Positions 1-64,000 of a DNA stretch of 64,000 nucleotides are shown here, piece by piece. Below the pieces are notes generated by a model that was not told the DNA's origin, did no database searches, and saw nothing but the letters and a program-made list of their open reading frames with translations. Origin of the DNA: an uncultured Roseburia sp. (lineage in GTDB: Bacteria; Bacillota; Clostridia; Lachnospirales; Lachnospiraceae); assembly GCA_945787015.1 (NCBI GenBank), contig CALZGM010000001.1:1-64000 (forward strand), in the 5' to 3' direction. Position 1 is the first letter of the stretch. Each line of letters begins with the position of its first letter. Both the position numbers and the translations under genes were made by a program.

Positions 1-54
1 ACAGGTAAATCCACGAAACTACAAATTGGAGGTCATTACATATTGTCTAAATAC

Positions 55-900
55 CTATTTTGCAAAGAATGTAAACCCAAATGCCCCCGGCCCAACGTGT
101 GTACCGATGGTGCTTCCGATGCTGTATGCCGGAATTTCCTCGGCATGACCTTCAAAAACATCAGCATGATCAGCAATGTATTTCTGTAAAAGGTCATCTG
201 TAAGGCCGCTATATACATAAGCGCATGGCATAGAAAAATCGGCTCCACCATATTCTTTTATTAGCTGTGTCAGCTGAGAACCGGCATTTTTTAACCCACG
301 TGCTTTTCCAACAAGGGACACTTCACCATTTGTGACAGCGACAACGGGCTTGATGGAAAGCAGATTCCCGGCAACAGCTACCGTCTTAGAAATACGACCA
401 CCACGCTGCAAGTATTCTAAGGTATCAAGGACAGCAACGACACGGATATCTTTTTTCTTCTGTTCAAGGGCAGCCACAATTTCTTCTGCAGAAAGGCCTT
501 TGTCACGCAACTGGCAGGCATAGAGAATTAAGAGCTGCTCTCCTAAGGTTACGTTTTCACTGTCTACAATAGTAACACAGTCTTCATAACCATCGAGGGC
601 AATGTTAGCACTCTGGTAAGTCCCTGAAAGCTTAGAGGATAAGGTGATAACGATAGCAGTATCGCCCTTTTTCTTTACATCTTCATAAATATCCTCGTAC
701 TCTGCCGGGGAAATCTGGCTGGTAGATGGATTTACCTTGCTGCTTTCCAACTTGTTATAAAATTCATCGTGTGTGATGGTAATACCGTCTAAGAACTCTT
801 CCTCGCCAAAAATTGTTTTTAATGGAAGAAAGTCTAAATTTAAAGCATCAGCCTGTTCCTTTGGCATGTCACATGCCGAATCAATAATAATTCTAATCAC
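55..900 (-). CDS. DegV family protein, probable FakB-type fatty-acid-binding protein
   Basis: This is a DegV-family protein of 281 residues. Members bind one long-chain fatty acid, and FakB proteins present it to the kinase FakA so that host or recycled fatty acids can enter phospholipid synthesis. Family signatures are visible: the N-terminal RIIIDSACDMP strand-loop, the STSQISP fatty-acid carboxylate loop, RGGRISK in the middle and GSTIGTHVGPGAFG near the C-terminus. An open frame extends upstream to 984, but I place the start at GTG 900-898 because TTGGAG lies six bases before it and the family starts with this strand. The longer frame would run through the promoter and operators. No fakA is nearby, so the fatty-acid role comes from the family and from the operators upstream. 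Confidence 0.9.
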   Translation of the reverse strand: MIRIIIDSACDMPKEQADALNLDFLPLKTIFGEEEFLDGITITHDEFYNKLESSKVNPSTSQISPAEYEDIYEDVKKKGDTAIVITLSSKLSGTYQSANIALDGYEDCVTIVDSENVTLGEQLLILYACQLRDKGLSAEEIVAALEQKKKDIRVVAVLDTLEYLQRGGRISKTVAVAGNLLSIKPVVAVTNGEVSLVGKARGLKNAGSQLTQLIKEYGGADFSMPCAYVYSGLTDDLLQKYIADHADVFEGHAEEIPAYSIGSTIGTHVGPGAFGFTFFAK

Positions 901-956
901 AATAATCTCCAATTCCGGGATGATATTCCCCAAAAATATGTTTTGCGGTAACAAAA

Positions 957-985
957 TTTGACTATCAAATAGTTTGATTATCAAA
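957..985. promoter_or_regulatory. Two tandem FabT-like operator boxes
   Basis: TTTGACTATCAAA (957-969) and TTTGATTATCAAA (973-985) are dyads of the form TTTGA-N3-TCAAA, 16 bp apart. A third copy, TTTGACAATCAAA, lies at 1030-1042. As I recall it, the streptococcal site of the MarR-family fatty-acid regulator FabT is AGTTTGACTATCAAATT, which these match almost base for base. The two copies here fall at and just after the predicted transcription start of the DegV/FakB gene, so a bound repressor would block it. The regulator itself is not in the window. Confidence 0.75.
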
Positions 986-994
986 CAAATAGAG

Positions 995-1023
995 ACTATA
1001 CATCAGATGCCAAAAAATGTCAA
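995..1023 (-). promoter_or_regulatory. Sigma-A promoter of the DegV/FakB gene
   Basis: On the minus strand TTGACA (1023-1018) and TATAGT (1000-995) are separated by exactly 17 bp, so transcription should start near 988. It is flanked by FabT-like boxes: one just upstream of the -35 element (1030-1042) and two over the start region (957-985). Confidence 0.75.
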
Positions 1024-1029
1024 TAGTAT

Positions 1030-1042
1030 TTTGACAATCAAA
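1030..1042. promoter_or_regulatory. Third FabT-like box upstream of the -35 element
   Basis: TTTGACAATCAAA is the third TTTGA-N3-TCAAA dyad in this intergenic region. It lies 7 bp upstream of the -35 hexamer of the DegV promoter. With the pair at 957-985 it brackets the whole promoter, an arrangement that would suit cooperative binding or looping. Confidence 0.65.
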
Positions 1043-1180
1043 CTATTTTAAAAGCGGACGGTACGATAGATACATTCCTTGTAATTCTAATACACATAAG
1101 TGTGACTTATAGAATACCCGGATAAAAAAGAATTTAGAGCATGGAATGCCCCAAAAACGCATATTTTGTAAAAAAATGAA

Positions 1181-1208
1181 TTGACGAACCGGGCATTTAT
1201 GTTAAGAT
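1181..1208 (+). promoter_or_regulatory. Predicted promoter of the aspartokinase gene
   Basis: TTGACG (1181-1186) and TAAGAT (1203-1208) are 16 bp apart. The start near 1215 leaves a leader of only about 40 bases, too short for a lysine riboswitch. Between 1043 and 1180 I see only a small dyad (ATAAGT-gtg-ACTTAT, 1096-1110) and no gene. Confidence 0.5.
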
Positions 1209-1253
1209 AACTAAAGAATAAAATGATAGTGTAGATAGAAAATGGAGGTTCAC

Positions 1254-2573
1254 GTGATAAAAGTAGTTAAATTTGGTGGAAGCTCTCTTGCAAGTGCGGA
1301 GCAGTTTGCTAAGGTTGGAAAAATTATTCGTTCGGACGCAGAAAGAAAATATGTAATACCGAGTGCACCGGGAAAGCGGAATGATAAGGATACAAAAGTA
1401 ACGGATATGCTGTATGCCTGCTACGCGCTGGCAGAACAGGAGGAAGACTTCCGTGTGCAGCTGATGAAGATTAAGGAACGTTACGATTCTATTATTAATG
1501 GATTGAACTTAAAGCTTTCCTTAGAAGAAGAGTTTAAAAAAATTTCAGAGAATTTCAAGGCAAAAGCAGGCGTAGATTACGCAGCTTCCCGCGGAGAATA
1601 CTTAAATGGTCTTATCATGGCAAACTACCTTGGCTATGAATTTGTAGATCCGGCAGAAGCAATTTTCTTTGATGAAAATGGTGAATTTGACCCGGATAAA
1701 ACCAATACTGTATTAAAAGAGCGCTTAAGTAAAGTGGAACGTGCCGTTGTTCCGGGATTCTACGGTGTTGGTGCAGATGGCAAAATAAAGACATTTTCAA
1801 GAGGTGGTTCTGATATTACCGGTTCCATTGTGGCAAAAGCAGTGCATGCTTCCTGCTACGAGAACTGGACCGATGTTTCCGGATTTCTGGTTGCAGACCC
1901 TAGAATCGTTGAAAATCCAAAGCCAATCAAGACGATTACATACCGTGAACTTCGTGAGCTTTCTTACATGGGAGCCAGCGTACTTCATGAAGAAGCAGTA
2001 TTCCCGGTTCGCAGAGCAGGTATTCCAATCAATATCCGTAATACAAATGCACCAGAAGACGAAGGCACCTGGATTGTAGAGAGCACCTGTCATAAGCCGG
2101 AATTTACGATTACCGGTATTGCAGGTAAAAAAGGCTTTGTTGCTGTAAATATAGAAAAAGACCGCATGAATACAGAAGTTGGTTTTGGAAGAAAAGTATT
2201 GTCTGCATTTGAAGATTACGGAATCAACTTTGAACATGTTCCGTCCGGTATCGATACGATGACCGTGTTCGTACATCACCCGGAATTTGAGGGAAAAGAA
2301 CAGGCTGTTATTTCTGCAATCCATCGTTATGCAAAACCGGACAGCATTGAGTTGGAATCTGATTTGGCGTTGATTGCAGTTGTAGGACGCGGTATGAAAT
2401 CAACACGCGGTACAGCAGGCAGAATTTTCTCTGCATTAGCACATGCAAATGTAAACGTAAAGATGATTGACCAGGGTTCTTCTGAGCTTAACATTATCAT
2501 CGGTGTAAGCAATAGTGACTTTGAAACAGCAATCAAAGCAATCTATGATATTTTTGTGGTGACCAGATTATAA
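1254..2573 (+). CDS. lysC: Aspartate kinase (monofunctional)
   Basis: Phosphorylates L-aspartate with ATP, the first step towards lysine, diaminopimelate, dipicolinate, threonine and methionine. The 439-residue protein opens with KVVKFGGSSLA, the aspartokinase signature, and carries SRGGSDITGSI in the amino-acid kinase domain (about residues 1-290). Two ACT regulatory domains follow; the ALIAVVGRGM motif marks the second. Length and layout resemble the lysine-sensitive type III enzymes. The frame is open from ATG 1242, but that codon overlaps the ribosome site GGAGG (1244-1248); GTG 1254 sits five bases after it and gives the normal N-terminus. The product feeds diaminopimelate for the wall and dipicolinate, which fits dpaAB 4 kb downstream on the same strand. 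Confidence 0.93.
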   Translation: MIKVVKFGGSSLASAEQFAKVGKIIRSDAERKYVIPSAPGKRNDKDTKVTDMLYACYALAEQEEDFRVQLMKIKERYDSIINGLNLKLSLEEEFKKISENFKAKAGVDYAASRGEYLNGLIMANYLGYEFVDPAEAIFFDENGEFDPDKTNTVLKERLSKVERAVVPGFYGVGADGKIKTFSRGGSDITGSIVAKAVHASCYENWTDVSGFLVADPRIVENPKPIKTITYRELRELSYMGASVLHEEAVFPVRRAGIPINIRNTNAPEDEGTWIVESTCHKPEFTITGIAGKKGFVAVNIEKDRMNTEVGFGRKVLSAFEDYGINFEHVPSGIDTMTVFVHHPEFEGKEQAVISAIHRYAKPDSIELESDLALIAVVGRGMKSTRGTAGRIFSALAHANVNVKMIDQGSSELNIIIGVSNSDFETAIKAIYDIFVVTRL

Positions 2574-2591
2574 AAGAATTGGGACCGATAA

Positions 2592-3536
2592 ATGGACGAA
2601 AAAGAGTTACGTGATAAAAACAAAAAAAGCTTTTGGGAAGGCAGGGCTGTCATGGCAAGCGTCGTGGCAGTTACTGTCTTTTTGTGTTTACTTACAACAG
2701 TCGAATTAGTAGCTATTAAAATGGAATGGAACGTTCCGGTAATTAGTATGCTGATAGGTGGCTCCGACAATTACTTTTTCAGCGAGTACCGGAAAGCAGA
2801 GGAAAAGTTAGAAGCGAGTACGGAAAATGTTCCTTACGAGGAAGATACAAGCCAACAACAATTAACGGAAACACTGCAAGGAAATACGGAAGTGGCTGTG
2901 GAGAACGAAAACATAGAAAACGAAATTACGGAAGCCACAGAAACAGTAGAAATGACAGAACAACCGGAAACTGATAAGGAAGGTACAGAAACAAACGATA
3001 CAGAGCAGGAAGAAGAATTCCCATATCTTTTAAAAATCAATCGCCAGCAGAACGTGGTGACTGCCTATACAAAGGATGAAAACGGTGAATACACGGTACC
3101 GGTACGCGCAATCCTATGCTCCACAGGATTATATAATGCAACGCCTAAAGGTACATTTCATTTGTCATCAAAATATATCTGGAGGCAGCTGCATGGTGGC
3201 GTGTACGGACAATATGCCAGCCGTATAACGGGAGGAGTGCTTTTTCACTCAGTTCCGTATGCAAGCAAAAATAAATCGTCATTGTATTGGGAGAAATATA
3301 ATAAACTTGGACAGCAGGCTTCTATGGGGTGTGTGCGACTGACTGTAGAAGATGCGAAATGGATTTATGAAAACTGTCCGTCAGGAACTACAGTAGAAGT
3401 ATATGACAGTGAGGATCCGGGACCGCTTGGAAAACCGGAGACATTAAAACTGGATAAGGATAACGCAAACAGAGGCTGGGACCCAACCGATCCGGATGAA
3501 AAGAATCCATGGCATGCGTGGTCCAAAGATGAGTAG
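2592..3536 (+). CDS. L,D-transpeptidase (YkuD domain), membrane anchored
   Basis: Probable peptidoglycan cross-linking enzyme that forms L,D bonds between stem peptides outside the membrane. Of 314 residues, about 20-45 form one membrane anchor. Residues 65-140 are an acidic, Glu/Thr-rich linker, probably crossing the wall. The rest is a YkuD catalytic domain. The active-site pattern is visible: His219 in LFHSVPYASK and Cys247 in SMGCVRLTVEDA. The gene starts 18 bp after lysC with a weak GGGA site and is probably co-transcribed with it. Pairing with aspartokinase makes sense because diaminopimelate is the acceptor residue. The substrate itself is inferred from the family. Confidence 0.88.
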   Translation: MDEKELRDKNKKSFWEGRAVMASVVAVTVFLCLLTTVELVAIKMEWNVPVISMLIGGSDNYFFSEYRKAEEKLEASTENVPYEEDTSQQQLTETLQGNTEVAVENENIENEITEATETVEMTEQPETDKEGTETNDTEQEEEFPYLLKINRQQNVVTAYTKDENGEYTVPVRAILCSTGLYNATPKGTFHLSSKYIWRQLHGGVYGQYASRITGGVLFHSVPYASKNKSSLYWEKYNKLGQQASMGCVRLTVEDAKWIYENCPSGTTVEVYDSEDPGPLGKPETLKLDKDNANRGWDPTDPDEKNPWHAWSKDE

Positions 3537-3549
3537 AAGAGCAAAAATT

Positions 3550-3586
3550 CAGGCGACATCGAATATTTTCTATTTGATGTCGCCTG
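3550..3586. terminator. Bidirectional terminator hairpin
   Basis: The arms CAGGCGACATC (3550-3560) and GATGTCGCCTG (3576-3586) pair perfectly and can extend four pairs inward. On the minus strand the hairpin is followed by AATTTTTGC, a proper T-tract. On the plus side the sequence after it is only mildly T-rich. It therefore ends the L,D-transpeptidase gene and, better, the leftward transcript from 3957. Confidence 0.75.
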
Positions 3587-3603
3587 TTAAACTATTTCGT
3601 CCA

Positions 3604-3933
3604 TTGGACTATACCTCTCTTAAATTTTTATTATCTTTTGTTTCTTTTTTATTTTTCGGCTTCAATTTTTTAAAGTTTTCTTCTTCTCGGACTTCTTCGT
3701 TCTTAAATTCTGATTCTCGATTTTGTTCTTCTTATAGCATTCTGAATTGTATCATATAAGAATTAAATCATGTTCTGGTACTAATTCATCTTTTCCCTTA
3801 TTGGTTTTTGCTACGTTTTCTTTCTTATTCAAAATCTAAAAGCGAATGCAATTAAGTTTTTGTTGGACCGTACCTCTCTTTCTTAGATTATGAGTTAAGA
3901 TTTACGTTTCTGGTGGACTGTACCTTCCTTTCT
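3604..3933. repeat. Three imperfect copies of a 19-22 bp repeat
   Basis: TTGGACTATACCTCTCTTA (3604-3622), TTGGACCGTACCTCTCTTTC (3863-3882) and the related GGTGGACTGTACCTTCCTTT (3912-3931) share TGGAC-YR-TACCTYYCTT. Read on the minus strand they become AAGAGAGGTACGGTCCA-like, with a ribosome-site-like purine block. The second and third copies are 49 bp apart and share similar sequence beyond the core. All three lie in the predicted minus-strand RNA. The 3.6-4.1 kb gap is otherwise AT-rich. Confidence 0.6.
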
Positions 3934-3962
3934 GTAAGTCTGTTTTGTTTTTTGTTAAGTTC

Positions 3963-3991
3963 ATTATATCCACTAAATTCCCATTTGTCAA
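3963..3991 (-). promoter_or_regulatory. Consensus promoter facing left in the gap
   Basis: On the minus strand TTGACA (3991-3986), a 17-bp spacer and TATAAT (3968-3963) match the sigma-A consensus at every position of both hexamers. No annotated gene lies downstream on that strand until the aspartokinase region, and the terminator at 3550-3586 would stop it first. Confidence 0.75.
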
Positions 3992-4106
3992 CACTTATTT
4001 TCAAAAAAAATAAAAAATATTTTAAAGAAATGTATTAATTGAACTAAATATATAAAATATTCAGAAAATATGAAAGAATAGCACAAAAAGACTTATGAAC
4101 AATCGG

Positions 4107-4135
4107 TTGCGCTACTAAAATATAGCGAGTATAAT
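4107..4135 (+). promoter_or_regulatory. Promoter of the galactanase gene with internal dyad
   Basis: TTGCGC (4107-4112), a 17-bp spacer and TATAAT (4130-4135) precede the GH53 gene. Inside it CGCTA (4110-4114) and TAGCG (4123-4127) form an inverted repeat with an 8-bp gap, placed where a sugar-responsive repressor would block polymerase. The repressor is not in the window. Confidence 0.6.
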
Positions 4136-4177
4136 AAGATTATGAGTAACTCATTTATGAGATTGGGAGGAAAAGGA

Positions 4178-6154
4178 ATGAAAAAGAGAGTGATGGCAGC
4201 GGTATTATCGGCTGCAATGTTATGCGGCATGTTGGCAGGGTGCAAAGAAAAAGAGGCTGTTTATGACGCAAATCTGCCGACAGAAGCAGTAGAAGCTCCG
4301 ATTTATGTAGAAGCAATTCCGGAGATGTCGGATGACTTCATGAAAGGAGTCGATATTTCGACTGTTTTGGTACAGGAGGCCAGCGGCGTTGTCTATTACA
4401 ATGAAGCAGGAGAAGAAGCGGACTTATTCCAGGTGTTAGCGGATGCCGGAGTAAATTATATTCGTGTTCGAGTATGGAACGACCCGTATGATGAAAACGG
4501 CAATGGTTATGGCGGCGGTAATAATGATGCGGCAAAGGCAGCGGAAATTGGTGAGCGAGCTGCAAAATACGGCATGAAGCTTTTGGTGGATTTCCATTAT
4601 TCCGATTTTTGGGCAGATCCAAGCAAACAGATGGTGCCAAAAGCCTGGGCCAATATGACCTTGGAAGAAAAGGAAACAGCACTTTATGAGTATACAAAGG
4701 AAAGCTTAACCACCATTATGAAAGCAGGCGCAGATGTCGGCATGGTACAAATCGGAAACGAAATCAATAACGGTATGTGCGGAGAAACTCAGTGGGATAA
4801 GATTATTCCGTTGATGGCACAGGGTTCAAAAGCAGTTCGTGAAGTGGCAGAAAAGGAAAAGCAGGAAATTCTGGTTGCGGTACATTTTACGGATATTCAA
4901 GAAGGAGATGAAATATTAAATCATGCAAAACGTCTTGCGCGGGAAGAATTAGACTATGATGTATTTGGTGTTTCTTATTATCCGTTCTGGCATGGCACCA
5001 TGGAGAATTTAACAGCTAAGTTAAAAATGATTTCACAAATCTACGACAAAAAGGTAGCAGTATTAGAGACCTCATATGTTTACACTTTAGAGGATGGCGA
5101 CGGTACCGGTAATACGGTGACGGAGGCAACCCTGAATAAAAATTATGCTGCAAATGTACAGAGCCAGGCAACCTGTATCCATGATGTTATGGCAGCAACC
5201 GTAGCGGCAGGAGAAAATGCAATCGGTGTATTTTACTGGGAACCGGCATGGATTCCGGTTGGACCGGCATCGCAGTATACAGAGAATCAGAAGATTTGGG
5301 AAGAATTCGGCTCCGGCTGGGCAAGCAGCTTTGCAGCAGGCTATGACCCGAAGGACGCGGGAAGATATTATGGGGGTTCTTCCTGGGACAATCAGGCATT
5401 GTTTGATTTTGAAGGTCATCCTCTTGCATCTTTAAATGTATTCAAATATGCAAAGTACGGAACCATTAGCAAATTGACAGTGGATTATGTAGAAGAGACT
5501 GTTGTTGAGGTAAATACCGGTGATGAACTGGTTTTACCGGAAACCATAAATGTCGTATATAATGACCGCTCACAGTCAGGTCCTGCAGCAGTTACCTGGA
5601 ACGAAGCGGATTATGCAAATATTGATAGCAGTAAGGTAGGAACCTATAAGATTCACGGTGCATTAGAGGATGGAACAGAGGTTACCTGTGAGCTTAAGAT
5701 TTCCGGCATCAATCTGTTAAAGAATCCGGGATTTGAGGATGCGGATGTTTCCATGTGGAACGTGACTTATCCGGGAAACAAGAATCAGACAGACATTCAG
5801 GAAAAAGAAAGTGATGCATTTACCGGCGTTAAGAGTTTCCATTTCTGGGATTCGTCAGAAGTAGAATTTAACGTAGAACAGACAGTAAGCGGACTTGAAG
5901 AAGGCTCATATACTTTGCAGGCACAGATGCAGGGTGGTGATGTAGGTAGTGCGGCTGAAATATCAATTTATGCCATTGTAAACGGAGTGACTTACGAGTC
6001 GAACCCGGTTACACTATCCGGCTGGATTAACTGGCAGACGCCGGTGATTAAAGACATTCCGTTAGACGGAGCTTCCGATATTATTGTTGGCGCCCATGTA
6101 AAATGCGCGGCAGGCGGATGGGGAACCATCGACGATTTCAATTTATATAGGTAG
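4178..6154 (+). CDS. Secreted endo-beta-1,4-galactanase, GH53 lipoprotein
   Basis: Cleaves beta-1,4-galactan side chains of pectin outside the cell. The 658-residue protein starts with a lipoprotein signal ending in LAGC, so it is probably anchored to the membrane surface. The GH53 domain (about 45-430) shows Glu195 in GNEINNG (acid/base) and Glu297 in VLETSYVY (nucleophile). An Ig-like Big_4 type domain (about 435-510) follows, then a C-terminal beta-sandwich (about 515-658) that begins NLLKNPGFED and resembles the galactan-binding CBM61. An upstream ATG at 4142 is in frame, but GGGAGG (4165-4170) clearly serves ATG 4178. No sugar transporter is nearby. The gene stands alone between wall and spore genes, with its own promoter and terminator. 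Confidence 0.92.
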   Translation: MKKRVMAAVLSAAMLCGMLAGCKEKEAVYDANLPTEAVEAPIYVEAIPEMSDDFMKGVDISTVLVQEASGVVYYNEAGEEADLFQVLADAGVNYIRVRVWNDPYDENGNGYGGGNNDAAKAAEIGERAAKYGMKLLVDFHYSDFWADPSKQMVPKAWANMTLEEKETALYEYTKESLTTIMKAGADVGMVQIGNEINNGMCGETQWDKIIPLMAQGSKAVREVAEKEKQEILVAVHFTDIQEGDEILNHAKRLAREELDYDVFGVSYYPFWHGTMENLTAKLKMISQIYDKKVAVLETSYVYTLEDGDGTGNTVTEATLNKNYAANVQSQATCIHDVMAATVAAGENAIGVFYWEPAWIPVGPASQYTENQKIWEEFGSGWASSFAAGYDPKDAGRYYGGSSWDNQALFDFEGHPLASLNVFKYAKYGTISKLTVDYVEETVVEVNTGDELVLPETINVVYNDRSQSGPAAVTWNEADYANIDSSKVGTYKIHGALEDGTEVTCELKISGINLLKNPGFEDADVSMWNVTYPGNKNQTDIQEKESDAFTGVKSFHFWDSSEVEFNVEQTVSGLEEGSYTLQAQMQGGDVGSAAEISIYAIVNGVTYESNPVTLSGWINWQTPVIKDIPLDGASDIIVGAHVKCAAGGWGTIDDFNLYR

Positions 6155-6156
6155 TA

Positions 6157-6183
6157 ACAAGGTTACGCTTCCTTCATATAATA
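6157..6183 (+). promoter_or_regulatory. Sigma-K-like promoter of dpaA inside a terminator loop
   Basis: AC (6157-6158), a 16-bp spacer and CATATAATA (6175-6183) fit the sigma-K pattern AC-N16/17-CATANNNTA. In B. subtilis dpaAB is a sigma-K (mother-cell) operon. The same bases also give TATAAT at 6177-6182 with a weak GTAACA 17 bp upstream, so a sigma-A reading is possible. Transcription would start near 6189, after the left arm of the hairpin at 6163-6200. Confidence 0.45.
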
Positions 6184-6207
6184 AGGTGAAGGGAGCGTAA
6201 TTTTTTT
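6163..6207 (+). terminator. Terminator of the galactanase gene, overlapping the dpaA ribosome site
   Basis: Arms 6163-6176 and 6187-6200 pair over 14 positions with one G-T wobble. A 10-base loop separates them and seven T follow (6201-6207). The dpaA start codon is the next base, 6208. The right arm contains GGGAG, the only ribosome site for dpaA, so read-through RNA would hide it while RNA starting near 6189 would leave it free. Confidence 0.85.
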
Positions 6208-7065
6208 ATGGAAAAACAAACAATACTTTTAATTAGTGACATGCGGCAGGTCTATCTGGCAGAAATCCTTACCAAACGAGGACTTAGCATACGCTGCCTG
6301 GATATCCGGAATCCGGATACCATAAAAGAACAGATGCAAAAACTGAAAAGCTTTTTGAGTGAGGCAGAATTGTTAATTCTTCCGATTCCGGTTACGAAGG
6401 GAATCGAAAAAAAGGATTTGAATGAGATATTAAACAAAGACGTGAAAAATGACACGATTGTTATGGGCGGCTGCTTTTTGCCGGAACAAAAATCCATCCT
6501 GGAAAAGAGAGGGATACACTATCTGGATTTCATGGAGGATGCGACGGTAACCGAAGAAAATGCAGTTGCAACGGCAGAAGGCGCAATTGCCGAGCTTATC
6601 ATGCACAGTCCGTACAACATCGAGGGGGCAAAAGTCATTGTCACAGGTTACGGCTGCTGTGGAAAAGCAATTGCAAAGAAACTTTTAAGCCTTGGGGCAC
6701 GGGTGACGGTTTTAGCCAGAAGAAGTGAGGTACGGAAAGCGGCAAAACAGGATGGATTTTATGCAGTGGATTTTGCCTTTGGACCGGAAGAGGCCATGGG
6801 TGCAGTCATGCTGGTAAACACTGTTCCGGCTTCGGTGGTGACTAAGCTTATGATTCGGGAACTGCCAAGGGACGCTTACATTCTGGATATTGCATCTGCA
6901 CCCGGTGGAACCGATTTTGCATGTGCAAAGGAAAGTGGGATTGCAGCTGATTTGGTATTGGGAATTCCCGGCCGCTTCTCGCCGAAAGCAAGTGCCTATA
7001 TCCTGGCGCGGGCGATAGAAAGATTTACGCTTCGTGAAGGCAAGGAAATGGAAGGGCATTGTTAG
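6208..7065 (+). CDS. dpaA: Dipicolinate synthase subunit A
   Basis: With DpaB it oxidises dihydrodipicolinate to dipicolinic acid, which loads the spore core with calcium. It acts in the mother cell late in sporulation. The 285-residue protein is close to the family length. A DpaA-specific N-terminal region is followed by a nucleotide-binding Rossmann fold with VTGYGCCGKAIAKKLLSLGA (about residues 147-166). The gene ends with TAG at 7065, one base before the dpaB start codon. Its GGGAG site (6191-6195) is 12 bases from ATG, rather far, and lies in the arm of the preceding terminator. Unlike B. subtilis, asd and dapA do not follow; an aspartokinase lies upstream at 1254. Confidence 0.9.
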   Translation: MEKQTILLISDMRQVYLAEILTKRGLSIRCLDIRNPDTIKEQMQKLKSFLSEAELLILPIPVTKGIEKKDLNEILNKDVKNDTIVMGGCFLPEQKSILEKRGIHYLDFMEDATVTEENAVATAEGAIAELIMHSPYNIEGAKVIVTGYGCCGKAIAKKLLSLGARVTVLARRSEVRKAAKQDGFYAVDFAFGPEEAMGAVMLVNTVPASVVTKLMIRELPRDAYILDIASAPGGTDFACAKESGIAADLVLGIPGRFSPKASAYILARAIERFTLREGKEMEGHC

Positions 7066-7066
7066 T

Positions 7067-7657
7067 ATGGATTTTTCAAAATATAATATAGGCTTAGGAA
7101 TTACGGGCTCATTTTGTATGTTTGCCAGGGCAAGAAAGGAAGTACAGAGGTTAACGGACATGGGCGCAAATGTAATTCCGATTTTTTCATTTAATGCACA
7201 GACCTGTGATACCCGTTTCGGAAGTGCAAGGGATTATGTGGAGGGGATTTGTGAAATAACCGGAAACGAAGGCATCCGAACCATCTGTGCAGCGGAGCCG
7301 ATTGGACCGAATAATTTCTTGGATATCATGGTGATTGCACCCTGTACCGGAAATACCGTAGCGAAACTTTGCAACGGAATTACGGATACACCGGTCTTGA
7401 TGGCAACAAAGGCACATATGCGAAACGGGAAGCCGCTAGTGATTTCAATTTCAACGAATGATGCTTTAGGAGCTAATTTTAAGAATATCGGGATGCTGAT
7501 GAATATGAAAAATGTTTACTTTGTCCCGTTTGGACAGGATAATTACAAGAGTAAACCGAATTCGCTGATTGCAAAAATGGAACTTTTACCGGAGACGATT
7601 GAACTGGCCCTTACGGGGAAACAGATTCAGCCGGTGTTACAGAATCCGAACGAATAA
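7067..7657 (+). CDS. dpaB: Dipicolinate synthase subunit B (flavoprotein)
   Basis: Flavoprotein subunit of dipicolinate synthase. The 196-residue protein has the flavoprotein-family fold: GLGITGSFCMFARARKE at the N-terminus, a TCDTRFGSARDYVEGI segment, and DIMVIAPCTGNTVAKLCNGITDTPVLMATKAHMR, the usual FMN-binding region. The frame is open from 7034, inside dpaA, but GAAGGG at 7051-7056 points to ATG 7067. Coupled to dpaA (TAG at 7063-7065, next start two bases on), so both are made together. It confirms that the host forms endospores. Confidence 0.92.
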   Translation: MDFSKYNIGLGITGSFCMFARARKEVQRLTDMGANVIPIFSFNAQTCDTRFGSARDYVEGICEITGNEGIRTICAAEPIGPNNFLDIMVIAPCTGNTVAKLCNGITDTPVLMATKAHMRNGKPLVISISTNDALGANFKNIGMLMNMKNVYFVPFGQDNYKSKPNSLIAKMELLPETIELALTGKQIQPVLQNPNE

Positions 7658-7659
7658 TA

Positions 7660-7724
7660 AAAAAAAAGGGGCTGTTTTCAAAAGGAATCTCTCATATGGA
7701 GAGATGACCTTTCCGGAAACAGCC
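7660..7724. terminator. Bidirectional terminator between dpaB and the TSCPD gene
   Basis: GGCTGTTT (7670-7677) pairs with AAACAGCC (7717-7724), with further pairing inside (AGG/CCT and CTCTC/GAGAG). A run of A (7660-7667) precedes it and becomes a T-tract for the minus strand. A second hairpin, TAGAAAGT/ACTTTCTA (7740-7766), lies between it and the end of the minus-strand gene. Confidence 0.7.
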
Positions 7725-7783
7725 TTTCATTTAGAGCAATAGAAAGTTCGCAGAGCGTACTTTCTATCGTTTGGAATGGATAG

Positions 7784-8041
7784 TTACTGTTTGGATGCTT
7801 CTAAGGCTTCACGGCATGCGCGTGCAAGCTGGTCACCACAGGAAGTGCCGCGTCCGTTGCAGGAGATGCCTTTGATTTTGCTTTCCACTTCTTCAACGGT
7901 AAGCCCTTCTACTAATCTTGGAATAGCCTGTAAGTTACCATTGCAGCCACCGGTAAATTTTACGTTATGAACAACATTGCCTTCTAATTCCAACTCAATA
8001 AGAGAAGAACAGGTTCCTTTTGTTTTATATGTATATTTCAT
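7784..8041 (-). CDS. TSCPD domain protein, four-cysteine TIGR03905 type
   Basis: Small protein of 85 residues consisting of one TSCPD domain. This domain also occurs at the C-terminus of some B12-dependent ribonucleotide reductases, where its cysteines are thought to bind metal or act in redox. The four cysteines are visible: GTCSS, FTGGCNGN, ISCNGRG and TSCGDQLARA. The start is certain, with AGGAGGT eight bases before ATG. It has its own promoter (8098-8070) and ends against two hairpins. The function of free-standing members is not established, and its neighbours (dpaB, secA) do not suggest one. Confidence 0.88.
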   Translation of the reverse strand: MKYTYKTKGTCSSLIELELEGNVVHNVKFTGGCNGNLQAIPRLVEGLTVEEVESKIKGISCNGRGTSCGDQLARACREALEASKQ

Positions 8042-8069
8042 GTGAATACCTCCTTTTTCATCTTTTTAT

Positions 8070-8098
8070 AGTATACAAAGGAATGTTTCATTTCGCAA
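8070..8098 (-). promoter_or_regulatory. Promoter of the TSCPD gene
   Basis: On the minus strand TTGCGA (8098-8093) and TATACT (8075-8070) are 17 bp apart, close to the sigma-A consensus, leaving a leader of about 20 bases. Confidence 0.65.
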
Positions 8099-8137
8099 GC
8101 GTTAATAAAAAATTCACAAATCGTTTAATACTATTTG

Positions 8138-8166
8138 TTGAGATAAGCGGGAAAAAGTGTTACAAT
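8138..8166 (+). promoter_or_regulatory. Promoter of secA
   Basis: TTGAGA (8138-8143), a 17-bp spacer and TACAAT (8161-8166). It diverges from the TSCPD promoter about 40 bp away, leaving room for shared control. The secA leader is about 60 bases and shows no strong structure. Confidence 0.65.
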
Positions 8167-8232
8167 AAGACATTGTATGGACTTAAGAAGAAGAAAAAAT
8201 AAAATTTTGTTTTTAGATAGGAATGGAGATTT

Positions 8233-10800
8233 ATGAGCGTAATAACAAAAATATTTGGAACGCACAGTGAGCGTGAGCTAAAACGAATCTATCCAATTGT
8301 CGATAAGGTAGAGTCTTACCGGGATGGAATGATGCAGCTTTCTGATGAGGAGCTAAAAGCAAAGACAAAAGAGTATAAAGATAGACTGGCAAAGGGAGAG
8401 ACCTTAGACGACCTGCTCCCGGAAGCATATGCAACCGTACGTGAGGCTGCCAGACGTGTACTTGGAATGGAGCATTATCGCGTGCAGATTATCGGTGGTA
8501 TTATTTTGCATCAGGGACGTATTGCAGAGATGCGTACCGGTGAAGGTAAGACCCTGGTTTCAACCCTTCCTGCATACCTGAATGCCTTAGAGGGCAAAGG
8601 CGTGTGCATCGTTACGGTAAACGATTATCTTGCAAAACGTGACGCGGACTGGATGGGACAGGTTCACGAATTTTTAGGCTTGAAGGTAGGCGTTGTTTTA
8701 AATTCCATGAACAACGAGGAACGCCGGGAAGCTTATAACTGTGATATTACTTACATTACAAACAACGAACTTGGTTTTGATTATCTGCGTGATAACATGG
8801 TTATCTACAAGGAGCAGTTAGTACAGCGCGGTCTGCACTATGCCATCATCGATGAGGTAGACTCTGTTTTAATCGACGAGGCACGTACTCCGCTTATTAT
8901 TTCCGGACAGAGCGGAAAATCTACAAAGCTTTATGAGGCATGTGATATTCTCGCCAGACAGTTAAAGCGAGGCGAAGATGTTCCTGAATATTCTAAAATG
9001 GATGCCATTATGGGCGTAGAACAGGAAGAAACAGGTGACTTCGTTGTAAACGAGAAGGATAAGGTGGTAAACCTTACACAGGAAGGTGTCAGACGTGTTG
9101 AGCAGTTCTTTAACATTGAGAACCTTGCTGATCCGGAGAACCTTGAAATCCAGCACAATGTCATTTTGGCATTGCGTGCACACAACCTGATGTTTAAAGA
9201 CCAGGACTATGTTGTAAAAGATGACCAGGTTTTGATTGTTGACGAGTTTACCGGACGTATTATGCCGGGCCGTCGTTATTCCGATGGTTTGCATCAGGCA
9301 ATTGAAGCAAAAGAGCATGTAAAGGTAAAACGTGAAAGCAAGACACTCGCTACCATTACCTTCCAGAACTTCTTTAATAAATTTGAGAAAAAAGCCGGTA
9401 TGACAGGTACAGCCCTGACAGAGGAAGGAGAGTTCCGCGATATCTACGGAATGGATGTTATTGAAATTCCTACCAATAAGCCGGTGTTACGTCAGGATTT
9501 AAACGATGTCGTATACAAGACGAAAAAGGAAAAATATAAGGCCGTTGTAGAGTCTGTAAAAGCGGCACATGCAAAGGGACAGCCGGTATTGGTTGGTACG
9601 ATTAACATTGATACATCCGAGCTTTTGAGCGGAATGTTAAAACGGGAAGGAATCCCACATACGGTATTGAATGCGAAGTTCCATGAAATGGAAGCAGAAA
9701 TCGTTGCTGCAGCCGGAGCGGCCGGAGCAGTTACCATTGCAACCAATATGGCCGGTCGTGGTACCGATATTAAGCTGGATGAGGAAGCAAGAGCAGCAGG
9801 TGGTTTAAAGATTATCGGTACAGAGCGTCACGAATCCAGACGAATTGATAACCAGTTACGTGGACGTTCCGGACGTCAGGGAGACCCGGGAGAATCCCAG
9901 TTCTTTATTTCCCTTGAAGATGATTTGATGCGTCTGTTTGGTTCTGAAACTTTGATTGATACCTTTAATAAGCTTCGAATTCCGGAAGGCGAGCAGATTG
10001 AGCACAAGATGCTTACCAATACCATTGAAAAAGCACAGAAAAAGATTGAAAGCAATAACTTTGCAATCAGAAAGAATCTGTTGGAATATGATCAGGTAAT
10101 GAATGATCAGAGAGAAATCATTTATGCAGAGCGTCTGCGTGTGTTAAATGGAGAAAGCATGCGCGATGTCATTTATAAAATGATTACAGACCGTGTGGAA
10201 AGCTGCGTTGATACCTGTATTTCTAATGAAATTTCGAAGGAAGAATGGAACTTAAGTGAATTAAACCAGCTGCTCCTTCCGCTGATTCCATTAGAACCGG
10301 TGACGGAGAAAATGGTTTCTGATATTAAAAATAATAAAGAGTTAAAGCATGTTTTAAAGGAAAAGGCAGTAAAACTGTACGAAGCCAAGGAAACAGAGTT
10401 CCCGGAAGCAGAACAGTTCCGTGAACTGGAACGTGTCGTATTACTGAAAGTAATTGACCGTAAGTGGATGGACCACATTGATGATATGGAGCAGCTCCGC
10501 CAGGGTATCGGTCTGCAGGCTTATGGACAGAGAGATCCGCTGGTAGAATATAAAATGGCCGGCTATGACATGTTTGATGACTTAATTGCAAATATTCAGG
10601 AAGATACCATCCGTCTGCTTTACCATGTGAAGATTGAGCAGAAGGTAGAACGTGAGCAGGTTGCAAAAGTGACCGGAACCAATAAGGATGAGACTGCACT
10701 GAAAGAGCCGAAAAAGCGTGAAAATGCAAAAATTTATCCAAATGATCCTTGCCCATGTGGAAGTGGAAAGAAATATAAACAGTGTTGTGGTAGAAAATAA
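8233..10800 (+). CDS. secA: Preprotein translocase ATPase SecA
   Basis: Motor of the general secretion pathway; it pushes unfolded preproteins through SecYEG at the cytoplasmic membrane. The 855-residue protein is full length for Gram-positive SecA. Walker A is at 103-107 (GEGKT), followed by [20 protein letters not shown] (DEAD-type Walker B), the preprotein cross-linking region, [11 protein letters not shown] and the [11 protein letters not shown] arginine-finger motif. The C-terminal zinc tail [18 protein letters not shown], which binds SecB or ribosomes in other bacteria, is intact. GGAG lies at 8225-8228. It is a single gene with its own promoter. The secreted galactanase and lipoproteins in this window are presumably among its clients. 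Confidence 0.97.
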
Positions 10801-10813
10801 AATGTGGTATGAT
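10785..10813 (+). promoter_or_regulatory. Extended -10 promoter before the phosphohexomutase
   Basis: TTGTGG (10785-10790), 17 bp and TATGAT (10808-10813), with TG one base before the -10 hexamer. The -35 element lies in the last codons of secA. Confidence 0.5.
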
Positions 10814-10864
10814 ATGGGAAGAAGGTAACAGACTTTCCAAATAAGAAGAAGGTGGGTGTTGACA

Positions 10865-12547
10865 ATGTTTTTAGATGATTACAAACGTTGGATGAATGCA
10901 GATTTAGAGGATTCTGCATTAAAAGCAGAACTGGAATCCATCGAAGGAAATGAAGAAGAAATCAAGGATCGTTTTGCAGTAGCACTTAAATTTGGTACAG
11001 CAGGTTTACGAGGGGTGTTGGGAGCCGGTTCTAACCGTATGAATATTTATGTAGTTCGTCAGGCAACACAAGGACTTGCAAACTGGGTGAAGACTCAGGG
11101 CGGCAATCAGTTAGTAGCAATCAGTTATGACAGCCGTATTAACAGTGATGTGTTTGCAAAGACAGCTGCCTGTGTATTGGCTGCAAACGGAATTAAAGTT
11201 CGTATTTATGATGCATTAATGCCGGTGCCTGCACTTAGCTTTGCGACACGTTACTATCAGGCAAACGCAGGTATTATGGTTACGGCATCCCACAATCCGG
11301 CAAAATATAATGGCTACAAAGCATATGGTCCGGATGGCTGTCAGATGACAGATGAAGCTGCAGATATCGTTTATGCGGAAATTCAGAAAACGGATATCCT
11401 GACAGGTGCAAAATTAATCTCTTTTGAAGAAGGTATGGAAAAGGGACTGATTGCATACGTTGGGGATGATTGTAAAGAAGCTCTTTACGATGCAATTAAG
11501 GCTCGCAGCGTACGTCCCGGTATCTGTAAGACAGCCGGATTAAAACTTGTGTATTCTCCACTTAACGGTTCCGGTTTGGTTCCGGTTATGAGAGTATTAA
11601 AGGATATTGGTATCGACGATATTACCATCGTTCCGGAACAGCAGTATCCGGATGGAAACTTCCCGACCTGTCCATATCCGAACCCGGAGATTTTTGAAGC
11701 ACTTCGCTTAGGACTTGAACTGGCAAAGAAATCCGGAGCAGACTTAATGTTAGCAACAGACCCGGATGCAGACCGTGTCGGTATCGCCATGAAGTGCCCG
11801 GATGGTACATATGAACTTGTTTCCGGTAATGAAGTGGGTGTTCTTTTATTAGATTATATCTGTGCAGCACGTATTGAAAACGGTACGATGCCGGAGCGGG
11901 CAGTTGCTGTAAAATCCATTGTTTCTACACCACTTGCTGATGCGGTAGCAAAAAATTACGGCGTAGAACTTCGAAGTGTATTAACCGGATTTAAGTGGAT
12001 TGGTGACCAGATTGCGAATCTTGAGGCAGCAGGCGAAGTTGACCGCTTTATCTTTGGTTTCGAAGAAAGCTACGGATATCTTGCAGGTCCATATGTAAGA
12101 GATAAAGATGCGATTATCGGTTCTATGCTGATTTGCGAAATGGCAGCTTATTACAGAAGCATTGGTTCTTCCATCAAGCAGCGCTTGGAAGAAATTTATG
12201 AAAAATATGGCCGTTACTTAAATAAAGTAGACAGCTTTGAATTCCCTGGATTATCCGGTATGGATAAGATGACCGGTATTATGGATGATTTACGTAAGAA
12301 TCCACCGGCAGAAATCGGCGGTTATGCGGTTGTAAGAGTAATAGACTATAAGAAACCGGAAGAAACAGGACTTCCGGCAGCTAACGTTTTAATTTACAAA
12401 TTAGACGGTGGCGCAGAAGTAATCGTTCGTCCTTCCGGAACAGAGCCAAAGATTAAGACCTATTTCACCACATTAGGAAAAGACTTGGCAGAAGCACAGG
12501 CACAGAAGGATAAACTGGCAGAAGCTTTAAAACCAATTTTTGCATAA
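10865..12547 (+). CDS. Phosphoglucomutase / phosphomannomutase
   Basis: Interconverts hexose 1- and 6-phosphates in the cytoplasm, probably glucose 1-P and 6-P, supplying glucose 1-phosphate for nucleotide sugars such as the dTDP-rhamnose made downstream. About 560 residues, typical of the alpha-D-phosphohexomutase family. Visible are GTAGLRGVLGAGSNRMN near the N-terminus, the phosphoserine loop TASHNPAKYNGYK, the metal loop DPDADRVG, the sugar loop GFEESYGY and the phosphate-binding RPSGTEPKIK. The open frame begins at GTG 10856, but the ribosome site AAGGTGG lies directly before it, so ATG 10865 is the likely start. A strong terminator follows. Substrate preference (glucose or mannose) cannot be read from the sequence. 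Confidence 0.9.
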   Translation: MFLDDYKRWMNADLEDSALKAELESIEGNEEEIKDRFAVALKFGTAGLRGVLGAGSNRMNIYVVRQATQGLANWVKTQGGNQLVAISYDSRINSDVFAKTAACVLAANGIKVRIYDALMPVPALSFATRYYQANAGIMVTASHNPAKYNGYKAYGPDGCQMTDEAADIVYAEIQKTDILTGAKLISFEEGMEKGLIAYVGDDCKEALYDAIKARSVRPGICKTAGLKLVYSPLNGSGLVPVMRVLKDIGIDDITIVPEQQYPDGNFPTCPYPNPEIFEALRLGLELAKKSGADLMLATDPDADRVGIAMKCPDGTYELVSGNEVGVLLLDYICAARIENGTMPERAVAVKSIVSTPLADAVAKNYGVELRSVLTGFKWIGDQIANLEAAGEVDRFIFGFEESYGYLAGPYVRDKDAIIGSMLICEMAAYYRSIGSSIKQRLEEIYEKYGRYLNKVDSFEFPGLSGMDKMTGIMDDLRKNPPAEIGGYAVVRVIDYKKPEETGLPAANVLIYKLDGGAEVIVRPSGTEPKIKTYFTTLGKDLAEAQAQKDKLAEALKPIFA

Positions 12548-12559
12548 TGGAATAATAGA

Positions 12560-12593
12560 CCCCGGACTTCGTTGGAAGTCTGGGGCTTTTTTT
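12560..12593 (+). terminator. Rho-independent terminator
   Basis: CCCCGGACTTC and GAAGTCTGGGG pair (one G-T) around the loop GTTG and are followed by C and seven T. Canonical and strong. Confidence 0.92.
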
Positions 12594-12710
12594 CTGAAAA
12601 CTTTCTCATAATAATGATGATAAGGGTAAAAATAATCTTAAGAAATTTTTGAAACATATTAGAAGCGATAAGAGTCTAATCTAATAGAGAAAGATGAAGT
12701 GAGGAACGAA

Positions 12711-13547
12711 ATGAGAAAGAATGAAAAAACGATTATAATTTTTACCCTTTTAAGCAGCTTTATTCTTTTTACACTATTGGCTGGAATGTACTTTCATAAG
12801 TTGTCAGAAAAAAATGAGGGAGAGGCACAGGAACAACAGACGAAGCCCCAAGAATTCGGTGAAACAGAAAACGGCACAGAAGAGGTCAATGAGACCGGGA
12901 TTCATGACTCGGAAATTAACATCGGGGCAGCTGAAACAGACATGACAGAGCAGGAAAAATTGGATTCTGAGACAGTGGACGTAGTGGAAGAGAATGATTT
13001 CGCAGATACTTTGTTTGTGGGCGATTCGCGAACAATTGGGCTTATGGAGTACGGAAATATCGAACATGCAACCTTTTTTGCTGATAAGGGAATGTCTGTT
13101 TTCCGCCTGGAAAAAAAGCAGGTACCGGTTCCGGATTTGGGAAAAGTAAGTTTTTATGAATTGTTGGAGAAGAAAAAATTCAGCAAGATATATTTTATGT
13201 TGGGAATGAACGAATTGGGCTATCCTTTTGAAAGTATTGAGAAAAAATATCAGGAAGTCCTAAGTAACATAATCGAGAAACAAGAGGGAGCAGTAATTTA
13301 TTTATGCGCAAATCTGCATGTGACAGCAGAACAGTCACAAAAGGACGAAATTTATAACAATGTGAATATCAATCGTGTCAATGAGATGATTGCAAGTCTT
13401 GCCGATAATGAAACCACCTTTTATATAGATGTAAATGAGTTGTTTGATGATGAAAACGGCTGCTTATCATCCGAATACGCCAGCGACCACTTCCATGTTT
13501 GGGGAAAATACTACGCGGACTGGGTGGAGTGGCTGCGGGGGAAGTAA
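12711..13547 (+). CDS. Membrane-anchored SGNH/GDSL hydrolase family protein
   Basis: Extracytoplasmic esterase-like protein of 278 residues. One N-terminal membrane segment (about 8-27) is followed by an acidic Glu/Thr-rich linker (30-95) and an SGNH domain. Block I is LFVGDSRTIG with Ser106, block III is MLGMNELG, and block V is SDHFH with Asp259 and His262, so the catalytic triad looks complete. The family removes acyl groups from polysaccharides or peptidoglycan; the substrate here is unknown. GTGAGG (12699-12704) serves ATG 12711, although the frame is also open from GTG 12699. I see no confident promoter in the 117 bp after the preceding terminator. Confidence 0.82.
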   Translation: MRKNEKTIIIFTLLSSFILFTLLAGMYFHKLSEKNEGEAQEQQTKPQEFGETENGTEEVNETGIHDSEINIGAAETDMTEQEKLDSETVDVVEENDFADTLFVGDSRTIGLMEYGNIEHATFFADKGMSVFRLEKKQVPVPDLGKVSFYELLEKKKFSKIYFMLGMNELGYPFESIEKKYQEVLSNIIEKQEGAVIYLCANLHVTAEQSQKDEIYNNVNINRVNEMIASLADNETTFYIDVNELFDDENGCLSSEYASDHFHVWGKYYADWVEWLRGK

Positions 13548-13548
13548 G

Positions 13549-13660
13549 TATTTAGCTCAGTAATTGGATTTTTAAAAGTGTATATCAGAGAAAAAGAAAA
13601 TTAGGAAGCATATCTTTTTCTCAAGTTTACACTTTGAAAATCAATTACTGCAGCTAAATA
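13549..13660. repeat. Long imperfect palindrome (hairpin 1)
   Basis: The sequence from TATTTAGCT (13549) to AGCTAAATA (13660) folds back on itself almost completely. The outer arms are about 33 bp with a few bulges; an inner stem GAGAAAAAGA/TCTTTTTCTC tops it. It starts two bases after the stop codon of the SGNH gene. TATTTAGCT recurs inverted at 13812-13820, so the whole 13549-13820 gap is bounded by matching inverted ends. It would end transcription or protect the mRNA 3' end. Confidence 0.7.
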
Positions 13661-13705
13661 TAAGCTTTCGGGGCTTACAAAGCTTTAAAAGATATATTTG
13701 CTGCA

Positions 13706-13809
13706 GAATTTAATTTATCGTTACGTATATTGAAGAGAGAAAGAGACGAACATTTTTCTGTTCGTCTCTTTCTCTCTTCCTCAATATACGAAACAATAAA
13801 TCTAAATTC
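13706..13809. terminator. Long perfect-like hairpin 2 between convergent genes
   Basis: GAATTTA (13706) to TAAATTC (13809) forms a hairpin with arms of about 48 bp. The core GAGAGAAAGAGACGAACA pairs without error around a short T-rich loop. It lies between the convergent SGNH hydrolase and phosphofructokinase genes and can terminate both directions. It is far longer than an ordinary terminator stem. Confidence 0.7.
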
Positions 13810-13823
13810 TTAGCTAAATACCC

Positions 13824-15071
13824 CTACTTCTGATACAATTCCTTCGGTGTATACAAATGTCTAGGAATACCGTCTACCATAACCGGTGATACATCACCTT
13901 GAATGAGAGGTGTTACATAGGAAATAAATTCTTCTGTTACATATGTGCCATCTTTGGTAATCCATTCGCGTGGTACGCATTTTTCGTCATTGGCAATCTT
14001 ATGTACATTCTTAACTTCTGTCTGACACTGATATGGGTCTTCAGAAGTTCGCTCTAATGTAACCATTACACCGGAATCGCCTTCGTCAGCAGCTTTGACA
14101 GCAGCGCCACCAACCTGATATGCTTCCAAAATATCAACACGGGATGCAAGGTGAGAGCCTGCTCTCTGTAATGTGCTAAGTTCAATAGCACGGGTTTTGG
14201 CACCTAATTCACCGGCAATAAAGCTTGCCAGATAGGAGGCTGTTCCTGAAAGCTGTTTGTGTCCGAATGCATCAACAAAATCAACACTATTTCCAAGTTC
14301 GCAGACGTAGCGGCCGTCTGCAATACGGATTCCTTCTGAAACGGCAACAACTACAGAGGTTTTTTTGGTTAAGAGCTTTTTCACTTTTTCTTTAAAATCC
14401 TGAAGATCAAAGGGTACTTCCGGAAGATAAATCATATCAGGGCCATTGCAGTCTTCACATTTAGAGAGCGCTGCAGAACCTGTAAGCCAGCCGGCGTTAC
14501 GTCCCATAATTTCTACAATAGTAACAAGACCTTTTGAATATTCGAGACAGAAACTGTCACGGATAATTTCCTTCATAGATGTTCCGATATATTTAGCTGC
14601 ACTACCAAAACCAGGAGTATGGTCTGTTAATGCAAGGTCGTTATCGATTGTTTTTGGACAACCAACAAAACGTGTTTGATGTCCGGTCACGATGGCATAA
14701 TCAGATAACTTTTTGATTGTATCCATAGAATCATTACCACCGATGTAGATAAATGCTTCGATATCTAATTTGTCAAGAATTGCAAAAATTTTTTCATAGA
14801 GTTCCTTGTCCTGATGGATTTCAGGCAATTTGTAACGGCAAGAACCTAAGAAAGCGGCTGGTGTTCTTTTTAATAGCTCTACATCAAGACCGGTCTGAAT
14901 GTAATCAGATAAATCTAAATATTTTTCTTCCATTAAGCCCTGAATTCCATGAAGCATACCGTATACTTTACCTGCTCCACGGTCAATAGCAGTACGATAA
15001 ACACCTGCAAGACTGGAATTAATAGCTGCGGTTGGACCACCTGACTGTCCAACGATGACATTTCGTTTCAT
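13824..15071 (-). CDS. Pyrophosphate-dependent 6-phosphofructokinase
   Basis: Makes fructose 1,6-bisphosphate in glycolysis and probably uses pyrophosphate rather than ATP. The 415-residue protein has GQSGGPTAAINSS (phosphate loop), YIGGNDSMDT and GCPKTIDNDL. The residues that separate donors are visible: Asp114, where ATP enzymes have Gly (E. coli position 104), and Lys140, where they have Gly (position 124). Both mark PPi-dependent enzymes, which run reversibly. Position 113 is Asn, as in one PPi-PFK subgroup. Translation starts at ATG 15071 after AGGAGG; an upstream ATG at 15095 lies before that site. The leader has a dyad, ATATAATTC/GAATTATAT (15094-15124). Confidence 0.9.
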   Translation of the reverse strand: MKRNVIVGQSGGPTAAINSSLAGVYRTAIDRGAGKVYGMLHGIQGLMEEKYLDLSDYIQTGLDVELLKRTPAAFLGSCRYKLPEIHQDKELYEKIFAILDKLDIEAFIYIGGNDSMDTIKKLSDYAIVTGHQTRFVGCPKTIDNDLALTDHTPGFGSAAKYIGTSMKEIIRDSFCLEYSKGLVTIVEIMGRNAGWLTGSAALSKCEDCNGPDMIYLPEVPFDLQDFKEKVKKLLTKKTSVVVAVSEGIRIADGRYVCELGNSVDFVDAFGHKQLSGTASYLASFIAGELGAKTRAIELSTLQRAGSHLASRVDILEAYQVGGAAVKAADEGDSGVMVTLERTSEDPYQCQTEVKNVHKIANDEKCVPREWITKDGTYVTEEFISYVTPLIQGDVSPVMVDGIPRHLYTPKELYQK

Positions 15072-15137
15072 GTAAATACCTCCTCCTATCGTCATATAAT
15101 TCCGAAAGATTCGTAGAATTATATGTAGCTATCTGTA

Positions 15138-15166
15138 ATTTTACTATATTATTCAGATAATTTCCA
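15138..15166 (-). promoter_or_regulatory. Possible promoter of the phosphofructokinase gene
   Basis: On the minus strand TGGAAA (15166-15161), 17 bp and TAAAAT (15143-15138). The -35 element overlaps one arm of the palindrome at 15161-15182. Confidence 0.4.
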
Positions 15167-15182
15167 CAGGTTTTTGTGGAAA
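15161..15182. promoter_or_regulatory. Palindrome between divergent promoters, possible operator
   Basis: TTTCCACA (15161-15168) and TGTGGAAA (15175-15182) form an 8-bp inverted repeat with a 6-bp gap. It covers the -35 region of the leftward phosphofructokinase promoter and lies about 25 bp upstream of the rightward extended -10 (TG-T-TATGAT, 15207-15215) of the flavoprotein operon, so one regulator could act on both. Confidence 0.5.
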
Positions 15183-15206
15183 AGAATGGAAGTAGAAATA
15201 GAAAAG

Positions 15207-15215
15207 TGTTATGAT
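15207..15215 (+). promoter_or_regulatory. Extended -10 promoter of the flavoprotein-aconitase X operon
   Basis: TG-T-TATGAT is an extended -10 element; the -35 region 17 bp upstream (TGGAAG) is poor, which suggests dependence on an activator or on the extended motif. The gene starts 48 bp downstream after GAGGGGGAAAGA. Confidence 0.45.
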
Positions 15216-15262
15216 GAGAAAGGAGTTTATGATACAAAAAAAGAAAATGAGGGGGAAAGAAC

Positions 15263-17317
15263 ATGAATCAAAAATACGAGGCATTGTTTACTCCATGGAA
15301 GATCGGAAATGTGGAGATAAAAAACAGAATCGTACTTTGCCCGATGGGAGGAACTTCGCTATTTGGCTGGATGGAACCAAACCATTTTGACAAAGAGGCT
15401 GCAAAGTTTTTCCTGGAACGGGCAAACAATAATGTCGGCCTGATTATTCCCGGAATTGCACCGCTTAAGGATACGCTAGGCGGTAGATGGCTCTGGCAGA
15501 ATAAGAAGATGTTTGAGGAATTGAAACCTTATATGGAAGAAATTCATAAAACCGGAGCAAAGCTTTTTGTACAGCTGACTGCCGGTATGGGACGTTCCTG
15601 GGCAATTACCGACCATGTAATGCTCTTACATAAAAATCCGGCTCTCCGGGCTATCGCAAAGCCAATCCTTGATACTTCTTACCAACTGGCCAGCCCAAGT
15701 GAACTACCGGCACGCTGGGCACCTGAAATTACGACCCGTGCACTTACAGTAGAGGAAATTGAAGAGATTGTAGAGGCATTTGCGAAAACAGCGAAGCTTT
15801 GTAAAGAAGCCGGTGTAGATGGAGTAGAAGTACATGCGGTTCATGAAGGATATCTGTTGGACCAGTTTACCTTAAAATATACAAACAAACGAACAGACGA
15901 GTACGGTGGTTCGTTTGAAAACCGTTATCGTTTTGCAACGGAGGTTGTTACCGCAATTAAGGCTGCCTGTGGGGAGGACTATCCGGTATCACTTCGTTAT
16001 TCCGTAGAATCAAAGGTAAAAGATTTTGGCGTGGGTGCAGTCCCGGGAGAAACTTACACGGAAATCGGCCGTGACATGGAGGAAAGTGAAAAGGCAGTAA
16101 AATATCTGCAGGATGCAGGATATGATATGTTAAATGCCGATAACGGAACCTATGATTCCTGGTATTGGGCACATCCGCCACAGTATATGCCGCAGAACTG
16201 CAATCTGGAAGATGTGGCACACATTAAGCAGTTTGTAGACATTCCGGTAGTCTGCGCAGGACGTATGGACCCGGAGGCCGGAGCAAAGGCAGTTGCGGAA
16301 GGAAGGATTGACGGAGTAGGTGTTGCAAGACAGTTCTTAGCAGATGGTGCGTGGGTAACCAAATTGATGGAGGACCGTTTAGAAGAAATACGTCCATGTA
16401 TCTGTTGCCATAATGCCTGCTTTAACTTCTCACACTATAAGGGTGTGGCAAATGCACAGGACTTTGGAGACACCTGCCATCTGGCACGATGCGCGCTGGT
16501 ACCAAGTGTCATGCAGTCTGATAAGTATAAAATCGTTCCTGCAAAGAAACCGAAAAAAATCGCTGTGATCGGTGGCGGTATCGGTGGTATGGAAGCGGCA
16601 ATTGTCCTTGCAAAACGCGGGCATAGTGTAACGCTTTATGAAAAGGACAGCGGGCTTGGCGGTATTTTCATTGCTGCTGCGGCTCCTTCCTTCAAGGAAA
16701 AAGACCGTGATTTGATTCGCTGGTATGAGCGGGAAATCACACGCTATCCAATCGAAATAAAATTAAACACAGAAGTAAAAGAACTTGCTTCTTTAGATGC
16801 AGAAGAGGTCATTATTGCAACAGGTGCAACCGCGAGAAAGATTCCGGTAAAAGGCGCTGAATATGCGATGGATGCGACAGAATATCTGCTTGGAACAAAG
16901 ACGGTTGGCGAAAACGTAACCATTATCGGCGGTGGTCTGACCGGTTGTGAAATTGCATACGATTTGTATTTACAGGGCAAGAAACCGACCATTATTGAAA
17001 TGAAAGACGACTTAATCGCAGTAAAGGGAATCTGCCTTGCAAACACAAGCTTCCTGCGTGATTTCTTTGCGGCAAATAAGGTCCCTGTTTATCTGGAAAC
17101 AAAGCTTGGCGAGGTATTAGAGGATGGCGTGATTGCAATCGACAAAGCCGGCAATTCCTTCAAAATTAATGCAGACAGCGTGATTCTTTCCGTAGGCTAC
17201 AATCCTGCACCACTTGCACCAAAAGGAAAGCATGTGCATATCGTTGGCGATGCGAATAAGGTTGGAAACTTACGTACCGTAATCTGGAATGCATGGGATG
17301 TTGCCATGAAACTATAA
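15263..17317 (+). CDS. Old Yellow Enzyme-type flavin/iron-sulfur oxidoreductase (2-enoate reductase family)
   Basis: Large multi-cofactor reductase of 684 residues, laid out like 2-enoate and 2,4-dienoyl-CoA reductases and the bile-acid enzymes BaiCD/BaiH. Residues 1-370 are an FMN-binding TIM barrel (NRIVLCPMGG at the start, VEVHAVHEGYLLDQF in the middle). Cysteines 379, 382, 386 and 405 can hold a 4Fe-4S cluster. From about 430 there is an FAD/NAD(P) module with GGGIGGMEAA, then GGGLTGCEIA near 555. Such enzymes move electrons from NAD(P)H to a C=C bond beside a carboxylate or carbonyl. The substrate is unknown. It is first in an apparent operon with aconitase X, a dehydratase, whose product might be its substrate. 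Confidence 0.88.
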   Translation: MNQKYEALFTPWKIGNVEIKNRIVLCPMGGTSLFGWMEPNHFDKEAAKFFLERANNNVGLIIPGIAPLKDTLGGRWLWQNKKMFEELKPYMEEIHKTGAKLFVQLTAGMGRSWAITDHVMLLHKNPALRAIAKPILDTSYQLASPSELPARWAPEITTRALTVEEIEEIVEAFAKTAKLCKEAGVDGVEVHAVHEGYLLDQFTLKYTNKRTDEYGGSFENRYRFATEVVTAIKAACGEDYPVSLRYSVESKVKDFGVGAVPGETYTEIGRDMEESEKAVKYLQDAGYDMLNADNGTYDSWYWAHPPQYMPQNCNLEDVAHIKQFVDIPVVCAGRMDPEAGAKAVAEGRIDGVGVARQFLADGAWVTKLMEDRLEEIRPCICCHNACFNFSHYKGVANAQDFGDTCHLARCALVPSVMQSDKYKIVPAKKPKKIAVIGGGIGGMEAAIVLAKRGHSVTLYEKDSGLGGIFIAAAAPSFKEKDRDLIRWYEREITRYPIEIKLNTEVKELASLDAEEVIIATGATARKIPVKGAEYAMDATEYLLGTKTVGENVTIIGGGLTGCEIAYDLYLQGKKPTIIEMKDDLIAVKGICLANTSFLRDFFAANKVPVYLETKLGEVLEDGVIAIDKAGNSFKINADSVILSVGYNPAPLAPKGKHVHIVGDANKVGNLRTVIWNAWDVAMKL

Positions 17318-17373
17318 AGTTTGAGCGGAGAATACAGCATCCGGTCTTATCAGAAAAGGAAAGGGAAAATAGC

Positions 17374-18651
17374 ATGATGAAATTAACAGAGGAGCAGCAG
17401 GCAATTTTAGACGGCGCACAAGGGGAAACTCTGGCAAAGGTTATGAAGACACTTGTCATGTTTGGAGAAGCCTTTGGCGCAGAAAAAATGGTGCCGGTTA
17501 CTTCGGAATATAATCATTTAGTGACATCGTTCGGATTAAAATTATTAGGGCCTGTTTATGAACTGATGGATCAGCTTTTGGAAGCAGGCGCACCATCCAA
17601 GCAGAAGTTTTCTGTGGATCCGCGTCCGTTGGACTCAAATGTGCCGGCAAACTTTTTACAGAAGGTGATTTTCAATCATTTCATGTATAGCAAACAGGAC
17701 TTTTATGAGGACCAGCTGCAAAAACTTGGCCTGATGGATAAGGACGCTTTTACCTGTACCTGTTACATGGACGAAGTAGGAAATAAGCCTAAAAAGGGCG
17801 AGGTTTTAAGCTGGGCAGAATCTTCGGCAGTGGTATATGCGAACTCTGTACTTGGAGCACGTTGCAATCGTAACTCCGGTATCATGGATATTATGGGGTC
17901 TGTTGTAGGGTTTGTGCCATATTTTGGTCTTTTAACCGACGAAGGAAGAAAAGCCTCCTGGATTGTAGAGATTAAGACCACAAAGAAACCGGAAGCTCAG
18001 CTTTTGGGTTCTGCCATCGGAATGAAGGTAATGGAAGACGTTCCTTATGTGAAGGGACTCGACAAATGGCTTGGGACAGAGCTTGATGATGCCGCCTGTA
18101 CGTATTTAAAAGATTTTGGAGCAGCAACCGCATCGAACGGTGCTGTAGGTCTATATCACATTGAGAACTTAACACCGGAAGCAAAAGAATCCGGTGAAAC
18201 ATTAATCAAAGAAGATGCAAAGGTTTATGTGATTGATGACGCAGAATTAGAGCATGTGAAAAATAACTATCCGGTGATTTGGAAAGACAAAGATGCGACA
18301 CCGAAGCTTTGCTTCATGGGCTGCCCACATATGAGTTTGCAGCAATTAAAGGATTGGACCGAGCGCGTGGAAGCAGGCTTAAAGGAAGCAGGAAACAGCA
18401 AAGTAGTGATACCAACCGTATTTACCGCATCCCCGGCAGTACTAAAAGAATTCGAAAAGACAGATTATGCGGCAAGACTCAAAGCGACCGGAGTCATTAC
18501 ATCCTATATCTGTCCATTGATGTACATGAACAATCCGCTAAGTGCAAAAATGCCGGTCATTACATCTTCCAATAAGCTGCGTACATATACATCGGCAAGA
18601 TATTACACCGACGAGGAAATCCTTGTACAGATTACGAAGGGAGGCAGATAG
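17374..18651 (+). CDS. Aconitase X catalytic (large) subunit, DUF521
   Basis: Large subunit of an AcnX-type iron-sulfur dehydratase, 425 residues. Characterised members are cis-3-hydroxy-L-proline dehydratase (bacteria) and phosphomevalonate dehydratase (archaea). Cysteines that probably carry the cluster lie in GARCNRNSG, in FTCTCYMDEVG and in CFMGCPH. The frame is open from 17293, overlapping the flavoprotein gene, but AAGGAAAGGG at 17356-17365 selects ATG 17374. The small subunit follows after three bases. No proline racemase or pyrroline-2-carboxylate reductase is nearby; the partner here is an enoate-reductase-like flavoprotein. The proline role is therefore uncertain and another hydroxy acid is possible. 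Confidence 0.88.
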   Translation: MMKLTEEQQAILDGAQGETLAKVMKTLVMFGEAFGAEKMVPVTSEYNHLVTSFGLKLLGPVYELMDQLLEAGAPSKQKFSVDPRPLDSNVPANFLQKVIFNHFMYSKQDFYEDQLQKLGLMDKDAFTCTCYMDEVGNKPKKGEVLSWAESSAVVYANSVLGARCNRNSGIMDIMGSVVGFVPYFGLLTDEGRKASWIVEIKTTKKPEAQLLGSAIGMKVMEDVPYVKGLDKWLGTELDDAACTYLKDFGAATASNGAVGLYHIENLTPEAKESGETLIKEDAKVYVIDDAELEHVKNNYPVIWKDKDATPKLCFMGCPHMSLQQLKDWTERVEAGLKEAGNSKVVIPTVFTASPAVLKEFEKTDYAARLKATGVITSYICPLMYMNNPLSAKMPVITSSNKLRTYTSARYYTDEEILVQITKGGR

Positions 18652-18653
18652 AA

Positions 18654-19097
18654 ATGAGAGAGTTTAAAGGACGTGTGGTAACTCCCGGAGAAACAAAGGC
18701 AGAAGCAGTGGTAAGTCATGTCGGTTTCAATACACTGGCATCGCTGCAGAAACCATTACAGTTTGGCGACAAGACAGCAAAATGCGGGGACCAGAACAAC
18801 CCGGATTTATATGGAAAACCGATTGCTGGAAAAGCACTTTGCCTGCCGCAGACCATCGGCTCAACAACAGGCGGTATGGTTTTATACTGCGCGTGTGCGA
18901 TGGAACGCCAGCCGGCATGCATGCTTTTTGCAAATCACATTGATTCCCTTGCTGCAGCAGGAGCGATTCTGGCGGATGTATGGCTTGAAAACGTATCCAT
19001 GCCTGCCGTAGACTGCCTGGGCGATGAGTTCCTTTCCTATATAAAAGACGGCATGACAATCAGTGTCAAAGAAGATGGAGTTGTCGTTGTGGAATAA
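18654..19097 (+). CDS. Aconitase X swivel (small) subunit, DUF126
   Basis: Small subunit (147 residues) that provides the swivel domain closing the AcnX active site. Family motifs are visible: the FKGRVVTPGETKAEAVVSH start, GQ/NPDLYGKPIAGK, PQTIGSTTGGMVLY and ACMLFANHIDSLAAAGAILAD. In type I AcnX this domain is fused to the large subunit; here it is separate, so this is the heterodimeric type. Its ribosome site (GGGAGG) lies in the last codons of the large-subunit gene, so the two are made together. Confidence 0.88.
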   Translation: MREFKGRVVTPGETKAEAVVSHVGFNTLASLQKPLQFGDKTAKCGDQNNPDLYGKPIAGKALCLPQTIGSTTGGMVLYCACAMERQPACMLFANHIDSLAAAGAILADVWLENVSMPAVDCLGDEFLSYIKDGMTISVKEDGVVVVE

Positions 19098-19165
19098 AAG
19101 GAAAAGAATGGAGCCTTAAATGCCAGCCTTGACGATTCCACTGTGGGGCAGACTGTTCGAAAACC

Positions 19166-19192
19166 TTGACTTTCTGCGGTGGGGGATATAAT
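19166..19192 (+). promoter_or_regulatory. Possible promoter of the 19.3-kb lipoprotein gene
   Basis: TTGACT (19166-19171) and TATAAT (19187-19192) are only 15 bp apart, shorter than usual. The hexamers are good, but the spacing makes this a weak call. Confidence 0.35.
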
Positions 19193-19251
19193 TGACTTGT
19201 CGTTAGCTACAAGTACAGCTAGAACGTTTTTGACGGAAGGAGAAAAGTATT

Positions 19252-19914
19252 ATGAGAAAAAATTATGTACAGATAACAGCGACAGCTTTGGTTTGCGCGG
19301 CGCTCGTCCTGGTAATGGTGGCATGTGGCTCAGAGCAGCCTGTTCTGTCGGATACGGAGACGCCAGTGACGACAACTCAGTCGGAGCAGACGACAACTCA
19401 GGCGGAGCAAATGACAACTCAGCAGGAAGAACAGACGGAATCTCAGCAAGAAGAACAGATATTTCAACCGGAGCAGACAGCGACGCCTGAGACACAGCAG
19501 TGGATTGATTCTTTGTACAACGCTCTGATTCAGGATGATGCGAAGACGGTTATCGCGCTGCTTGGCGATGTGGATAATGCAAGGGCGCATTGCGCATCGT
19601 ATGAGTATGCTTGGCAGAATTTGACTTTCGCAAGCCCGGAAGGATTCCTGCTGACGGCGAGTGATGGAACCAAATTTGGTGTTGGAGTTTTCGATAGTAG
19701 TCCTGATGAATATGACAGTGTAGTTGCATTTGTATCTTCTTCTGATGATGAATATGGCTTCCACTGTATCTATGCGGGCGATCATTATGTAGACCTTCAT
19801 GGAGATGGGACATATGCTTACTTGAAGGGAAATGATTTAATTTATTCGCAGGATGGCGTTGAGAGTGTGCTTTATTCGTGTGAACCAGGGGGAGAAGTGG
19901 AATCGTGGTATTGA
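19252..19914 (+). CDS. Lipoprotein of unknown function with Thr/Gln/Glu-rich linker
   Basis: I do not recognise the C-terminal domain. The 220-residue protein has a lipoprotein signal ending in LVMVACGS, so it should be lipid-anchored outside. A low-complexity linker (about 35-80) repeats TTTQ, SEQ/AEQ and QEEQ units and is encoded by near-repeated DNA. The folded part (about 85-220) has no cysteine-free core signature I know; it is acidic and aromatic, with SSPDEYDSVVAFVSS and IYAGDHYVDLHGDGTYAYLK, like a small beta-rich domain. AAGGAG precedes ATG closely. It has its own possible promoter and a terminator, so it is probably a single gene, unrelated to the aconitase X operon. Confidence 0.75.
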   Translation: MRKNYVQITATALVCAALVLVMVACGSEQPVLSDTETPVTTTQSEQTTTQAEQMTTQQEEQTESQQEEQIFQPEQTATPETQQWIDSLYNALIQDDAKTVIALLGDVDNARAHCASYEYAWQNLTFASPEGFLLTASDGTKFGVGVFDSSPDEYDSVVAFVSSSDDEYGFHCIYAGDHYVDLHGDGTYAYLKGNDLIYSQDGVESVLYSCEPGGEVESWY

Positions 19915-19935
19915 TTCCTCATTTTTAAACATTTA

Positions 19936-19983
19936 GAAGGTTCTTCTATGATAAAACGAAAATCATAGGAGGACCTTTTATTA
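19936..19983 (+). terminator. Terminator after the lipoprotein gene
   Basis: A 16-bp stem runs from AAGGTTCTTCTATGAT to ATCATAGGAGGACCTT with two wobble pairs, followed by TTATTATT. The T-tract is interrupted but the stem is strong. Confidence 0.75.
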
Positions 19984-20001
19984 TTGTGAAACAAAAAGAT
20001 A

Positions 20002-20013
20002 GAACAAATGTTC
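20002..20013. promoter_or_regulatory. LexA (DinR) box upstream of uvrBA
   Basis: GAACAAATGTTC fits the Gram-positive LexA site GAAC-N4-GTTC exactly and is a perfect dyad in its half-sites. It lies about 30 bp upstream of the -10 element of uvrB, over the -35 region. This predicts SOS induction of nucleotide excision repair. lexA is not in the window. Confidence 0.75.
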
Positions 20014-20042
20014 ACTTTGCTATATACTTTTTACTGATTCTG

Positions 20043-20051
20043 TGGTATACT
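20043..20051 (+). promoter_or_regulatory. Extended -10 promoter of uvrBA
   Basis: TG-G-TATACT (20043-20051) is an extended -10 element. The -35 region 17 bp upstream matches the consensus at only three of six positions. An overlapping alternative is TACAAT at 20051-20056. The LexA box lies just upstream. Confidence 0.5.
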
Positions 20052-20127
20052 ACAATTCTGAAAAAGAAAGAATAAAGTTGTGATCGGGGATGCAGAAGAA
20101 TAGTATCATCTCTTGGGAGGAGCCAGA

Positions 20128-22110
20128 ATGGACAAATTTATATTACACTCCGAATACCAGCCAACCGGCGACCAGCCGGAGGCGATAGATGCCTTAGTAA
20201 AGGGATTTGAAGAAGGCAATCAGTTCCAGACATTACTGGGCGTTACCGGCTCCGGTAAGACCTTTACGATGGCAAATGTTATTGCAAAATTAAATAAGCC
20301 GACATTGATTATTTCACATAATAAAACACTGGCTGCACAGCTCTATGGAGAATTCAAGGAATTCTTTCCCGAAAATGCAGTAGAGTACTTTGTAAGCTAC
20401 TATGACTATTATCAGCCGGAAGCTTACGTGCCACAGACCGATACCTATATTGCAAAAGACTCTTCCATTAATGAAGAGATTGATAAACTGCGTCTGTCCG
20501 CTACAGCAGCATTAGTAGAGCGAAGAGACGTCATTGTAATCGCATCCGTATCCTGCATCTATGGTTTGGGCAGCCCGGAAGATTACCTTGGCATGATGGT
20601 CTCTTTGCGCCCTGGCATGGAAAAAAGCAGAGAAGAAGTGATGCGCGCATTGGTTGACATACAGTATACACGTAACGATATGGACTTTCACCGCGGTACC
20701 TTTCGCGTGCGGGGAGATACGATAGAAATCTTCCCGGCAAACTATGGGGATACTGCCATTCGAGTCGAATTTTTTGGCGATGAAATAGACAGACTAAGTG
20801 AAATAGATGTTCTGACAGGGGCGGTGAAGTGCCGCCTGGAGCACTTTGCTGTTTTTCCGGCATCCCATTATGTCGTTCCGCAGGAAAAAATCTTAAAAGC
20901 CTGCGAAGACATTGAAGCAGAACTGGAAGAGAGGGTGCGTTTCTTTAAAGGTGAAGACAAGCTGTTGGAGGCACAGCGTATCTCGGAACGAACCAACTTT
21001 GATATTGAAATGTTAAAAGAGACCGGCTTTTGCAGCGGAATTGAAAATTACTCCAGACATCTGGCGGGGCTTCCGGCGGGAGCGACACCGCACACCCTGA
21101 TGGACTATTTTAAAGATGATTACTTAATCATTGTCGATGAATCGCATATTACTATTCCTCAGATTGGCGGCATGTATGCAGGCGACCAGTCGAGAAAAAC
21201 CACGCTTGTGGACTATGGTTTCCGACTTCCATCTGCTAAGGATAACAGACCACTTAACTTTGACGAATTCGAGGATAGAATTGACCAGATGTTATTCGTT
21301 TCTGCGACACCGAATGTGTACGAGAAAGAACACGAACTGCTTCGGGTAGAGCAGATTATCCGTCCGACCGGTTTACTGGACCCTAAGGTAGAAGTGCGTC
21401 CGGTAGAGGGGCAGATTGATGACTTGGTTGGAGAAGTCAATAAAGAAGTGAAGAATCATAATAAGGTCCTGATTACGACACTGACAAAAAAGATGGCAGA
21501 GAATCTGACCGACTATATGAAGGAACTTGGTATTCGTGTAAAGTATCTGCATTCCGATATCGACACGTTGGAACGTGCAGAGATTATCCGGGATTTGCGA
21601 CTGGATGTGTTTGATGTGCTGGTGGGAATCAACCTGTTAAGAGAGGGATTGGATATTCCGGAGATTACACTTGTAGCAATTTTAGATGCGGATAAGGAAG
21701 GGTTCTTGCGTTCTGAGACATCGCTGATACAGACCATCGGACGCGCAGCCCGTAACAGCGAAGGACATGTCATCATGTATGCAGATAAGATGACGGACTC
21801 TATGAAGAACGCAATTTCCGAGACAGAGCGAAGACGCTCTCTCCAGCAGGAATACAATGAAAAACACGGTATTACACCGACGACCATAAAGAAAGCGGTC
21901 CGCGATTTAATCAGCGTGTCAAAGAAGGTTGCAGAGGAAGAATTAAACTTCAAAAAGGATCCGGAATCCATGAGCAGGGAAGAACTGGAAAAACTTATTG
22001 CCGATATTCAGAAGAAGATGAAGAAGGCTGCAGGCGATTTGAATTTCGAACTTGCTGCTCAGTATCGTGATCAGATGATACAGCTTAAGACAATACTGCA
22101 GGAATTATAG
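20128..22110 (+). CDS. uvrB: Excinuclease ABC subunit B
   Basis: Damage-verifying helicase-like subunit of nucleotide excision repair; it receives DNA from UvrA and recruits UvrC. About 660 residues, the normal length. Visible: Walker [15 protein letters not shown] near residue 40, the beta-hairpin region [53 protein letters not shown] and RAARNSEG of the helicase motifs, and the C-terminal UVR coiled coil that binds UvrC. The frame begins at TTG 20113, but GGGAGGA (20115-20121) serves ATG 20128. It forms an operon with uvrA 16 bp downstream. Confidence 0.97.
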
Positions 22111-22126
22111 TGAGGTTACAATAAAA

Positions 22127-24970
22127 ATGAAGGATTCAAATAACAGAAAATACATCAAAATCAGAGGTGCAAAAGAGCACAACCTAAAGAACATCGACGT
22201 GGATATCCCAAGAGATTCTTTTACGGTATTGACCGGTTTATCAGGCTCAGGAAAATCGTCACTGGCGTTTGATACCATTTATGCGGAAGGTCAGAGACGT
22301 TACATGGAATCCCTTTCTTCCTATGCCCGTATGTTCTTAGGGCAGATGGAAAAACCGGATGTGGAGAAAATCGAAGGCCTGTCTCCTGCGATTTCCATTG
22401 ACCAGAAATCCACGAACCGTAATCCGCGTTCTACCGTAGGAACGGTAACCGAGATTTATGATTATTTTCGTCTGCTTTATGCACGAATCGGTATTCCGCA
22501 TTGCCCAAATTGCGGAAAAGAAATCAAGAAACAGTCTGTTGATCAGATGGTAGACCAGTTGATGGCATTGCCGGAAAAGACAAGGATACAGCTGCTTGCT
22601 CCGGTAGTACGCGGCAGAAAAGGGGAACACCAGAAGCTGTTAGAGCAGGCAAAGCGCAGCGGCTATGTACGTGTAATTATCGATGGAAATTTATATGAAT
22701 TGACAGAAGAAATCAAGCTGGAAAAAAATATCAAGCATACCATTGATATTGTAGTAGACCGACTTGTAATCAAGGAGGGAATTGAACGCCGTTTAACGGA
22801 TTCCATCGAAAACGTAATGAAGCTTGCCGATGGACTTATGACAGTAGATGTGATTGACGGGGAACCTCTGCAGTTTTCCGAAAGCTTTTCCTGTCCGGAC
22901 TGTGGAATCAGTATTGATGAAGTGGAGCCGAGAAGCTTTTCCTTCAACAATCCGTTCGGTGCCTGCCCGACCTGTTTCGGACTGGGTTATAAAATGGAGT
23001 TTGATTTGGGACTGATGATTCCGGATCAGAAGCTTTCCATTGAAGAGGGGGCCATTCAGGTGATGGGCTGGCAGTCCTGCACAGACAAGAATAGCTTTAC
23101 CTATGCGATTTTAAAGGCATTAATGGAAGAATACCATTTTGACTTGAGTACCCCATTTAAGGATTATCCGGATGAAATAAAGCATGTCATTTTATATGGA
23201 ACAGACGGGAAACAATTAAAGGTACACTACCAGGGTCAAAGAGGGGTAGGTGTCTATGATGTTGCATTTGAAGGGCTTCTGAAAAACGTACAGCGTAAAT
23301 ATCGCGAGACTGCATCGGAAATAATGAAGGCGGAGTATGAACAGTTTATGCGCATTACGCCTTGCGAAACCTGTGGTGGAAAGCGCCTGAAAAGAGAGGC
23401 TTTAGCCGTTACAGTTGGCGGGAAAAATATCTATGACATGACAAACCAGTCGGTCAAAGATTTAAAGGCATATCTGGATGAATTGACGCTGACCAAGCAG
23501 CAACAGCTGATTGGAGAACAGATATTAAAAGAAATCCGTGCCAGAGTCGGCTTCTTAAATGAAGTGGGACTGGATTATCTTTCACTGTCCAGAGCAACGG
23601 GAACGCTCTCCGGAGGGGAAGCGCAGCGTATCCGTCTGGCGACGCAGATTGGTTCCGGATTGGTGGGAGTCGTATATATTCTGGATGAGCCATCTATTGG
23701 TCTGCACCAGAGAGACAATGATAAATTATTGGGCGCGCTGATGAATCTGCGTGATTTGGGGAATACTCTGATTGTAGTCGAACATGATGAGGATACCATG
23801 CGTGCAGCTGACTATATTGTGGACATTGGTCCGGGAGCCGGTTCCCACGGTGGAGAAGTGATCGCCTGCGGTACGGCAGAGGATATCATTGCCTGCCCGG
23901 ATTCGATTACCGGTGCATACTTAAGTGGAAAAATGCAGATACCGGTTCCGAAAACAAGAAGAACACCATCCGGCTATCTCACAATCAAAGGTGCCAGAGA
24001 GAACAATTTAAAGAATATCGATGTACAGATACCATTAGGGGTTTTAACCTGCATCACGGGAGTTTCCGGTTCGGGAAAGAGCTCTCTCACAAATGAAATT
24101 CTCTATAAACATCTTGCAAGAGATTTAAACCGTGCACGATGCATTCCGGGAAAACACGATGGCATCGAAGGTATTGAACAGCTGGATAAGGTGATTGACA
24201 TCGACCAGTCTCCAATCGGACGCACCCCACGTTCCAACCCGGCTACCTATACCGGTGTATTTGATATGATTCGAGATTTATTCGCAGGAACACCTGATGC
24301 AAAAGAACGCGGCTATAAGAAAGGACGTTTCAGTTTCAACGTCAAAGGAGGTCGTTGTGAAGCATGTTCCGGCGACGGTATTATCAAGATTGAAATGCAT
24401 TTCCTGCCGGACGTTTACGTTCCGTGTGAAGTCTGCGAGGGACGCCGTTATAACAGGGAGACACTGGAAGTAAAATATAAGGGAAAGAGTATTTATGATG
24501 TACTGGATATGACTGTAGAAGAAGCGCTGGAGTTCTTTAAAAATGTACCAACCATCCATCGGAAAATACAGACACTCTATGATGTGGGACTTTCTTATGT
24601 GAAGCTGGGACAGCCGTCTACGGAGTTGTCAGGCGGAGAAGCACAGCGAGTCAAACTTGCAACAGAACTTAGCAAAAAGAGTACAGGAAGAACCATTTAC
24701 ATCTTAGATGAGCCTACAACAGGATTGCATTTTGCAGATGTACACAAACTGACAGAAATTCTGCATCGTCTTGCAGAAGGTGGGAATACGGTTGTGGTTA
24801 TCGAGCATAATTTAGATGTGATAAAGACTGCAGACTACATTATTGATATGGGACCGGAAGGCGGTGCCGGTGGTGGAACGGTGATTGCGCAGGGAACACC
24901 GGAGGAAGTGGCGAAAAACAAAAAGTCATACACGGGCCAGTATGTGAAAAAATACCTAAAACAGAAGTAA
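22127..24970 (+). CDS. uvrA: Excinuclease ABC subunit A
   Basis: DNA damage sensor of nucleotide excision repair, a dimeric ABC ATPase. The 947-residue protein is full length. The first ATPase has [15 protein letters not shown] and the signature [12 protein letters not shown]; the second has [15 protein letters not shown] and [15 protein letters not shown]. Zinc sites are visible at [23 protein letters not shown] and CEACSGDG...CEVCEGRRY. It starts 16 bp after uvrB, so it shares the LexA-controlled promoter. Confidence 0.97.
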
Positions 24971-24989
24971 TGTATTAAGAATTTCTTAC

Positions 24990-25021
24990 TTTTTGCCGAG
25001 AAAGCCAGATTCTGGCAAAAA
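24990..25021 (+). terminator. Possible weak terminator after uvrA
   Basis: TTTTTGCC (24990-24997) pairs with GGCAAAAA (25014-25021), and alternatively GCCAGA pairs with TCTGGC inside it. There is no T-tract after it, so termination may be partial. Confidence 0.35.
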
Positions 25022-25026
25022 ATACT

Positions 25027-25054
25027 TTGAAAAATACAAGTTTTTGTATATAAT
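25027..25054 (+). promoter_or_regulatory. Promoter of the mbl operon
   Basis: TTGAAA (25027-25032), 16 bp and TATAAT (25049-25054). The leader is about 110 bases long with no clear structure. Confidence 0.65.
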
Positions 25055-25171
25055 GAAAATGTATAAGTAAAAATATGTTTAAATGTATTTTTCTGCCCAT
25101 TGATAGATATGCTATTAAACTGGGCGGAAATATTCCATAGAAGCAAGAAGTGAGAAAGGGGCATATTAGGA

Positions 25172-26167
25172 ATGTTAAGCACAGATATCGGAATTGACTT
25201 GGGCACAGCAAGTATTTTGGTTTATATCAAGGGAAAAGGCGTTGTATTAAAAGAGCCTTCTGTAGTGGCATTTGATCGTGACACAAATAAAATTAAAGCA
25301 ATTGGTGAGGAAGCAAGATTAATGCTTGGCCGAACACCTGGTAATATCGTAGCGGTAAGACCTCTTCGTCAAGGAGTTATTTCGGACTATACTGTTACTG
25401 AAAAAATGATTAAATATTTTATCCAGAAGGCACTTGGTAAAAAGACCTTCCGTAAACCGCGTATTAGCGTCTGTGTACCGAGTGGCGTAACAGAAGTAGA
25501 AAAGAAAGCGGTAGAAGATGCTACTTATCAGGCAGGAGCAAGAGAAGTAGCGATTATTGAAGAACCGATTGCAGCTGCAATCGGAGCAGGAATTGATATT
25601 GCGAGACCGTGTGGAAATATGATTGTAGATATCGGTGGCGGTACATCAGATATTGCAGTTATTTCCCTGGGAGGTTCAGTAGTAAGTACATCCATTAAAA
25701 TTGCCGGCGATGATTTTGATGAAGCAATCGTCCGTTATATGAGAAAGAAACATAATTTATTAATTGGTGAGCGTACAGCTGAGGATATTAAGATTAAAAT
25801 TGGTACCTGCTTCCCGTTGGCTCAGGTTGAGACAATGGATGTGCGCGGACGTAATCTGGTAACAGGTCTGCCAAAGACAGTTACTGTAACATCTGAGGAG
25901 ACAGAAGAAGCATTGCGTGAGCCAACACTTCAGATTGTGGAAGCTGTACACTCTGTTTTGGAGAAAACTCCACCGGAATTAGCTGCCGACGTTGCAGACC
26001 GGGGAATTGTTTTAACAGGCGGAGGAGCTTTGTTAAGAGGCTTAGAGGAATTAATTGAGGACAGAACCGGAATCAATACAATGACAGCTGATGAGCCAAT
26101 GACATGTGTAGCAGTCGGTACCGGTAAGTATGTAGAATTTTTATCCGGAAAACGTGATGACGACTAA
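25172..26167 (+). CDS. mbl: MreB/Mbl-type cell-shape actin homologue
   Basis: Actin-like ATPase that forms membrane-bound filaments and guides the elongation machinery for side-wall peptidoglycan. The 331-residue protein has all nucleotide-binding motifs: GIDLGTASILVYIKGKG (phosphate 1), IVDIGGGTSDIAVISLGG (phosphate 2) and IVLTGGGALLRGLEELI (adenosine loop). I call it Mbl rather than MreB because mreCD are absent and the next two genes are flhO and flhP, the same order as mbl-flhO-flhP in B. subtilis. A good AAAGGGG-type site precedes ATG. Confidence 0.88.
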   Translation: MLSTDIGIDLGTASILVYIKGKGVVLKEPSVVAFDRDTNKIKAIGEEARLMLGRTPGNIVAVRPLRQGVISDYTVTEKMIKYFIQKALGKKTFRKPRISVCVPSGVTEVEKKAVEDATYQAGAREVAIIEEPIAAAIGAGIDIARPCGNMIVDIGGGTSDIAVISLGGSVVSTSIKIAGDDFDEAIVRYMRKKHNLLIGERTAEDIKIKIGTCFPLAQVETMDVRGRNLVTGLPKTVTVTSEETEEALREPTLQIVEAVHSVLEKTPPELAADVADRGIVLTGGGALLRGLEELIEDRTGINTMTADEPMTCVAVGTGKYVEFLSGKRDDD

Positions 26168-26192
26168 TTTCTTGGAATGAGTCTGCCGATAT
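26165..26192 (+). promoter_or_regulatory. Sigma-D (FliA-type) promoter of the flagellar pair
   Basis: GCCGATAT at 26185-26192 matches seven of eight bases of the flagellar sigma -10 element GCCGATAA. TAAT lies 16 bp upstream, in place of TAAA, overlapping the mbl stop codon. It would drive flhO, flhP and the rod-binding gene independently of mbl, as late flagellar genes need. Confidence 0.6.
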
Positions 26193-26226
26193 AAAATGTA
26201 TAAGTGCAGTACAAAGGAGTAAGCGA

Positions 26227-27024
26227 ATGGTAAAGGGGTTATATACAGCGTTCACCGGTATGGTAAATGAGCAGAAAAGATTAGATGTATTATCCAATAA
26301 CCTTGCAAATGCAGATACAAATGGTTATAAGAAAGAAGGAACGACTTCCCAGACATTTGCAGACGAACTCGCAATCCGCATTAAGGATACTTCTCATTAT
26401 GGGATACCAAAGCGGCTTGGTACTATGAGCATGGGTGTGCATATCGGAGAGACCTATACGGATTACAGTCAGGGAAATTATAAGATTACAGATAATCAGA
26501 CAGATTTTGCATTAGATGGAAATGGCTTTTTTGCAATTTCCTATACAGATAAAGCCGGTAATACCAGCGTGAAATATACAAGAGATGGCGCATTTATTGT
26601 AAATACGCAAGGCTATCTCGTAACAAAAGACGGCGATTATGTGCTGAATCGGGATGGTGCAATGAATACCAATCCAAATGCATATATCAGGCTTAATCCA
26701 AATCTTCCGTTTAAAGTTACAGAAGATGGTAATATCTATCAGAATGAAGTACTTGTAGGAACCATTGGAACCGTAGATTTTGCAGATTATAATTACATTG
26801 CAAAATTTGGTGAGAATATGTATGACATCGTAGATGGCGCAACGATTATTGAATCGAATGCAGTTGTTAATCAAGGCTACATTGAGGCTTCGAATGTAAA
26901 TGTGGTTTCTGAAATGGTAAACATGATTACAATCTCCAGAGCATATCAGGCAGGACAGAAGGTAATCAATGCCGTAGATGAAACATTAGATAAAGCAGTG
27001 AACCAGGTTGGAAGAGTAAACTAA
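26227..27024 (+). CDS. flhO: Flagellar hook-basal body protein FlhO (FlgF/FlgG family)
   Basis: Axial rod protein of the flagellum, exported by the flagellar type III system. The 265-residue protein has the family's N-terminal LYTAFTGMVNEQKRLDVLSN with NLANADTNGYKKEG (D0 helix and NxxNxxTxGYK motif). The C-terminal helix EASNVNVVSEMVNMITISRAYQA is also present; both are needed for helical packing. There is no Sec signal, as expected. It follows mbl by 60 bp with AAAGGAGT before the ATG and a sigma-D-like promoter in the gap. Confidence 0.9.
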   Translation: MVKGLYTAFTGMVNEQKRLDVLSNNLANADTNGYKKEGTTSQTFADELAIRIKDTSHYGIPKRLGTMSMGVHIGETYTDYSQGNYKITDNQTDFALDGNGFFAISYTDKAGNTSVKYTRDGAFIVNTQGYLVTKDGDYVLNRDGAMNTNPNAYIRLNPNLPFKVTEDGNIYQNEVLVGTIGTVDFADYNYIAKFGENMYDIVDGATIIESNAVVNQGYIEASNVNVVSEMVNMITISRAYQAGQKVINAVDETLDKAVNQVGRVN

Positions 27025-27048
27025 GGATGAGAAGAGGGAAATAGGCTT

Positions 27049-27864
27049 ATGATGAGATCTCTTTATACTGCAGCCTCAGGTATGCGGGCTCAGCAGACAA
27101 ATGTTGACAATATTTCAAACAATTTATCTAATGTCAATACTGTTGGATATAAGACACAGAAAGCAGAATTTAAATCTCTTTTGTATCAAACCATTCAGGC
27201 AAAAACAACCTCTGCAAATGGGGAGCAGAAGCCGATTTCTGCACAGGTAGGATTAGGTACAAGAATTGCATCCAATACAGCTATTTTTACGCAGGGAGCA
27301 CCACAGGCTACCGAAAGTAATTCGGATTTTGCGATTGAAGGTGACGGTTTCTTTGCAGTAAGAGGAGCAGATGGTCAGATTTATTATACCAGAAACGGCA
27401 GTTTTAACTGGACAATGGGAGTAAATGGTGTGACGCTTGCTACTTCAGAAGGTTATCCGGTATTAGATAGTAACGGAAATGCAATTGTACTTCCGGCAAA
27501 TATTGCATCCGGAAATGCAGTCGTTTCAGATAGCGGACAGGTTGGTTATACAAACGGTGAAGGCGTGTATGTTCCATTGAATCAGCAGATTGGATTATTC
27601 CAGTTTAATAACCCGGGCGGCTTGGAGAAAAAGGCTTCTACGCTGTATGCAATCACAAATGCATCCGGACAGGCGTTAAATGAGGCAACAACTGCCGGAC
27701 TTACAAGAAGTAAGGTGCTGCAGGGATATTTGGAAGGATCAAATGTGCAGGTTGCAGATGAGATGGTAAATCTTATTATTGCACAGCGTGCATATCAGTT
27801 GAATTCCAAAGCAATTACAACATCGGATGAAATGTTAGAGCAGGCAAATAATCTGAAGAGATAG
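27049..27864 (+). CDS. flhP: Flagellar hook-basal body protein FlhP (FlgG family)
   Basis: Second rod protein of the pair, 271 residues, paralogous to the upstream gene. Family ends are clear: RSLYTAASGMRAQQTNVDNI with NNLSNVNTVGYKTQ at the N-terminus and EGSNVQVADEMVNLIIAQRA at the C-terminus; the middle has the rod-type core with FAIEGDGFFAVRG. Two consecutive ATG codons (27049 and 27052) could serve as the start after GAGGG. The B. subtilis FlhO/FlhP pair builds the distal rod; the same role is likely here. It is cotranscribed with flhO. Confidence 0.9.
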   Translation: MMRSLYTAASGMRAQQTNVDNISNNLSNVNTVGYKTQKAEFKSLLYQTIQAKTTSANGEQKPISAQVGLGTRIASNTAIFTQGAPQATESNSDFAIEGDGFFAVRGADGQIYYTRNGSFNWTMGVNGVTLATSEGYPVLDSNGNAIVLPANIASGNAVVSDSGQVGYTNGEGVYVPLNQQIGLFQFNNPGGLEKKASTLYAITNASGQALNEATTAGLTRSKVLQGYLEGSNVQVADEMVNLIIAQRAYQLNSKAITTSDEMLEQANNLKR

Positions 27865-27891
27865 TTGCGCTAAGCAGAAGGGCAGACAGAT

Positions 27892-28239
27892 ATGAGTATT
27901 GATATGACAGCTATGCTGAATAACAGCATAGATACCAATCATTATAATGCAGATAAGATTAAGAATTCGGTAAACAGTGTCTCAAAAGAGACAAGTGATG
28001 ACGAATTAATGCAGGTCTGCAAAGACTTTGAATCCTACTTCATTGAAGAGGTAATCAAAGAGATTAAAAACAACATGACAGATGAAGAGGAAGATGAGGA
28101 TTCTTCACTGGCTACATTGACAGATTTTCATATGGATAGCGTCATTGAGGAGATTTCTGATAAAGTGTTAGACCAGTCGGGTATGAACTTTACACAGCAA
28201 TTGTACGAGCAGATGAAACGCAATTATGGAATCGAATAA
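27892..28239 (+). CDS. FlgJ-type rod-binding protein without muramidase domain
   Basis: Small protein of 115 residues matching only the N-terminal rod-binding domain of FlgJ. The pattern DDELMQVCKDFESYFIEEVIKEI followed by an acidic stretch and MDSVIEEISDKVLDQSG...LYEQMKRNYG is typical. In Proteobacteria FlgJ also has a peptidoglycan hydrolase domain that lets the rod cross the wall; it is missing here, as in other Firmicutes, so a separate hydrolase must do that. It ends the flagellar unit with a terminator right after it. Confidence 0.82.
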   Translation: MSIDMTAMLNNSIDTNHYNADKIKNSVNSVSKETSDDELMQVCKDFESYFIEEVIKEIKNNMTDEEEDEDSSLATLTDFHMDSVIEEISDKVLDQSGMNFTQQLYEQMKRNYGIE

Positions 28240-28250
28240 AAAGGATACAA

Positions 28251-28284
28251 AGGGGCAGCGCCTATGGCGGATTGCCCCTGTTTT
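28251..28284 (+). terminator. Terminator between the flagellar unit and recD2
   Basis: AGGGGCA (28251-28257) pairs with TGCCCCT (28273-28279), with extra pairing in GCGCC/GGCG, and is followed by GTTTTG. It lies only 18 bp upstream of the recD2 start, and I see no promoter between them. Confidence 0.75.
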
Positions 28285-28301
28285 GTTAGAGGGAAACTAT
28301 T

Positions 28302-30503
28302 GTGGAGAAAATAACGGGCTATGTAGATCATATTGTATATCGAAACTCAGAAAATGGATATACGGTATTGAACCTAGTGAATAAGGAAGAAGAAATTACC
28401 TGTGTGGGAATCTTTTCAGCAATCGCTGAGGGAGAAAATATTGAAGCATCGGGAGATTATACTGATCACCCCACTTACGGAAGACAGTTTAAAGTGGAGC
28501 ACTTTGAAGAACGGGCACCGGAGGATGCGGAGGCTATCGAAAGATATCTTGGTTCAGGTGCAATCAAGGGACTCGGTTTAGCGCTTGCAGCACGGATTGT
28601 TCGCCGTTTTAAGGATGATACATTTCGAATTATTGAAGAAGAACCGGAGCGATTGGCAGAAATCAAGGGAATCAGTGAACGCAAGGCAATGGAAATTGCA
28701 ACGCAGGTGAACGAAAAAAGAGATTTGCGCCAGGCAATGATTTTTTTGCAGCAATATGGAATCACGATGAATCTTGCAGTAAAAATCTATAACAAGTATG
28801 GGCAGGAAGTATATGAGATCTTAAAAGAAAATCCGTATCAGCTCGCGGAGGATATTGATGGGGTAGGATTTAAGACTGCGGATGAGATTGCAGCGCGGGT
28901 CGGAATTCGCTCCGACTCTGATTTTCGTATCCGAAGTGGTATTTTGTATGCACTTTCGGGAGCAGCAGCCGAAGGTCATACGTTTTTGCCGCAGGAGGAG
29001 CTGACAAAACGAGCGAGTGAACTGTTACAGGTGGCACCGGAATTCATAGAGAAACATTATATGGATTTGGCGATTGAACGTAAACTCATGTTAAAGCAGA
29101 AGGAGGAACAGACGCAGATTTATGCAGCCTCTTTCTATTATATGGAAAGCAACGTGGCTACCATGTTAAAACAACTGGATGTCACTTATGATGAGGCGGA
29201 TACAGCAATTGAGAAACGTATCTTGGCAATTCAGAAGCAGACCGGCATGGAGTTAGAGGAACATCAGGTTGAAGCAGTAAAGGAAGCAGTAAAAAATGGA
29301 CTTTTGATCATAACCGGTGGACCCGGAACAGGTAAAACCACCACAATCAATACCATTATCCGTTACTTTGAAATGGAGGGAATGGATATTTTCCTGGCGG
29401 CACCCACAGGGCGTGCAGCAAAACGAATGAGTGAAACGACCGGATATGAAGCCAAAACCATTCATCGCATGCTGGAGCTGAACGGTGGAATGGAGGAAAA
29501 TGCTGGGTTTGAGCGGAATGAAATGAATCCGCTTGAGACAGATGTGATTATTATTGATGAAATGTCTATGGTGGATATCTCATTGATGCACTCCCTTCTA
29601 AAAGCGATTCCGGCCGGAACAAGATTGATTCTTGTGGGAGATGTCAATCAGCTTCCGAGTGTCGGTCCGGGCTGCGTTTTAAAGGATATCATCGATTCCG
29701 GTGTCTGTAACGTAGTAAAGCTGACAAAGATTTTCAGACAGGCGGCTACCAGTGATATTATTGTAAATGCTCATAAAATCAACCGCGGAGAAGAGGTTGT
29801 ATTGGATAATAAAAGCATGGATTTCTTCTTCCTAAAACGCTATGATGCAGATGTCATTATTAATGTTATGCTGCAACTGATAAAACAAAAACTGCCTAAA
29901 TTTGTAGACGCGTCAGAATATGACATACAGGTGCTTACACCCATGAGAAAGGGCCTTCTCGGCGTAGAGCGTTTAAACGTAATTCTACAGAAATACCTAA
30001 ATCCACCGGCACCCGGGAAACGTGAAAAGGAGTATGGAGATACCCTGTTCCGCGAAGGCGACAAGGTGATGCAGACAAAAAACAATTATCAGCTGGAATG
30101 GGAGATAAAAAGCCGCTTCGGACTCGTAATTGAAAAAGGAATGGGCATTTTTAACGGTGACACAGGAATTATCCGTGAAATCAATGATTTTGCAGAGACA
30201 GTAACAGTAGAATTTGATGAAGGACGCATGGTAGATTACTCCTTTAAATTATTGGAAGAACTGGAGCTTGCCTACGCACTTACCATCCATAAATCCCAGG
30301 GAAGTGAGTATCCGGCAGTTGTAATTCCACTGCTTAGCGGTCCGTCCATGCTAATGAACCGCAACCTGCTCTACACAGCAGTAACAAGGGCAAGAAAATG
30401 CGTGACACTGGTGGGAAATGAAGCGACCTTTGCAGAAATGATAAAGAATACTTCACAGCAGAAAAGGTATAGCGGCTTGTGCGACCGCCTGAAAGAATCG
30501 TGA
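28302..30503 (+). CDS. recD2: ATP-dependent DNA helicase RecD2
   Basis: Superfamily 1B 5'-3' helicase that acts in DNA repair and at replication forks in bacteria without RecBCD. The 733-residue protein has the RecD2-specific N-terminal OB-like and helix-hairpin-helix regions (about 1-330), then Walker A TGGPGTGKTTTINTI, IIIDEMSMVDISLM, VGDVNQLPSVGPGC and the C-terminal UvrD-like motif LTIHKSQGSEYPAVVIP with TAVTRARKCVTLVG. Translation starts at GTG 28302 after AGAGGGAA. It lies just after a terminator without a visible promoter, so it may depend on read-through or on a promoter I missed. Confidence 0.94.
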   Translation: MEKITGYVDHIVYRNSENGYTVLNLVNKEEEITCVGIFSAIAEGENIEASGDYTDHPTYGRQFKVEHFEERAPEDAEAIERYLGSGAIKGLGLALAARIVRRFKDDTFRIIEEEPERLAEIKGISERKAMEIATQVNEKRDLRQAMIFLQQYGITMNLAVKIYNKYGQEVYEILKENPYQLAEDIDGVGFKTADEIAARVGIRSDSDFRIRSGILYALSGAAAEGHTFLPQEELTKRASELLQVAPEFIEKHYMDLAIERKLMLKQKEEQTQIYAASFYYMESNVATMLKQLDVTYDEADTAIEKRILAIQKQTGMELEEHQVEAVKEAVKNGLLIITGGPGTGKTTTINTIIRYFEMEGMDIFLAAPTGRAAKRMSETTGYEAKTIHRMLELNGGMEENAGFERNEMNPLETDVIIIDEMSMVDISLMHSLLKAIPAGTRLILVGDVNQLPSVGPGCVLKDIIDSGVCNVVKLTKIFRQAATSDIIVNAHKINRGEEVVLDNKSMDFFFLKRYDADVIINVMLQLIKQKLPKFVDASEYDIQVLTPMRKGLLGVERLNVILQKYLNPPAPGKREKEYGDTLFREGDKVMQTKNNYQLEWEIKSRFGLVIEKGMGIFNGDTGIIREINDFAETVTVEFDEGRMVDYSFKLLEELELAYALTIHKSQGSEYPAVVIPLLSGPSMLMNRNLLYTAVTRARKCVTLVGNEATFAEMIKNTSQQKRYSGLCDRLKES

Positions 30504-30513
30504 TATGCTGCTG

Positions 30514-30640
30514 AAAAAGTAAGCTTTGATATTATTTATTTTATTTGAGTTTAGGAGAAAAAGCAGATTTCTTTTTAAGAAAGAAATCTGCTTTTTCTGT
30601 AAAATCCAAATAAAATAAATACAATCAAAACTCACTTTTT
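30514..30640. repeat. Long imperfect palindrome between convergent genes
   Basis: The 127 bp from AAAAAGTAAGC to the last bases before the ABC ATPase stop codon fold into one hairpin with arms of about 55 bp and some bulges. The tip is nearly perfect: AGAAAAAGCAGATTTCTTT pairs with AAAGAAATCTGCTTTTTCT. It terminates both recD2 and the minus-strand transporter operon. Its right end overlaps the ATPase stop codon. It resembles the palindromes at 13549-13809 in size and position. Confidence 0.75.
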
Positions 30641-31442
30641 AAGACAGCAACGCTTTATCGCTGGCAAACTGCTCGCCGCTTACCTTTTCAAACTGGTGAA
30701 GCAGGTCTTCTACGGTAAGGCGCTTCTTTTCCTCACCCGAGATATTTAAAATAACTTTGCCTTCGTGCATCATAATCAGGCGGTTTCCGTGAGCAATGGC
30801 ATCTTTCATATTGTGAGTAACCATCATTGCTGTCAGATGGTTGTCGGCAATGATGCGGTCGGAAAGTGCAAGAACCTTGGCTGCGGTTTTCGGATCCAGG
30901 GCAGCGGTGTGCTCATCTAATAACAAAAGCTTTGGCTTTTGAATGGATGCCATTAAAAGCGTGATGGCCTGACGCTGACCACCGGAAAGCAGACCAACCT
31001 TTGAAGTCAGGCGGTCTTCCAAGCCTAAATCCAGAGTGGCAAGCAGTTCACGGTAGGTTTCCTGTTCCGCTTTTGTAACACCCCAGGAAAGACCACGTTT
31101 TTGTCCGCGGCGGGCTGCAATTGCCATATTTTCCAAAATAGACATCGTTGCAGCGGTTCCTGTCATAGGATCCTGAAAGACTCGGCCTAAGTATTTCGCA
31201 CGTTTGTATTCGGAAAGACTTGTAACATCGTCACCACCGATATAAATCTTACCGGAGTCCACCGGCCATACACCGGCTACCGCATTTAATGTAGTGGATT
31301 TTCCGGCTCCGTTTCCTCCGATAACCGTAACAAAGTCGCCTTCCTCTAAGATTAAATTGACACCTGCCAGGGCCACCTTTTCGTTGATGGTTCCGGCATT
31401 GAAGGTTTTATGGATATTTTCAATTCTTAACATTTCAGCCAT
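30639..31442 (-). CDS. ABC transporter ATP-binding protein (TrpXYZ-type importer)
   Basis: ATPase of an importer of the family that includes the tryptophan/tyrosine-linked TrpXYZ system. It powers uptake through the adjacent permease. The 267-residue protein has Walker A GGNGAGKSTTLNA, Q-loop VFQDPMTGTAA, signature LSGGQRQAITLLMA, Walker B LLLLDEHTAALDP and the switch His in MMVTHNMKDA. The EHTAALDPKTA sequence is typical of this family. AAAGAGGTG precedes ATG, and its start overlaps the permease stop codon by one base (TAATG), so they are translationally coupled. Confidence 0.88.
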   Translation of the reverse strand: MAEMLRIENIHKTFNAGTINEKVALAGVNLILEEGDFVTVIGGNGAGKSTTLNAVAGVWPVDSGKIYIGGDDVTSLSEYKRAKYLGRVFQDPMTGTAATMSILENMAIAARRGQKRGLSWGVTKAEQETYRELLATLDLGLEDRLTSKVGLLSGGQRQAITLLMASIQKPKLLLLDEHTAALDPKTAAKVLALSDRIIADNHLTAMMVTHNMKDAIAHGNRLIMMHEGKVILNISGEEKKRLTVEDLLHQFEKVSGEQFASDKALLS

Positions 31443-32392
31443 TATTTCACCTCTTTCTTTACGTATTTTCCTTTGAGATATGGAATCGAAAGGAAAAGCG
31501 CAACGACGATTGCTGAGAACAGCTTTAAGTCATCGGATGGGAATTTCAGCCATAATACAACACTGATTACCATATAGTAAATGATGGCACCGGCAATGAC
31601 AGAAAGCAGGGTATAGGCAAAAGCAATTTTTTTGCCGGCACAAAGCTTTCCAAACAAAACTTCGCCGATAATCACAGCTGCAAGACCGATGACAATCGCA
31701 CCACGTCCCATATTAACGTCTGCGGCACCCTGATATTGTGCATATAAAGCACCGGCAAGACCAAAAATACCATTTGAAATCATTAATGCCAGAACAGTAT
31801 GGAAGTTCGTATTAATGCCTTGGGCTCTTGCCATTTGTGGGTTACATCCGGTTGCACGGATAGCCTGACCCTGTTCTGTTCCGAAATACCAGTACAACAG
31901 ACCGATGATTACCACACAGAAAAGAATTAAGGTGACAAACAAACGGATTTCAGCAGCCAGAGAGTCCGTCAGATAACGAAGGGAGACAATCAGGTTATAT
32001 TTATCTACGTTGACTGCCTGATTGGAGCAGCCCATAATGTTCAGATTAATCGAGTAAAGAGATATCTGAGTCAGAATACCGGCTAAGATACCCGGAATGC
32101 CTAGCGCAGTATGTAATAAACCGGTAATAAGTCCGGCTAACATACCTGCTAAAAAAGCAAAAATCAGAGCCAGCCATGGATTCATGCCACCACGAATCAG
32201 CATAACAGCCACAGCAGCTCCTGTTGCAAAAGAACCATCAACGGTTAAATCAGCAAAATCCAAAAGCTTATAAGTGATATAAACACCCAGTGCCAAAAGC
32301 CCCCAAATCATTCCCTGCGCAAATGCTCCCGGCATGGAGCGGAAAAGCGCAACCGGATTTAATGAGGCAAAATAACTTGTTAAAACAGCCAT
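31442..32392 (-). CDS. ABC transporter permease (TrpXYZ-type, branched-chain permease superfamily)
   Basis: Membrane permease of the same importer, 316 residues with about eight to nine membrane segments. It belongs to the family related to LivH-type permeases; GVYITYKLLDFADLTVDGSFATGAA near the N-terminus and GAAVIIGEVLFG-like loops (ALAAVIIGEVLFGK) are typical. The gene begins 74 bp after the binding-protein gene, separated by a stable hairpin that probably raises the level of the binding-protein message relative to it. The substrate is not readable from this subunit. Confidence 0.87.
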   Translation of the reverse strand: MAVLTSYFASLNPVALFRSMPGAFAQGMIWGLLALGVYITYKLLDFADLTVDGSFATGAAVAVMLIRGGMNPWLALIFAFLAGMLAGLITGLLHTALGIPGILAGILTQISLYSINLNIMGCSNQAVNVDKYNLIVSLRYLTDSLAAEIRLFVTLILFCVVIIGLLYWYFGTEQGQAIRATGCNPQMARAQGINTNFHTVLALMISNGIFGLAGALYAQYQGAADVNMGRGAIVIGLAAVIIGEVLFGKLCAGKKIAFAYTLLSVIAGAIIYYMVISVVLWLKFPSDDLKLFSAIVVALFLSIPYLKGKYVKKEVK

Positions 32393-32427
32393 AAAAAATA
32401 CCTTTCTTAATTTATTTTATTTCGTGA

Positions 32428-32457
32428 CAAAATCTCCCAGTTGCCTGAGAGATTTTG
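32428..32457 (-). terminator. Intercistronic hairpin, partial terminator or mRNA stabiliser
   Basis: CAAAATCTCCCAG (32428-32440) pairs with CTGAGAGATTTTG (32445-32457) around a short loop. No T-tract follows on the minus strand, so it more likely protects the upstream binding-protein mRNA from 3' decay than stops transcription. Confidence 0.6.
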
Positions 32458-32466
32458 CTAAAGAAC

Positions 32467-33438
32467 TTATTCACCGATTGCAGTATATCCTTCCGGAGGA
32501 GTAATAGATAACTGTGAGCAGATATCTGCATTGTACTTCTTGGTAACCTGTGGTGCATATTCAATTTCCATTTTTGTAATATCTGCACCATTTACAAGAA
32601 TTTCATAAGCCATTTCACCAGCTTTGTATCCGATGTCATAGTAACTAATAGAAAGTGTTGCTACACCACATCCGGAACAGATGCCTTCTTCTCCTGCGAT
32701 AACAGGAATGCCTGCCGGAACAACAATGTTCGCAATGACTTCTGTGCTGCCTGCCATGGTGTTGTCTGTTGGAATATAAATGACATCCACTTCGCTTACA
32801 GCACTTTGTACAACAGCTGCAATCTCGTTTGAATCTGCTGCGGTATATTCTTTATAAGCAATACCGTCTGCTGTTAAATATTCTTCAAATTTGGTTGCCT
32901 GGAACTTAGAGTTTGGTTCTGCTGAACAGTAAAGGATACCAACTGTCTTTGCGTCCGGGAAAAGTTCAACAAGCATTTTTTCCTGCTCATCCAGCGGAGC
33001 TAAATCGGAAGTACCTGAAATATTTCTTCCGGTTGCTCCGGTCCAGTCACTGATTTCAAGAGCTGAGCCGTAATCTGTAATGGAAGTACCTAAGATTGGA
33101 ATGCTGCTTGTGGCGGCTGCACAGCTCTGTAATGCTGTAGTGGCATTTGCAAGAATCAAATCATATTTGTTTGAAACAAACGTATTGGCAATTGTAGCAC
33201 AGTTTGCCTGCTCATTCTGAGCATTCTGCAAATCAAAGGTTACATTTTCTTCACCTAACAATTTTTTTAATGCATCCTGAAAACCTTGTGTAGCCGAATC
33301 AAGTGCCGGATGCTCTAACTGCTGTAAAATGCCGACGGTATATTTTCCGTCTCCTGCTGTCGGTGCCGAACCACATGCTGCAAGAGAAACAGTCATTGCT
33401 GCAGCAAGCAGTAAGGAAAGTGTTTTTTTCATTTTCAT
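32467..33438 (-). CDS. ABC transporter substrate-binding lipoprotein (TrpX-like)
   Basis: Solute receptor of the importer, 323 residues, lipid-anchored. The signal peptide ends in SLAACGS (lipobox). The mature part is a type I periplasmic-binding fold with the family's marks: VGILQQLEHPALDSATQGFQDAL, ILANATTALQSCAAATSSIPILGTSITDYG, VGILYCSAEPNSKFQ and GEEGICSGCGVATLSISYYDIGYKAGEMA. The family includes receptors for tryptophan, tyrosine or related aromatic compounds; the ligand here is unproven. Start ATG 33438 follows AAAGAGGT. It is first of the operon, behind a perfect promoter and a palindromic operator. Confidence 0.9.
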   Translation of the reverse strand: MKMKKTLSLLLAAAMTVSLAACGSAPTAGDGKYTVGILQQLEHPALDSATQGFQDALKKLLGEENVTFDLQNAQNEQANCATIANTFVSNKYDLILANATTALQSCAAATSSIPILGTSITDYGSALEISDWTGATGRNISGTSDLAPLDEQEKMLVELFPDAKTVGILYCSAEPNSKFQATKFEEYLTADGIAYKEYTAADSNEIAAVVQSAVSEVDVIYIPTDNTMAGSTEVIANIVVPAGIPVIAGEEGICSGCGVATLSISYYDIGYKAGEMAYEILVNGADITKMEIEYAPQVTKKYNADICSQLSITPPEGYTAIGE

Positions 33439-33461
33439 ATTCGATACCTCTTTCTTTAGAA

Positions 33462-33477
33462 CGTTAAAGTGTTAACG
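33462..33477. promoter_or_regulatory. Palindromic operator in the transporter leader
   Basis: CGTTAAAGTGTTAACG is a 6-4-6 dyad (CGTTAA/TTAACG). It lies about 8-23 bases after the predicted transcription start, between promoter and ribosome site, where a repressor would block elongation or initiation. I cannot assign the regulator. It is not an obvious T-box. Confidence 0.6.
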
Positions 33478-33491
33478 CTTTTAATGGGCAA

Positions 33492-33520
33492 ATTATAATA
33501 CGGAAAAGAAGGATTGTCAA
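33492..33520 (-). promoter_or_regulatory. Perfect sigma-A promoter of the ABC importer
   Basis: On the minus strand TTGACA (33520-33515), exactly 17 bp and TATAAT (33497-33492). Such a strong promoter, with an operator just downstream, is typical of a tightly repressed gene. Confidence 0.85.
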
Positions 33521-33542
33521 CCCTTAAGAAGCATGATATTGT
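33514..33542 (+). promoter_or_regulatory. Divergent promoter of comFC-yvyF
   Basis: TTGTCA (33514-33519), 17 bp and TATTGT (33537-33542). Its -35 element occupies the same bases as the -35 of the leftward transporter promoter, so polymerase binding on one should exclude the other. Confidence 0.5.
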
Positions 33543-33574
33543 TGTTTTGGGAGAGATTTTAGGAAAGGACCAAA

Positions 33575-34297
33575 TTGAAAAAAGAACGATATTTGAAGGA
33601 AGCAGTTTATAGCATCCTGTTTCCGAGACATTGCCCGATTTGTGACGAGATAGTTTCTCTTGGCACAGACATCTGCGAAACATGTGAAAAAAAGCTTCCC
33701 TACATTACAGAACCTTCCTGCAAAAAATGTGGCAAACAGCTGGAAGAGGAAGAACGGGAGTACTGCAGTGACTGCAACAGAAAAGTACATGCATTTAAAC
33801 AGGGAAAGGCAGTTTTTTCCTATAAAAAGGAGATGAAGCTTTCCATGTACCGCTTTAAGTACGCAAACAGGAGGGAGTATGCGTCATTCTATGCAAAGGC
33901 AGCAGCAGAACAATATGGGGAATGGATGAAAAGAAGAGGAATCGAGGTCATTATTCCGATTCCTATGTATGGAGGGAAAAAGCGAAAACGCGGCTACAAC
34001 CAGGCTGAGACCTTTGCAAAAAGCCTTGGAAAGGAAATGAAAATTCCTGTGGATGCAAGGCTTTTAAAACGGGTGAAGAACACCATCCCTCAAAAAGAAT
34101 TAAACGACACACAGCGGAAAGATAATTTAAAAAGGGCTTTCCAATTGCGGACAAATATAGTAGAATATAGTAAAATATTACTAGTCGATGACATCTATAC
34201 AACGGGGAGTACAATGGATGCAGCGGCTTGGTGCCTTAGAAATGCAGGTGTAGAAGATATCTATGTATTGAGCATTTGTATCGGTGAGGGATACTAG
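33575..34297 (+). CDS. comFC: ComF family protein (ComFC-like phosphoribosyltransferase)
   Basis: Member of the ComF/GntX family, needed for DNA uptake in competent bacteria, though its exact reaction is unknown. The 240-residue protein has two N-terminal zinc knuckles (CPICDEI...CETCEKKL and CKKCGKQL...CSDCNRK). A type I phosphoribosyltransferase domain follows with VIIPIPMYGGKKRKRGYNQAE and the PRPP motif ILLVDDIYTTGSTMDA. Translation starts at TTG 33575 after AGGAAAGG. It is followed after 17 bp by yvyF, the same order as comFC-yvyF-flgM in B. subtilis, but flgM is missing here. Confidence 0.9.
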   Translation: MKKERYLKEAVYSILFPRHCPICDEIVSLGTDICETCEKKLPYITEPSCKKCGKQLEEEEREYCSDCNRKVHAFKQGKAVFSYKKEMKLSMYRFKYANRREYASFYAKAAAEQYGEWMKRRGIEVIIPIPMYGGKKRKRGYNQAETFAKSLGKEMKIPVDARLLKRVKNTIPQKELNDTQRKDNLKRAFQLRTNIVEYSKILLVDDIYTTGSTMDAAAWCLRNAGVEDIYVLSICIGEGY

Positions 34298-34314
34298 AAT
34301 AGGAGGAGAACACA

Positions 34315-34719
34315 ATGGATGTAAGAAACTGTAAAGGCTGTGGCAGATTGTTTAACTATATGGGTGGTCAGCCTCTCTGCCAGGCATGTAAGGAAGCGTT
34401 AGAGGAAAAATTTACAGAAGTAAAAGAATATATTTACCAGAATCCGAAAGCATCCATCACGATGGTAGCGGAGGCAACGGAGGTATCCGGAAAGCAGATT
34501 AAGCAATGGATTAAGGAAGACCGTCTTGTTTTATCTGAGCCATCTCCGGACGGTGTGCTTTGCGAAAACTGTGGTACGCCGATTTGCAGCGGACGCTTCT
34601 GCGATGCCTGCAGGAACAGAATGACAAATAGCTTTAACAGTGTGATATCAAGGCCTTCGGCTCCGGCTCCGGAGAAAAAGAGAGAAAGAGACGGAAACAG
34701 AATGCGTTTCTTATCATAA
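34315..34719 (+). CDS. yvyF: YvyF/TIGR03826 flagellar-region zinc protein
   Basis: Small protein (134 residues) of the family called flagellar operon protein, normally found between comFC and flgM. It has two zinc-binding pairs: NCKGCGRLFNYMGGQPLCQACKE at the start and LCENCGTPICSGRFCDACRN near the end. A helix-turn-helix-like segment (SITMVAEATEVSGKQIKQWIKEDRLV) lies between, so it may bind DNA or another protein. Its role is not established. A strong terminator right after it separates it from the cyclic di-AMP operon. Confidence 0.85.
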   Translation: MDVRNCKGCGRLFNYMGGQPLCQACKEALEEKFTEVKEYIYQNPKASITMVAEATEVSGKQIKQWIKEDRLVLSEPSPDGVLCENCGTPICSGRFCDACRNRMTNSFNSVISRPSAPAPEKKRERDGNRMRFLS

Positions 34720-34741
34720 TTTTTTCATATGTCAGAATAGT

Positions 34742-34797
34742 AACTGTTGCTGTTATGATTTGAGAATTTTGGCAAATCATAATAGCAACAGTTTTTT
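34742..34797 (+). terminator. Rho-independent terminator
   Basis: A 21-bp stem with one or two mismatches (34742-34762 with 34773-34793) is followed by a run of T (34792-34797). It is a canonical, strong end for comFC-yvyF. Confidence 0.92.
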
Positions 34798-34799
34798 CT

Positions 34800-34827
34800 T
34801 TGAAAATCGATAGGGTTATGCTATAAT
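34800..34827 (+). promoter_or_regulatory. Promoter of the cdaA operon
   Basis: TTGAAA (34800-34805), 16 bp and TATAAT (34822-34827), with TG one base before the -10. It lies immediately after the preceding terminator. Confidence 0.65.
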
Positions 34828-34871
34828 AAAAAATGAAAATGTCTAATTATGCGCAAAAAGGGGTTTAATGC

Positions 34872-35291
34872 ATGGTAAATGAGGAACGTTTGAGACCAAT
34901 GGTAAAGATGGCGATGTTTGATAAGAACGAAGGAAAGCATTGCAAACCAATGATAGAATATGCCCGTCAGGACTATGTGGCAATGGAAATGTTAAAAAGC
35001 TTTGTGACAGGCACGATTGCATTTATGCTGCTGCTTGGAATATGGGTAATACAGGATATAGACAGGGCGATGGGAATGCTGGGTGCTGCATATCTTAAGG
35101 ATTTTATAGTGGGTGTGGGGCTTAGATATCTTGTGTTTTTACTGGCATATCTGATTGTCACGTATGTGGTTTATCAGATTCGCTATACACAGGGACGGAA
35201 AAAAGTGAAAAAGTATTATACCAGCTTAAAGGCAGTAAATAAAATGTATGAACGGGAAGAAAAATTACGGACTCCGTCACAGAGTCAATAG
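34872..35291 (+). CDS. Small membrane protein of unknown function (cdaA operon)
   Basis: I do not recognise the family. The 139-residue protein has two predicted membrane segments (about 45-65 and 83-103). The N-terminus is hydrophilic (cytoplasmic, by the positive-inside rule). A Lys/Arg-rich tail follows, with RYTQGRKKVKKYYTSLKAVNKMYEREE, probably helical and also cytoplasmic. AAGGGG lies eight bases before ATG. It is the first gene of the operon that continues with another membrane protein, cdaA, cdaR and glmM, so a role in the membrane assembly around CdaA is a reasonable guess, no more. Confidence 0.75.
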   Translation: MVNEERLRPMVKMAMFDKNEGKHCKPMIEYARQDYVAMEMLKSFVTGTIAFMLLLGIWVIQDIDRAMGMLGAAYLKDFIVGVGLRYLVFLLAYLIVTYVVYQIRYTQGRKKVKKYYTSLKAVNKMYEREEKLRTPSQSQ

Positions 35292-35317
35292 GAAAAAGAT
35301 AGAGGACAGGTGAAAAC

Positions 35318-36310
35318 ATGGTAGTTTTATTGGAATTGAAATCAAAATTTGCTCGTATTTATGGAAAGTATGAAGCATATATTACACCATTGCTGAAGTT
35401 TGTACTTGCACTGGTGACCTTCGTATTGATTAATACAAATATCGGATACATGAAAACCATCAGCAGATTTCCGATAGCCTGCATTTTAGCGGCAGTATGT
35501 GCGGTTTTGCCGGTAAATGCGCTTATTGCAATTGCTATTCTGGTAATATTGGCAGATTTGTATGCATTGTCCCTTGAGGTGTGCCTTGTAGGATTATTGC
35601 TGTTTATGGTTATTTATTTTATCTATTACCGGTTTTCACCGAAGAGTGGATTCAATGCGATATTAATGCCGATATGTTTTAAACTGGGAATTCCTTATAT
35701 TGTGCCGGTAAGCTCGGGCCTGTTTGGAGAACTGTATTCGATTGTTTCTGTTGTGTGCGGTACTGTCATTTACTTTTTCCTGGCAGGAGTACATGCAAAT
35801 GAGACTGTATTAGGCCAGGCAGCTGAAGGAGGCACTTCAAAAATCACGGTGGCACTCAATCAGTTCCTTGGAAATAAAGAGATGTACCTTGTAGCTGTTG
35901 TGCTTGCAGCCGCAATGGTGGTTGTGTATATCATTCGCAAGATGGAGATTGACAATGCATGGACGGTTGCGTGGATATCGGGTATTTTATTTGAGACAAT
36001 CGGACTGATTGCAGGCTATATGCTGCTTGGAATCAAGGGAAAAGTCATTGGAGTCATTGTCGGAGGTGTGGTTTCCTGTGCAATTGCAGCCGTAATACAA
36101 TTCCTGTTTTTCAATGTGGACTATACCAGAACAGAACGCCTTCAGTTTGAAGATGATGAATATTATTATTATGTAAAAGCCGTTCCAAAGGCAGTGATTG
36201 CAGGCTCGGATAAGCAAGTGAAGCATTTTACCAAAAATGCGGAAAAAGAGCGTATCAGTAAGAAGAAGTTTGCAGAAGAAATGGAAATTGACGAGGAACT
36301 ATTAAAATAA
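35318..36310 (+). CDS. Polytopic membrane protein of unknown function (cdaA operon)
   Basis: Unrecognised integral membrane protein of 330 residues with about nine or ten membrane segments spread over residues 25-275. A charged C-terminal tail (about 275-330) carries RTERLQFEDDEYYYYVKAVPK, a run of acidic residues and tyrosines that looks like a conserved cytoplasmic motif, and ends in a Lys/Glu-rich helix. It starts 26 bp after the previous gene and ends six bases before the cdaA region. The steady link to cdaA suggests it works with the cyclase, for instance in sensing or in ion or wall homeostasis, but this is inference from position only. Confidence 0.75.
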   Translation: MVVLLELKSKFARIYGKYEAYITPLLKFVLALVTFVLINTNIGYMKTISRFPIACILAAVCAVLPVNALIAIAILVILADLYALSLEVCLVGLLLFMVIYFIYYRFSPKSGFNAILMPICFKLGIPYIVPVSSGLFGELYSIVSVVCGTVIYFFLAGVHANETVLGQAAEGGTSKITVALNQFLGNKEMYLVAVVLAAAMVVVYIIRKMEIDNAWTVAWISGILFETIGLIAGYMLLGIKGKVIGVIVGGVVSCAIAAVIQFLFFNVDYTRTERLQFEDDEYYYYVKAVPKAVIAGSDKQVKHFTKNAEKERISKKKFAEEMEIDEELLK

Positions 36311-36319
36311 AAGGAAGTG

Positions 36320-37234
36320 ATGACGGTGCAGGATATCGGTGCGACAATAAAAAATCTGTGGGAAAAAGTAACAGAATATACCTATTTGCCAAAAACAATT
36401 TCGCCAACAGATGTGATTGAAATTGTCATAATTGCCTTTTTGTTTTATTACATGCTGGTGTGGATTAAAGATACCCGTGCGTGGACGCTGCTGAAGGGAA
36501 TTCTTGTGATTCTTCTGTTTGTTTTGGTGGCAGCACTGATGCAGATGAACACGATTCTCTGGATTGCAAAAAATGTATTTAGTGTGGCGATAATTGCGAT
36601 AGCGGTCATTTTTCAGCCTGAGATGCGAAAAGCATTGGAGGATTTGGGAAGAAAAAATTTTGTGTTCCGGATTTTTAATTTTGAAGGATCAAAGGTCGGA
36701 AACGGAAAAATTTCAGACAAGACAATTGCAGAACTGGTACATGCAAGCTTTGAAATGGGAAAAGTAAAGACCGGTGCTTTGATTGTAGTAGAAGATGAGA
36801 TTATGCTGTCAGAATATGAAAGAACCGGAATCGACGTAGACGGTATCGTGACAAGCCAGCTTCTGATTAATATATTTGAAAAAAATACTCCATTGCATGA
36901 TGGTGCTGTTATTGTGCGCGGGGACCGTGTGGTAGCCGCCACCTGTTATCTGCCATTGTCAGATTCTTTAAACCTTAGCAAAGATTTGGGTACAAGACAT
37001 CGTGCAGCAGTCGGAATCAGTGAAGTGAGTGACTCCATGACAATTGTGGTGTCAGAAGAAACAGGTAAAGTTTCTATTGCCATCGGTGGAGAATTGTATC
37101 GGAATGTGGATGCGGATTTCCTGAAAAATAAGCTTACCTTCCTCCAGAAGAGAGAAATGGAAGTATCGAAAATAGAATTACTGAAAAGGAGGCTAAAAGA
37201 TGCTAAAAACGCTCGGCAAGAAGCTAATGAATAA
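36320..37234 (+). CDS. cdaA: Diadenylate cyclase CdaA (DisA_N domain)
   Basis: Makes cyclic di-AMP from two ATP at the membrane; the messenger controls potassium and osmolyte transport and wall integrity. About 304 residues with three N-terminal membrane segments (about 20-95) and a DAC domain. The catalytic motifs are intact: LHDGAVIV with Asp194 and GTRHRAAVG with Arg-His-Arg 226-228. AAAGGAAG lies before GTG 36317 and ATG 36320; the ATG is the better-placed choice, though GTG 36329 is possible. Its end overlaps cdaR by 35 bp. The cdaA-cdaR-glmM order is the conserved Firmicutes arrangement, in which GlmM and CdaR bind the cyclase and tune it. Confidence 0.95.
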   Translation: MTVQDIGATIKNLWEKVTEYTYLPKTISPTDVIEIVIIAFLFYYMLVWIKDTRAWTLLKGILVILLFVLVAALMQMNTILWIAKNVFSVAIIAIAVIFQPEMRKALEDLGRKNFVFRIFNFEGSKVGNGKISDKTIAELVHASFEMGKVKTGALIVVEDEIMLSEYERTGIDVDGIVTSQLLINIFEKNTPLHDGAVIVRGDRVVAATCYLPLSDSLNLSKDLGTRHRAAVGISEVSDSMTIVVSEETGKVSIAIGGELYRNVDADFLKNKLTFLQKREMEVSKIELLKRRLKDAKNARQEANE

Positions 37235-38639
37235 TTTCGGCCTCAAATTACTGGCAATTTTTCTTGCCATTGTGCTTTGGATGGTAGTTATCAATATTGA
37301 TGATCCGGTGGTACGTAAGACGATGACACTGAGTGTTACGATGAAAAACCAGGATTATATTACCGAGATGGGAAAATACATGGATATCCTGGGAGACAGT
37401 AATACGGTAACATTTACGTATACCACAAAGAGAGGTATCTGGGAAAATATTTCCAGTACGGACTTCTCGGCGACTGCAGATTTAAAGAAAATTGAAGCAA
37501 AAGAGAATGGCACTTATCGTGTGCCGGTAGTCGTGTCTGCAATCAGAAATGCAAGCCAGATTACGATTGAGACAAAGCAGCTCTATCTGGAGGTAACATT
37601 GGAAGATTTAGGAAAGAAACAGTTCCAGATTAAGGCGAATACTTCCGGAACGGTTGCCGACGGGTGTGCACTTGGAAGTGTAACGATTGACAATGCCAAT
37701 GTGGTACAGGTGTCCGGACCGGTGTCATTGGTGAATTCCATAGACAGTGTTGTTGCTACTGTAAATGTAGATGGAATGTCTACGGATATTACAGACAATG
37801 TAGTACCGGTATTTTACGATGTGAATGGTGAAGTGATTGATACCACAAAGCTGGAAAAGAGTATTGATACCGTTAATATCACTGCACAGATTTTAAATAC
37901 GAAGGATGTATCACTGGAGCTGTCCTATACAGGAGAACCGGAAGAGGGTTATTGCCTGACAGAGGTATCAAGTAATCCGAAAATGGTTCGCGTGAAGGGA
38001 ACAGCTGCAACCTTAAACACCTTTGACAAGGTTATGATTCCGGCAGAAGTATTGGACATAACAGGTTTGTCAAACGATGTTGAGAAGACCATTGATATTT
38101 CAACTTATTTGCCGGAAGGAGTATCTCTTGTAATAAGCTCAGATGCGAAGGTAAATATAACAGCTAAGATTGAAGCAATGGAAACAAGAGAGTACCGCAT
38201 TCCAATCAACAATGTAACGGCAATGGGCTTAAAAACAGGATATCAGTTGGCGTATGTAGAGAAGTATCTGAATGTCAGCATCAGAGCAGGAAGAACCGCA
38301 TTGGGATACTTGAATTCTGCTAATATAACAGGGACCATTGATGTGGAGAACCTGAAAGAAGGTACCCATACGGTAACAGTTATTCTGGAGTTAGATCGTA
38401 CAATCTACGAAATTTCCGATGTTGTGACGGAAATTTCCATTACTCATGTAGCGGAAAGTGAAACGGGAAATACCGAAAACAATTCGGAATCAAATACCGG
38501 AAATAATTCAGAAGGAACAACAACAGATACAGAAACCTCAGGAAGCGGCACAACAGAAGGCGGTACCGGAGAAGAAAATAATTCAGAGAAACCGGAACAG
38601 GAAAATGGAACCGGCGACAACTCTGAGAAACAGCAATAA
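37200..38639 (+). CDS. cdaR: CdaA regulatory protein CdaR (YbbR domains)
   Basis: Membrane-anchored extracellular regulator of CdaA. The 479-residue protein has one N-terminal membrane segment (NFGLKLLAIFLAIVLWMVVINI, about 12-32). About four YbbR repeats span 40-410; their marks include FQIKANTSGTVADGCALG and LSYTGEPEEGYCLTEVSSNP. A low-complexity Asn/Glu/Thr/Gly-rich tail (about 420-479) follows, perhaps reaching into the wall. Translation starts within cdaA after AAAGGAGG, so the two are coupled. Stimulus and direction of its effect on CdaA are not readable from the sequence. Confidence 0.93.
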   Translation: MLKTLGKKLMNNFGLKLLAIFLAIVLWMVVINIDDPVVRKTMTLSVTMKNQDYITEMGKYMDILGDSNTVTFTYTTKRGIWENISSTDFSATADLKKIEAKENGTYRVPVVVSAIRNASQITIETKQLYLEVTLEDLGKKQFQIKANTSGTVADGCALGSVTIDNANVVQVSGPVSLVNSIDSVVATVNVDGMSTDITDNVVPVFYDVNGEVIDTTKLEKSIDTVNITAQILNTKDVSLELSYTGEPEEGYCLTEVSSNPKMVRVKGTAATLNTFDKVMIPAEVLDITGLSNDVEKTIDISTYLPEGVSLVISSDAKVNITAKIEAMETREYRIPINNVTAMGLKTGYQLAYVEKYLNVSIRAGRTALGYLNSANITGTIDVENLKEGTHTVTVILELDRTIYEISDVVTEISITHVAESETGNTENNSESNTGNNSEGTTTDTETSGSGTTEGGTGEENNSEKPEQENGTGDNSEKQQ

Positions 38640-38663
38640 AAAAGAAAAGGTGGAAAAAGAATT

Positions 38664-40013
38664 ATGGCTAGAATGTTTGGAACAGACGGCGTACGTGGTG
38701 TGGCAGGATCAGAATTAACAATCGAATTGGCAACAAAATTAGGTCAGGCAGGTGCGTATGTGCTTACAAAAGAACAGGAGCATCAGGCAACCATTATCGT
38801 TGGTTGTGATACAAGAATCTCGGGAGGAATGCTTGCGAGTGCATTGATGGCAGGTATCTGTTCTGTAGGAGCAAATGCAATTTTCGTAGGCGTTATGCCG
38901 ACTCCGGCGATTGCATATCTTACCAGAAAGCATAAAGTAGATGCAGGTGTTGTTATTTCTGCTTCTCATAATCCAATGGAATTCAACGGAATTAAATTTT
39001 TTAACGGAGACGGCTACAAGCTTTCTGACGCATTGGAAGATGAAATTGAAGAACTGATTAAGAATAACATGAAGGATGTGGTCCTTCCAATCGGTTCCGG
39101 CGTCGGAAAAATTGACTACCGCTTTGATTTGGTAGACCAGTATGTAAACTTCATGAAAAACTGTGTGCCGGTAGATTTGTCCGGTTTAAAGATTGTGATA
39201 GACTGTGCAGAAGGTGCGTCATATTACACATCTGTAAAGGCTTTAAAGGACTTGGGTGCAGATTTAGTGGCCATCCATACCGAACCGGATGGAACAAATA
39301 TTAACGCAAATTGCGGCTCTACCCATATGGATGAATTAAAGGCAAGAGTTGTATATGAGAAGGCGAATATCGGTCTGGCTTTTGATGGGGATGCAGACCG
39401 TATGCTTGCAGTAGATGAAAACGGTGAGCTGGTAGACGGCGACCAGGTAATGGCAATTTGCGGATTACATATGAAAAAAAATGGGCAGTTAAAGAAGGAT
39501 ACGATTGTAGTAACCGTTATGTCAAACCTTGGCCTTGATATTATGGCAAAGAAGGAAGGCTTAAAACTGGAAAAAACCAAAGTGGGCGACCGTTATGTCC
39601 TTGAAAATATGATGGAAAACGGCTATAACATCGGTGGCGAGCAGTCCGGCCACATTATATTCTTAGATGACAATACCACTGGAGATGGTCTGCTTAGCGC
39701 TTTGCATCTTCTGCGCGTAATGGTAGAAACAAAGAAACCGTTATCAGAACTGGCATCTGTCATGGAAGTACTGCCACAGGCACTTGTGAACGCAAAGGTT
39801 CCAAATCACAAGAAGGAAAGCTATATGGAGTATCCGGAAATCGCAGATGCGATTGCGGCGCTTGAAAAGAAATTTAACGGCGAGGGACGTGTTTTAATCC
39901 GTCCGTCCGGTACCGAACCGCTTGTGCGTGTCATGATTGAAGGAAAAGATCAGAAAGTAATAGATGAAGAAGCAAAGAAGCTTGCAGAACTGATTACAAA
40001 TACAATGCTTTAA
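38664..40013 (+). CDS. glmM: Phosphoglucosamine mutase
   Basis: Converts glucosamine 6-phosphate to the 1-phosphate, leading to UDP-GlcNAc for peptidoglycan. In other Firmicutes it also binds CdaA and inhibits it. The 449-residue protein is full length: [18 protein letters not shown] at the start, the phosphoserine loop [15 protein letters not shown], metal loop FDGDADRML, sugar loop GGEQSGHII and phosphate site [15 protein letters not shown]. It is distinct from the longer hexomutase at 10865. It follows cdaR by 24 bp with AAAGGTGG before ATG. Confidence 0.96.
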
Positions 40014-40037
40014 ATCTATGGAGGGGGAAAGTAGTTC

Positions 40038-40301
40038 ATGGTAAGTCAAAAAGTGGTCATAAAAAATCCAACCGGATTGCATTTAAGACCGGCAGGGATT
40101 CTATGTAAGGAGGCAATGCAGTACAAATCGCATATCACCTTCAAATATGGACCAAACATTGCAAATGCAAAAAGTGTGTTAAGCGTATTGGGGGCTTGTA
40201 TCAAATCAGGCGATGAGATTGAAATGATTTGTGAAGGAGAAGATGAAGCAGAAGCATTACATGCAATGGTAACTGCGATTGAAAACGGACTGGGAGAGTA
40301 G
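40038..40301 (+). CDS. ptsH: Phosphocarrier protein HPr
   Basis: Small phosphocarrier (87 residues) of the sugar phosphotransferase system. Both phosphorylation sites are present: His15 in NPTGLHLRPAG, phosphorylated by enzyme I, and Ser46 in NAKSVLSVLG, the target of HPr kinase for catabolite repression. Having His15, it is HPr rather than the regulatory paralogue Crh. It is unusual that it lies in the cdaA-glmM operon and not with ptsI; a second ptsH elsewhere in the genome is possible. GGAGGGGG lies before ATG, and the next gene begins three bases after its stop codon. Confidence 0.9.
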   Translation: MVSQKVVIKNPTGLHLRPAGILCKEAMQYKSHITFKYGPNIANAKSVLSVLGACIKSGDEIEMICEGEDEAEALHAMVTAIENGLGE

Positions 40302-40304
40302 AAG

Positions 40305-41876
40305 ATGGCAGATTCGATATACCGGTTTCTAAAACGGTATTATAAAACATTACTTCTTGTAGACACTTTAATTATTTTGTGTTATGCACATTTGGTATTA
40401 TGCGGTAATATTCGAATTGACACAGAAGTATTGATAAACAACCCGGGATATTCCATGGGATGGGATTCCTTTGGAAGATATGGTTTGGTATTTTTGAAAC
40501 ATATCTTGGGACTGAGTACCCACCATACGGTGAAAAGCGGAATTTTGTTTTTGATTTTTTTTACTCTGCAGGCAAATGTTCTTCTTTTTTCCATCTTTTA
40601 TTTTAGCGGTGAGGATGAAAAATATCCTTACTGGATGTTTGGAGCATTATATTGTACCGCTGTTACATGGTATATACAGGCATATTTTTCTCTTCAGCAG
40701 GCAGAGATTGCATGCGCGATGTTAATGGTAGCAGTGGCAGCATTCCTTGCTGTTAAAGCAGCCTTCCTTGATCAAAGATATTTGGGCGGCTTTTTGGCAG
40801 CATGGGTATTACTGCAGAGTGGTTTTAGTACCTATCAGGCTTTTGTTGCCTTTTATATTGCAATCTGTATTTCACTATTTTTGGTGCATATTTGGAAAAT
40901 ATGGAATTGTTGTGGGGCATACGATGAGAAACAGAATCAGAAAACGGTACTTGGTATCGTTAGACTGATTGTTCATTTCTTAATTAGTTATGGTATGTAT
41001 TACCTTATAATGAATCGGTGGTTTAACACTTCCGGTTATGTTAATAATCAGAGCGCGTGGGGGAAGGAACCCATTCTCGACTGTTTCATGTCGATTATAA
41101 AGGCAATAGTTAAGGTTGTAATCATGTGGGGACCTCAGAATTTTTCGTTCTATACAGCCGGAGCATGCATGTTACTGATCATAGCGGTGATAGTTTGGAA
41201 AGATGGGGTGCTCCATCATCAGTTTCGAACGATATTGTTTTCACTTACACTTCTCGGACTGATGATTACCCCTTTTTTGTTGAATATTTATACAGGCTCC
41301 ATGGGAGTTTCGAGAGCGCAGTTTGCATTGCCGGTAGTGGCTGCGTTTATGGCGGCATTTTCTGTTTGCGCGTTAAAACAACTAAAACCAATGTGGAAGA
41401 AGACACTACGTGGCATTACAGCACTGGTTGTTTTCTTCATTTGCGGTCAAATTGCATTATGTGTGAATATGGCGCTGACAGATGATATCAGAAATGAATA
41501 TGACCTTCGAAAAGCCGAACTGGTGGTGGAAGAGCTATTAGACGTTTGTGATGATTGCTATCCGGAAAAACCGGTGGCTTTTGTGGGAAAACAGGAGGCT
41601 GATTTACCATGCTGGTGTCTGCGTGCAGAGATGTACGGAATGTCCTTTTTTGAGTGGGATTACTCACCGGAGCATCCGATGGAAGCAGGCTTTCGTATCA
41701 GGGGGCTGATACAGGCACATACCGGAATCAGGTTAAATGGAAATTTGACAGAGCTACAGTCACAAAAAGCAGAGGAACTGGCGGAAGGGATGACTGATTT
41801 CCCGGAAGAGGGCTCTGTTTTAGCGCTGGATGATATGATTATTGTGAGGCTTTCTGAAATTGAGAAAGCTGATTAA
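40305..41876 (+). CDS. Membrane glucosyltransferase-like protein (Glucos_trans_II / GtrII family)
   Basis: Integral membrane protein of 523 residues with about ten to eleven membrane segments. It resembles the Glucos_trans_II family, whose members move a glucosyl group from a lipid carrier to a surface polysaccharide on the outer face (GtrII-like). Suggestive features are DTEVLINNPGYSMGWDSFGRYG near the N-terminus and LLQSGFSTYQAFVAFYIAI in the middle, both typical. A soluble domain forms the last 110 residues. It opens the surface polysaccharide locus, three bases after ptsH. Acceptor and sugar are unknown. Confidence 0.78.
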   Translation: MADSIYRFLKRYYKTLLLVDTLIILCYAHLVLCGNIRIDTEVLINNPGYSMGWDSFGRYGLVFLKHILGLSTHHTVKSGILFLIFFTLQANVLLFSIFYFSGEDEKYPYWMFGALYCTAVTWYIQAYFSLQQAEIACAMLMVAVAAFLAVKAAFLDQRYLGGFLAAWVLLQSGFSTYQAFVAFYIAICISLFLVHIWKIWNCCGAYDEKQNQKTVLGIVRLIVHFLISYGMYYLIMNRWFNTSGYVNNQSAWGKEPILDCFMSIIKAIVKVVIMWGPQNFSFYTAGACMLLIIAVIVWKDGVLHHQFRTILFSLTLLGLMITPFLLNIYTGSMGVSRAQFALPVVAAFMAAFSVCALKQLKPMWKKTLRGITALVVFFICGQIALCVNMALTDDIRNEYDLRKAELVVEELLDVCDDCYPEKPVAFVGKQEADLPCWCLRAEMYGMSFFEWDYSPEHPMEAGFRIRGLIQAHTGIRLNGNLTELQSQKAEELAEGMTDFPEEGSVLALDDMIIVRLSEIEKAD

Positions 41877-41908
41877 TGAATAAAAAGTATGAAAGGGAAG
41901 AATTTAAA

Positions 41909-42778
41909 ATGAAGAAAATTCTTGTGACCGGATGCAATGGCCAGTTGGGCAGAGCAATCCGAAAAGAATATGAACAGGATGGAGTGACATTTATCAATAC
42001 AGATGTGGCCATGAGCGAAGGCGTAATCGCGCTTGACATTACCGATATTAATCAGGTGATGGCACTGGTAAAGAGAGAAAAACCGGATGTCATTATCAAT
42101 TGTGCGGCGCATACCAATGTAGATGCCTGTGAGACCCAGTGGGATCTGGCATATCAGATTAACGCCATCGGACCGAGAAATTTAAGCATCGCAGCAAATG
42201 CAGTTGATGCAAAAATGATTCACGTTTCAACCGACTATGTGTTTGAAGGCAATGGAAGCGTACCTTATACGGAATTTGATGAACCAAATCCTGTGAGCGC
42301 CTATGGAAAGACAAAGCTGGAAGGAGAAAAATTCGTAAAAGAATTTGCCAAAAAGCATTTTATTTTCCGTACCGCATGGTTATATGGAGACGGAAAGAAC
42401 TTTGTGAAGACAATGCTTCGCTTGTCAGAGAACCATGAGGAAGTAAACGTCGTATGTGATCAGCTTGGAACACCGACCAGCGCAAAGGAATTGGCAAAAA
42501 TGATTCGTCACCTGGAGGGAACCGAAAACTACGGAACTTTCCATGCAACCTGCGAGGGCTCTACCAACTGGGCCGAATTCACAGAAGAAATTTTTAAGCT
42601 GACAGGAAAGAATACAAAGGTCAACCATGTGACAAGCGAGCAGTATGCACAGATGAATCCGGCTTCCGCAAAACGTCCTGCGTTTTCAATCTTGGAAAAT
42701 TACATGCTAAAGCTGACCAGTGATTATCGAATGGCAGACTGGCATGATGCATTGAAGGAATATTTGAATGAGAATTAA
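41909..42778 (+). CDS. rfbD: dTDP-4-dehydrorhamnose reductase
   Basis: Last step of dTDP-L-rhamnose synthesis, reducing the 4-keto group with NAD(P)H. The 289-residue short-chain reductase has ILVTGCNGQLGRAIRKE (Rossmann), INCAAHTNVDACE, the active-site STDYVFEG and YGKTKLEGE (Tyr-Lys pair), and YGDGKNFVKTML. The frame is open from 41876, but AAGGGAAG at 41892-41899 serves ATG 41909. It is separated from rfbBAC by a glycosyltransferase gene and a promoter, an uncommon order. Its end overlaps the next gene by 11 bp. Confidence 0.93.
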   Translation: MKKILVTGCNGQLGRAIRKEYEQDGVTFINTDVAMSEGVIALDITDINQVMALVKREKPDVIINCAAHTNVDACETQWDLAYQINAIGPRNLSIAANAVDAKMIHVSTDYVFEGNGSVPYTEFDEPNPVSAYGKTKLEGEKFVKEFAKKHFIFRTAWLYGDGKNFVKTMLRLSENHEEVNVVCDQLGTPTSAKELAKMIRHLEGTENYGTFHATCEGSTNWAEFTEEIFKLTGKNTKVNHVTSEQYAQMNPASAKRPAFSILENYMLKLTSDYRMADWHDALKEYLNEN

Positions 42779-44639
42779 TAAATACATGATACAAAAAGGT
42801 CTTATGTGCCTGAAAGAATATGGCATAAAGGAACTTTATATCAGAGCCACGGAAAAACTGCGTTCGCAGAGAATTCCGTATGATAAGTGGTATCAGAAAC
42901 GAAAACTGAAACGTGCAGAGTGGAAAGCGCAAAGAGCAGATTCCGCAACTTGGGAAAACAGACCGATTGTCAGTATCTGTGTCCCCCTTTACAACACGCC
43001 TGAAAAGTACTTGTTTGAGATGATCGATTCGGTAATCAATCAGACTTATACAAATTGGCAGCTCTGTCTGGCGGACGGAAGTCCGGAAGGGGGGCTCGGT
43101 GAAGCGCTAAAAGCGCATTATCCGTCAGAAGAACGAATTACTTACCTGCATCTGGAAAAGAACCGCGGAATTGCCGGAAATACCAATGAAGCCTTTGCAT
43201 TGGCAGAGGGAACATGGATAGGGCTTTTAGACCATGATGATATTCTGGCACCGGAAGCACTGTATGAGTCTTTGGCGGCAACAGGTGTAAATGAAGCAAT
43301 TGCTGGCGTAGTAAAGCATAGAAAACATACCGGAGTAATCGAGGCAGTTTATTCTGATGAAGATAAGATCACAGAGGATTTAAAAGAGCATTTTGACCCT
43401 CATTTTAAACCGGATTATAATATCGACTTACTCTGTACCAATAATTACATCACACATTTCTTTCTGGTGAAACGTGAGATTGTGGAGCGGGTAGGCGGCT
43501 TCCGCAGCCGGTACGATGGTGCACAGGATTTTGATTTTATCTTCCGCTGTACCGATGCTGCAAAGGGCGTCGCCCATGTGCCACGGGTACTCTACCACTG
43601 GAGAACGTCGGCTGGTTCTACGGCAGAAAATCCAAGCAGTAAAATGTATGCTTATGAAGCCGGAAAACTGGCGATTGAAGACCATCTAAAGGCAAAAGGC
43701 ATAAAGGGCGAAGTTTCCTATACGAAAAATCTTGGATTCTACAGAGTAAAGTATGAAGTGGAAAAACAGGATTTGATATCCATTCTGATTCCCAATAAGG
43801 ATCAGGTAAAACTGCTCCAAAACTGTCTGGCGTCTATTGAAAAAAGCACTTATCAAAATTACGAAATCATTATCGTTGAAAATAACAGTAAGCAGGCGGA
43901 AACCTTTACTTATTATGAAACGTTAACCGGACAGACATACCGAAAGGATGAAAAGCTGGAGGGAACCCTTTCAAACGGCAACCGTATTCGTGTGGTGACA
44001 TGGGAAGGGGATTTCAATTATGCAGCAATCAATAATTTTGGCGCTTCCTATGCTAATGGCGAATATTTGCTGCTGCTAAATAATGACATTGAAATCCTCA
44101 CAGAGGATTGGATGGAAGAAATGCTGGGACACTGCCAGAGAGAAGATGTGGCAGCAGTCGGATGTAAGCTATTGTATCCGGACGGAACCATCCAGCATGC
44201 AGGTGTCGGTATTGGTCTTGGTGGTATCGCAAACAGCATGTTTGTTGGTATGGACAGCAAATTCCATGGTTATATGCACCGGGCAAATCTGCAGATGGAT
44301 TACAGTGCAGTGACGGCAGCCTGTATGATGGTGAAACGTGCCATTTATGATAAGGTGGGCGGTTTTACGGAAGAACTGGCGGTGGCATATAATGATGTGG
44401 ATTTATGCTTAAAGATGGGACAGCTTGGATATCACATTGTATATACCCCATACGCATGTGCGTACCACTATGAGTCTAAAACAAGGGGGAAAGAAGATTC
44501 TCCGGAAAAGCAGGCCCGTTTAAAACGCGAATCAGACTATATGCTGCAAAAATGGAGCGAGATTTTTGAATATGGAGACCCGTACTATAATCCGAATTTT
44601 TCAAAAAAGCGCATGGATTATACACTGGACCGACCTTAA
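42768..44639 (+). CDS. Tandem-domain family 2 glycosyltransferase
   Basis: Cytoplasmic glycosyltransferase of 623 residues with two GT-A (family 2) modules. The first (about 60-290) has SICVPLYNTPEKYLFEMIDS and a metal-binding GLLDHDDIL. The second (about 330-570) has SILIPNKDQVKLLQNCLASI, NNDIEIL in the metal site, and HAGVGIGLGG with AAVTAACMMVKR as acceptor region. Such two-domain enzymes often add rhamnose or related sugars and may make two linkages. It overlaps rfbD, so it is likely tied to rhamnose polymer assembly. The exact donor is not readable from sequence. No terminator follows, but a promoter is seen before rfbB. Confidence 0.87.
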   Translation: MRINKYMIQKGLMCLKEYGIKELYIRATEKLRSQRIPYDKWYQKRKLKRAEWKAQRADSATWENRPIVSICVPLYNTPEKYLFEMIDSVINQTYTNWQLCLADGSPEGGLGEALKAHYPSEERITYLHLEKNRGIAGNTNEAFALAEGTWIGLLDHDDILAPEALYESLAATGVNEAIAGVVKHRKHTGVIEAVYSDEDKITEDLKEHFDPHFKPDYNIDLLCTNNYITHFFLVKREIVERVGGFRSRYDGAQDFDFIFRCTDAAKGVAHVPRVLYHWRTSAGSTAENPSSKMYAYEAGKLAIEDHLKAKGIKGEVSYTKNLGFYRVKYEVEKQDLISILIPNKDQVKLLQNCLASIEKSTYQNYEIIIVENNSKQAETFTYYETLTGQTYRKDEKLEGTLSNGNRIRVVTWEGDFNYAAINNFGASYANGEYLLLLNNDIEILTEDWMEEMLGHCQREDVAAVGCKLLYPDGTIQHAGVGIGLGGIANSMFVGMDSKFHGYMHRANLQMDYSAVTAACMMVKRAIYDKVGGFTEELAVAYNDVDLCLKMGQLGYHIVYTPYACAYHYESKTRGKEDSPEKQARLKRESDYMLQKWSEIFEYGDPYYNPNFSKKRMDYTLDRP

Positions 44640-44651
44640 AACACATATGAC

Positions 44652-44680
44652 TTGGAAACAGCACAGAAATGTGCTACAAT
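44652..44680 (+). promoter_or_regulatory. Internal promoter of the rfbBAC-wzm-wzt block
   Basis: TTGGAA (44652-44657), 17 bp and TACAAT (44675-44680). The spacer holds the dyad AGCACA-GAAA-TGTGCT (44660-44675), which could be an operator. Confidence 0.6.
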
Positions 44681-44711
44681 AAGATGATTACAAATTTTAG
44701 GAGGAAACAAC

Positions 44712-45791
44712 ATGAGAACATATTTAGTAACCGGAGGAGCCGGATTTATCGGTTCTAATTACATTCACTACATGTTCCGTAAATATGACAACGAAATCCG
44801 CATTATCAATGTAGACGCATTGACTTATGCAGGAAACCTTGAAAACTTGAAAGATATCGAGAATAGAGAAAATTATACATTTGTTAAGGCGGATATCACT
44901 GATAAGGAAGCCATTGAGAAAATCTTTTCCGAAAACGAAATTGATCGTGTGGTACATTTCGCAGCAGAAAGCCATGTAGACCGCAGTATCCGTAACCCGG
45001 AAGTCTTTGTTAAGACGAATGTTTTAGGTACCGCAGTCATGTTAAACTGTGCAAAAGCAGCCTGGGAACTTCCGGATGGCAGCTTTAAGGAGGACAAGAA
45101 GTTCCTTCACGTGTCTACCGATGAAGTATACGGTTCTCTTCCGGATGATGAGAATGCTTTCTTCTATGAGACCACCCCATATGACCCGCACAGCCCGTAT
45201 TCAGCCAGCAAAGCAAGCTCAGATATGCTGGTAAAGGCATATGTAGATACTTATAAATTCCCTGCAAATATTACAAACTGTTCGAATAATTATGGCCCAT
45301 ATCAGTTCCCTGAAAAACTGATTCCATTAATTATTAACAATGCGTTACAGGGGAAAAAATTACCGGTATATGGTGATGGTAAAAACGTTCGTGACTGGTT
45401 ATATGTAGATGACCATGCGAAGGCAATCGATATGGTACAGGAAAAGGGACGTCTCGGACAGACTTATAATATCGGTGGACATAATGAAAAACAGAATATC
45501 GAGATTATCAATATCATTATTGAAACTTTACAGGAAATGCTTCCGGAAGGAGACCTGCGAAGAGCCTTGGTAAGCAAGGACTTAATCACCTATGTGGAAG
45601 ACCGTAAGGGACATGACAGACGTTATGCAATCGCTCCGGATAAGATTAAGGCTGAGATTGGCTGGGAACCGGAGACTATGTTTAAAGAAGGCATCAAAAA
45701 GACGATTGCCTGGTTCTTTGAACATGAAGAATGGATGAAAAACGTAACCAGTGGCGATTACCAGAAATATTACGAAGAAATGTATCAATAA
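44712..45791 (+). CDS. rfbB: dTDP-glucose 4,6-dehydratase
   Basis: Second step of dTDP-rhamnose synthesis; it makes dTDP-4-keto-6-deoxyglucose. The 359-residue extended short-chain dehydrogenase has VTGGAGFIGSNYIHY, HFAAESHVDRSI, the active-site HVSTDEVYGSL with Thr-Asp-Glu, and YSASKASSDMLVKAY (Tyr and Lys). TNCSNNYGPYQFPEKLIPL and the NVRDWLYVDDH motif are typical of RmlB. AGGAGG precedes ATG. It has its own promoter and is followed by a hairpin without a T-run before rfbA. Confidence 0.96.
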   Translation: MRTYLVTGGAGFIGSNYIHYMFRKYDNEIRIINVDALTYAGNLENLKDIENRENYTFVKADITDKEAIEKIFSENEIDRVVHFAAESHVDRSIRNPEVFVKTNVLGTAVMLNCAKAAWELPDGSFKEDKKFLHVSTDEVYGSLPDDENAFFYETTPYDPHSPYSASKASSDMLVKAYVDTYKFPANITNCSNNYGPYQFPEKLIPLIINNALQGKKLPVYGDGKNVRDWLYVDDHAKAIDMVQEKGRLGQTYNIGGHNEKQNIEIINIIIETLQEMLPEGDLRRALVSKDLITYVEDRKGHDRRYAIAPDKIKAEIGWEPETMFKEGIKKTIAWFFEHEEWMKNVTSGDYQKYYEEMYQ

Positions 45792-45810
45792 AATATTAAG
45801 AAAAACTAAA

Positions 45811-45850
45811 AGACTAATGGCAGTTTTGCAGGTAAAATTGTCATTAGTCT
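45811..45850 (+). terminator. Hairpin between rfbB and rfbA
   Basis: AGACTAATGG and TCATTAGTCT pair, with an inner GTTTT/AAAAT stem, but only GTTGTGCTT follows. It may reduce read-through or stabilise mRNA rather than stop transcription. Confidence 0.45.
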
Positions 45851-45882
45851 GTTGTGCTTATTAAGAGAAAGGAAATGTTACG

Positions 45883-46761
45883 ATGAAAGGTATTATTTTA
45901 GCCGGAGGCTCCGGCACGCGCTTATATCCGCTCACAAAGGCAATCTCAAAGCAGATTATGCCGGTTTATGACAAACCAATGATTTACTATCCGTTATCCA
46001 CCTTGATGTTAGCGGGAATCCGAGAGGTATTAATCATTTCTACACCGAGGGATTTACCGGTGTTCAAAGACTTATTTGGAGATGGCTCCCAGCTTGGCAT
46101 GCACTTTGAATATGCCATTCAGGAACAACCGAGAGGGTTGGCAGATGCATTTATTATCGGGGAGAAATTTATTGGAAGCGATGCAGTGGCTTTAGTGCTT
46201 GGAGATAATATTTTCTATGGACAGAGCTTTTCAAGAGTCTTAAGAGATGTCGCTGCCCGTACAGAAAACGGGAAGGGAGCAACTATTTTCGGCTACTATG
46301 TAAGAGACCCGAGAGAATACGGCGTGGTAGAGTTTGATGAGAACGGAAAAGCATTATCCATTGAAGAGAAGCCGGAACATCCGAAGTCCAATTATGCAGT
46401 ACCGGGCCTTTATTTCTATGACAATGATGTCGTAGAGATTGCCAAAAATGTAAAGCCGTCTGCCCGTGGTGAAATCGAAATTACAAGCATTAATAATGAG
46501 TACTTAAATCGTGGCACCTTAAGTGTAGAGACACTTGGACGTGGTTTTGCATGGTTAGATACCGGAAATCATGACATGCTCCTTGCAGCGGCAGATTTTG
46601 TATCCGCTTTCCAGAAGCGTCAGGGACTTTACATTTCCTGCATCGAGGAAATCGCATATAAGCGTGGATTTATTGACAAAGGGCAGCTGATAGAACTGGC
46701 ACAGCCTTTATTAAAGACTGATTATGGCAAATATCTGATGGAAGTAGCAGAGGGATTATAA
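45883..46761 (+). CDS. rfbA: Glucose-1-phosphate thymidylyltransferase
   Basis: First step of dTDP-rhamnose synthesis, joining glucose 1-phosphate and dTTP. The 292-residue nucleotidyltransferase has [16 protein letters not shown] (nucleotide loop), [29 protein letters not shown] (metal site), [20 protein letters not shown] and [14 protein letters not shown], all RmlA signatures. Its glucose 1-phosphate may come from the mutase at 10865. AAAGGAAAT precedes ATG, and rfbC follows one base after its stop codon. Confidence 0.97.
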
Positions 46762-46762
46762 C

Positions 46763-47323
46763 ATGGGAAAACTGACTGTATCAGAAGATTGTAACGGAAT
46801 CAAAGGATTAAAAGTAATTACACCGGAAGTACATGGGGATAACCGTGGATATTTCATAGAAACTTATAATTATAATGATTTTGCTGCGATTGGAATCGAC
46901 TGCCAGTTTGTACAGGATAACCAGTCCGCGTCCAAAAAAGGGGTATTACGCGGCTTACATTCACAAAAGCAGTATCCGCAGGATAAATTAGTACGTGTCA
47001 TTAAGGGCGAAGTATTTGATGTGGCAGTAGATTTACGTAAGGGTTCCGAAACCTATGGAAAATGGTTTGGTGTCTTACTGTCAGAAGAAAACAAAAAGCA
47101 GTTCTTTGTCCCGAAGGGATTTGCACATGGATTCCTTGTGCTTTCTGATTATGCAGAATTCTGCTATAAGGTAACCGATTTCTATCATCCGAATGATGAA
47201 CTGGGAATTATGTGGAATGACCCGGACCTTGGCGTGGAATGGCCGATTCCGGAGGGCATGGAAATCATTTTATCCGAAAAGGATAAGAAACTATTAAGTT
47301 TTAAGGAGCTCGCTAATGTCTAA
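46763..47323 (+). CDS. rfbC: dTDP-4-dehydrorhamnose 3,5-epimerase
   Basis: Third step of dTDP-rhamnose synthesis. The 186-residue cupin has DNRGYFIETYNYNDF, the active-site GVLRGLHSQKQYPQDKLVRV with catalytic His, VFDVAVDLRKGSETYGKW and FFVPKGFAHGFLVLSD, all RmlC marks. Translation is tightly coupled to rfbA (gap of one base), and its end overlaps wzm by 8 bp, which ties precursor supply to export. Confidence 0.96.
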   Translation: MGKLTVSEDCNGIKGLKVITPEVHGDNRGYFIETYNYNDFAAIGIDCQFVQDNQSASKKGVLRGLHSQKQYPQDKLVRVIKGEVFDVAVDLRKGSETYGKWFGVLLSEENKKQFFVPKGFAHGFLVLSDYAEFCYKVTDFYHPNDELGIMWNDPDLGVEWPIPEGMEIILSEKDKKLLSFKELANV

Positions 47324-48128
47324 AAAGAAAGAGAGTAAACCATTTTTATTAGATATATGGGAAAGCCGCAGTTTGATCTTTCGATTGGCAGGGACGGATT
47401 TTAAAGCAAAATACGCAGGCTCTTATTTTGGAATCATCTGGGCGTTTGTACAGCCGGTCATAACGGTACTGATTTATATGATTATTTTTGGCGCAGGGCT
47501 GAAAATGACTCCGACGGAAACAGAGTATCCGTTTTTGCTGTATTTGATTGCAGGTATTGTGCCATGGTTTTTCTTTGTGGATGCATGGCAGAACGCGTCA
47601 AATTGTCTGGTGGAATATAGCTATCTGGTAAAAAAGATGGTGTTTAAAATCAGTATTTTACCGGTAGTAAAGGTGTTTTCATCCCTGTTTGTGCACCTTT
47701 TCCTTGTGGCAGTCGCCTTTTTGATTTTTGCAGGCTCAGGAAGATTACCGGGGATTACGATGCTGCAGCTTTTGTATTATATGTTTTGTGAAATCTGTCT
47801 GATTTTGGCATTATCTTACCTGACAGCATCCATTACGCCATTTTTTAAGGATATGATGCAATTGTTGAATATCTGCACACAGCTTTTAATGTGGCTGACA
47901 CCGATTATGTGGGATGACGGCTTTTGGCCGGAATGGATGATGCGGATTTTTAGACTGAATCCGATGTATTATATCGTAAATGGCTATCGTGATTGCTATA
48001 TGCATGGTGACTGGGTATGGCAGGACATGGGAATGACACTCTATTTCTGGGGATTTGTTTTGATAGTAGGCTTTATCAGTATCAAAATATTCCGGGAAAT
48101 GAAGGATTTCTTTGCCGACCACTTATAG
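47316..48128 (+). CDS. wzm: Polysaccharide ABC exporter permease (Wzm/TagG type)
   Basis: Membrane half of an ABC-2 exporter that moves a finished, lipid-linked polysaccharide across the membrane. 270 residues with about six membrane segments. ESRSLIFRLAGTDFKAKYAGSYFGIIWAFVQP near the N-terminus is the amphipathic region of this family, and LNPMYYIVNGYRDCYMHGDW near the end is also typical. It overlaps rfbC by 8 bp and is followed by its ATPase 29 bp later. The close link to rhamnose genes suggests a rhamnose-containing polymer. Confidence 0.93.
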   Translation: MSKKKESKPFLLDIWESRSLIFRLAGTDFKAKYAGSYFGIIWAFVQPVITVLIYMIIFGAGLKMTPTETEYPFLLYLIAGIVPWFFFVDAWQNASNCLVEYSYLVKKMVFKISILPVVKVFSSLFVHLFLVAVAFLIFAGSGRLPGITMLQLLYYMFCEICLILALSYLTASITPFFKDMMQLLNICTQLLMWLTPIMWDDGFWPEWMMRIFRLNPMYYIVNGYRDCYMHGDWVWQDMGMTLYFWGFVLIVGFISIKIFREMKDFFADHL

Positions 48129-48157
48129 AAGTAAGATTGCAGAAAGCAGGAAATGAA

Positions 48158-49435
48158 ATGCGGGAAAAAGTAATTGAGATCAAAGATATCGTAAAAACAT
48201 ATAAGCTTTATAATAAACCGGAAGATTTTGTGAAAGAAAAATTGTGCCTGGGACTTAAGAAGTTCTACCGGCCGCACAATGCACTGGATGGAATTAATCT
48301 GGATGTCTACAAAGGGGAATGTATCGGTATTATCGGAACCAACGGTTCTGGAAAATCGACCCTTTTGAAACTGATTACCGGAGTCTCTACCCAGACAAGC
48401 GGGGAAATCACGGTAAAGGGAAAAATCAGTGCGCTGCTGGAACTGGGAGCAGGCTTTAAAATGGAACTTACCGGTATGGAGAATATCTATTTAAACGGAA
48501 CCATTCTTGGATATACGAAAGAAGAGATGGACGAGCGTGTGCAGTCTATCGTCGATTTTGCGGAGATTGGTGAGTATATTAATCAGCCGGTAAGAAATTA
48601 TTCCAGCGGTATGTTTGCGCGCCTTGCCTTTGCGGTTGCCATCAATGTGGAACCGGATATTCTGATTGTAGACGAGGCGCTCAGCGTAGGAGATATTTTC
48701 TTCCAGTCAAAATGTTATCAGAAGTTTATGAGCTTTAAAGAAGCCGGAAAAACGATTTTATTTGTATCCCACGATTTGGGAAGTGTCATCAAATATTGCG
48801 ACAGAACTCTGTTGATTCATAAAGGAAAACAGATTATGGTGGGAAATTCCGCCGACGTTGTCAATGCCTATAAAAAGATTCTGGTAAATCAGTATGATGA
48901 CGGAAAAGGAACCATCGCCAAAGAAGATAAAAAAATATCGATTACCAGCATTGGTAGTGATGCCTGCTGGAAAGACAGTATGGTGAATAATCCGAATGCA
49001 TTAGAATACGGAAATGGCGTGGCGAACATCATTGATTATGCAATCGTTGATGACCAGGGAAATGTCGGCTCCTCCATATACAAAGGAAAAGAATTTGAAG
49101 TTCGCATGAAGGTTGAATTCTACCAGCCGGTAGACAACCCGATTTTTGCATATACCATAAAAGATATCAAAGGAACGGAAGTCAGCGGAACCAATACCAT
49201 GCTAGAAGGAAGAAACTTAGAACATGTGGATGCGGGACAGATTGTAACGATATCCTTCCGACAGAACATGAGCTTACAGGGTGGTGACTACCTGCTTGCA
49301 TTGGGATGTACCGGTTATCCGGAAGGCGAATTTACGGTATATAGCAGATTATATGACGTATGCAATATTCAAGTCATATCAGACAAAAATACAATCGGTT
49401 ATGTGGATTTGAATGCAGATATCACCTATCTGTAA
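48158..49435 (+). CDS. wzt: Polysaccharide ABC exporter ATPase with C-terminal sugar-binding domain (Wzt type)
   Basis: ATPase of the exporter. About 425 residues. The N-terminal domain (1-245) has Walker A GTNGSGKSTLL, signature YSSGMFARLAFAVA and Walker B ILIVDEALSVGD. From about 290 a beta-sandwich resembles the Wzt C-terminal domain, which in E. coli O8/O9a reads the modified end of the glycan before export. Its marks are YKGKEFEVRMKVEFYQPVDN and LQGGDYLLALGCTGY. A longer frame opens at 48017 inside wzm; AAGCAGGAA supports ATG 48158. A methyltransferase-kinase-like gene follows 25 bp later, matching the chain-end recognition idea. Confidence 0.92.
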   Translation: MREKVIEIKDIVKTYKLYNKPEDFVKEKLCLGLKKFYRPHNALDGINLDVYKGECIGIIGTNGSGKSTLLKLITGVSTQTSGEITVKGKISALLELGAGFKMELTGMENIYLNGTILGYTKEEMDERVQSIVDFAEIGEYINQPVRNYSSGMFARLAFAVAINVEPDILIVDEALSVGDIFFQSKCYQKFMSFKEAGKTILFVSHDLGSVIKYCDRTLLIHKGKQIMVGNSADVVNAYKKILVNQYDDGKGTIAKEDKKISITSIGSDACWKDSMVNNPNALEYGNGVANIIDYAIVDDQGNVGSSIYKGKEFEVRMKVEFYQPVDNPIFAYTIKDIKGTEVSGTNTMLEGRNLEHVDAGQIVTISFRQNMSLQGGDYLLALGCTGYPEGEFTVYSRLYDVCNIQVISDKNTIGYVDLNADITYL

Positions 49436-49460
49436 TAATTTAGAAAAAGGAACGGAAGTT

Positions 49461-51242
49461 ATGGTTGAAAAAATCGGACAGGTAGTCATGAATTATGACT
49501 ATTACAGCGGAACAGATTTATACAGCGATGGTGATATCGAGGATACACTGCTTGAGATTGTAAAAAATCATGAGAAATGCGAATTTCCGGAGATCATTGT
49601 GGAATCCAAATCATGGCCGATTCTTTACCATCTGTCAGAAGTTCGTACGAATATTTTAAACTGGTATCCTTTTGAAAAAGATGCGCATGTATTAGAAGTA
49701 GGAGCCGGATGCGGTGCGATTACGGGTGCGATTGCAGAAAAGGTAGAAAAAGTAACCGCAGTAGATTTATCGAAGCGCAGAAGCCTGATTAATGCGTACC
49801 GTAACAAAGAAAAAGACAATATTGAAATTATGGTGGGTAATTTTAATGATATTGCAGCAGGCTTGACAGAAAAGTTTGATTATGTGACCTTAATCGGGGT
49901 TTTGGAATATGGGGAATGCTATATTCCGGGAGAAGATGCCTACCATACTTTTTTGAAAAAAATTGCAGGTTTATTAAAACCGGGCGGAAAAGTGCTGATT
50001 GCCATTGAAAATCAGCTGGGATTAAAATATTTTGCGGGATGCAGGGAAGACCATGTAGGAAAGTATTTCGAAGGGATTGAAGGCTATCGCACAACCACAG
50101 GTGTGAAGACTTTTTCCAGAAAAGTACTGCGAACCCTCTTGGAAGAAAGCGGATATGAGGCCATTCAGTTTGCTTATCCGTATCCGGATTATAAACTGCC
50201 GACGACCATATACTCGGATGCGTTTCTGCCGGTAAAAGGGGAACTGGTCGATAACATGAGAAACTTTGATGCGGACCGAATGATTTTATTTGAAGAAACA
50301 AAGGTTTGGGATACGCTCATGGATGCCGGATTATTTGCGGACTTTTCCAATTCCTTTTTTGTGGAAGCAGCAAATCCGGACCGGGAATCCGATGTATCAG
50401 AGAAAAACATGCAAAAGACTCTGTTTGCAAAATGCTCAGTAGAACGAAAAGAAAACTATAAGATTATCACCCGTATTTTTGAAGAAAACGGGCAAAAGAT
50501 GGTAGAGAAAACTGCCGTAGGAGAAAAGGCAAAAGCACATGTGGAACGTATGCTTGCATTTTCAAAAAACAGCCCTTATACAATGGATAAGGTACAGCCG
50601 GTGCCTTGTGAAAAAGTAGGGGATGGAAGGGTGCGTTTCCCATATGTGGATGGACAGCGCCTGGATAAAATCATTGATGAAGCAGTAAAGCAGAAGAAAT
50701 GGGATGTGGTTTGGAAGAATGTAATCCTCTTAAAAAACATCATCATGAATGTCAGAGAAAAAGAAAGCTTTCATGCAACGGAAGCTTTTTGCGAAATCTT
50801 TGGTGAGGTGCCCGAGTTAGAGGGATATGAGGCTGCAAGAAATGTCAGCCTGGATATGGTATCTGCAAACATCGTGTTATCCGATGCCATCCATATTCTT
50901 GATTATGAGTGGACCTTTGACTTTGCCGTTCCGCTAAAGTTTATCTTATACAGAAGTATTTTACTGAATGGAACACTCAATGTGATTCCGGCAGAGAAAA
51001 AGGAATATCTAATGCAGATGGTTGGTATTTCACCAAAAGAGTGCGAGATATTTTTGCAGATGGAGATTGCGTTCCAAACGTTTGTAACAGGTGTTTCACT
51101 GAATAATTTATATCCCGAAATGCCAACAAAGCATACGGTTGTGAAAGAAGAAAATTATCAAGAGAAACCGAGAAGAAGCTTGCTTCGCCGTGCAGCGGGA
51201 AAAGTGAAGCGAACCGCTCTTTCGGTTTTGAGAAGAGGATAA
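49461..51242 (+). CDS. Methyltransferase with C-terminal kinase-like domain, WbdD-like chain terminator candidate
   Basis: 593 residues in two parts. About 50-250 is a class I SAM methyltransferase: HVLEVGAGCGAITGAIA (motif I), VTAVDLSKRR, LIGVLEYGECYIPGE and LLKPGGKVLIAIENQLG. The C-terminal half shows features of a kinase-like (APH-type) fold: KMVEKTAVGEKA (possible ATP lysine), VSLDMVSANIVL with Asp465-x4-Asn470, and ILDYEW with Asp481-Glu483, like HGDxxxxN...DWE. WbdD of E. coli O9a has the same order, methyltransferase then kinase, and caps the glycan so that Wzt accepts it. The link to wzt here supports that role, but kinase activity is inferred. The frame opens at 49413; AAAGGAACGGAAG selects ATG 49461. 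Confidence 0.75.
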   Translation: MVEKIGQVVMNYDYYSGTDLYSDGDIEDTLLEIVKNHEKCEFPEIIVESKSWPILYHLSEVRTNILNWYPFEKDAHVLEVGAGCGAITGAIAEKVEKVTAVDLSKRRSLINAYRNKEKDNIEIMVGNFNDIAAGLTEKFDYVTLIGVLEYGECYIPGEDAYHTFLKKIAGLLKPGGKVLIAIENQLGLKYFAGCREDHVGKYFEGIEGYRTTTGVKTFSRKVLRTLLEESGYEAIQFAYPYPDYKLPTTIYSDAFLPVKGELVDNMRNFDADRMILFEETKVWDTLMDAGLFADFSNSFFVEAANPDRESDVSEKNMQKTLFAKCSVERKENYKIITRIFEENGQKMVEKTAVGEKAKAHVERMLAFSKNSPYTMDKVQPVPCEKVGDGRVRFPYVDGQRLDKIIDEAVKQKKWDVVWKNVILLKNIIMNVREKESFHATEAFCEIFGEVPELEGYEAARNVSLDMVSANIVLSDAIHILDYEWTFDFAVPLKFILYRSILLNGTLNVIPAEKKEYLMQMVGISPKECEIFLQMEIAFQTFVTGVSLNNLYPEMPTKHTVVKEENYQEKPRRSLLRRAAGKVKRTALSVLRRG

Positions 51243-51245
51243 GGG

Positions 51246-52217
51246 ATGGATGTATCAATTGTAATTCCTGTCAAAAATGGCGGTGAGTTATTGGATCGCG
51301 TATTGAAACGAATTTTTGAGCAGAAGACCCAGTTTCAATATGAAGTGATCTGTGTGGATTCCGGTTCCACAGATGACTCCTTGGAAATCATAAAAAAATA
51401 TCCGTGTCAATTGTATGAGATTCAACCACAGGAGTTTGGACATGGGAAAACCAGAAATTATGGCGCTGGTAAAGGGACAGGGGAATTTATCGTGTTCCTT
51501 ACACAGGATGCTCTCCCGGTAAATGATCGGTGGCTAGAAAACTTTATTTGTGCTATGAAGACCGATGAAGAAGCAGCAGGCGGATTTGGAAAACATCTTC
51601 CGTATCCGGGTTGTAATGTGCTGGATGCAAGAGATATCAATCTGCATTTTAAAGGGTTTGGCGAAGAAACGACGGTGCATTGGATAGAGGATAGGGCGCG
51701 ATATGACACAGAAGAAGGGTACCGCCATTTCCTGGCATTCTTTTCCGATAACAATTCCTGCTTAAGAAGAAGTGTATGGGAAAAATATCCGTATCCGGAT
51801 GTGAACTTTTCCGAAGACCAGATATGGATGAAACAAATGATGGAATTAGGATATAAACGGGTATACTGTCCGGATGCAGCAGTTTATCATTCCCATAATT
51901 ATCCATTAAAAACCTATTTCAAACGATACTATGATGAGTATAAGGGGATTTACCAGATCCATCAGTATCGGATGTTTAAAAGTGTCCCTAGGATGATATA
52001 CGGAATCCTTCGTATTACGAAGGCAGATTTCTGTTATATCTGGGGCAGATCCAATCAGATAGAACACAAATTATACTGGACCTGGTATGCAGCAGTCCGA
52101 AACAGCTTCCGCTGCATCGCAGGGTATATCGCAGGCTGCTATGAGGGCTATTCGGATCGGAAAAAGGCATTTTTCGACCGGCATATTTCCCAGCAGCATG
52201 ACCAGATTCACCAATAA
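51246..52217 (+). CDS. Family 2 glycosyltransferase, rhamnosyltransferase-like
   Basis: Cytoplasmic GT-A enzyme of 323 residues. The nucleotide-sugar fold shows VSIVIPVKNGGELLDRVL, VDSGSTDDSLEII, the EFGHGKTRNYGA motif and FLTQDALPVNDRW, the metal region in the TQDA form seen in RfbF-like rhamnosyltransferases. FSDNNSCLRRSVWEKYPY and FSEDQIWMKQMMELG form the acceptor side. It starts three bases after the preceding stop codon, so it is coupled to it. Together with dTDP-rhamnose synthesis upstream, L-rhamnose is the probable donor sugar. Confidence 0.87.
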   Translation: MDVSIVIPVKNGGELLDRVLKRIFEQKTQFQYEVICVDSGSTDDSLEIIKKYPCQLYEIQPQEFGHGKTRNYGAGKGTGEFIVFLTQDALPVNDRWLENFICAMKTDEEAAGGFGKHLPYPGCNVLDARDINLHFKGFGEETTVHWIEDRARYDTEEGYRHFLAFFSDNNSCLRRSVWEKYPYPDVNFSEDQIWMKQMMELGYKRVYCPDAAVYHSHNYPLKTYFKRYYDEYKGIYQIHQYRMFKSVPRMIYGILRITKADFCYIWGRSNQIEHKLYWTWYAAVRNSFRCIAGYIAGCYEGYSDRKKAFFDRHISQQHDQIHQ

Positions 52218-52235
52218 AGCAAAGTGAGAGAACAG

Positions 52236-53474
52236 ATGGCAGTCAAAGAATTTGTAAAACAACATCTTATCAATCCTGCACGTATGGACAGTCAGGGAAA
52301 CATTCTCTGGGACCAGCGGGTAGCCGGATTCGGAGGAATGAATCTTTATGATAAATTCCGTTTTGTCATGCGGCAGGAAAAAAAGCCTTTTGATAAAGAA
52401 GCTTATGAAAGAGTAAAAGGTGGGGAGAAAATCATCAACTGGATTATTCCGGAGATGGGATTTTCTTCCGGTGGTCATATCAATATTTTTCGTTTTGTCA
52501 TGATGCTTCAGAAAGCGGGATTTAAAAACCGTATCTATATCATCAATCCGCTCGCCTTTCATACAGCGGACCAATGCAGGGCATTTTTAAAGAAAAATTA
52601 TGTGCTGGATTTAGAGGAAATCGAGGTGTCGATTGATGTGAATGAGATGGAGTTTGCGCATGCTACCATCGCGACATCCTGGCAGACCGCTTATACACTC
52701 AGGGATTTTGATAATACAATTAGTAAATTTTATTTTGTGCAGGATTTTGAACCCTACTTCTTTGCGGTCGGGTCTGAATATGCGTTTGCTGAGAATACTT
52801 ATAAATTTGGCTTTCGAGGGCTTACTGCAGGGGATTGGTTAAAGGAGAAGCTGCATGAAGAGTACGGTATGGAAACAGACAGCTTTTTGTTTTCTTATGA
52901 CCACAAGCTCTATACACCGGGAGAGAAACGAGATTCCGTACCAAGAGTCTTTTTCTATGCCAGACCGGTAACGGAGCGCCGTAATTTTGAACTGGGTCTT
53001 TTGGCGTTAAACGAAATAGCACGAAGAAAACCGGATACAGAGGTGATTTTTGCAGGGTGGGATGTCAGAAATTATAATATACCGTTTCGCCACAAAAATC
53101 TCGGAAGCGTCAGACAGGACAAGCTGGCAGATTTATATGCACAGTGTGATATGTGTCTGGTATTATCAGGAACCAATCTGTCACTTTTGCCACTTGAGAT
53201 TATGGCATCCAATTCCGTTGCCGTATGCACGAAGGGTGCGAACAGTGAGTGGCTTGTAAATGAAGAAAATGCGATTCTGGTAGATTTTGACCCGGATGAT
53301 ATTGCAGACAAGATTTGCTATTATTTTGAACACCGGGAAGAACTATCAGAGGTTCGCAGGCGCGGCATGGAGTTTGCAAATGTGACAAACTGGGAAGCGG
53401 AAGGCGAAAAGGTTCGAATCGCAATTGAAAAAGGAATAGAAGAAGATGAGAAAAATATTAGTACTCGGTGGTAA
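52236..53474 (+). CDS. WsaF-like rhamnosyltransferase
   Basis: GT-B glycosyltransferase of about 412 residues resembling WsaF, the beta-1,2-rhamnosyltransferase of Geobacillus S-layer glycan synthesis. The N-terminal half has INWIIPEMGFSSGGHINIFRFVMML and YFVQDFEPYFFAVGSEYAFAENTY. The C-terminal half has VFFYARPVTERRNFELGLLA and LSLLPLEIMASNSVAVCTKG, the donor-binding region. The frame also opens at GTG 52224, but the GTGAGAG stretch is better read as the ribosome site for ATG 52236. The next gene overlaps its end by 29 bp. Confidence 0.85.
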   Translation: MAVKEFVKQHLINPARMDSQGNILWDQRVAGFGGMNLYDKFRFVMRQEKKPFDKEAYERVKGGEKIINWIIPEMGFSSGGHINIFRFVMMLQKAGFKNRIYIINPLAFHTADQCRAFLKKNYVLDLEEIEVSIDVNEMEFAHATIATSWQTAYTLRDFDNTISKFYFVQDFEPYFFAVGSEYAFAENTYKFGFRGLTAGDWLKEKLHEEYGMETDSFLFSYDHKLYTPGEKRDSVPRVFFYARPVTERRNFELGLLALNEIARRKPDTEVIFAGWDVRNYNIPFRHKNLGSVRQDKLADLYAQCDMCLVLSGTNLSLLPLEIMASNSVAVCTKGANSEWLVNEENAILVDFDPDDIADKICYYFEHREELSEVRRRGMEFANVTNWEAEGEKVRIAIEKGIEEDEKNISTRW

Positions 53475-54351
53475 TGGATTCCTGGGTAGAAACCTGTGCC
53501 GTTATCTCGCTGATTGCGGAGAAAACGTATACAGTTTTGACATGGCAATGCCGGAAGCGCCGGATAAACGAATTGAATATATTGCCGGAGATTTTTTTGA
53601 TGATTATACCTTGGAAGAAACGGTAAAGGGGATGGATGTCATCTATCATGCAATCTGCACCTTAAATCCCGGAAATTCCAATGAAAAGTGCATTCTTGGC
53701 TATGAAAGAGATTTTGTCCAGACTGCAAAGCTGTGTTCTTACTTAAAGAATACTGAGTGCAGAATGATTTTCTTCTCCTCCGGCGGAACCGTATATGGAA
53801 ATCAGGAAATACAGCCGATTACAGAGGATGCCGTACCGGTACCAATCAATCACTATGGCAACCTAAAGCTTTGTATTGAAAATACCATGCGTACGTTTAA
53901 TTTTCAAATGAAGAAAAATATGCTCATTGCAAGAATCTCCAATCCCTATGGACCGGGTCAGGATTACCATAAGGGAGTAGGCTTTATCGATGCTGCGATT
54001 AAACATGCAATTCATGGAGAGACCATTGAAATCTGGGGAGACGGCAGTATCATAAGGGATTATATCTATATCGATGATTTGTGCAGAATGCTGTATGCCT
54101 TAATTGACTATCATGGTGAGACAGAAGTATTTAATTTAAGCTCGAATACCGGTGTTTCCCAGAATGATATCGTGAATATTCTAAAAAATATTCAATCGGA
54201 TGTTCAGGTAGTTTATAAGCCGGGTCGAAGCGTAGATGCAAAGAAGATTATTTTAGATAATCACAGAATCCGATCTGTCTGCAACTTTGACATGGTATCC
54301 ATCGAAGAGGGAATTAACAGATACTATCGCTATATTAAACAAGGGAAGTAA
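53446..54351 (+). CDS. NAD-dependent sugar epimerase/dehydratase
   Basis: Extended short-chain dehydrogenase of 301 residues acting on a nucleotide sugar. It has ILVLGGNGFLGRNLCRYL (Rossmann), the FFSSGGTVYGN active-site strand, HYGNLKLCIENTMR (Tyr-Lys pair), RISNPYGPGQDYHKG and GDGSIIRDYIYIDDLC. The sequence is GalE-like, so a 4-epimerase or reductase is likely; the sugar cannot be told. It starts within the preceding gene (29-bp overlap) and is followed after six bases by an unknown membrane protein. Confidence 0.85.
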   Translation: MRKILVLGGNGFLGRNLCRYLADCGENVYSFDMAMPEAPDKRIEYIAGDFFDDYTLEETVKGMDVIYHAICTLNPGNSNEKCILGYERDFVQTAKLCSYLKNTECRMIFFSSGGTVYGNQEIQPITEDAVPVPINHYGNLKLCIENTMRTFNFQMKKNMLIARISNPYGPGQDYHKGVGFIDAAIKHAIHGETIEIWGDGSIIRDYIYIDDLCRMLYALIDYHGETEVFNLSSNTGVSQNDIVNILKNIQSDVQVVYKPGRSVDAKKIILDNHRIRSVCNFDMVSIEEGINRYYRYIKQGK

Positions 54352-54357
54352 TGATTC

Positions 54358-54996
54358 ATGGAAATAAAACAGGTTTATAGCAGAAGAACCCGTAGAGAAA
54401 AAATATTATCCGCAGGCGTGCTGGTCATGGGTGTTTTATCGATGCTCCTACTGGCGGCCAGATGCAGCAAAATGCCTCAGACGGCAGGTATTGTACCGAC
54501 CCGGATACAAAATGCAGTCCTATGGTTATTTGCAGAAGATGTGCAGATGACAGCTATGGCAGTTTATCTTGTGGGAGCGTTGCCAACGATTCTCATCAGC
54601 GCAGCTGTTTTAGACGAGATAGGGCAAAAGAAGGGGGAACTGGCGTTACCATTCTATTTTTATCCGGCTGCTTTTATGGTGGAAAAATTATTTTATAACC
54701 CGCTTTCCATTTCCGTATGTTCCTGGATTGTGCTGGTATTGACTTCGTTTTGTCTGTATGAAGTTGTTGTGAAGCAATACAAAATTGGCTGTGGAATAGC
54801 CGCTATCGTGCTGGTTTTGAGTGTACTCGAACATGGGCAGCCGGTCATCGCATTGCTGCGTTACGGGGCATGCCTGATTTTATGTGCGGGAACTGCCGTA
54901 CTTATGAATCGGGCAGGTGTATTAAAAAAGAAAATCTGGTACGCAAGTATTCTGGCACTTTATTTCATCCTGTTTTTGATTGCAGGATTATGTTAG
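54358..54996 (+). CDS. Hypothetical membrane protein 1 of polysaccharide locus
   Basis: Unrecognised protein of 212 residues with about six membrane segments. The N-terminus is basic (KQVYSRRTRREK). Hydrophobic runs follow at about 18-38, 60-85, 95-108, 118-138, 145-165 and 190-210. There is no catalytic motif I can identify. It is the first of three adjacent small membrane proteins, each with its own ribosome site. Together they might form one complex, such as a flippase or polymerase component. It could also be part of a larger ancestral protein, but the intervening stops and ribosome sites argue for separate genes. Confidence 0.65.
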   Translation: MEIKQVYSRRTRREKILSAGVLVMGVLSMLLLAARCSKMPQTAGIVPTRIQNAVLWLFAEDVQMTAMAVYLVGALPTILISAAVLDEIGQKKGELALPFYFYPAAFMVEKLFYNPLSISVCSWIVLVLTSFCLYEVVVKQYKIGCGIAAIVLVLSVLEHGQPVIALLRYGACLILCAGTAVLMNRAGVLKKKIWYASILALYFILFLIAGLC

Positions 54997-55008
54997 AAGG
55001 TAGGAAAA

Positions 55009-55539
55009 ATGAAATTGAAAAGAACAGTTCCGGAAATCCTTACAAATGGATTTATCATTCTGCTGGCGGTACTTTATGCAGCCGGATTTACACCGGAGGC
55101 GGTGGGAGCAGAGGCTTCGTTTCTTGTGATACCGGTGTTCTTCCTTACCTTGTGGAGATTTGGAAAAAGCTTGTTTGCAGAGAAGAAAGAGGCAGTGGTC
55201 TTTGTAATATTTGCAACAGCTCTCTATGGAATGTGCGCATTTCGGGAAGGAAGAGAGGCAGCAACCGGTATCTTTTTAAACAGCAAAGAGGGACTTACTA
55301 TCTTAAGCTGTGTGGTCATGCCGTTAGCCTTTTGTATGATTTTGCAGTGGCTTAAGAAAGTAGAAAGCCGGATAGAAATGTGTGTGATGTCAGCTGCGTT
55401 GGTGTTCGCGGGACAATTTTGCGATGATAAGGGCGGATTTTATATCCTCTTAATGCTGCTTTTGGGAGTGACGGTTAAAATCGTAAGAAAGGGGTATGCT
55501 TATGTCGTTGCGTCTGGCGGTTTTAAAAAGCGTATTTGA
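55009..55539 (+). CDS. Hypothetical membrane protein 2 of polysaccharide locus
   Basis: Unrecognised membrane protein of 176 residues with about five hydrophobic segments (about 12-30, 38-55, 63-80, 98-118 and 128-160). It shows no known motif. A Lys/Arg-rich segment and the C-terminus suggest cytoplasmic loops. It starts 12 bp after membrane protein 1 with GTAGGAAAAATG. Its end overlaps the third gene by about 38 bp, so they are coupled. Confidence 0.65.
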   Translation: MKLKRTVPEILTNGFIILLAVLYAAGFTPEAVGAEASFLVIPVFFLTLWRFGKSLFAEKKEAVVFVIFATALYGMCAFREGREAATGIFLNSKEGLTILSCVVMPLAFCMILQWLKKVESRIEMCVMSAALVFAGQFCDDKGGFYILLMLLLGVTVKIVRKGYAYVVASGGFKKRI

Positions 55540-55864
55540 TTCGTATAACGAACATGCTTTTCCACTGATTTTCTTTTTTATCGCTTTGGTTTATTTCATC
55601 CTAAAAGATAAAAAAGAGCAGAGAAATTTGTTAATATATGAGATTTTTGGTATACTTTTACTAGTGACACCATTTATCGGGAATAAGATAATTACTCTTG
55701 GTGCAGAAAGTGAGGCAAACTGGCCGGTATACGGAATTTTGTGTGTGATTCCGCTGACCGCATATGTAGCCACAGAACTTTTTAGAGAGGCAAAAAACAG
55801 GAAAGAGCAATGTATCTTTGTGTTGCTTTTTTTACTGGTGATACAACTGGGATTTGGTTTTTAA
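55502..55864 (+). CDS. Hypothetical membrane protein 3 of polysaccharide locus
   Basis: Unrecognised protein of about 120 residues with three membrane segments (about 20-35, 45-62 and 75-120). ATG codons lie at 55496 and 55502 in the same frame; AAAGGGG (55488-55494) is one base from the first and seven from the second, so I choose the second. It overlaps membrane protein 2 in another frame, which suggests coupled translation or, less likely, an old frameshift in one longer membrane protein. NEHAFPLIFFFIALVYFILKD resembles no family I know. Confidence 0.55.
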   Translation: MSLRLAVLKSVFDSYNEHAFPLIFFFIALVYFILKDKKEQRNLLIYEIFGILLLVTPFIGNKIITLGAESEANWPVYGILCVIPLTAYVATELFREAKNRKEQCIFVLLFLLVIQLGFGF

Positions 55865-55890
55865 AAACAATGGGATAGAAGGATTGACCT

Positions 55891-57753
55891 ATGAAGAATT
55901 CAGAAAAAACAATGTGGATGAAAAGAATATGCATGATGTTAATTGACGTTTGTATCGTGATTATCGCAAGCATCGGAGCGCTAGTCGTACGTTTTGATTT
56001 TAGCTATGCTTCCGTTCCGGATTACTATTTGGCAGTTGTATATCATGTCATACCATTTTCTATTATATTAGCGCTTTTTATTTTCACATTCTTTCGCTTA
56101 TATAGTGTGTTATGGAGCTATGCCGGAGCAACGGAGCTTTGGTATTTAATTGCTGCATGTGGAGTAGATAGTGTATTAAATGCTATCATGGTATTACTGT
56201 TATATCGTAGTGAAGACTATCCGGTTCCAAGAAGCTGGTATTTTTTCTATGGAGCATTACTCTTTACATTAACCTTTGTAAGCAGATACGCACAACGAGG
56301 ATTAAAAACAGTAAATAATCGTAGAGTTCATGCAGATAAGATGAAGCGAGTGTTAATTGTTGGTGCCGGAGAAGCAGGGAATGCGATTATCAAAGAAATC
56401 GTAAACAGTCCATACGTAAATATGAAAATTGTTGGTATCGTAGATGATGATAAGACTAAGCATGGAAAATATATGCATGGAATTAAAGTCATTGGCGACC
56501 GTAATGATATTGTTGATATTGCAGAAAATAGACGAGTAGATGAGATTATCATCGCAATGCCTACGGTTTCCGCTATGGAAACCAAGAAAATTTTAGATAT
56601 TTGTAAGCAGACTGCTTGTGAATTAAAACGTCTTCCGGGAATGTATCAGTTGGTAAACGGCGATGTCAGCATCAGCAAGTTAAAGGATGTCGATGTGAAT
56701 GATCTTTTGGGAAGAGACCCGATTGAAGTAGATTTGGATTCCATTATGGGATATGTATCCGGTAAGGTAGTTATGGTTACCGGTGGCGGCGGTTCTATCG
56801 GAAGCGAGCTGTGCAGACAGATTGCATCCCATAATCCGAAGCAGCTTTTGATTGTAGATATTTATGAAAACTCTACATACGATATTCAGCAGGAGCTGAA
56901 GCGAAAATATCCGGATTTAGATTTGGTGGTACTCATTGCATCTGTCAGAAATACCAAGCGTATCGATCAGATTTTTGCAACCTATCATCCGGAAATCGTA
57001 TATCATGCAGCTGCACATAAGCATGTACCGCTCATGGAGGACAGCCCGAATGAGGCAGTAAAGAATAATGTATTAGGAACCTGGAAGGTCGTTCAGGCAG
57101 CAGATAAATATAAAGTAAAACGTTTCGTTATGATTTCTACGGATAAGGCGGTCAATCCTACCAATATCATGGGAGCAACGAAACGAATCTGTGAAATGAT
57201 TATTCAGACCTACAATAACCGTTCCCAGACCGAGTATGTGGCAGTTCGGTTTGGAAATGTCTTAGGCAGCAACGGAAGTGTGATTCCGTTATTTAAAAAG
57301 CAGATTGAGGCGGGCGGGCCTGTTACCGTTACGCATCCGGACATTATCCGTTATTTCATGACGATTCCGGAAGCTGTTTCTCTGGTGTTGCAGGCGGGAG
57401 CCTATGCAAAGGGCGGAGAAATCTTTATCCTGGATATGGGCGAGCCGGTTAAAATTGTGGACTTGGCAAGAAACTTAATTCTGTTATCCGGACATAAACC
57501 GGATGAAGATATTCAGATTGTGTTTACGGGACTTAGACCCGGGGAAAAATTATATGAAGAAATGCTGATGAAAGAGGAAGGCATGCAGGATACTGCAAAC
57601 AAACTTATCCATATCGGAAAGCCGATACAGATGGATGAAGAACGTTTCTTACGTCAGCTGGAAGAACTGAAGGAATATGTGGTTGAGGAACCATCCGATA
57701 TCCGGGATTGGGTACAAAGAATCGTACCGACGTATTCCATTCAGGAACATTAA
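55891..57753 (+). CDS. CapD/PglF-type membrane nucleotide-sugar 4,6-dehydratase
   Basis: 620-residue enzyme that probably turns UDP-GlcNAc into the 4-keto-6-deoxy sugar, the precursor of bacillosamine or of N-acetyl-fucosamine and quinovosamine types. Four N-terminal membrane segments (about 15-130) are followed by a CoA-binding-like Rossmann fold (KRVLIVGAGEAGNAII, near 150) and the catalytic fold (VMVTGGGGSIGSELCRQIASH, near 292). The active-site region has HAAAHKHVPLME, MISTDKAVNPTNIMGATKR and RFGNVLGSNGSVIPLF. It begins the second part of the locus, next to the initiating transferase, which would use the sugar it makes. Confidence 0.92.
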   Translation: MKNSEKTMWMKRICMMLIDVCIVIIASIGALVVRFDFSYASVPDYYLAVVYHVIPFSIILALFIFTFFRLYSVLWSYAGATELWYLIAACGVDSVLNAIMVLLLYRSEDYPVPRSWYFFYGALLFTLTFVSRYAQRGLKTVNNRRVHADKMKRVLIVGAGEAGNAIIKEIVNSPYVNMKIVGIVDDDKTKHGKYMHGIKVIGDRNDIVDIAENRRVDEIIIAMPTVSAMETKKILDICKQTACELKRLPGMYQLVNGDVSISKLKDVDVNDLLGRDPIEVDLDSIMGYVSGKVVMVTGGGGSIGSELCRQIASHNPKQLLIVDIYENSTYDIQQELKRKYPDLDLVVLIASVRNTKRIDQIFATYHPEIVYHAAAHKHVPLMEDSPNEAVKNNVLGTWKVVQAADKYKVKRFVMISTDKAVNPTNIMGATKRICEMIIQTYNNRSQTEYVAVRFGNVLGSNGSVIPLFKKQIEAGGPVTVTHPDIIRYFMTIPEAVSLVLQAGAYAKGGEIFILDMGEPVKIVDLARNLILLSGHKPDEDIQIVFTGLRPGEKLYEEMLMKEEGMQDTANKLIHIGKPIQMDEERFLRQLEELKEYVVEEPSDIRDWVQRIVPTYSIQEH

Positions 57754-57771
57754 AGATACAAGGAGAAGCAT

Positions 57772-58401
57772 ATGACACTCTCTACTTCGCAGAAATTATA
57801 CATGGGAATCAAACGCTGTCTGGATTTTATCCTTGCATTGCTGGCTTTGCTTTTATTGTCCTGGCTGTTTTTGATTTTATGCATTGCAATTAAAATTGAC
57901 AGCCCGGGACCGATTTTGTTTAAGCAGAAACGGGTAGGCATCCATAAGACTCATTTTTCGATTCTGAAATTTAGGACCATGCGTATTGATACTCCAAAAG
58001 ACATGCCAACCCATATGCTGTCCAATCCGGAGCAGTATATTACAAAAGTGGGCAAGTTCTTAAGAAAGAGCAGTTTAGACGAGCTGCCGCAGATTATCAA
58101 TATTCTGGCTGGACAGATGAGTATCGTAGGACCGCGTCCGGCACTGTGGAATCAGTATGATTTAATTGAAGAACGGGACAAGTATGGAGTCAATGATGTG
58201 CTGCCGGGGCTTACCGGATGGGCACAGATTAACGGGAGAGATGAACTGGAAATTCCGGTGAAGGCCAAGCTTGACGGAGAGTATGTGGAGCATTTTGGAC
58301 TGCTTATGGATATCAAATGTTTCTTTGGAACATTTACGGCGGTGCTGTCACACAAAGGCGTGGTAGAAGGCGGAACCGGTGAAATGAAGAAAAAGGGATA
58401 A
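57772..58401 (+). CDS. Initiating phosphoglycosyl transferase (bacterial sugar transferase)
   Basis: Starts repeat-unit synthesis by moving a sugar phosphate from a UDP-sugar to undecaprenyl phosphate on the inner membrane face. The 209-residue protein has one membrane helix (about 14-38) and then the polyprenol-phosphate transferase core: IDSPGPILFKQKRVG, LKFRTM, LRKSSLDELPQIINILAGQM with the catalytic Asp-Glu pair, SIVGPRPA, and LPGLTGWAQINGRDEL. It is the short monotopic type (PglC/WcaJ C-terminal domain). It is 18 bp after the dehydratase, and the two are probably paired. Confidence 0.93.
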   Translation: MTLSTSQKLYMGIKRCLDFILALLALLLLSWLFLILCIAIKIDSPGPILFKQKRVGIHKTHFSILKFRTMRIDTPKDMPTHMLSNPEQYITKVGKFLRKSSLDELPQIINILAGQMSIVGPRPALWNQYDLIEERDKYGVNDVLPGLTGWAQINGRDELEIPVKAKLDGEYVEHFGLLMDIKCFFGTFTAVLSHKGVVEGGTGEMKKKG

Positions 58402-58405
58402 GAGT

Positions 58406-59293
58406 ATGGAAAAACATGTACTAATTACAGGAACTGGTGGATACATCGGGACCTCTTTTAAACAGTATATTGAGAAAAAAAATGGGAACATGCCGCAGGA
58501 TTTGTGGCATGTTACATTTGTTTCTATGAGAAATGAGAATTGGAAGCAATTAGACCTCTCGGAATTCGATGTCATCCTACATGTAGCAGGAATTGTGCAT
58601 AAAAAAGAGCAACCAGAAATGGAATCGCTCTATATGGATGTGAATTATAAGCTCACCAAGGAATTAGCGGAAAAGGCAAAGCAGGATACAGCTACTCAAA
58701 ATAAGAAAATGCAGTTTGTATTCTTAAGTACCATGAGTGTCTATGGTATGGTTTCCGGTCGTATTACAAAAGATACCATACCGGCACCGGCAAATTTCTA
58801 TGGAAAGAGCAAGCTTTTAGCGGAGACCTCCTTACAGGAATTATGTGATGAGAACTTTATCGTAACCATCGTAAGGCCTCCAATGATTTATGGCAAAGAA
58901 TGTACAGGTAACTATCGTTCACTTGAAAAATTAGCAAAGAAAGTACCAATCTTTCCAAAGACAAAAAATGAACGAAGCATGTTATACATTGAAAACCTAA
59001 ATGAGTTCTTATATCGAGTAATGGATAAAAGGGTAGCAGGAACTTTTTGCCCACAGAATAAAGAATATGTCAATACCTCAAATATGGTAGCGACCATTTG
59101 GAAAAGCTATGAAAAGAAAGGTGTTATTATACCAGGATTCGGATGGTTACTATCTATCTTAGCAGGAAAAGTCAGCGTGTTTGCAAAGGTATGTGGAACA
59201 CTAACGTATGACAAAGAGATGTCTATTTATGAGGAACTTGGAGATTATCAAATCATAGAGTTTGGAGAAAGTATTCATGGAAGCAAACACTAA
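58406..59293 (+). CDS. NAD-dependent epimerase/reductase, nucleotide-sugar type
   Basis: Short-chain reductase of 295 residues that probably reduces or epimerises the 4-keto sugar made two genes earlier. It has VLITGTGGYIGTSFKQYI (Rossmann), ILHVAGIVHKKEQPEM, FLSTMSVYGM, FYGKSKLLAETSLQEL (Tyr-Lys pair) and VRPPMIYGKECTGNYRSLEK. This resembles WbpV/WbiG-like and TviC-type enzymes. It starts four bases after the sugar transferase and overlaps the next gene by 17 bp. The product, for instance QuiNAc or FucNAc, is a guess. Confidence 0.85.
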   Translation: MEKHVLITGTGGYIGTSFKQYIEKKNGNMPQDLWHVTFVSMRNENWKQLDLSEFDVILHVAGIVHKKEQPEMESLYMDVNYKLTKELAEKAKQDTATQNKKMQFVFLSTMSVYGMVSGRITKDTIPAPANFYGKSKLLAETSLQELCDENFIVTIVRPPMIYGKECTGNYRSLEKLAKKVPIFPKTKNERSMLYIENLNEFLYRVMDKRVAGTFCPQNKEYVNTSNMVATIWKSYEKKGVIIPGFGWLLSILAGKVSVFAKVCGTLTYDKEMSIYEELGDYQIIEFGESIHGSKH

Positions 59294-60101
59294 AGTATCG
59301 GTTTTGATGTCCGTTTATGTGAAGGAAAAACCGGAATATTTAAAAGCATCATTAGATAGTATTCTAGCACAGACCTATCCGGTGGATGAAATCATGCTAA
59401 TCGAAGACGGACCGTTAACAGAGCCGCTATACGATATGATCAATGATTATCAGAGTAAGCACCCGTCGGTGATTCGAACCTTTGCATTTGAACAAAACCG
59501 CCAGCTTGGAAGAGCCCTGGCGAAGGGAGTAGAACTGTGCAGTAATGAGCTGATTGCCCGCATGGATACGGATGACATCGCGGAGCCTGACCGCATCAAA
59601 AAGCAGGTAGCTTATATGGAAGCACATCCGGATGTGCATGTGCTGGGCGGCTCTATCCGGGAATTTAACGATGAAGGAACCATTGACCGTGTCAAATACA
59701 TGCCTCTTACCCAGGAGGAGATTTACCGGTATGCAAAGCTTCGGAACCCGCTCAATCACATGACAGTGATGTTCCGTAGAAGTGCAATTTTGGAAATCGG
59801 AAATTATCAGCATTTTCCGTTTCTGGAGGACTATTCTCTTTGGAGCCGCATGCTGACCAAGGGATACCAGATTCGGAATATGGAGGATATATTGGTACGT
59901 GCCAGAACCAGTATGGCACTGGTGCGTCGCCGCAGCGGATGGGATTATTTTAAAACCTTTTCCAAGCTTCGGAAGCTGCAGCATGAGCTGGGGCTGACCA
60001 ATACCTTTGAATATATAAAAGCAATGGCAGGCACCTTTGTGATGATTATGCAGCCGGGCTTTATTAAGGAACTGGCATATAAGAAGGTGCTACGGAAATA
60101 G
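59277..60101 (+). CDS. Family 2 glycosyltransferase
   Basis: GT-A enzyme of 274 residues: VSVLMSVYVKEKPEYLKASL, MLIEDGPLTEPLYD, RALAKGVELCSNELIARMDT and the metal motif DTDDIAEPDR are clear. HVLGGSIREFNDEG and LEDYSLWSRMLTKG shape the acceptor side. It resembles the CpsI/EpsE-like subgroup that adds galactose or related sugars. A longer frame begins at TTG 59262, but TTTGGAG there is the ribosome site for ATG 59277. It overlaps the preceding gene by 17 bp. Confidence 0.9.
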   Translation: MEANTKVSVLMSVYVKEKPEYLKASLDSILAQTYPVDEIMLIEDGPLTEPLYDMINDYQSKHPSVIRTFAFEQNRQLGRALAKGVELCSNELIARMDTDDIAEPDRIKKQVAYMEAHPDVHVLGGSIREFNDEGTIDRVKYMPLTQEEIYRYAKLRNPLNHMTVMFRRSAILEIGNYQHFPFLEDYSLWSRMLTKGYQIRNMEDILVRARTSMALVRRRSGWDYFKTFSKLRKLQHELGLTNTFEYIKAMAGTFVMIMQPGFIKELAYKKVLRK

Positions 60102-60117
60102 AAGGGTGTGAGATGGC

Positions 60118-61221
60118 ATGAAAAGAGCGCGTGTGTTGGAAATCATCGGGAAACGTCCGGTTGGCGGCGTAGGAACGGTGATGTTAAATTATCAGACCTA
60201 TATGGATGCAGAAAAAGTACAGATGGATTATCTGATTTTCGGAGAGGAACCGGAAAGCTTTGACGAGCGCGTAAAAGCACTTGGCTCAAAGGTTTATGTA
60301 TATCCGGCATTGTCCGGCAGTCAGATGGGACGTACAAAAGTTTACTTGAATGCATTTTTTAAGGAGCATGCAGGCGAGTATGACATTGTACACCTTCATG
60401 CACCCAATATCGCTTTCTTAGCATTTCCGATTGCTGCAAAATATGACATTAAAACCCGCATTGTACATAGTCATGCGACTTTATATGCAGAAAATAAAAT
60501 AAAGGCGGTCCGAAACAAGATTCTTTGGGCTATGGCGCAGGAAAAAATCACAGACCGCATCGGCTGCTCTAAGGCGGCGGGAGATTTTTTGTTTGGCAAC
60601 AAACCGTTTACGGTTTTGAAAAATGCGATTGCCTATGAGGATTATTTGTATGATGAATCGTTGCGACAGGAAGTCCGCATGAAAGAAGGCGTGACGGATA
60701 AACTGGTTGTTGGAAACGTGGGACGTTTCAGTAGGCAGAAAAATCAGACTTTTTTAATAGAAATTTTCGCAAAAATAAAAGAACTTCACCCGGAAAGTGT
60801 GTTATGGTTGGCAGGAGACGGAGAACTGCGCAGTGAGATAGAAGAAAAAATCGGTGGGCTCGGACTGGAGAAGGATGTCAGACTGTTTGGAATGGTAAAG
60901 AATACAAAAGAACTTTATCAGGCGATGGATGTTATGGTAATGCCATCTCTGTTTGAAGGTCTTCCGATGGTAGGTGTGGAAGCACAGGCATCCGGCCTTC
61001 CATGCGTTTTTAGCGATACCATTACGACAGAAGTGAATGTCGTAGGTTGCCCGTATCTGTCACTGCAGGAATCGGCTTTCGCCTGGGCAAAAGCAACCGT
61101 CGAAATGGCCGGTGCAAAGGAACGCCGCAGTTATCCGAAGGAATTGGACGCGTTAGGGTTTAATATCCGACTGGAAGCAAAAAGACTGGAAGAATTGTAT
61201 CTGGCGAAAATCGCTGAATAG
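60118..61221 (+). CDS. Family 4 glycosyltransferase (EpsF-like)
   Basis: GT-B enzyme of 367 residues. The acceptor half has RPVGGVGTVMLNYQTYMD (glycine loop) and YDIVHLHAPNIAFLAFPIA. The donor half has VVGNVGRFSRQKNQTFLIEIF, LWLAGDGELRSEIE, RLFGMVKNTKELYQAMDVMVMPSLFEGLPMVGVEAQASGLP with the E-x7-E motif. This is typical of EpsF-like exopolysaccharide enzymes. It is 16 bp after the preceding gene and 12 bp before the phosphoesterase gene. The donor sugar is not predictable. Confidence 0.92.
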   Translation: MKRARVLEIIGKRPVGGVGTVMLNYQTYMDAEKVQMDYLIFGEEPESFDERVKALGSKVYVYPALSGSQMGRTKVYLNAFFKEHAGEYDIVHLHAPNIAFLAFPIAAKYDIKTRIVHSHATLYAENKIKAVRNKILWAMAQEKITDRIGCSKAAGDFLFGNKPFTVLKNAIAYEDYLYDESLRQEVRMKEGVTDKLVVGNVGRFSRQKNQTFLIEIFAKIKELHPESVLWLAGDGELRSEIEEKIGGLGLEKDVRLFGMVKNTKELYQAMDVMVMPSLFEGLPMVGVEAQASGLPCVFSDTITTEVNVVGCPYLSLQESAFAWAKATVEMAGAKERRSYPKELDALGFNIRLEAKRLEELYLAKIAE

Positions 61222-61233
61222 GAAATAGAAAGA

Positions 61234-62160
61234 ATGAAACATAGAAATAGAAACAGGTGGCTTCATGCAGGACTGGTTCTTTGTGCAACGCTGGTACTTA
61301 CGTTTCTGGCGAAACATTATGAGTTTCCGGATATACAAATCAATCATGTAGAGGAAATAACGATTCCCGGAGTCGAAGGAGAATACGAATTTCTGTTTTT
61401 GACGGACCTGCATCTGGCAGTAAAAACGAAAGAAGACCTTGGTCCGCTTGGAAATGCAGACGTACGAATTGCAGGTTTTTCAAATCCGCAGGGAACGGTA
61501 TCGGCAAAGCAATTGCCACAATGGATATCATATGCCAATCAGGAGCAGGTAGATGCTGTACTGATGGGTGGAGATATGTTGGATTATTATTCGGATGCGA
61601 ACGCAGTCTATCTTAAGGAGCAGATGGATAGGCTTACGATGCCGTATCTGTTTACTCTTGGAAATCATGATTTGTTTTCCCCATGGGAGGAAGCGGTTCC
61701 TGCAGAATCCGCCCTTTATGAGTTATGCAAAGGAGGCAATACAGCCTTTCAGATTTTAGAATATGAAGACTTTGTCATCTGTGCCATTGATAACGAGTCC
61801 TATCAGGTAAATGAGGCTTCTTTGGCGGTAATGAAGGAATGGCTTAATGAACATCCGGATAAGCCAATGATTTTACTGGCACATGTTCCGTTTTACACAG
61901 AGCAGATCGAAGGCTTAAAAGAAACTTCCATTCGTGTGTGGGGACAGCCGATTATTATCGGGGAAGGCGCCAGAGACACAACGGCGGTAACAAGGGAGTT
62001 TATGGAGCTGGTTTTTGGAGCGGAAAGCCCGGTTGTGGCAGTTTTTACCGGAGACAACCACTTTTACTATAAGGGAAATTTAACCGATTCCATTCCGCAG
62101 TGGGTGATTGACCCAAGCTTTGCGGGAAATGGAACGATGATTAGAGTTAGAGGGAATTAA
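61234..62160 (+). CDS. Membrane-anchored extracellular metallophosphoesterase
   Basis: Calcineurin-like phosphoesterase of 308 residues with an N-terminal membrane anchor (about 9-27), so the catalytic domain probably faces outwards. All metal-binding motifs are present: LTDLHLA (Asp58, His60), MGGDMLDYY (Asp114), TLGNHDLFS (Asn144-His145-Asp146), LLAHVP and FTGDNHFYY. Such enzymes are uncommon in capsule loci. Here, between glycosyltransferase and polymerase genes, it might remove a phosphate substituent or act on undecaprenyl pyrophosphate or a phosphodiester in the polymer, but the substrate is unknown. It starts 12 bp after the preceding gene. Confidence 0.87.
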   Translation: MKHRNRNRWLHAGLVLCATLVLTFLAKHYEFPDIQINHVEEITIPGVEGEYEFLFLTDLHLAVKTKEDLGPLGNADVRIAGFSNPQGTVSAKQLPQWISYANQEQVDAVLMGGDMLDYYSDANAVYLKEQMDRLTMPYLFTLGNHDLFSPWEEAVPAESALYELCKGGNTAFQILEYEDFVICAIDNESYQVNEASLAVMKEWLNEHPDKPMILLAHVPFYTEQIEGLKETSIRVWGQPIIIGEGARDTTAVTREFMELVFGAESPVVAVFTGDNHFYYKGNLTDSIPQWVIDPSFAGNGTMIRVRGN

Positions 62161-62166
62161 GAAATT

Positions 62167-63570
62167 ATGACGAAAAAAATGTTTCAGGTGTCTAGACTTA
62201 TGGTAATCGGTATCGTCATTTTTGTATGCTGTAACCTGCTGATGGACCAAAAGGTCATGATGCTGGATGGTGACATCATAAGCAGATGCTTTATGTTACT
62301 TTTAGCAGGGGTCACATTCTGGCTGATTTCTGTATTGTATGAAAAAAAGAAAAAAGTATTCAGCCCCGGCTATCTGATGCTGCTGGTGAATGTATTTATT
62401 AACGGAATCGTTTGTCCCTGCTATCTGACCGGAAGCAGACTGAATGAGGGAACCAGAGAAGGAGTCATTCAGCCACAGGATTTCTGGAGTTTGTATCTGA
62501 CAGTATATTTTTTAATTATGTTTGTGGTATTTCTTTACCTGATGTGGGCAAAGCATACAACGATGGAAATCCAAAAAGAGGATTTTATCCGGTACAGCCG
62601 AACGGATGACGCAGCTGTATTCTTCATGGGAATCGTTGTTTTATTCTTTAATTTCCGGTTTGGCTCCACGGGAGTCGTCATGTTTGTCCCGGTACTCTGT
62701 TATTTTGCCATGCGTTTTCTTTATACCGGGGGAAAACTGAATATATATACGATTTTTGACCTTTTGGCAGGACTGTACTGCATTTATCGCATTCGCTACA
62801 GCCGCTACCTGATTGTCGAATATGTGGTGCCGGTTTTGTTGATGTACTTTGTACTTTCAGCAGTAAATGATAACAAAAAGAAGGGGAAAAAGGTTGTGCC
62901 GCTTCTGATTGCGGGTGTCGTTGCTGTGCTGGCTTACGGAATGGTATCCGAACTGATTAAGCTGAATACCTACTGGGGCAGAAATTATAATTTGTTATAT
63001 GAGATTACAAATTTCAAAAGTATTATGGATGCCTGTGCGAGACAGGTCTACCGATTGTTTGGGATCTGGACAGAGTTAGGCGGAAACATCATTCATCATG
63101 TGAACCTCCACGGTTTTTATCATGGAATCACTTATGTGAAGTCCTTTGCCAATGTGCTTGGGTTCGAATATGTCAGTCTGCCGTTGATTTCTGCGAAGTA
63201 TATCTCAGCCGCTTATGCGCAGCCGGGACTTCTTGCAGAAGGCTATGCAAACTTCGGAATTTTCGGCGCAGTTTTAAATTTATTAGTTCCGTTTGCAATT
63301 GCTGAAGGCGCATTAAGCTGGTTTTTGAAAAAGCGGGATTCGCTTGCACTTATGATTTTAACCGTACCATTTACGAAAATCCTGTTAGATGGAGGAACCA
63401 TTAACAATATTGTTTTTGGTATTGCAACCTGTATTTTTGCATTTGCATTTTATATTGTATTGCATTTATTTAAGCTCGAATTGCATGTACCGGGAACGGG
63501 AGATTTGCATTTGATACGGAAGAAGAGAATAGAAAATGTGAATGGAGAACGAAATGGAACCGCTGATTAG
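62167..63570 (+). CDS. Wzy-like polysaccharide polymerase (membrane protein)
   Basis: Integral membrane protein of 467 residues with about twelve membrane segments. Like other Wzy polymerases it has little sequence conservation. Suggestive features are the size, many helices, and a large outer loop (about 270-370) with NLHGFYHGITYVKSFANVLG and EGYANFGIFGAVLNLLVPF; such E-G-Y-x-N-F-G motifs occur in Wzy and O-antigen polymerases. It would join lipid-linked repeat units on the outer face. It follows the phosphoesterase by six bases and overlaps the next glycosyltransferase by 17 bp. No Wzx flippase is in this window and may lie beyond it. Confidence 0.75.
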   Translation: MTKKMFQVSRLMVIGIVIFVCCNLLMDQKVMMLDGDIISRCFMLLLAGVTFWLISVLYEKKKKVFSPGYLMLLVNVFINGIVCPCYLTGSRLNEGTREGVIQPQDFWSLYLTVYFLIMFVVFLYLMWAKHTTMEIQKEDFIRYSRTDDAAVFFMGIVVLFFNFRFGSTGVVMFVPVLCYFAMRFLYTGGKLNIYTIFDLLAGLYCIYRIRYSRYLIVEYVVPVLLMYFVLSAVNDNKKKGKKVVPLLIAGVVAVLAYGMVSELIKLNTYWGRNYNLLYEITNFKSIMDACARQVYRLFGIWTELGGNIIHHVNLHGFYHGITYVKSFANVLGFEYVSLPLISAKYISAAYAQPGLLAEGYANFGIFGAVLNLLVPFAIAEGALSWFLKKRDSLALMILTVPFTKILLDGGTINNIVFGIATCIFAFAFYIVLHLFKLELHVPGTGDLHLIRKKRIENVNGERNGTAD

Positions 63571-64000
63571 TGTGATTATTCCAATTTATAAAGCTGAAAA
63601 ATATCTTGAAAAATGTGTCAGATGTGTGTTGGACCAGACCTACCGCAATCTGGAAGTGATTCTGGTGGATGATGGTTCACCGGATGGCAGCGGTGCAATT
63701 TGCGACAAATTAGCAGCAGAGGATTGTCGTATCCGGGTCATTCATAAAGAAAACGGTGGGGCAGCTACGGCGAGAAACGCAGGTCTGGATATCATGACCG
63801 GCGAGTACATTGCCTTTGTGGATGCGGATGATTACATGGAAGTAAACTATATCGAAGCCTTATACAGGACGCTCAAAGAAAATAATGCGCAGGTTTCCAT
63901 CTGCAGCTTTAAAACCATAGATGAGGAAGGCAACGCGGTAGAAATCGATGAGTTGCATCGAGAGGACTCCGGAAATGAAACCGGAAACGACATTCAGGTA
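63554..64000 (+). CDS. Family 2 glycosyltransferase, cut by window end
   Basis: Only the first 149 codons are inside the window. The translated part has SVIIPIYKAEKYLEKCVRCV, LVDDGSPDGSG, GGAATARNAGLDIMTGEY and FVDADDYMEVNYIEALY (metal motif), which are complete GT-A hallmarks. GGAG at 63544-63547 supports ATG 63554 inside the polymerase gene. It is typical of capsule and exopolysaccharide transferases of the EpsH/CpsJ type. Donor and acceptor are unknown. Confidence 0.9.
   Translation, partial: MEPLISVIIPIYKAEKYLEKCVRCVLDQTYRNLEVILVDDGSPDGSGAICDKLAAEDCRIRVIHKENGGAATARNAGLDIMTGEYIAFVDADDYMEVNYIEALYRTLKENNAQVSICSFKTIDEEGNAVEIDELHREDSGNETGNDIQV

Follow-up and report, generated by a model that had tools for sequence, protein, structure and literature searches.

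The gene pair that follows the exporter permease in this rhamnose cluster raises the question of whether a Gram-positive bacterium ends its surface glycans with a chemical cap, and which type of capping enzyme would be responsible. The window, a 64,000-nucleotide stretch (positions 1-64,000 of contig CALZGM010000001.1, assembly GCA_945787015.1) from an uncultured Roseburia sp. of the Lachnospiraceae, encodes a Wzt ATPase and, next to it, a 593-aa methyltransferase-kinase that a preliminary description had likened to WbdD of E. coli O9a. Such terminal caps can set which chains leave the cell and their length. The enzyme probably caps rhamnose-containing surface chains with methyl-phosphate, and the neighbouring exporter probably recognises the finished chains. 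Judged from protein sequence, its nearest studied relative appears to be the Klebsiella O7 ORF6 type, reached through the putative ortholog P0003.

The glycan cluster lies on the forward strand and is preceded by DAC, YbbR and PGM_PMM family genes. It begins with a GtrII-like glucosyltransferase (40305..41876; Pfam Glucos_trans_II, E=5.1e-33), followed by rmlD of dTDP-rhamnose synthesis (41876..42778; RmlD_sub_bind, E=3e-93), a GT2-GT2 protein that is a probable rhamnan polymerase (42768..44639; two Glycos_transf_2 stretches), and three genes assigned by reading their translations by eye, namely the dTDP-glucose 4,6-dehydratase rmlB (44712..45791), the glucose-1-phosphate thymidylyltransferase rmlA (45883..46761) and the 3,5-epimerase rmlC (46763..47323). 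The exporter permease Wzm (47316..48128; ABC2_membrane, E=2.2e-16) and the 425-aa exporter ATPase Wzt (48158..49435; ABC_tran, E=2.4e-23) come next, and then the proposed terminator gene (49461-51242), with AAGGAA 8 bases 5' of its ATG. Downstream are a GT2 glycosyltransferase (51246..52217; Glycos_transf_2, E=5.2e-21), a WsaF-like rhamnosyltransferase (52224..53474; WsaF_C, E=1.8e-17), an epimerase and further genes. The rhamnose setting first proposed for the pair is supported; rmlD, rmlB, rmlA, rmlC and wzm all lie upstream.

The described order of a methyltransferase followed by a kinase was borne out by a Methyltransf_23 domain and, behind it, a kinase fold in the predicted structure. The methyltransferase half (residues 1-300; 49461..50360) matches this and other methyltransferase families, the Pfam domain covering approximately residues 71-235 (E=1.3e-11), and Y56, E79, G81, G83 and Y150 are invariant in all 55 rows of alignment A3. 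It is the better conserved half, with a mean distance of 0.45 vs 0.70 for the kinase half. In the latter (residues about 315-553; 50403..51119), structure prediction gave APH as the best structural match, and the Asp-x4-Asn and Asp-x-Glu signatures are present as described: D465-x4-N470 and D481-x-E483 are invariant in 75/75 rows of alignment A2, and K350 is kept in at least 90%. This alignment holds the window protein and 74 of 80 relatives, the other six having been dropped with kinase matches split in two pieces. Profile comparison of the kinase half yielded APH at 93% (profile from 27 of 30 fetched APH loci) and choline kinase at 7%, E=0.005, with eight decoy profiles at no more than 1.4% (the GtrII decoy being a single sequence). 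The kinase half is strongly diverged, at 20-37% to the window across A2; no Pfam model exceeded the cut-off in the C-terminal half, where two weak matches appeared (E=0.015 and 0.25), and among the matches listed (25 of 46 families; 60 of 81 sequences) none to the kinase half reached significance when Pfam, NCBIfam and PDB were searched by sequence. Only two of the 75 A2 members reach kinase models in Pfam, one APH (E=0.024) and one Choline_kinase (E=0.022). A match to the JAK1 N-lobe was in register and was rejected as not significant (E=0.18).

Kinship with WbdD, which the preliminary description had put forward, fared less well. The comparison sequence was WbdD of E. coli HS (L135), recognised by its length of 708 residues and by its gene lying between wzt and wbdA. 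The domain order and the neighbours are alike, and the window Wzt resembles Wzt of the O9 family, all of which would favour homology to the E. coli O9a enzyme; however, the BLASTP match (E=0.006) is confined to 98 residues of a SAM motif, and a 55-row profile aligns 77 columns, none of them in the kinase. WbdD itself matches Pfam APH (2.4e-9) and Pkinase, whereas members of A2 barely do (2/75). The 50 structural matches listed for the kinase model do not include WbdD, an absence that says nothing on kinship. Membership of the WbdD family is therefore regarded as very improbable. The likenesses to the O9a system, as far as the excerpted account of it goes (PMC3482155), lie in the domain order, in the predicted two-step reaction, in the adjoining wzt, whose tail binds the cap in O9a, and in a possible C-terminal amphipathic helix, suggested here by a moment calculation; WbdD differs in having a coiled-coil region and probably in its eukaryote-like kinase, the window model matching APH best among the structures listed.

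A closer relation was found with the ORF6 protein of Klebsiella pneumoniae O7, described in the excerpted text as consisting of a methyltransferase, an unannotated kinase closest to AmiN, an Ig-like domain, a coiled coil and two GT2 modules, and as placing a 3-O-methylphosphate on terminal rhamnose, a reaction abolished in D441A (PMC11231755). When 72,556 plasmid records were searched with the window protein, two gave a match. P0003 is a 1457-residue protein of Pseudomonas asturiensis, on a plasmid with the order wzm, wzt, P0003, and shares 29% with the window protein over 560 columns spanning both domains (E=8e-46 in the plasmid search, 3e-59 pairwise); by profile comparison the match has a probability of 100% over 537 columns (E=5.6e-54). 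It carries Y28, Y66, G91, G93, E112 and Y158 under the same numbering as ORF6, and D443 where D441 is published; because these six SAM residues share their numbers and D441 corresponds to D443, P0003 was taken as an ORF6 ortholog. Its SAM residues align with Y21, Y56, G81, G83, D102 and Y150 of the window, so that the ORF6 position E112 is D102 here (Asp in the window and 6/14 relatives, Glu in 8/14), and D465 would be the counterpart, within the modelled APH-like fold, of the catalytic Asp D441. At the position of the beta-3 lysine K350, P0003 has a His. The second match, P0004, is encoded on a Citrobacter braakii plasmid adjoining rffG, rfbA, rfbC, rfbD, wzm and wzt; its methyltransferase half is 38% identical to that of the window, and its kinase half is weakly related (E=0.039), with Glu at the D481 position. 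Searched in E. coli genomes, the P0004 gene gave no match. The order wzm-wzt-terminator is common to the window and both plasmids.

The two systems differ in how their parts are joined. The window GT2-GT2 protein matches residues 843-1452 of P0003 (39% over 642 columns, E=7e-135), that is, its C-terminal module, and the window therefore has terminator and polymerase as two genes, whereas ORF6 has the GT2 modules in the same chain and, according to the excerpted description, an Ig-like domain and a coiled coil that the window protein does not have (PMC11231755). The window protein stops approximately 40 residues after its kinase domain; no Ig-like or beta domain was found in it, and it does not appear among the matches listed for a profile of the post-kinase region. 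A home-made score detected no coiled coil in the 593-aa protein or in any of the 19 scored proteins of the window cluster (a set without the ORFs at 54358-55864), eight of the 19 being negative by construction, as the threshold was set from them; it was positive for WbdD, with one false-looking stretch at 139-166, and for P0003 and P0004. The protein ends in a short basic tail with a possible amphipathic membrane helix at its end (51120..51239). The best of 9 tail segments has the highest hydrophobic moment among all 576 18-residue segments, a value matched by 1.6% of its own shuffles, without correction for picking the best segment, and pLDDT is below 50 at model residues 269-298. This segment may hold the enzyme at the membrane near the polymerase. 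In addition, being Gram-positive, the organism has no LPS, unlike Klebsiella O7.

Diversity in architecture was observed among the 80 relatives, which were picked by similarity as the top 80 of 569 confirmed loci from named genomes and so form a biased set. All 80 have both domains, fused in 60 and as adjacent genes in 20 (61 and 20 with the window), and a quick methyltransferase tree of the 81 loci implies at least 10 changes between the two states, a rough number because 27/80 inner branches are weakly supported. The GT2-GT2 module is fused in 9/80 loci and another long module in 4/80, which in one of these (L034) matches RgpF. In 76/80 relatives the kinase is followed by a homologous region, detected with a profile made from 77 of the same tails; its resemblance to the P0003 region is weak (hhalign 74.7%, E=2.6e-5; hmmsearch E=0.039); of the four loci that have no such region, one (L110) reaches its contig end one residue past the kinase. 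By the crude coil score, 36/80 relatives have a coiled coil after the kinase. At E<=1e-15, wzm and the Wzt tail are each matched in 47 of the 48 loci with long flanks, while 39 of these loci have one or more rml genes and 36 have GT2-GT2; over all 80 loci rmlB was matched in 36, rmlA in 42 and rmlC in 53, with the rmlB, rmlD and GT2 matches possibly including cousins.

The sugar-binding type of tail ascribed to Wzt is clearly present, as Wzt_C (PF14524, E=4.7e-43) at residues 281-418 (about 48989-49432). Its best PDB match is 2r5o (E=3e-12), which we take to be the O9a Wzt tail and whose alignment text agrees with Wzt of E. coli HS. The whole window Wzt shares 39% (261 bits) with this E. coli HS protein, annotated as O9 family, and 36% (290 bits) with the Wzt adjoining P0003.

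The tail and the enzyme travel together. In a sample of 299 Lachnospiraceae genomes from 298 genera, 156 match the 593-aa protein at E<=1e-10, where matches near the threshold may be ordinary methyltransferases, and 107 at 2e-62 or better; the Wzt tail is matched in 152 at E<=1e-5. Both occur in 146 genomes, the enzyme alone in 10, the tail alone in 6 and neither in 137 (Fisher p=4e-64, kinship ignored), and three of the genomes with the tail alone (G016, G067, G164) have weak tail matches, at 1e-7 to 7e-6. As a control, 225/299 genomes have a Wzt-like ATPase at E<=1e-60; among these the enzyme occurs in 146/152 with the tail vs 3/73 without a tail match (kinship ignored, the 73 sorted by eye), which upholds the linkage of the gene pair to the tail. 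Where the best position was listed for enzyme-bearing genomes, the tail is directly upstream (gap -50 to 300) in 101/130, within 6 kb on the same strand in 20, elsewhere in 4 and absent from the matches listed in 5. The second genome of the window's genus in the sample (G292) has neither enzyme nor tail. On these sequence matches the gene pair appears to be common across the family. In a phylum sample, 15/398 genomes matched at E<=1e-20, 4 of them Lachnospiraceae and 11 spread over eight further family codes, several of the matches outside Lachnospiraceae spanning the methyltransferase part only.

The idea that these genes carry cap-dependent export into Lachnospiraceae is supported as regards the rhamnose setting, the tail and the linkage; such export is not new to Gram-positives, where WsaE and the SLCT-11 glycan precede it. 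In the excerpted report on Geobacillus stearothermophilus, the terminal rhamnose is 2-O-methylated by WsaE, and the resulting methyl cap is the predicted ligand of Wzt (PMC2943079). This is a Gram-positive rhamnan system with a methyltransferase acting at the chain end and an adjoining wzm-wzt, as proposed for the window; unlike the reaction predicted for the window pair, WsaE methylates rhamnose O-2 directly, and that text names no kinase. The S-layer glycan of C. difficile SLCT-11, likewise Gram-positive, rhamnose-rich and ABC-exported, ends in a phosphorylated rhamnose, a cyclophospho-rhamnose in this case, and its authors suggest O9a-like termination (PMC6254364, as excerpted); the phosphate there differs in being cyclic, its enzyme goes unnamed in the excerpts, and the main text contains neither 'kinase' nor 'methyltransferase'.

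Taken together, we consider it likely that the 593-aa protein is a terminator of the Klebsiella O7 ORF6 type, whose methyl-phosphate cap stops the chain, and that the Wzt tail gates export. The APH-fold kinase domain would phosphorylate the non-reducing terminal rhamnose of a lipid-linked chain, a substrate and a cap chemistry that we infer, and the methyltransferase domain would then methylate the terminal phosphate. Capping would end growth by the GT2-GT2 polymerase (42768-44639), and the adjacent Wzt tail would bind the capped end, so that Wzm-Wzt would export only finished chains. Several points were counted against this reading: the link to ORF6 runs through P0003, whose orthology was deduced from residue numbers; the window protein has neither a beta domain nor a coiled coil; the kinase site is looser in P0003 and P0004; E112 is replaced by D102; coevolution is not tail-specific; and the kinase half is far diverged (20-37%).

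Three other explanations start from the same observations. The cap could be methyl only, a sugar hydroxyl being methylated directly, as by O8 WbdD or WsaE, with the second half serving as a binding domain or being a dead kinase. WsaE offers a Gram-positive precedent for this (PMC2943079, as excerpted), the methyltransferase half is the better conserved, and the kinase site is imperfect in both proteobacterial proteins; however, the invariance of D465, N470, D481 and E483 and the retention of K350, together with the persistence of both domains across at least 10 fusions or splits, make it quite unlikely. A phosphate modification that sets no length, such as a cyclic or plain phosphate, or one placed on an internal or side-chain sugar, would agree with the coil score, which found no ruler in the window cluster, and with the cyclic end of the SLCT-11 glycan (PMC6254364, as excerpted), but the linkage to the Wzt tail and the fusion of the polymerase module in 9/80 loci speak against it, and we judge it unlikely.

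The enzyme could also be a terminator as proposed with a Wzt tail that is blind to the cap, the two travelling together as parts of a shared operon type. Partial correlations of distances in 69 sets are compatible with this, being 0.24 for tail-kinase, 0.17 for tail-methyltransferase, 0.29 for ATPase-methyltransferase and 0.13 for ATPase-kinase (permutation p<=0.006 for all four) and 0.06-0.07 for Wzm (p 0.13); with ATPase-methyltransferase highest, no coevolution specific to the tail and the terminator was found in these sets. Against this, the pair is rare (3/73) in genomes with a related ATPase and no tail match, the best solved relative of the tail is presumably that of O9a, and, according to the excerpted literature, such tails recognise the cap. 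We therefore regard a blind tail as rather unlikely, and the ORF6-type terminator with a cap-reading exporter remains the preferred explanation.

In the excerpted O7 report, the ORF6 orthologs named are confined to alpha- and gammaproteobacteria, cyanobacteria and a single archaeon, and its main text contains none of 'Firmicutes', 'Lachnospiraceae' or 'gram-positive' (PMC11231755). Ruminococcus gnavus, a member of the Lachnospiraceae, is reported to have rhamnose-rich wall glycans in a review whose main text contains neither 'methylphosphate' nor 'Wzt' (PMC12413058, as excerpted), and a search of titles and abstract openings in the open-licence literature found no publication on the gene pair in Firmicutes. 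Chain-end groups are easily missed by NMR, according to the excerpted text of another report (PMC11127046). We propose tentatively, as a possibility short of an even chance, that approximately half of Lachnospiraceae genera make rhamnose glycans with overlooked O7-type methyl-phosphate caps, some, as here, ruler-free and with the terminator detached from the polymerase, and that such a cap may have escaped notice on gut rhamnans already known. Should the terminator reading be right, the surface glycans of a common gut family would be tagged at their ends with a methyl-phosphate unflagged by the family libraries tried, chain-end chemistry would be predictable from a single gene, and a system in which no ruler is evident would allow a test of the ruler model for chain length.

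Neither the methyltransferase-kinase proposed as the chain terminator nor the carbohydrate-binding Wzt tail was detected, at the cut-offs used, in the other genome of the window's genus (G292) within the Lachnospiraceae sample, and the cluster is therefore variable within this genus. In the window, three short consecutive ORFs occupy positions 54358-55864, the second of which (55009-55539) matches the DUF6077 profile, covering positions 201-327 of 354. These ORFs may represent one interrupted gene or separate small genes.

Related loci are also carried on plasmids. Pseudomonas asturiensis plasmid pCC1524 encodes a terminator-polymerase resembling ORF6 of Klebsiella O7 together with wzm and wzt (locus L112, 7749-14293), and Citrobacter braakii pF217-3, a plasmid typed as conjugative, harbors an rml-wzm-wzt-methyltransferase-glycosyltransferase cluster (locus L113, 2207-17046), near which a gene for an IS630 transposase and one for a group II intron protein are found.

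In the related loci L034, L036, L037, and L042, the kinase half is joined to a different long module, so that the whole protein measures about 1400 residues; the one from L034 matches RgpF, a family involved in rhamnan synthesis. The glycan of Clostridioides difficile SLCT-11 bears 2,3-cyclophospho-rhamnose at its terminus, and the passages of PMC6254364 consulted do not assign an enzyme to it; a kinase related to that of the window's proposed terminator would be a candidate, if the SLCT-11 locus encodes one.
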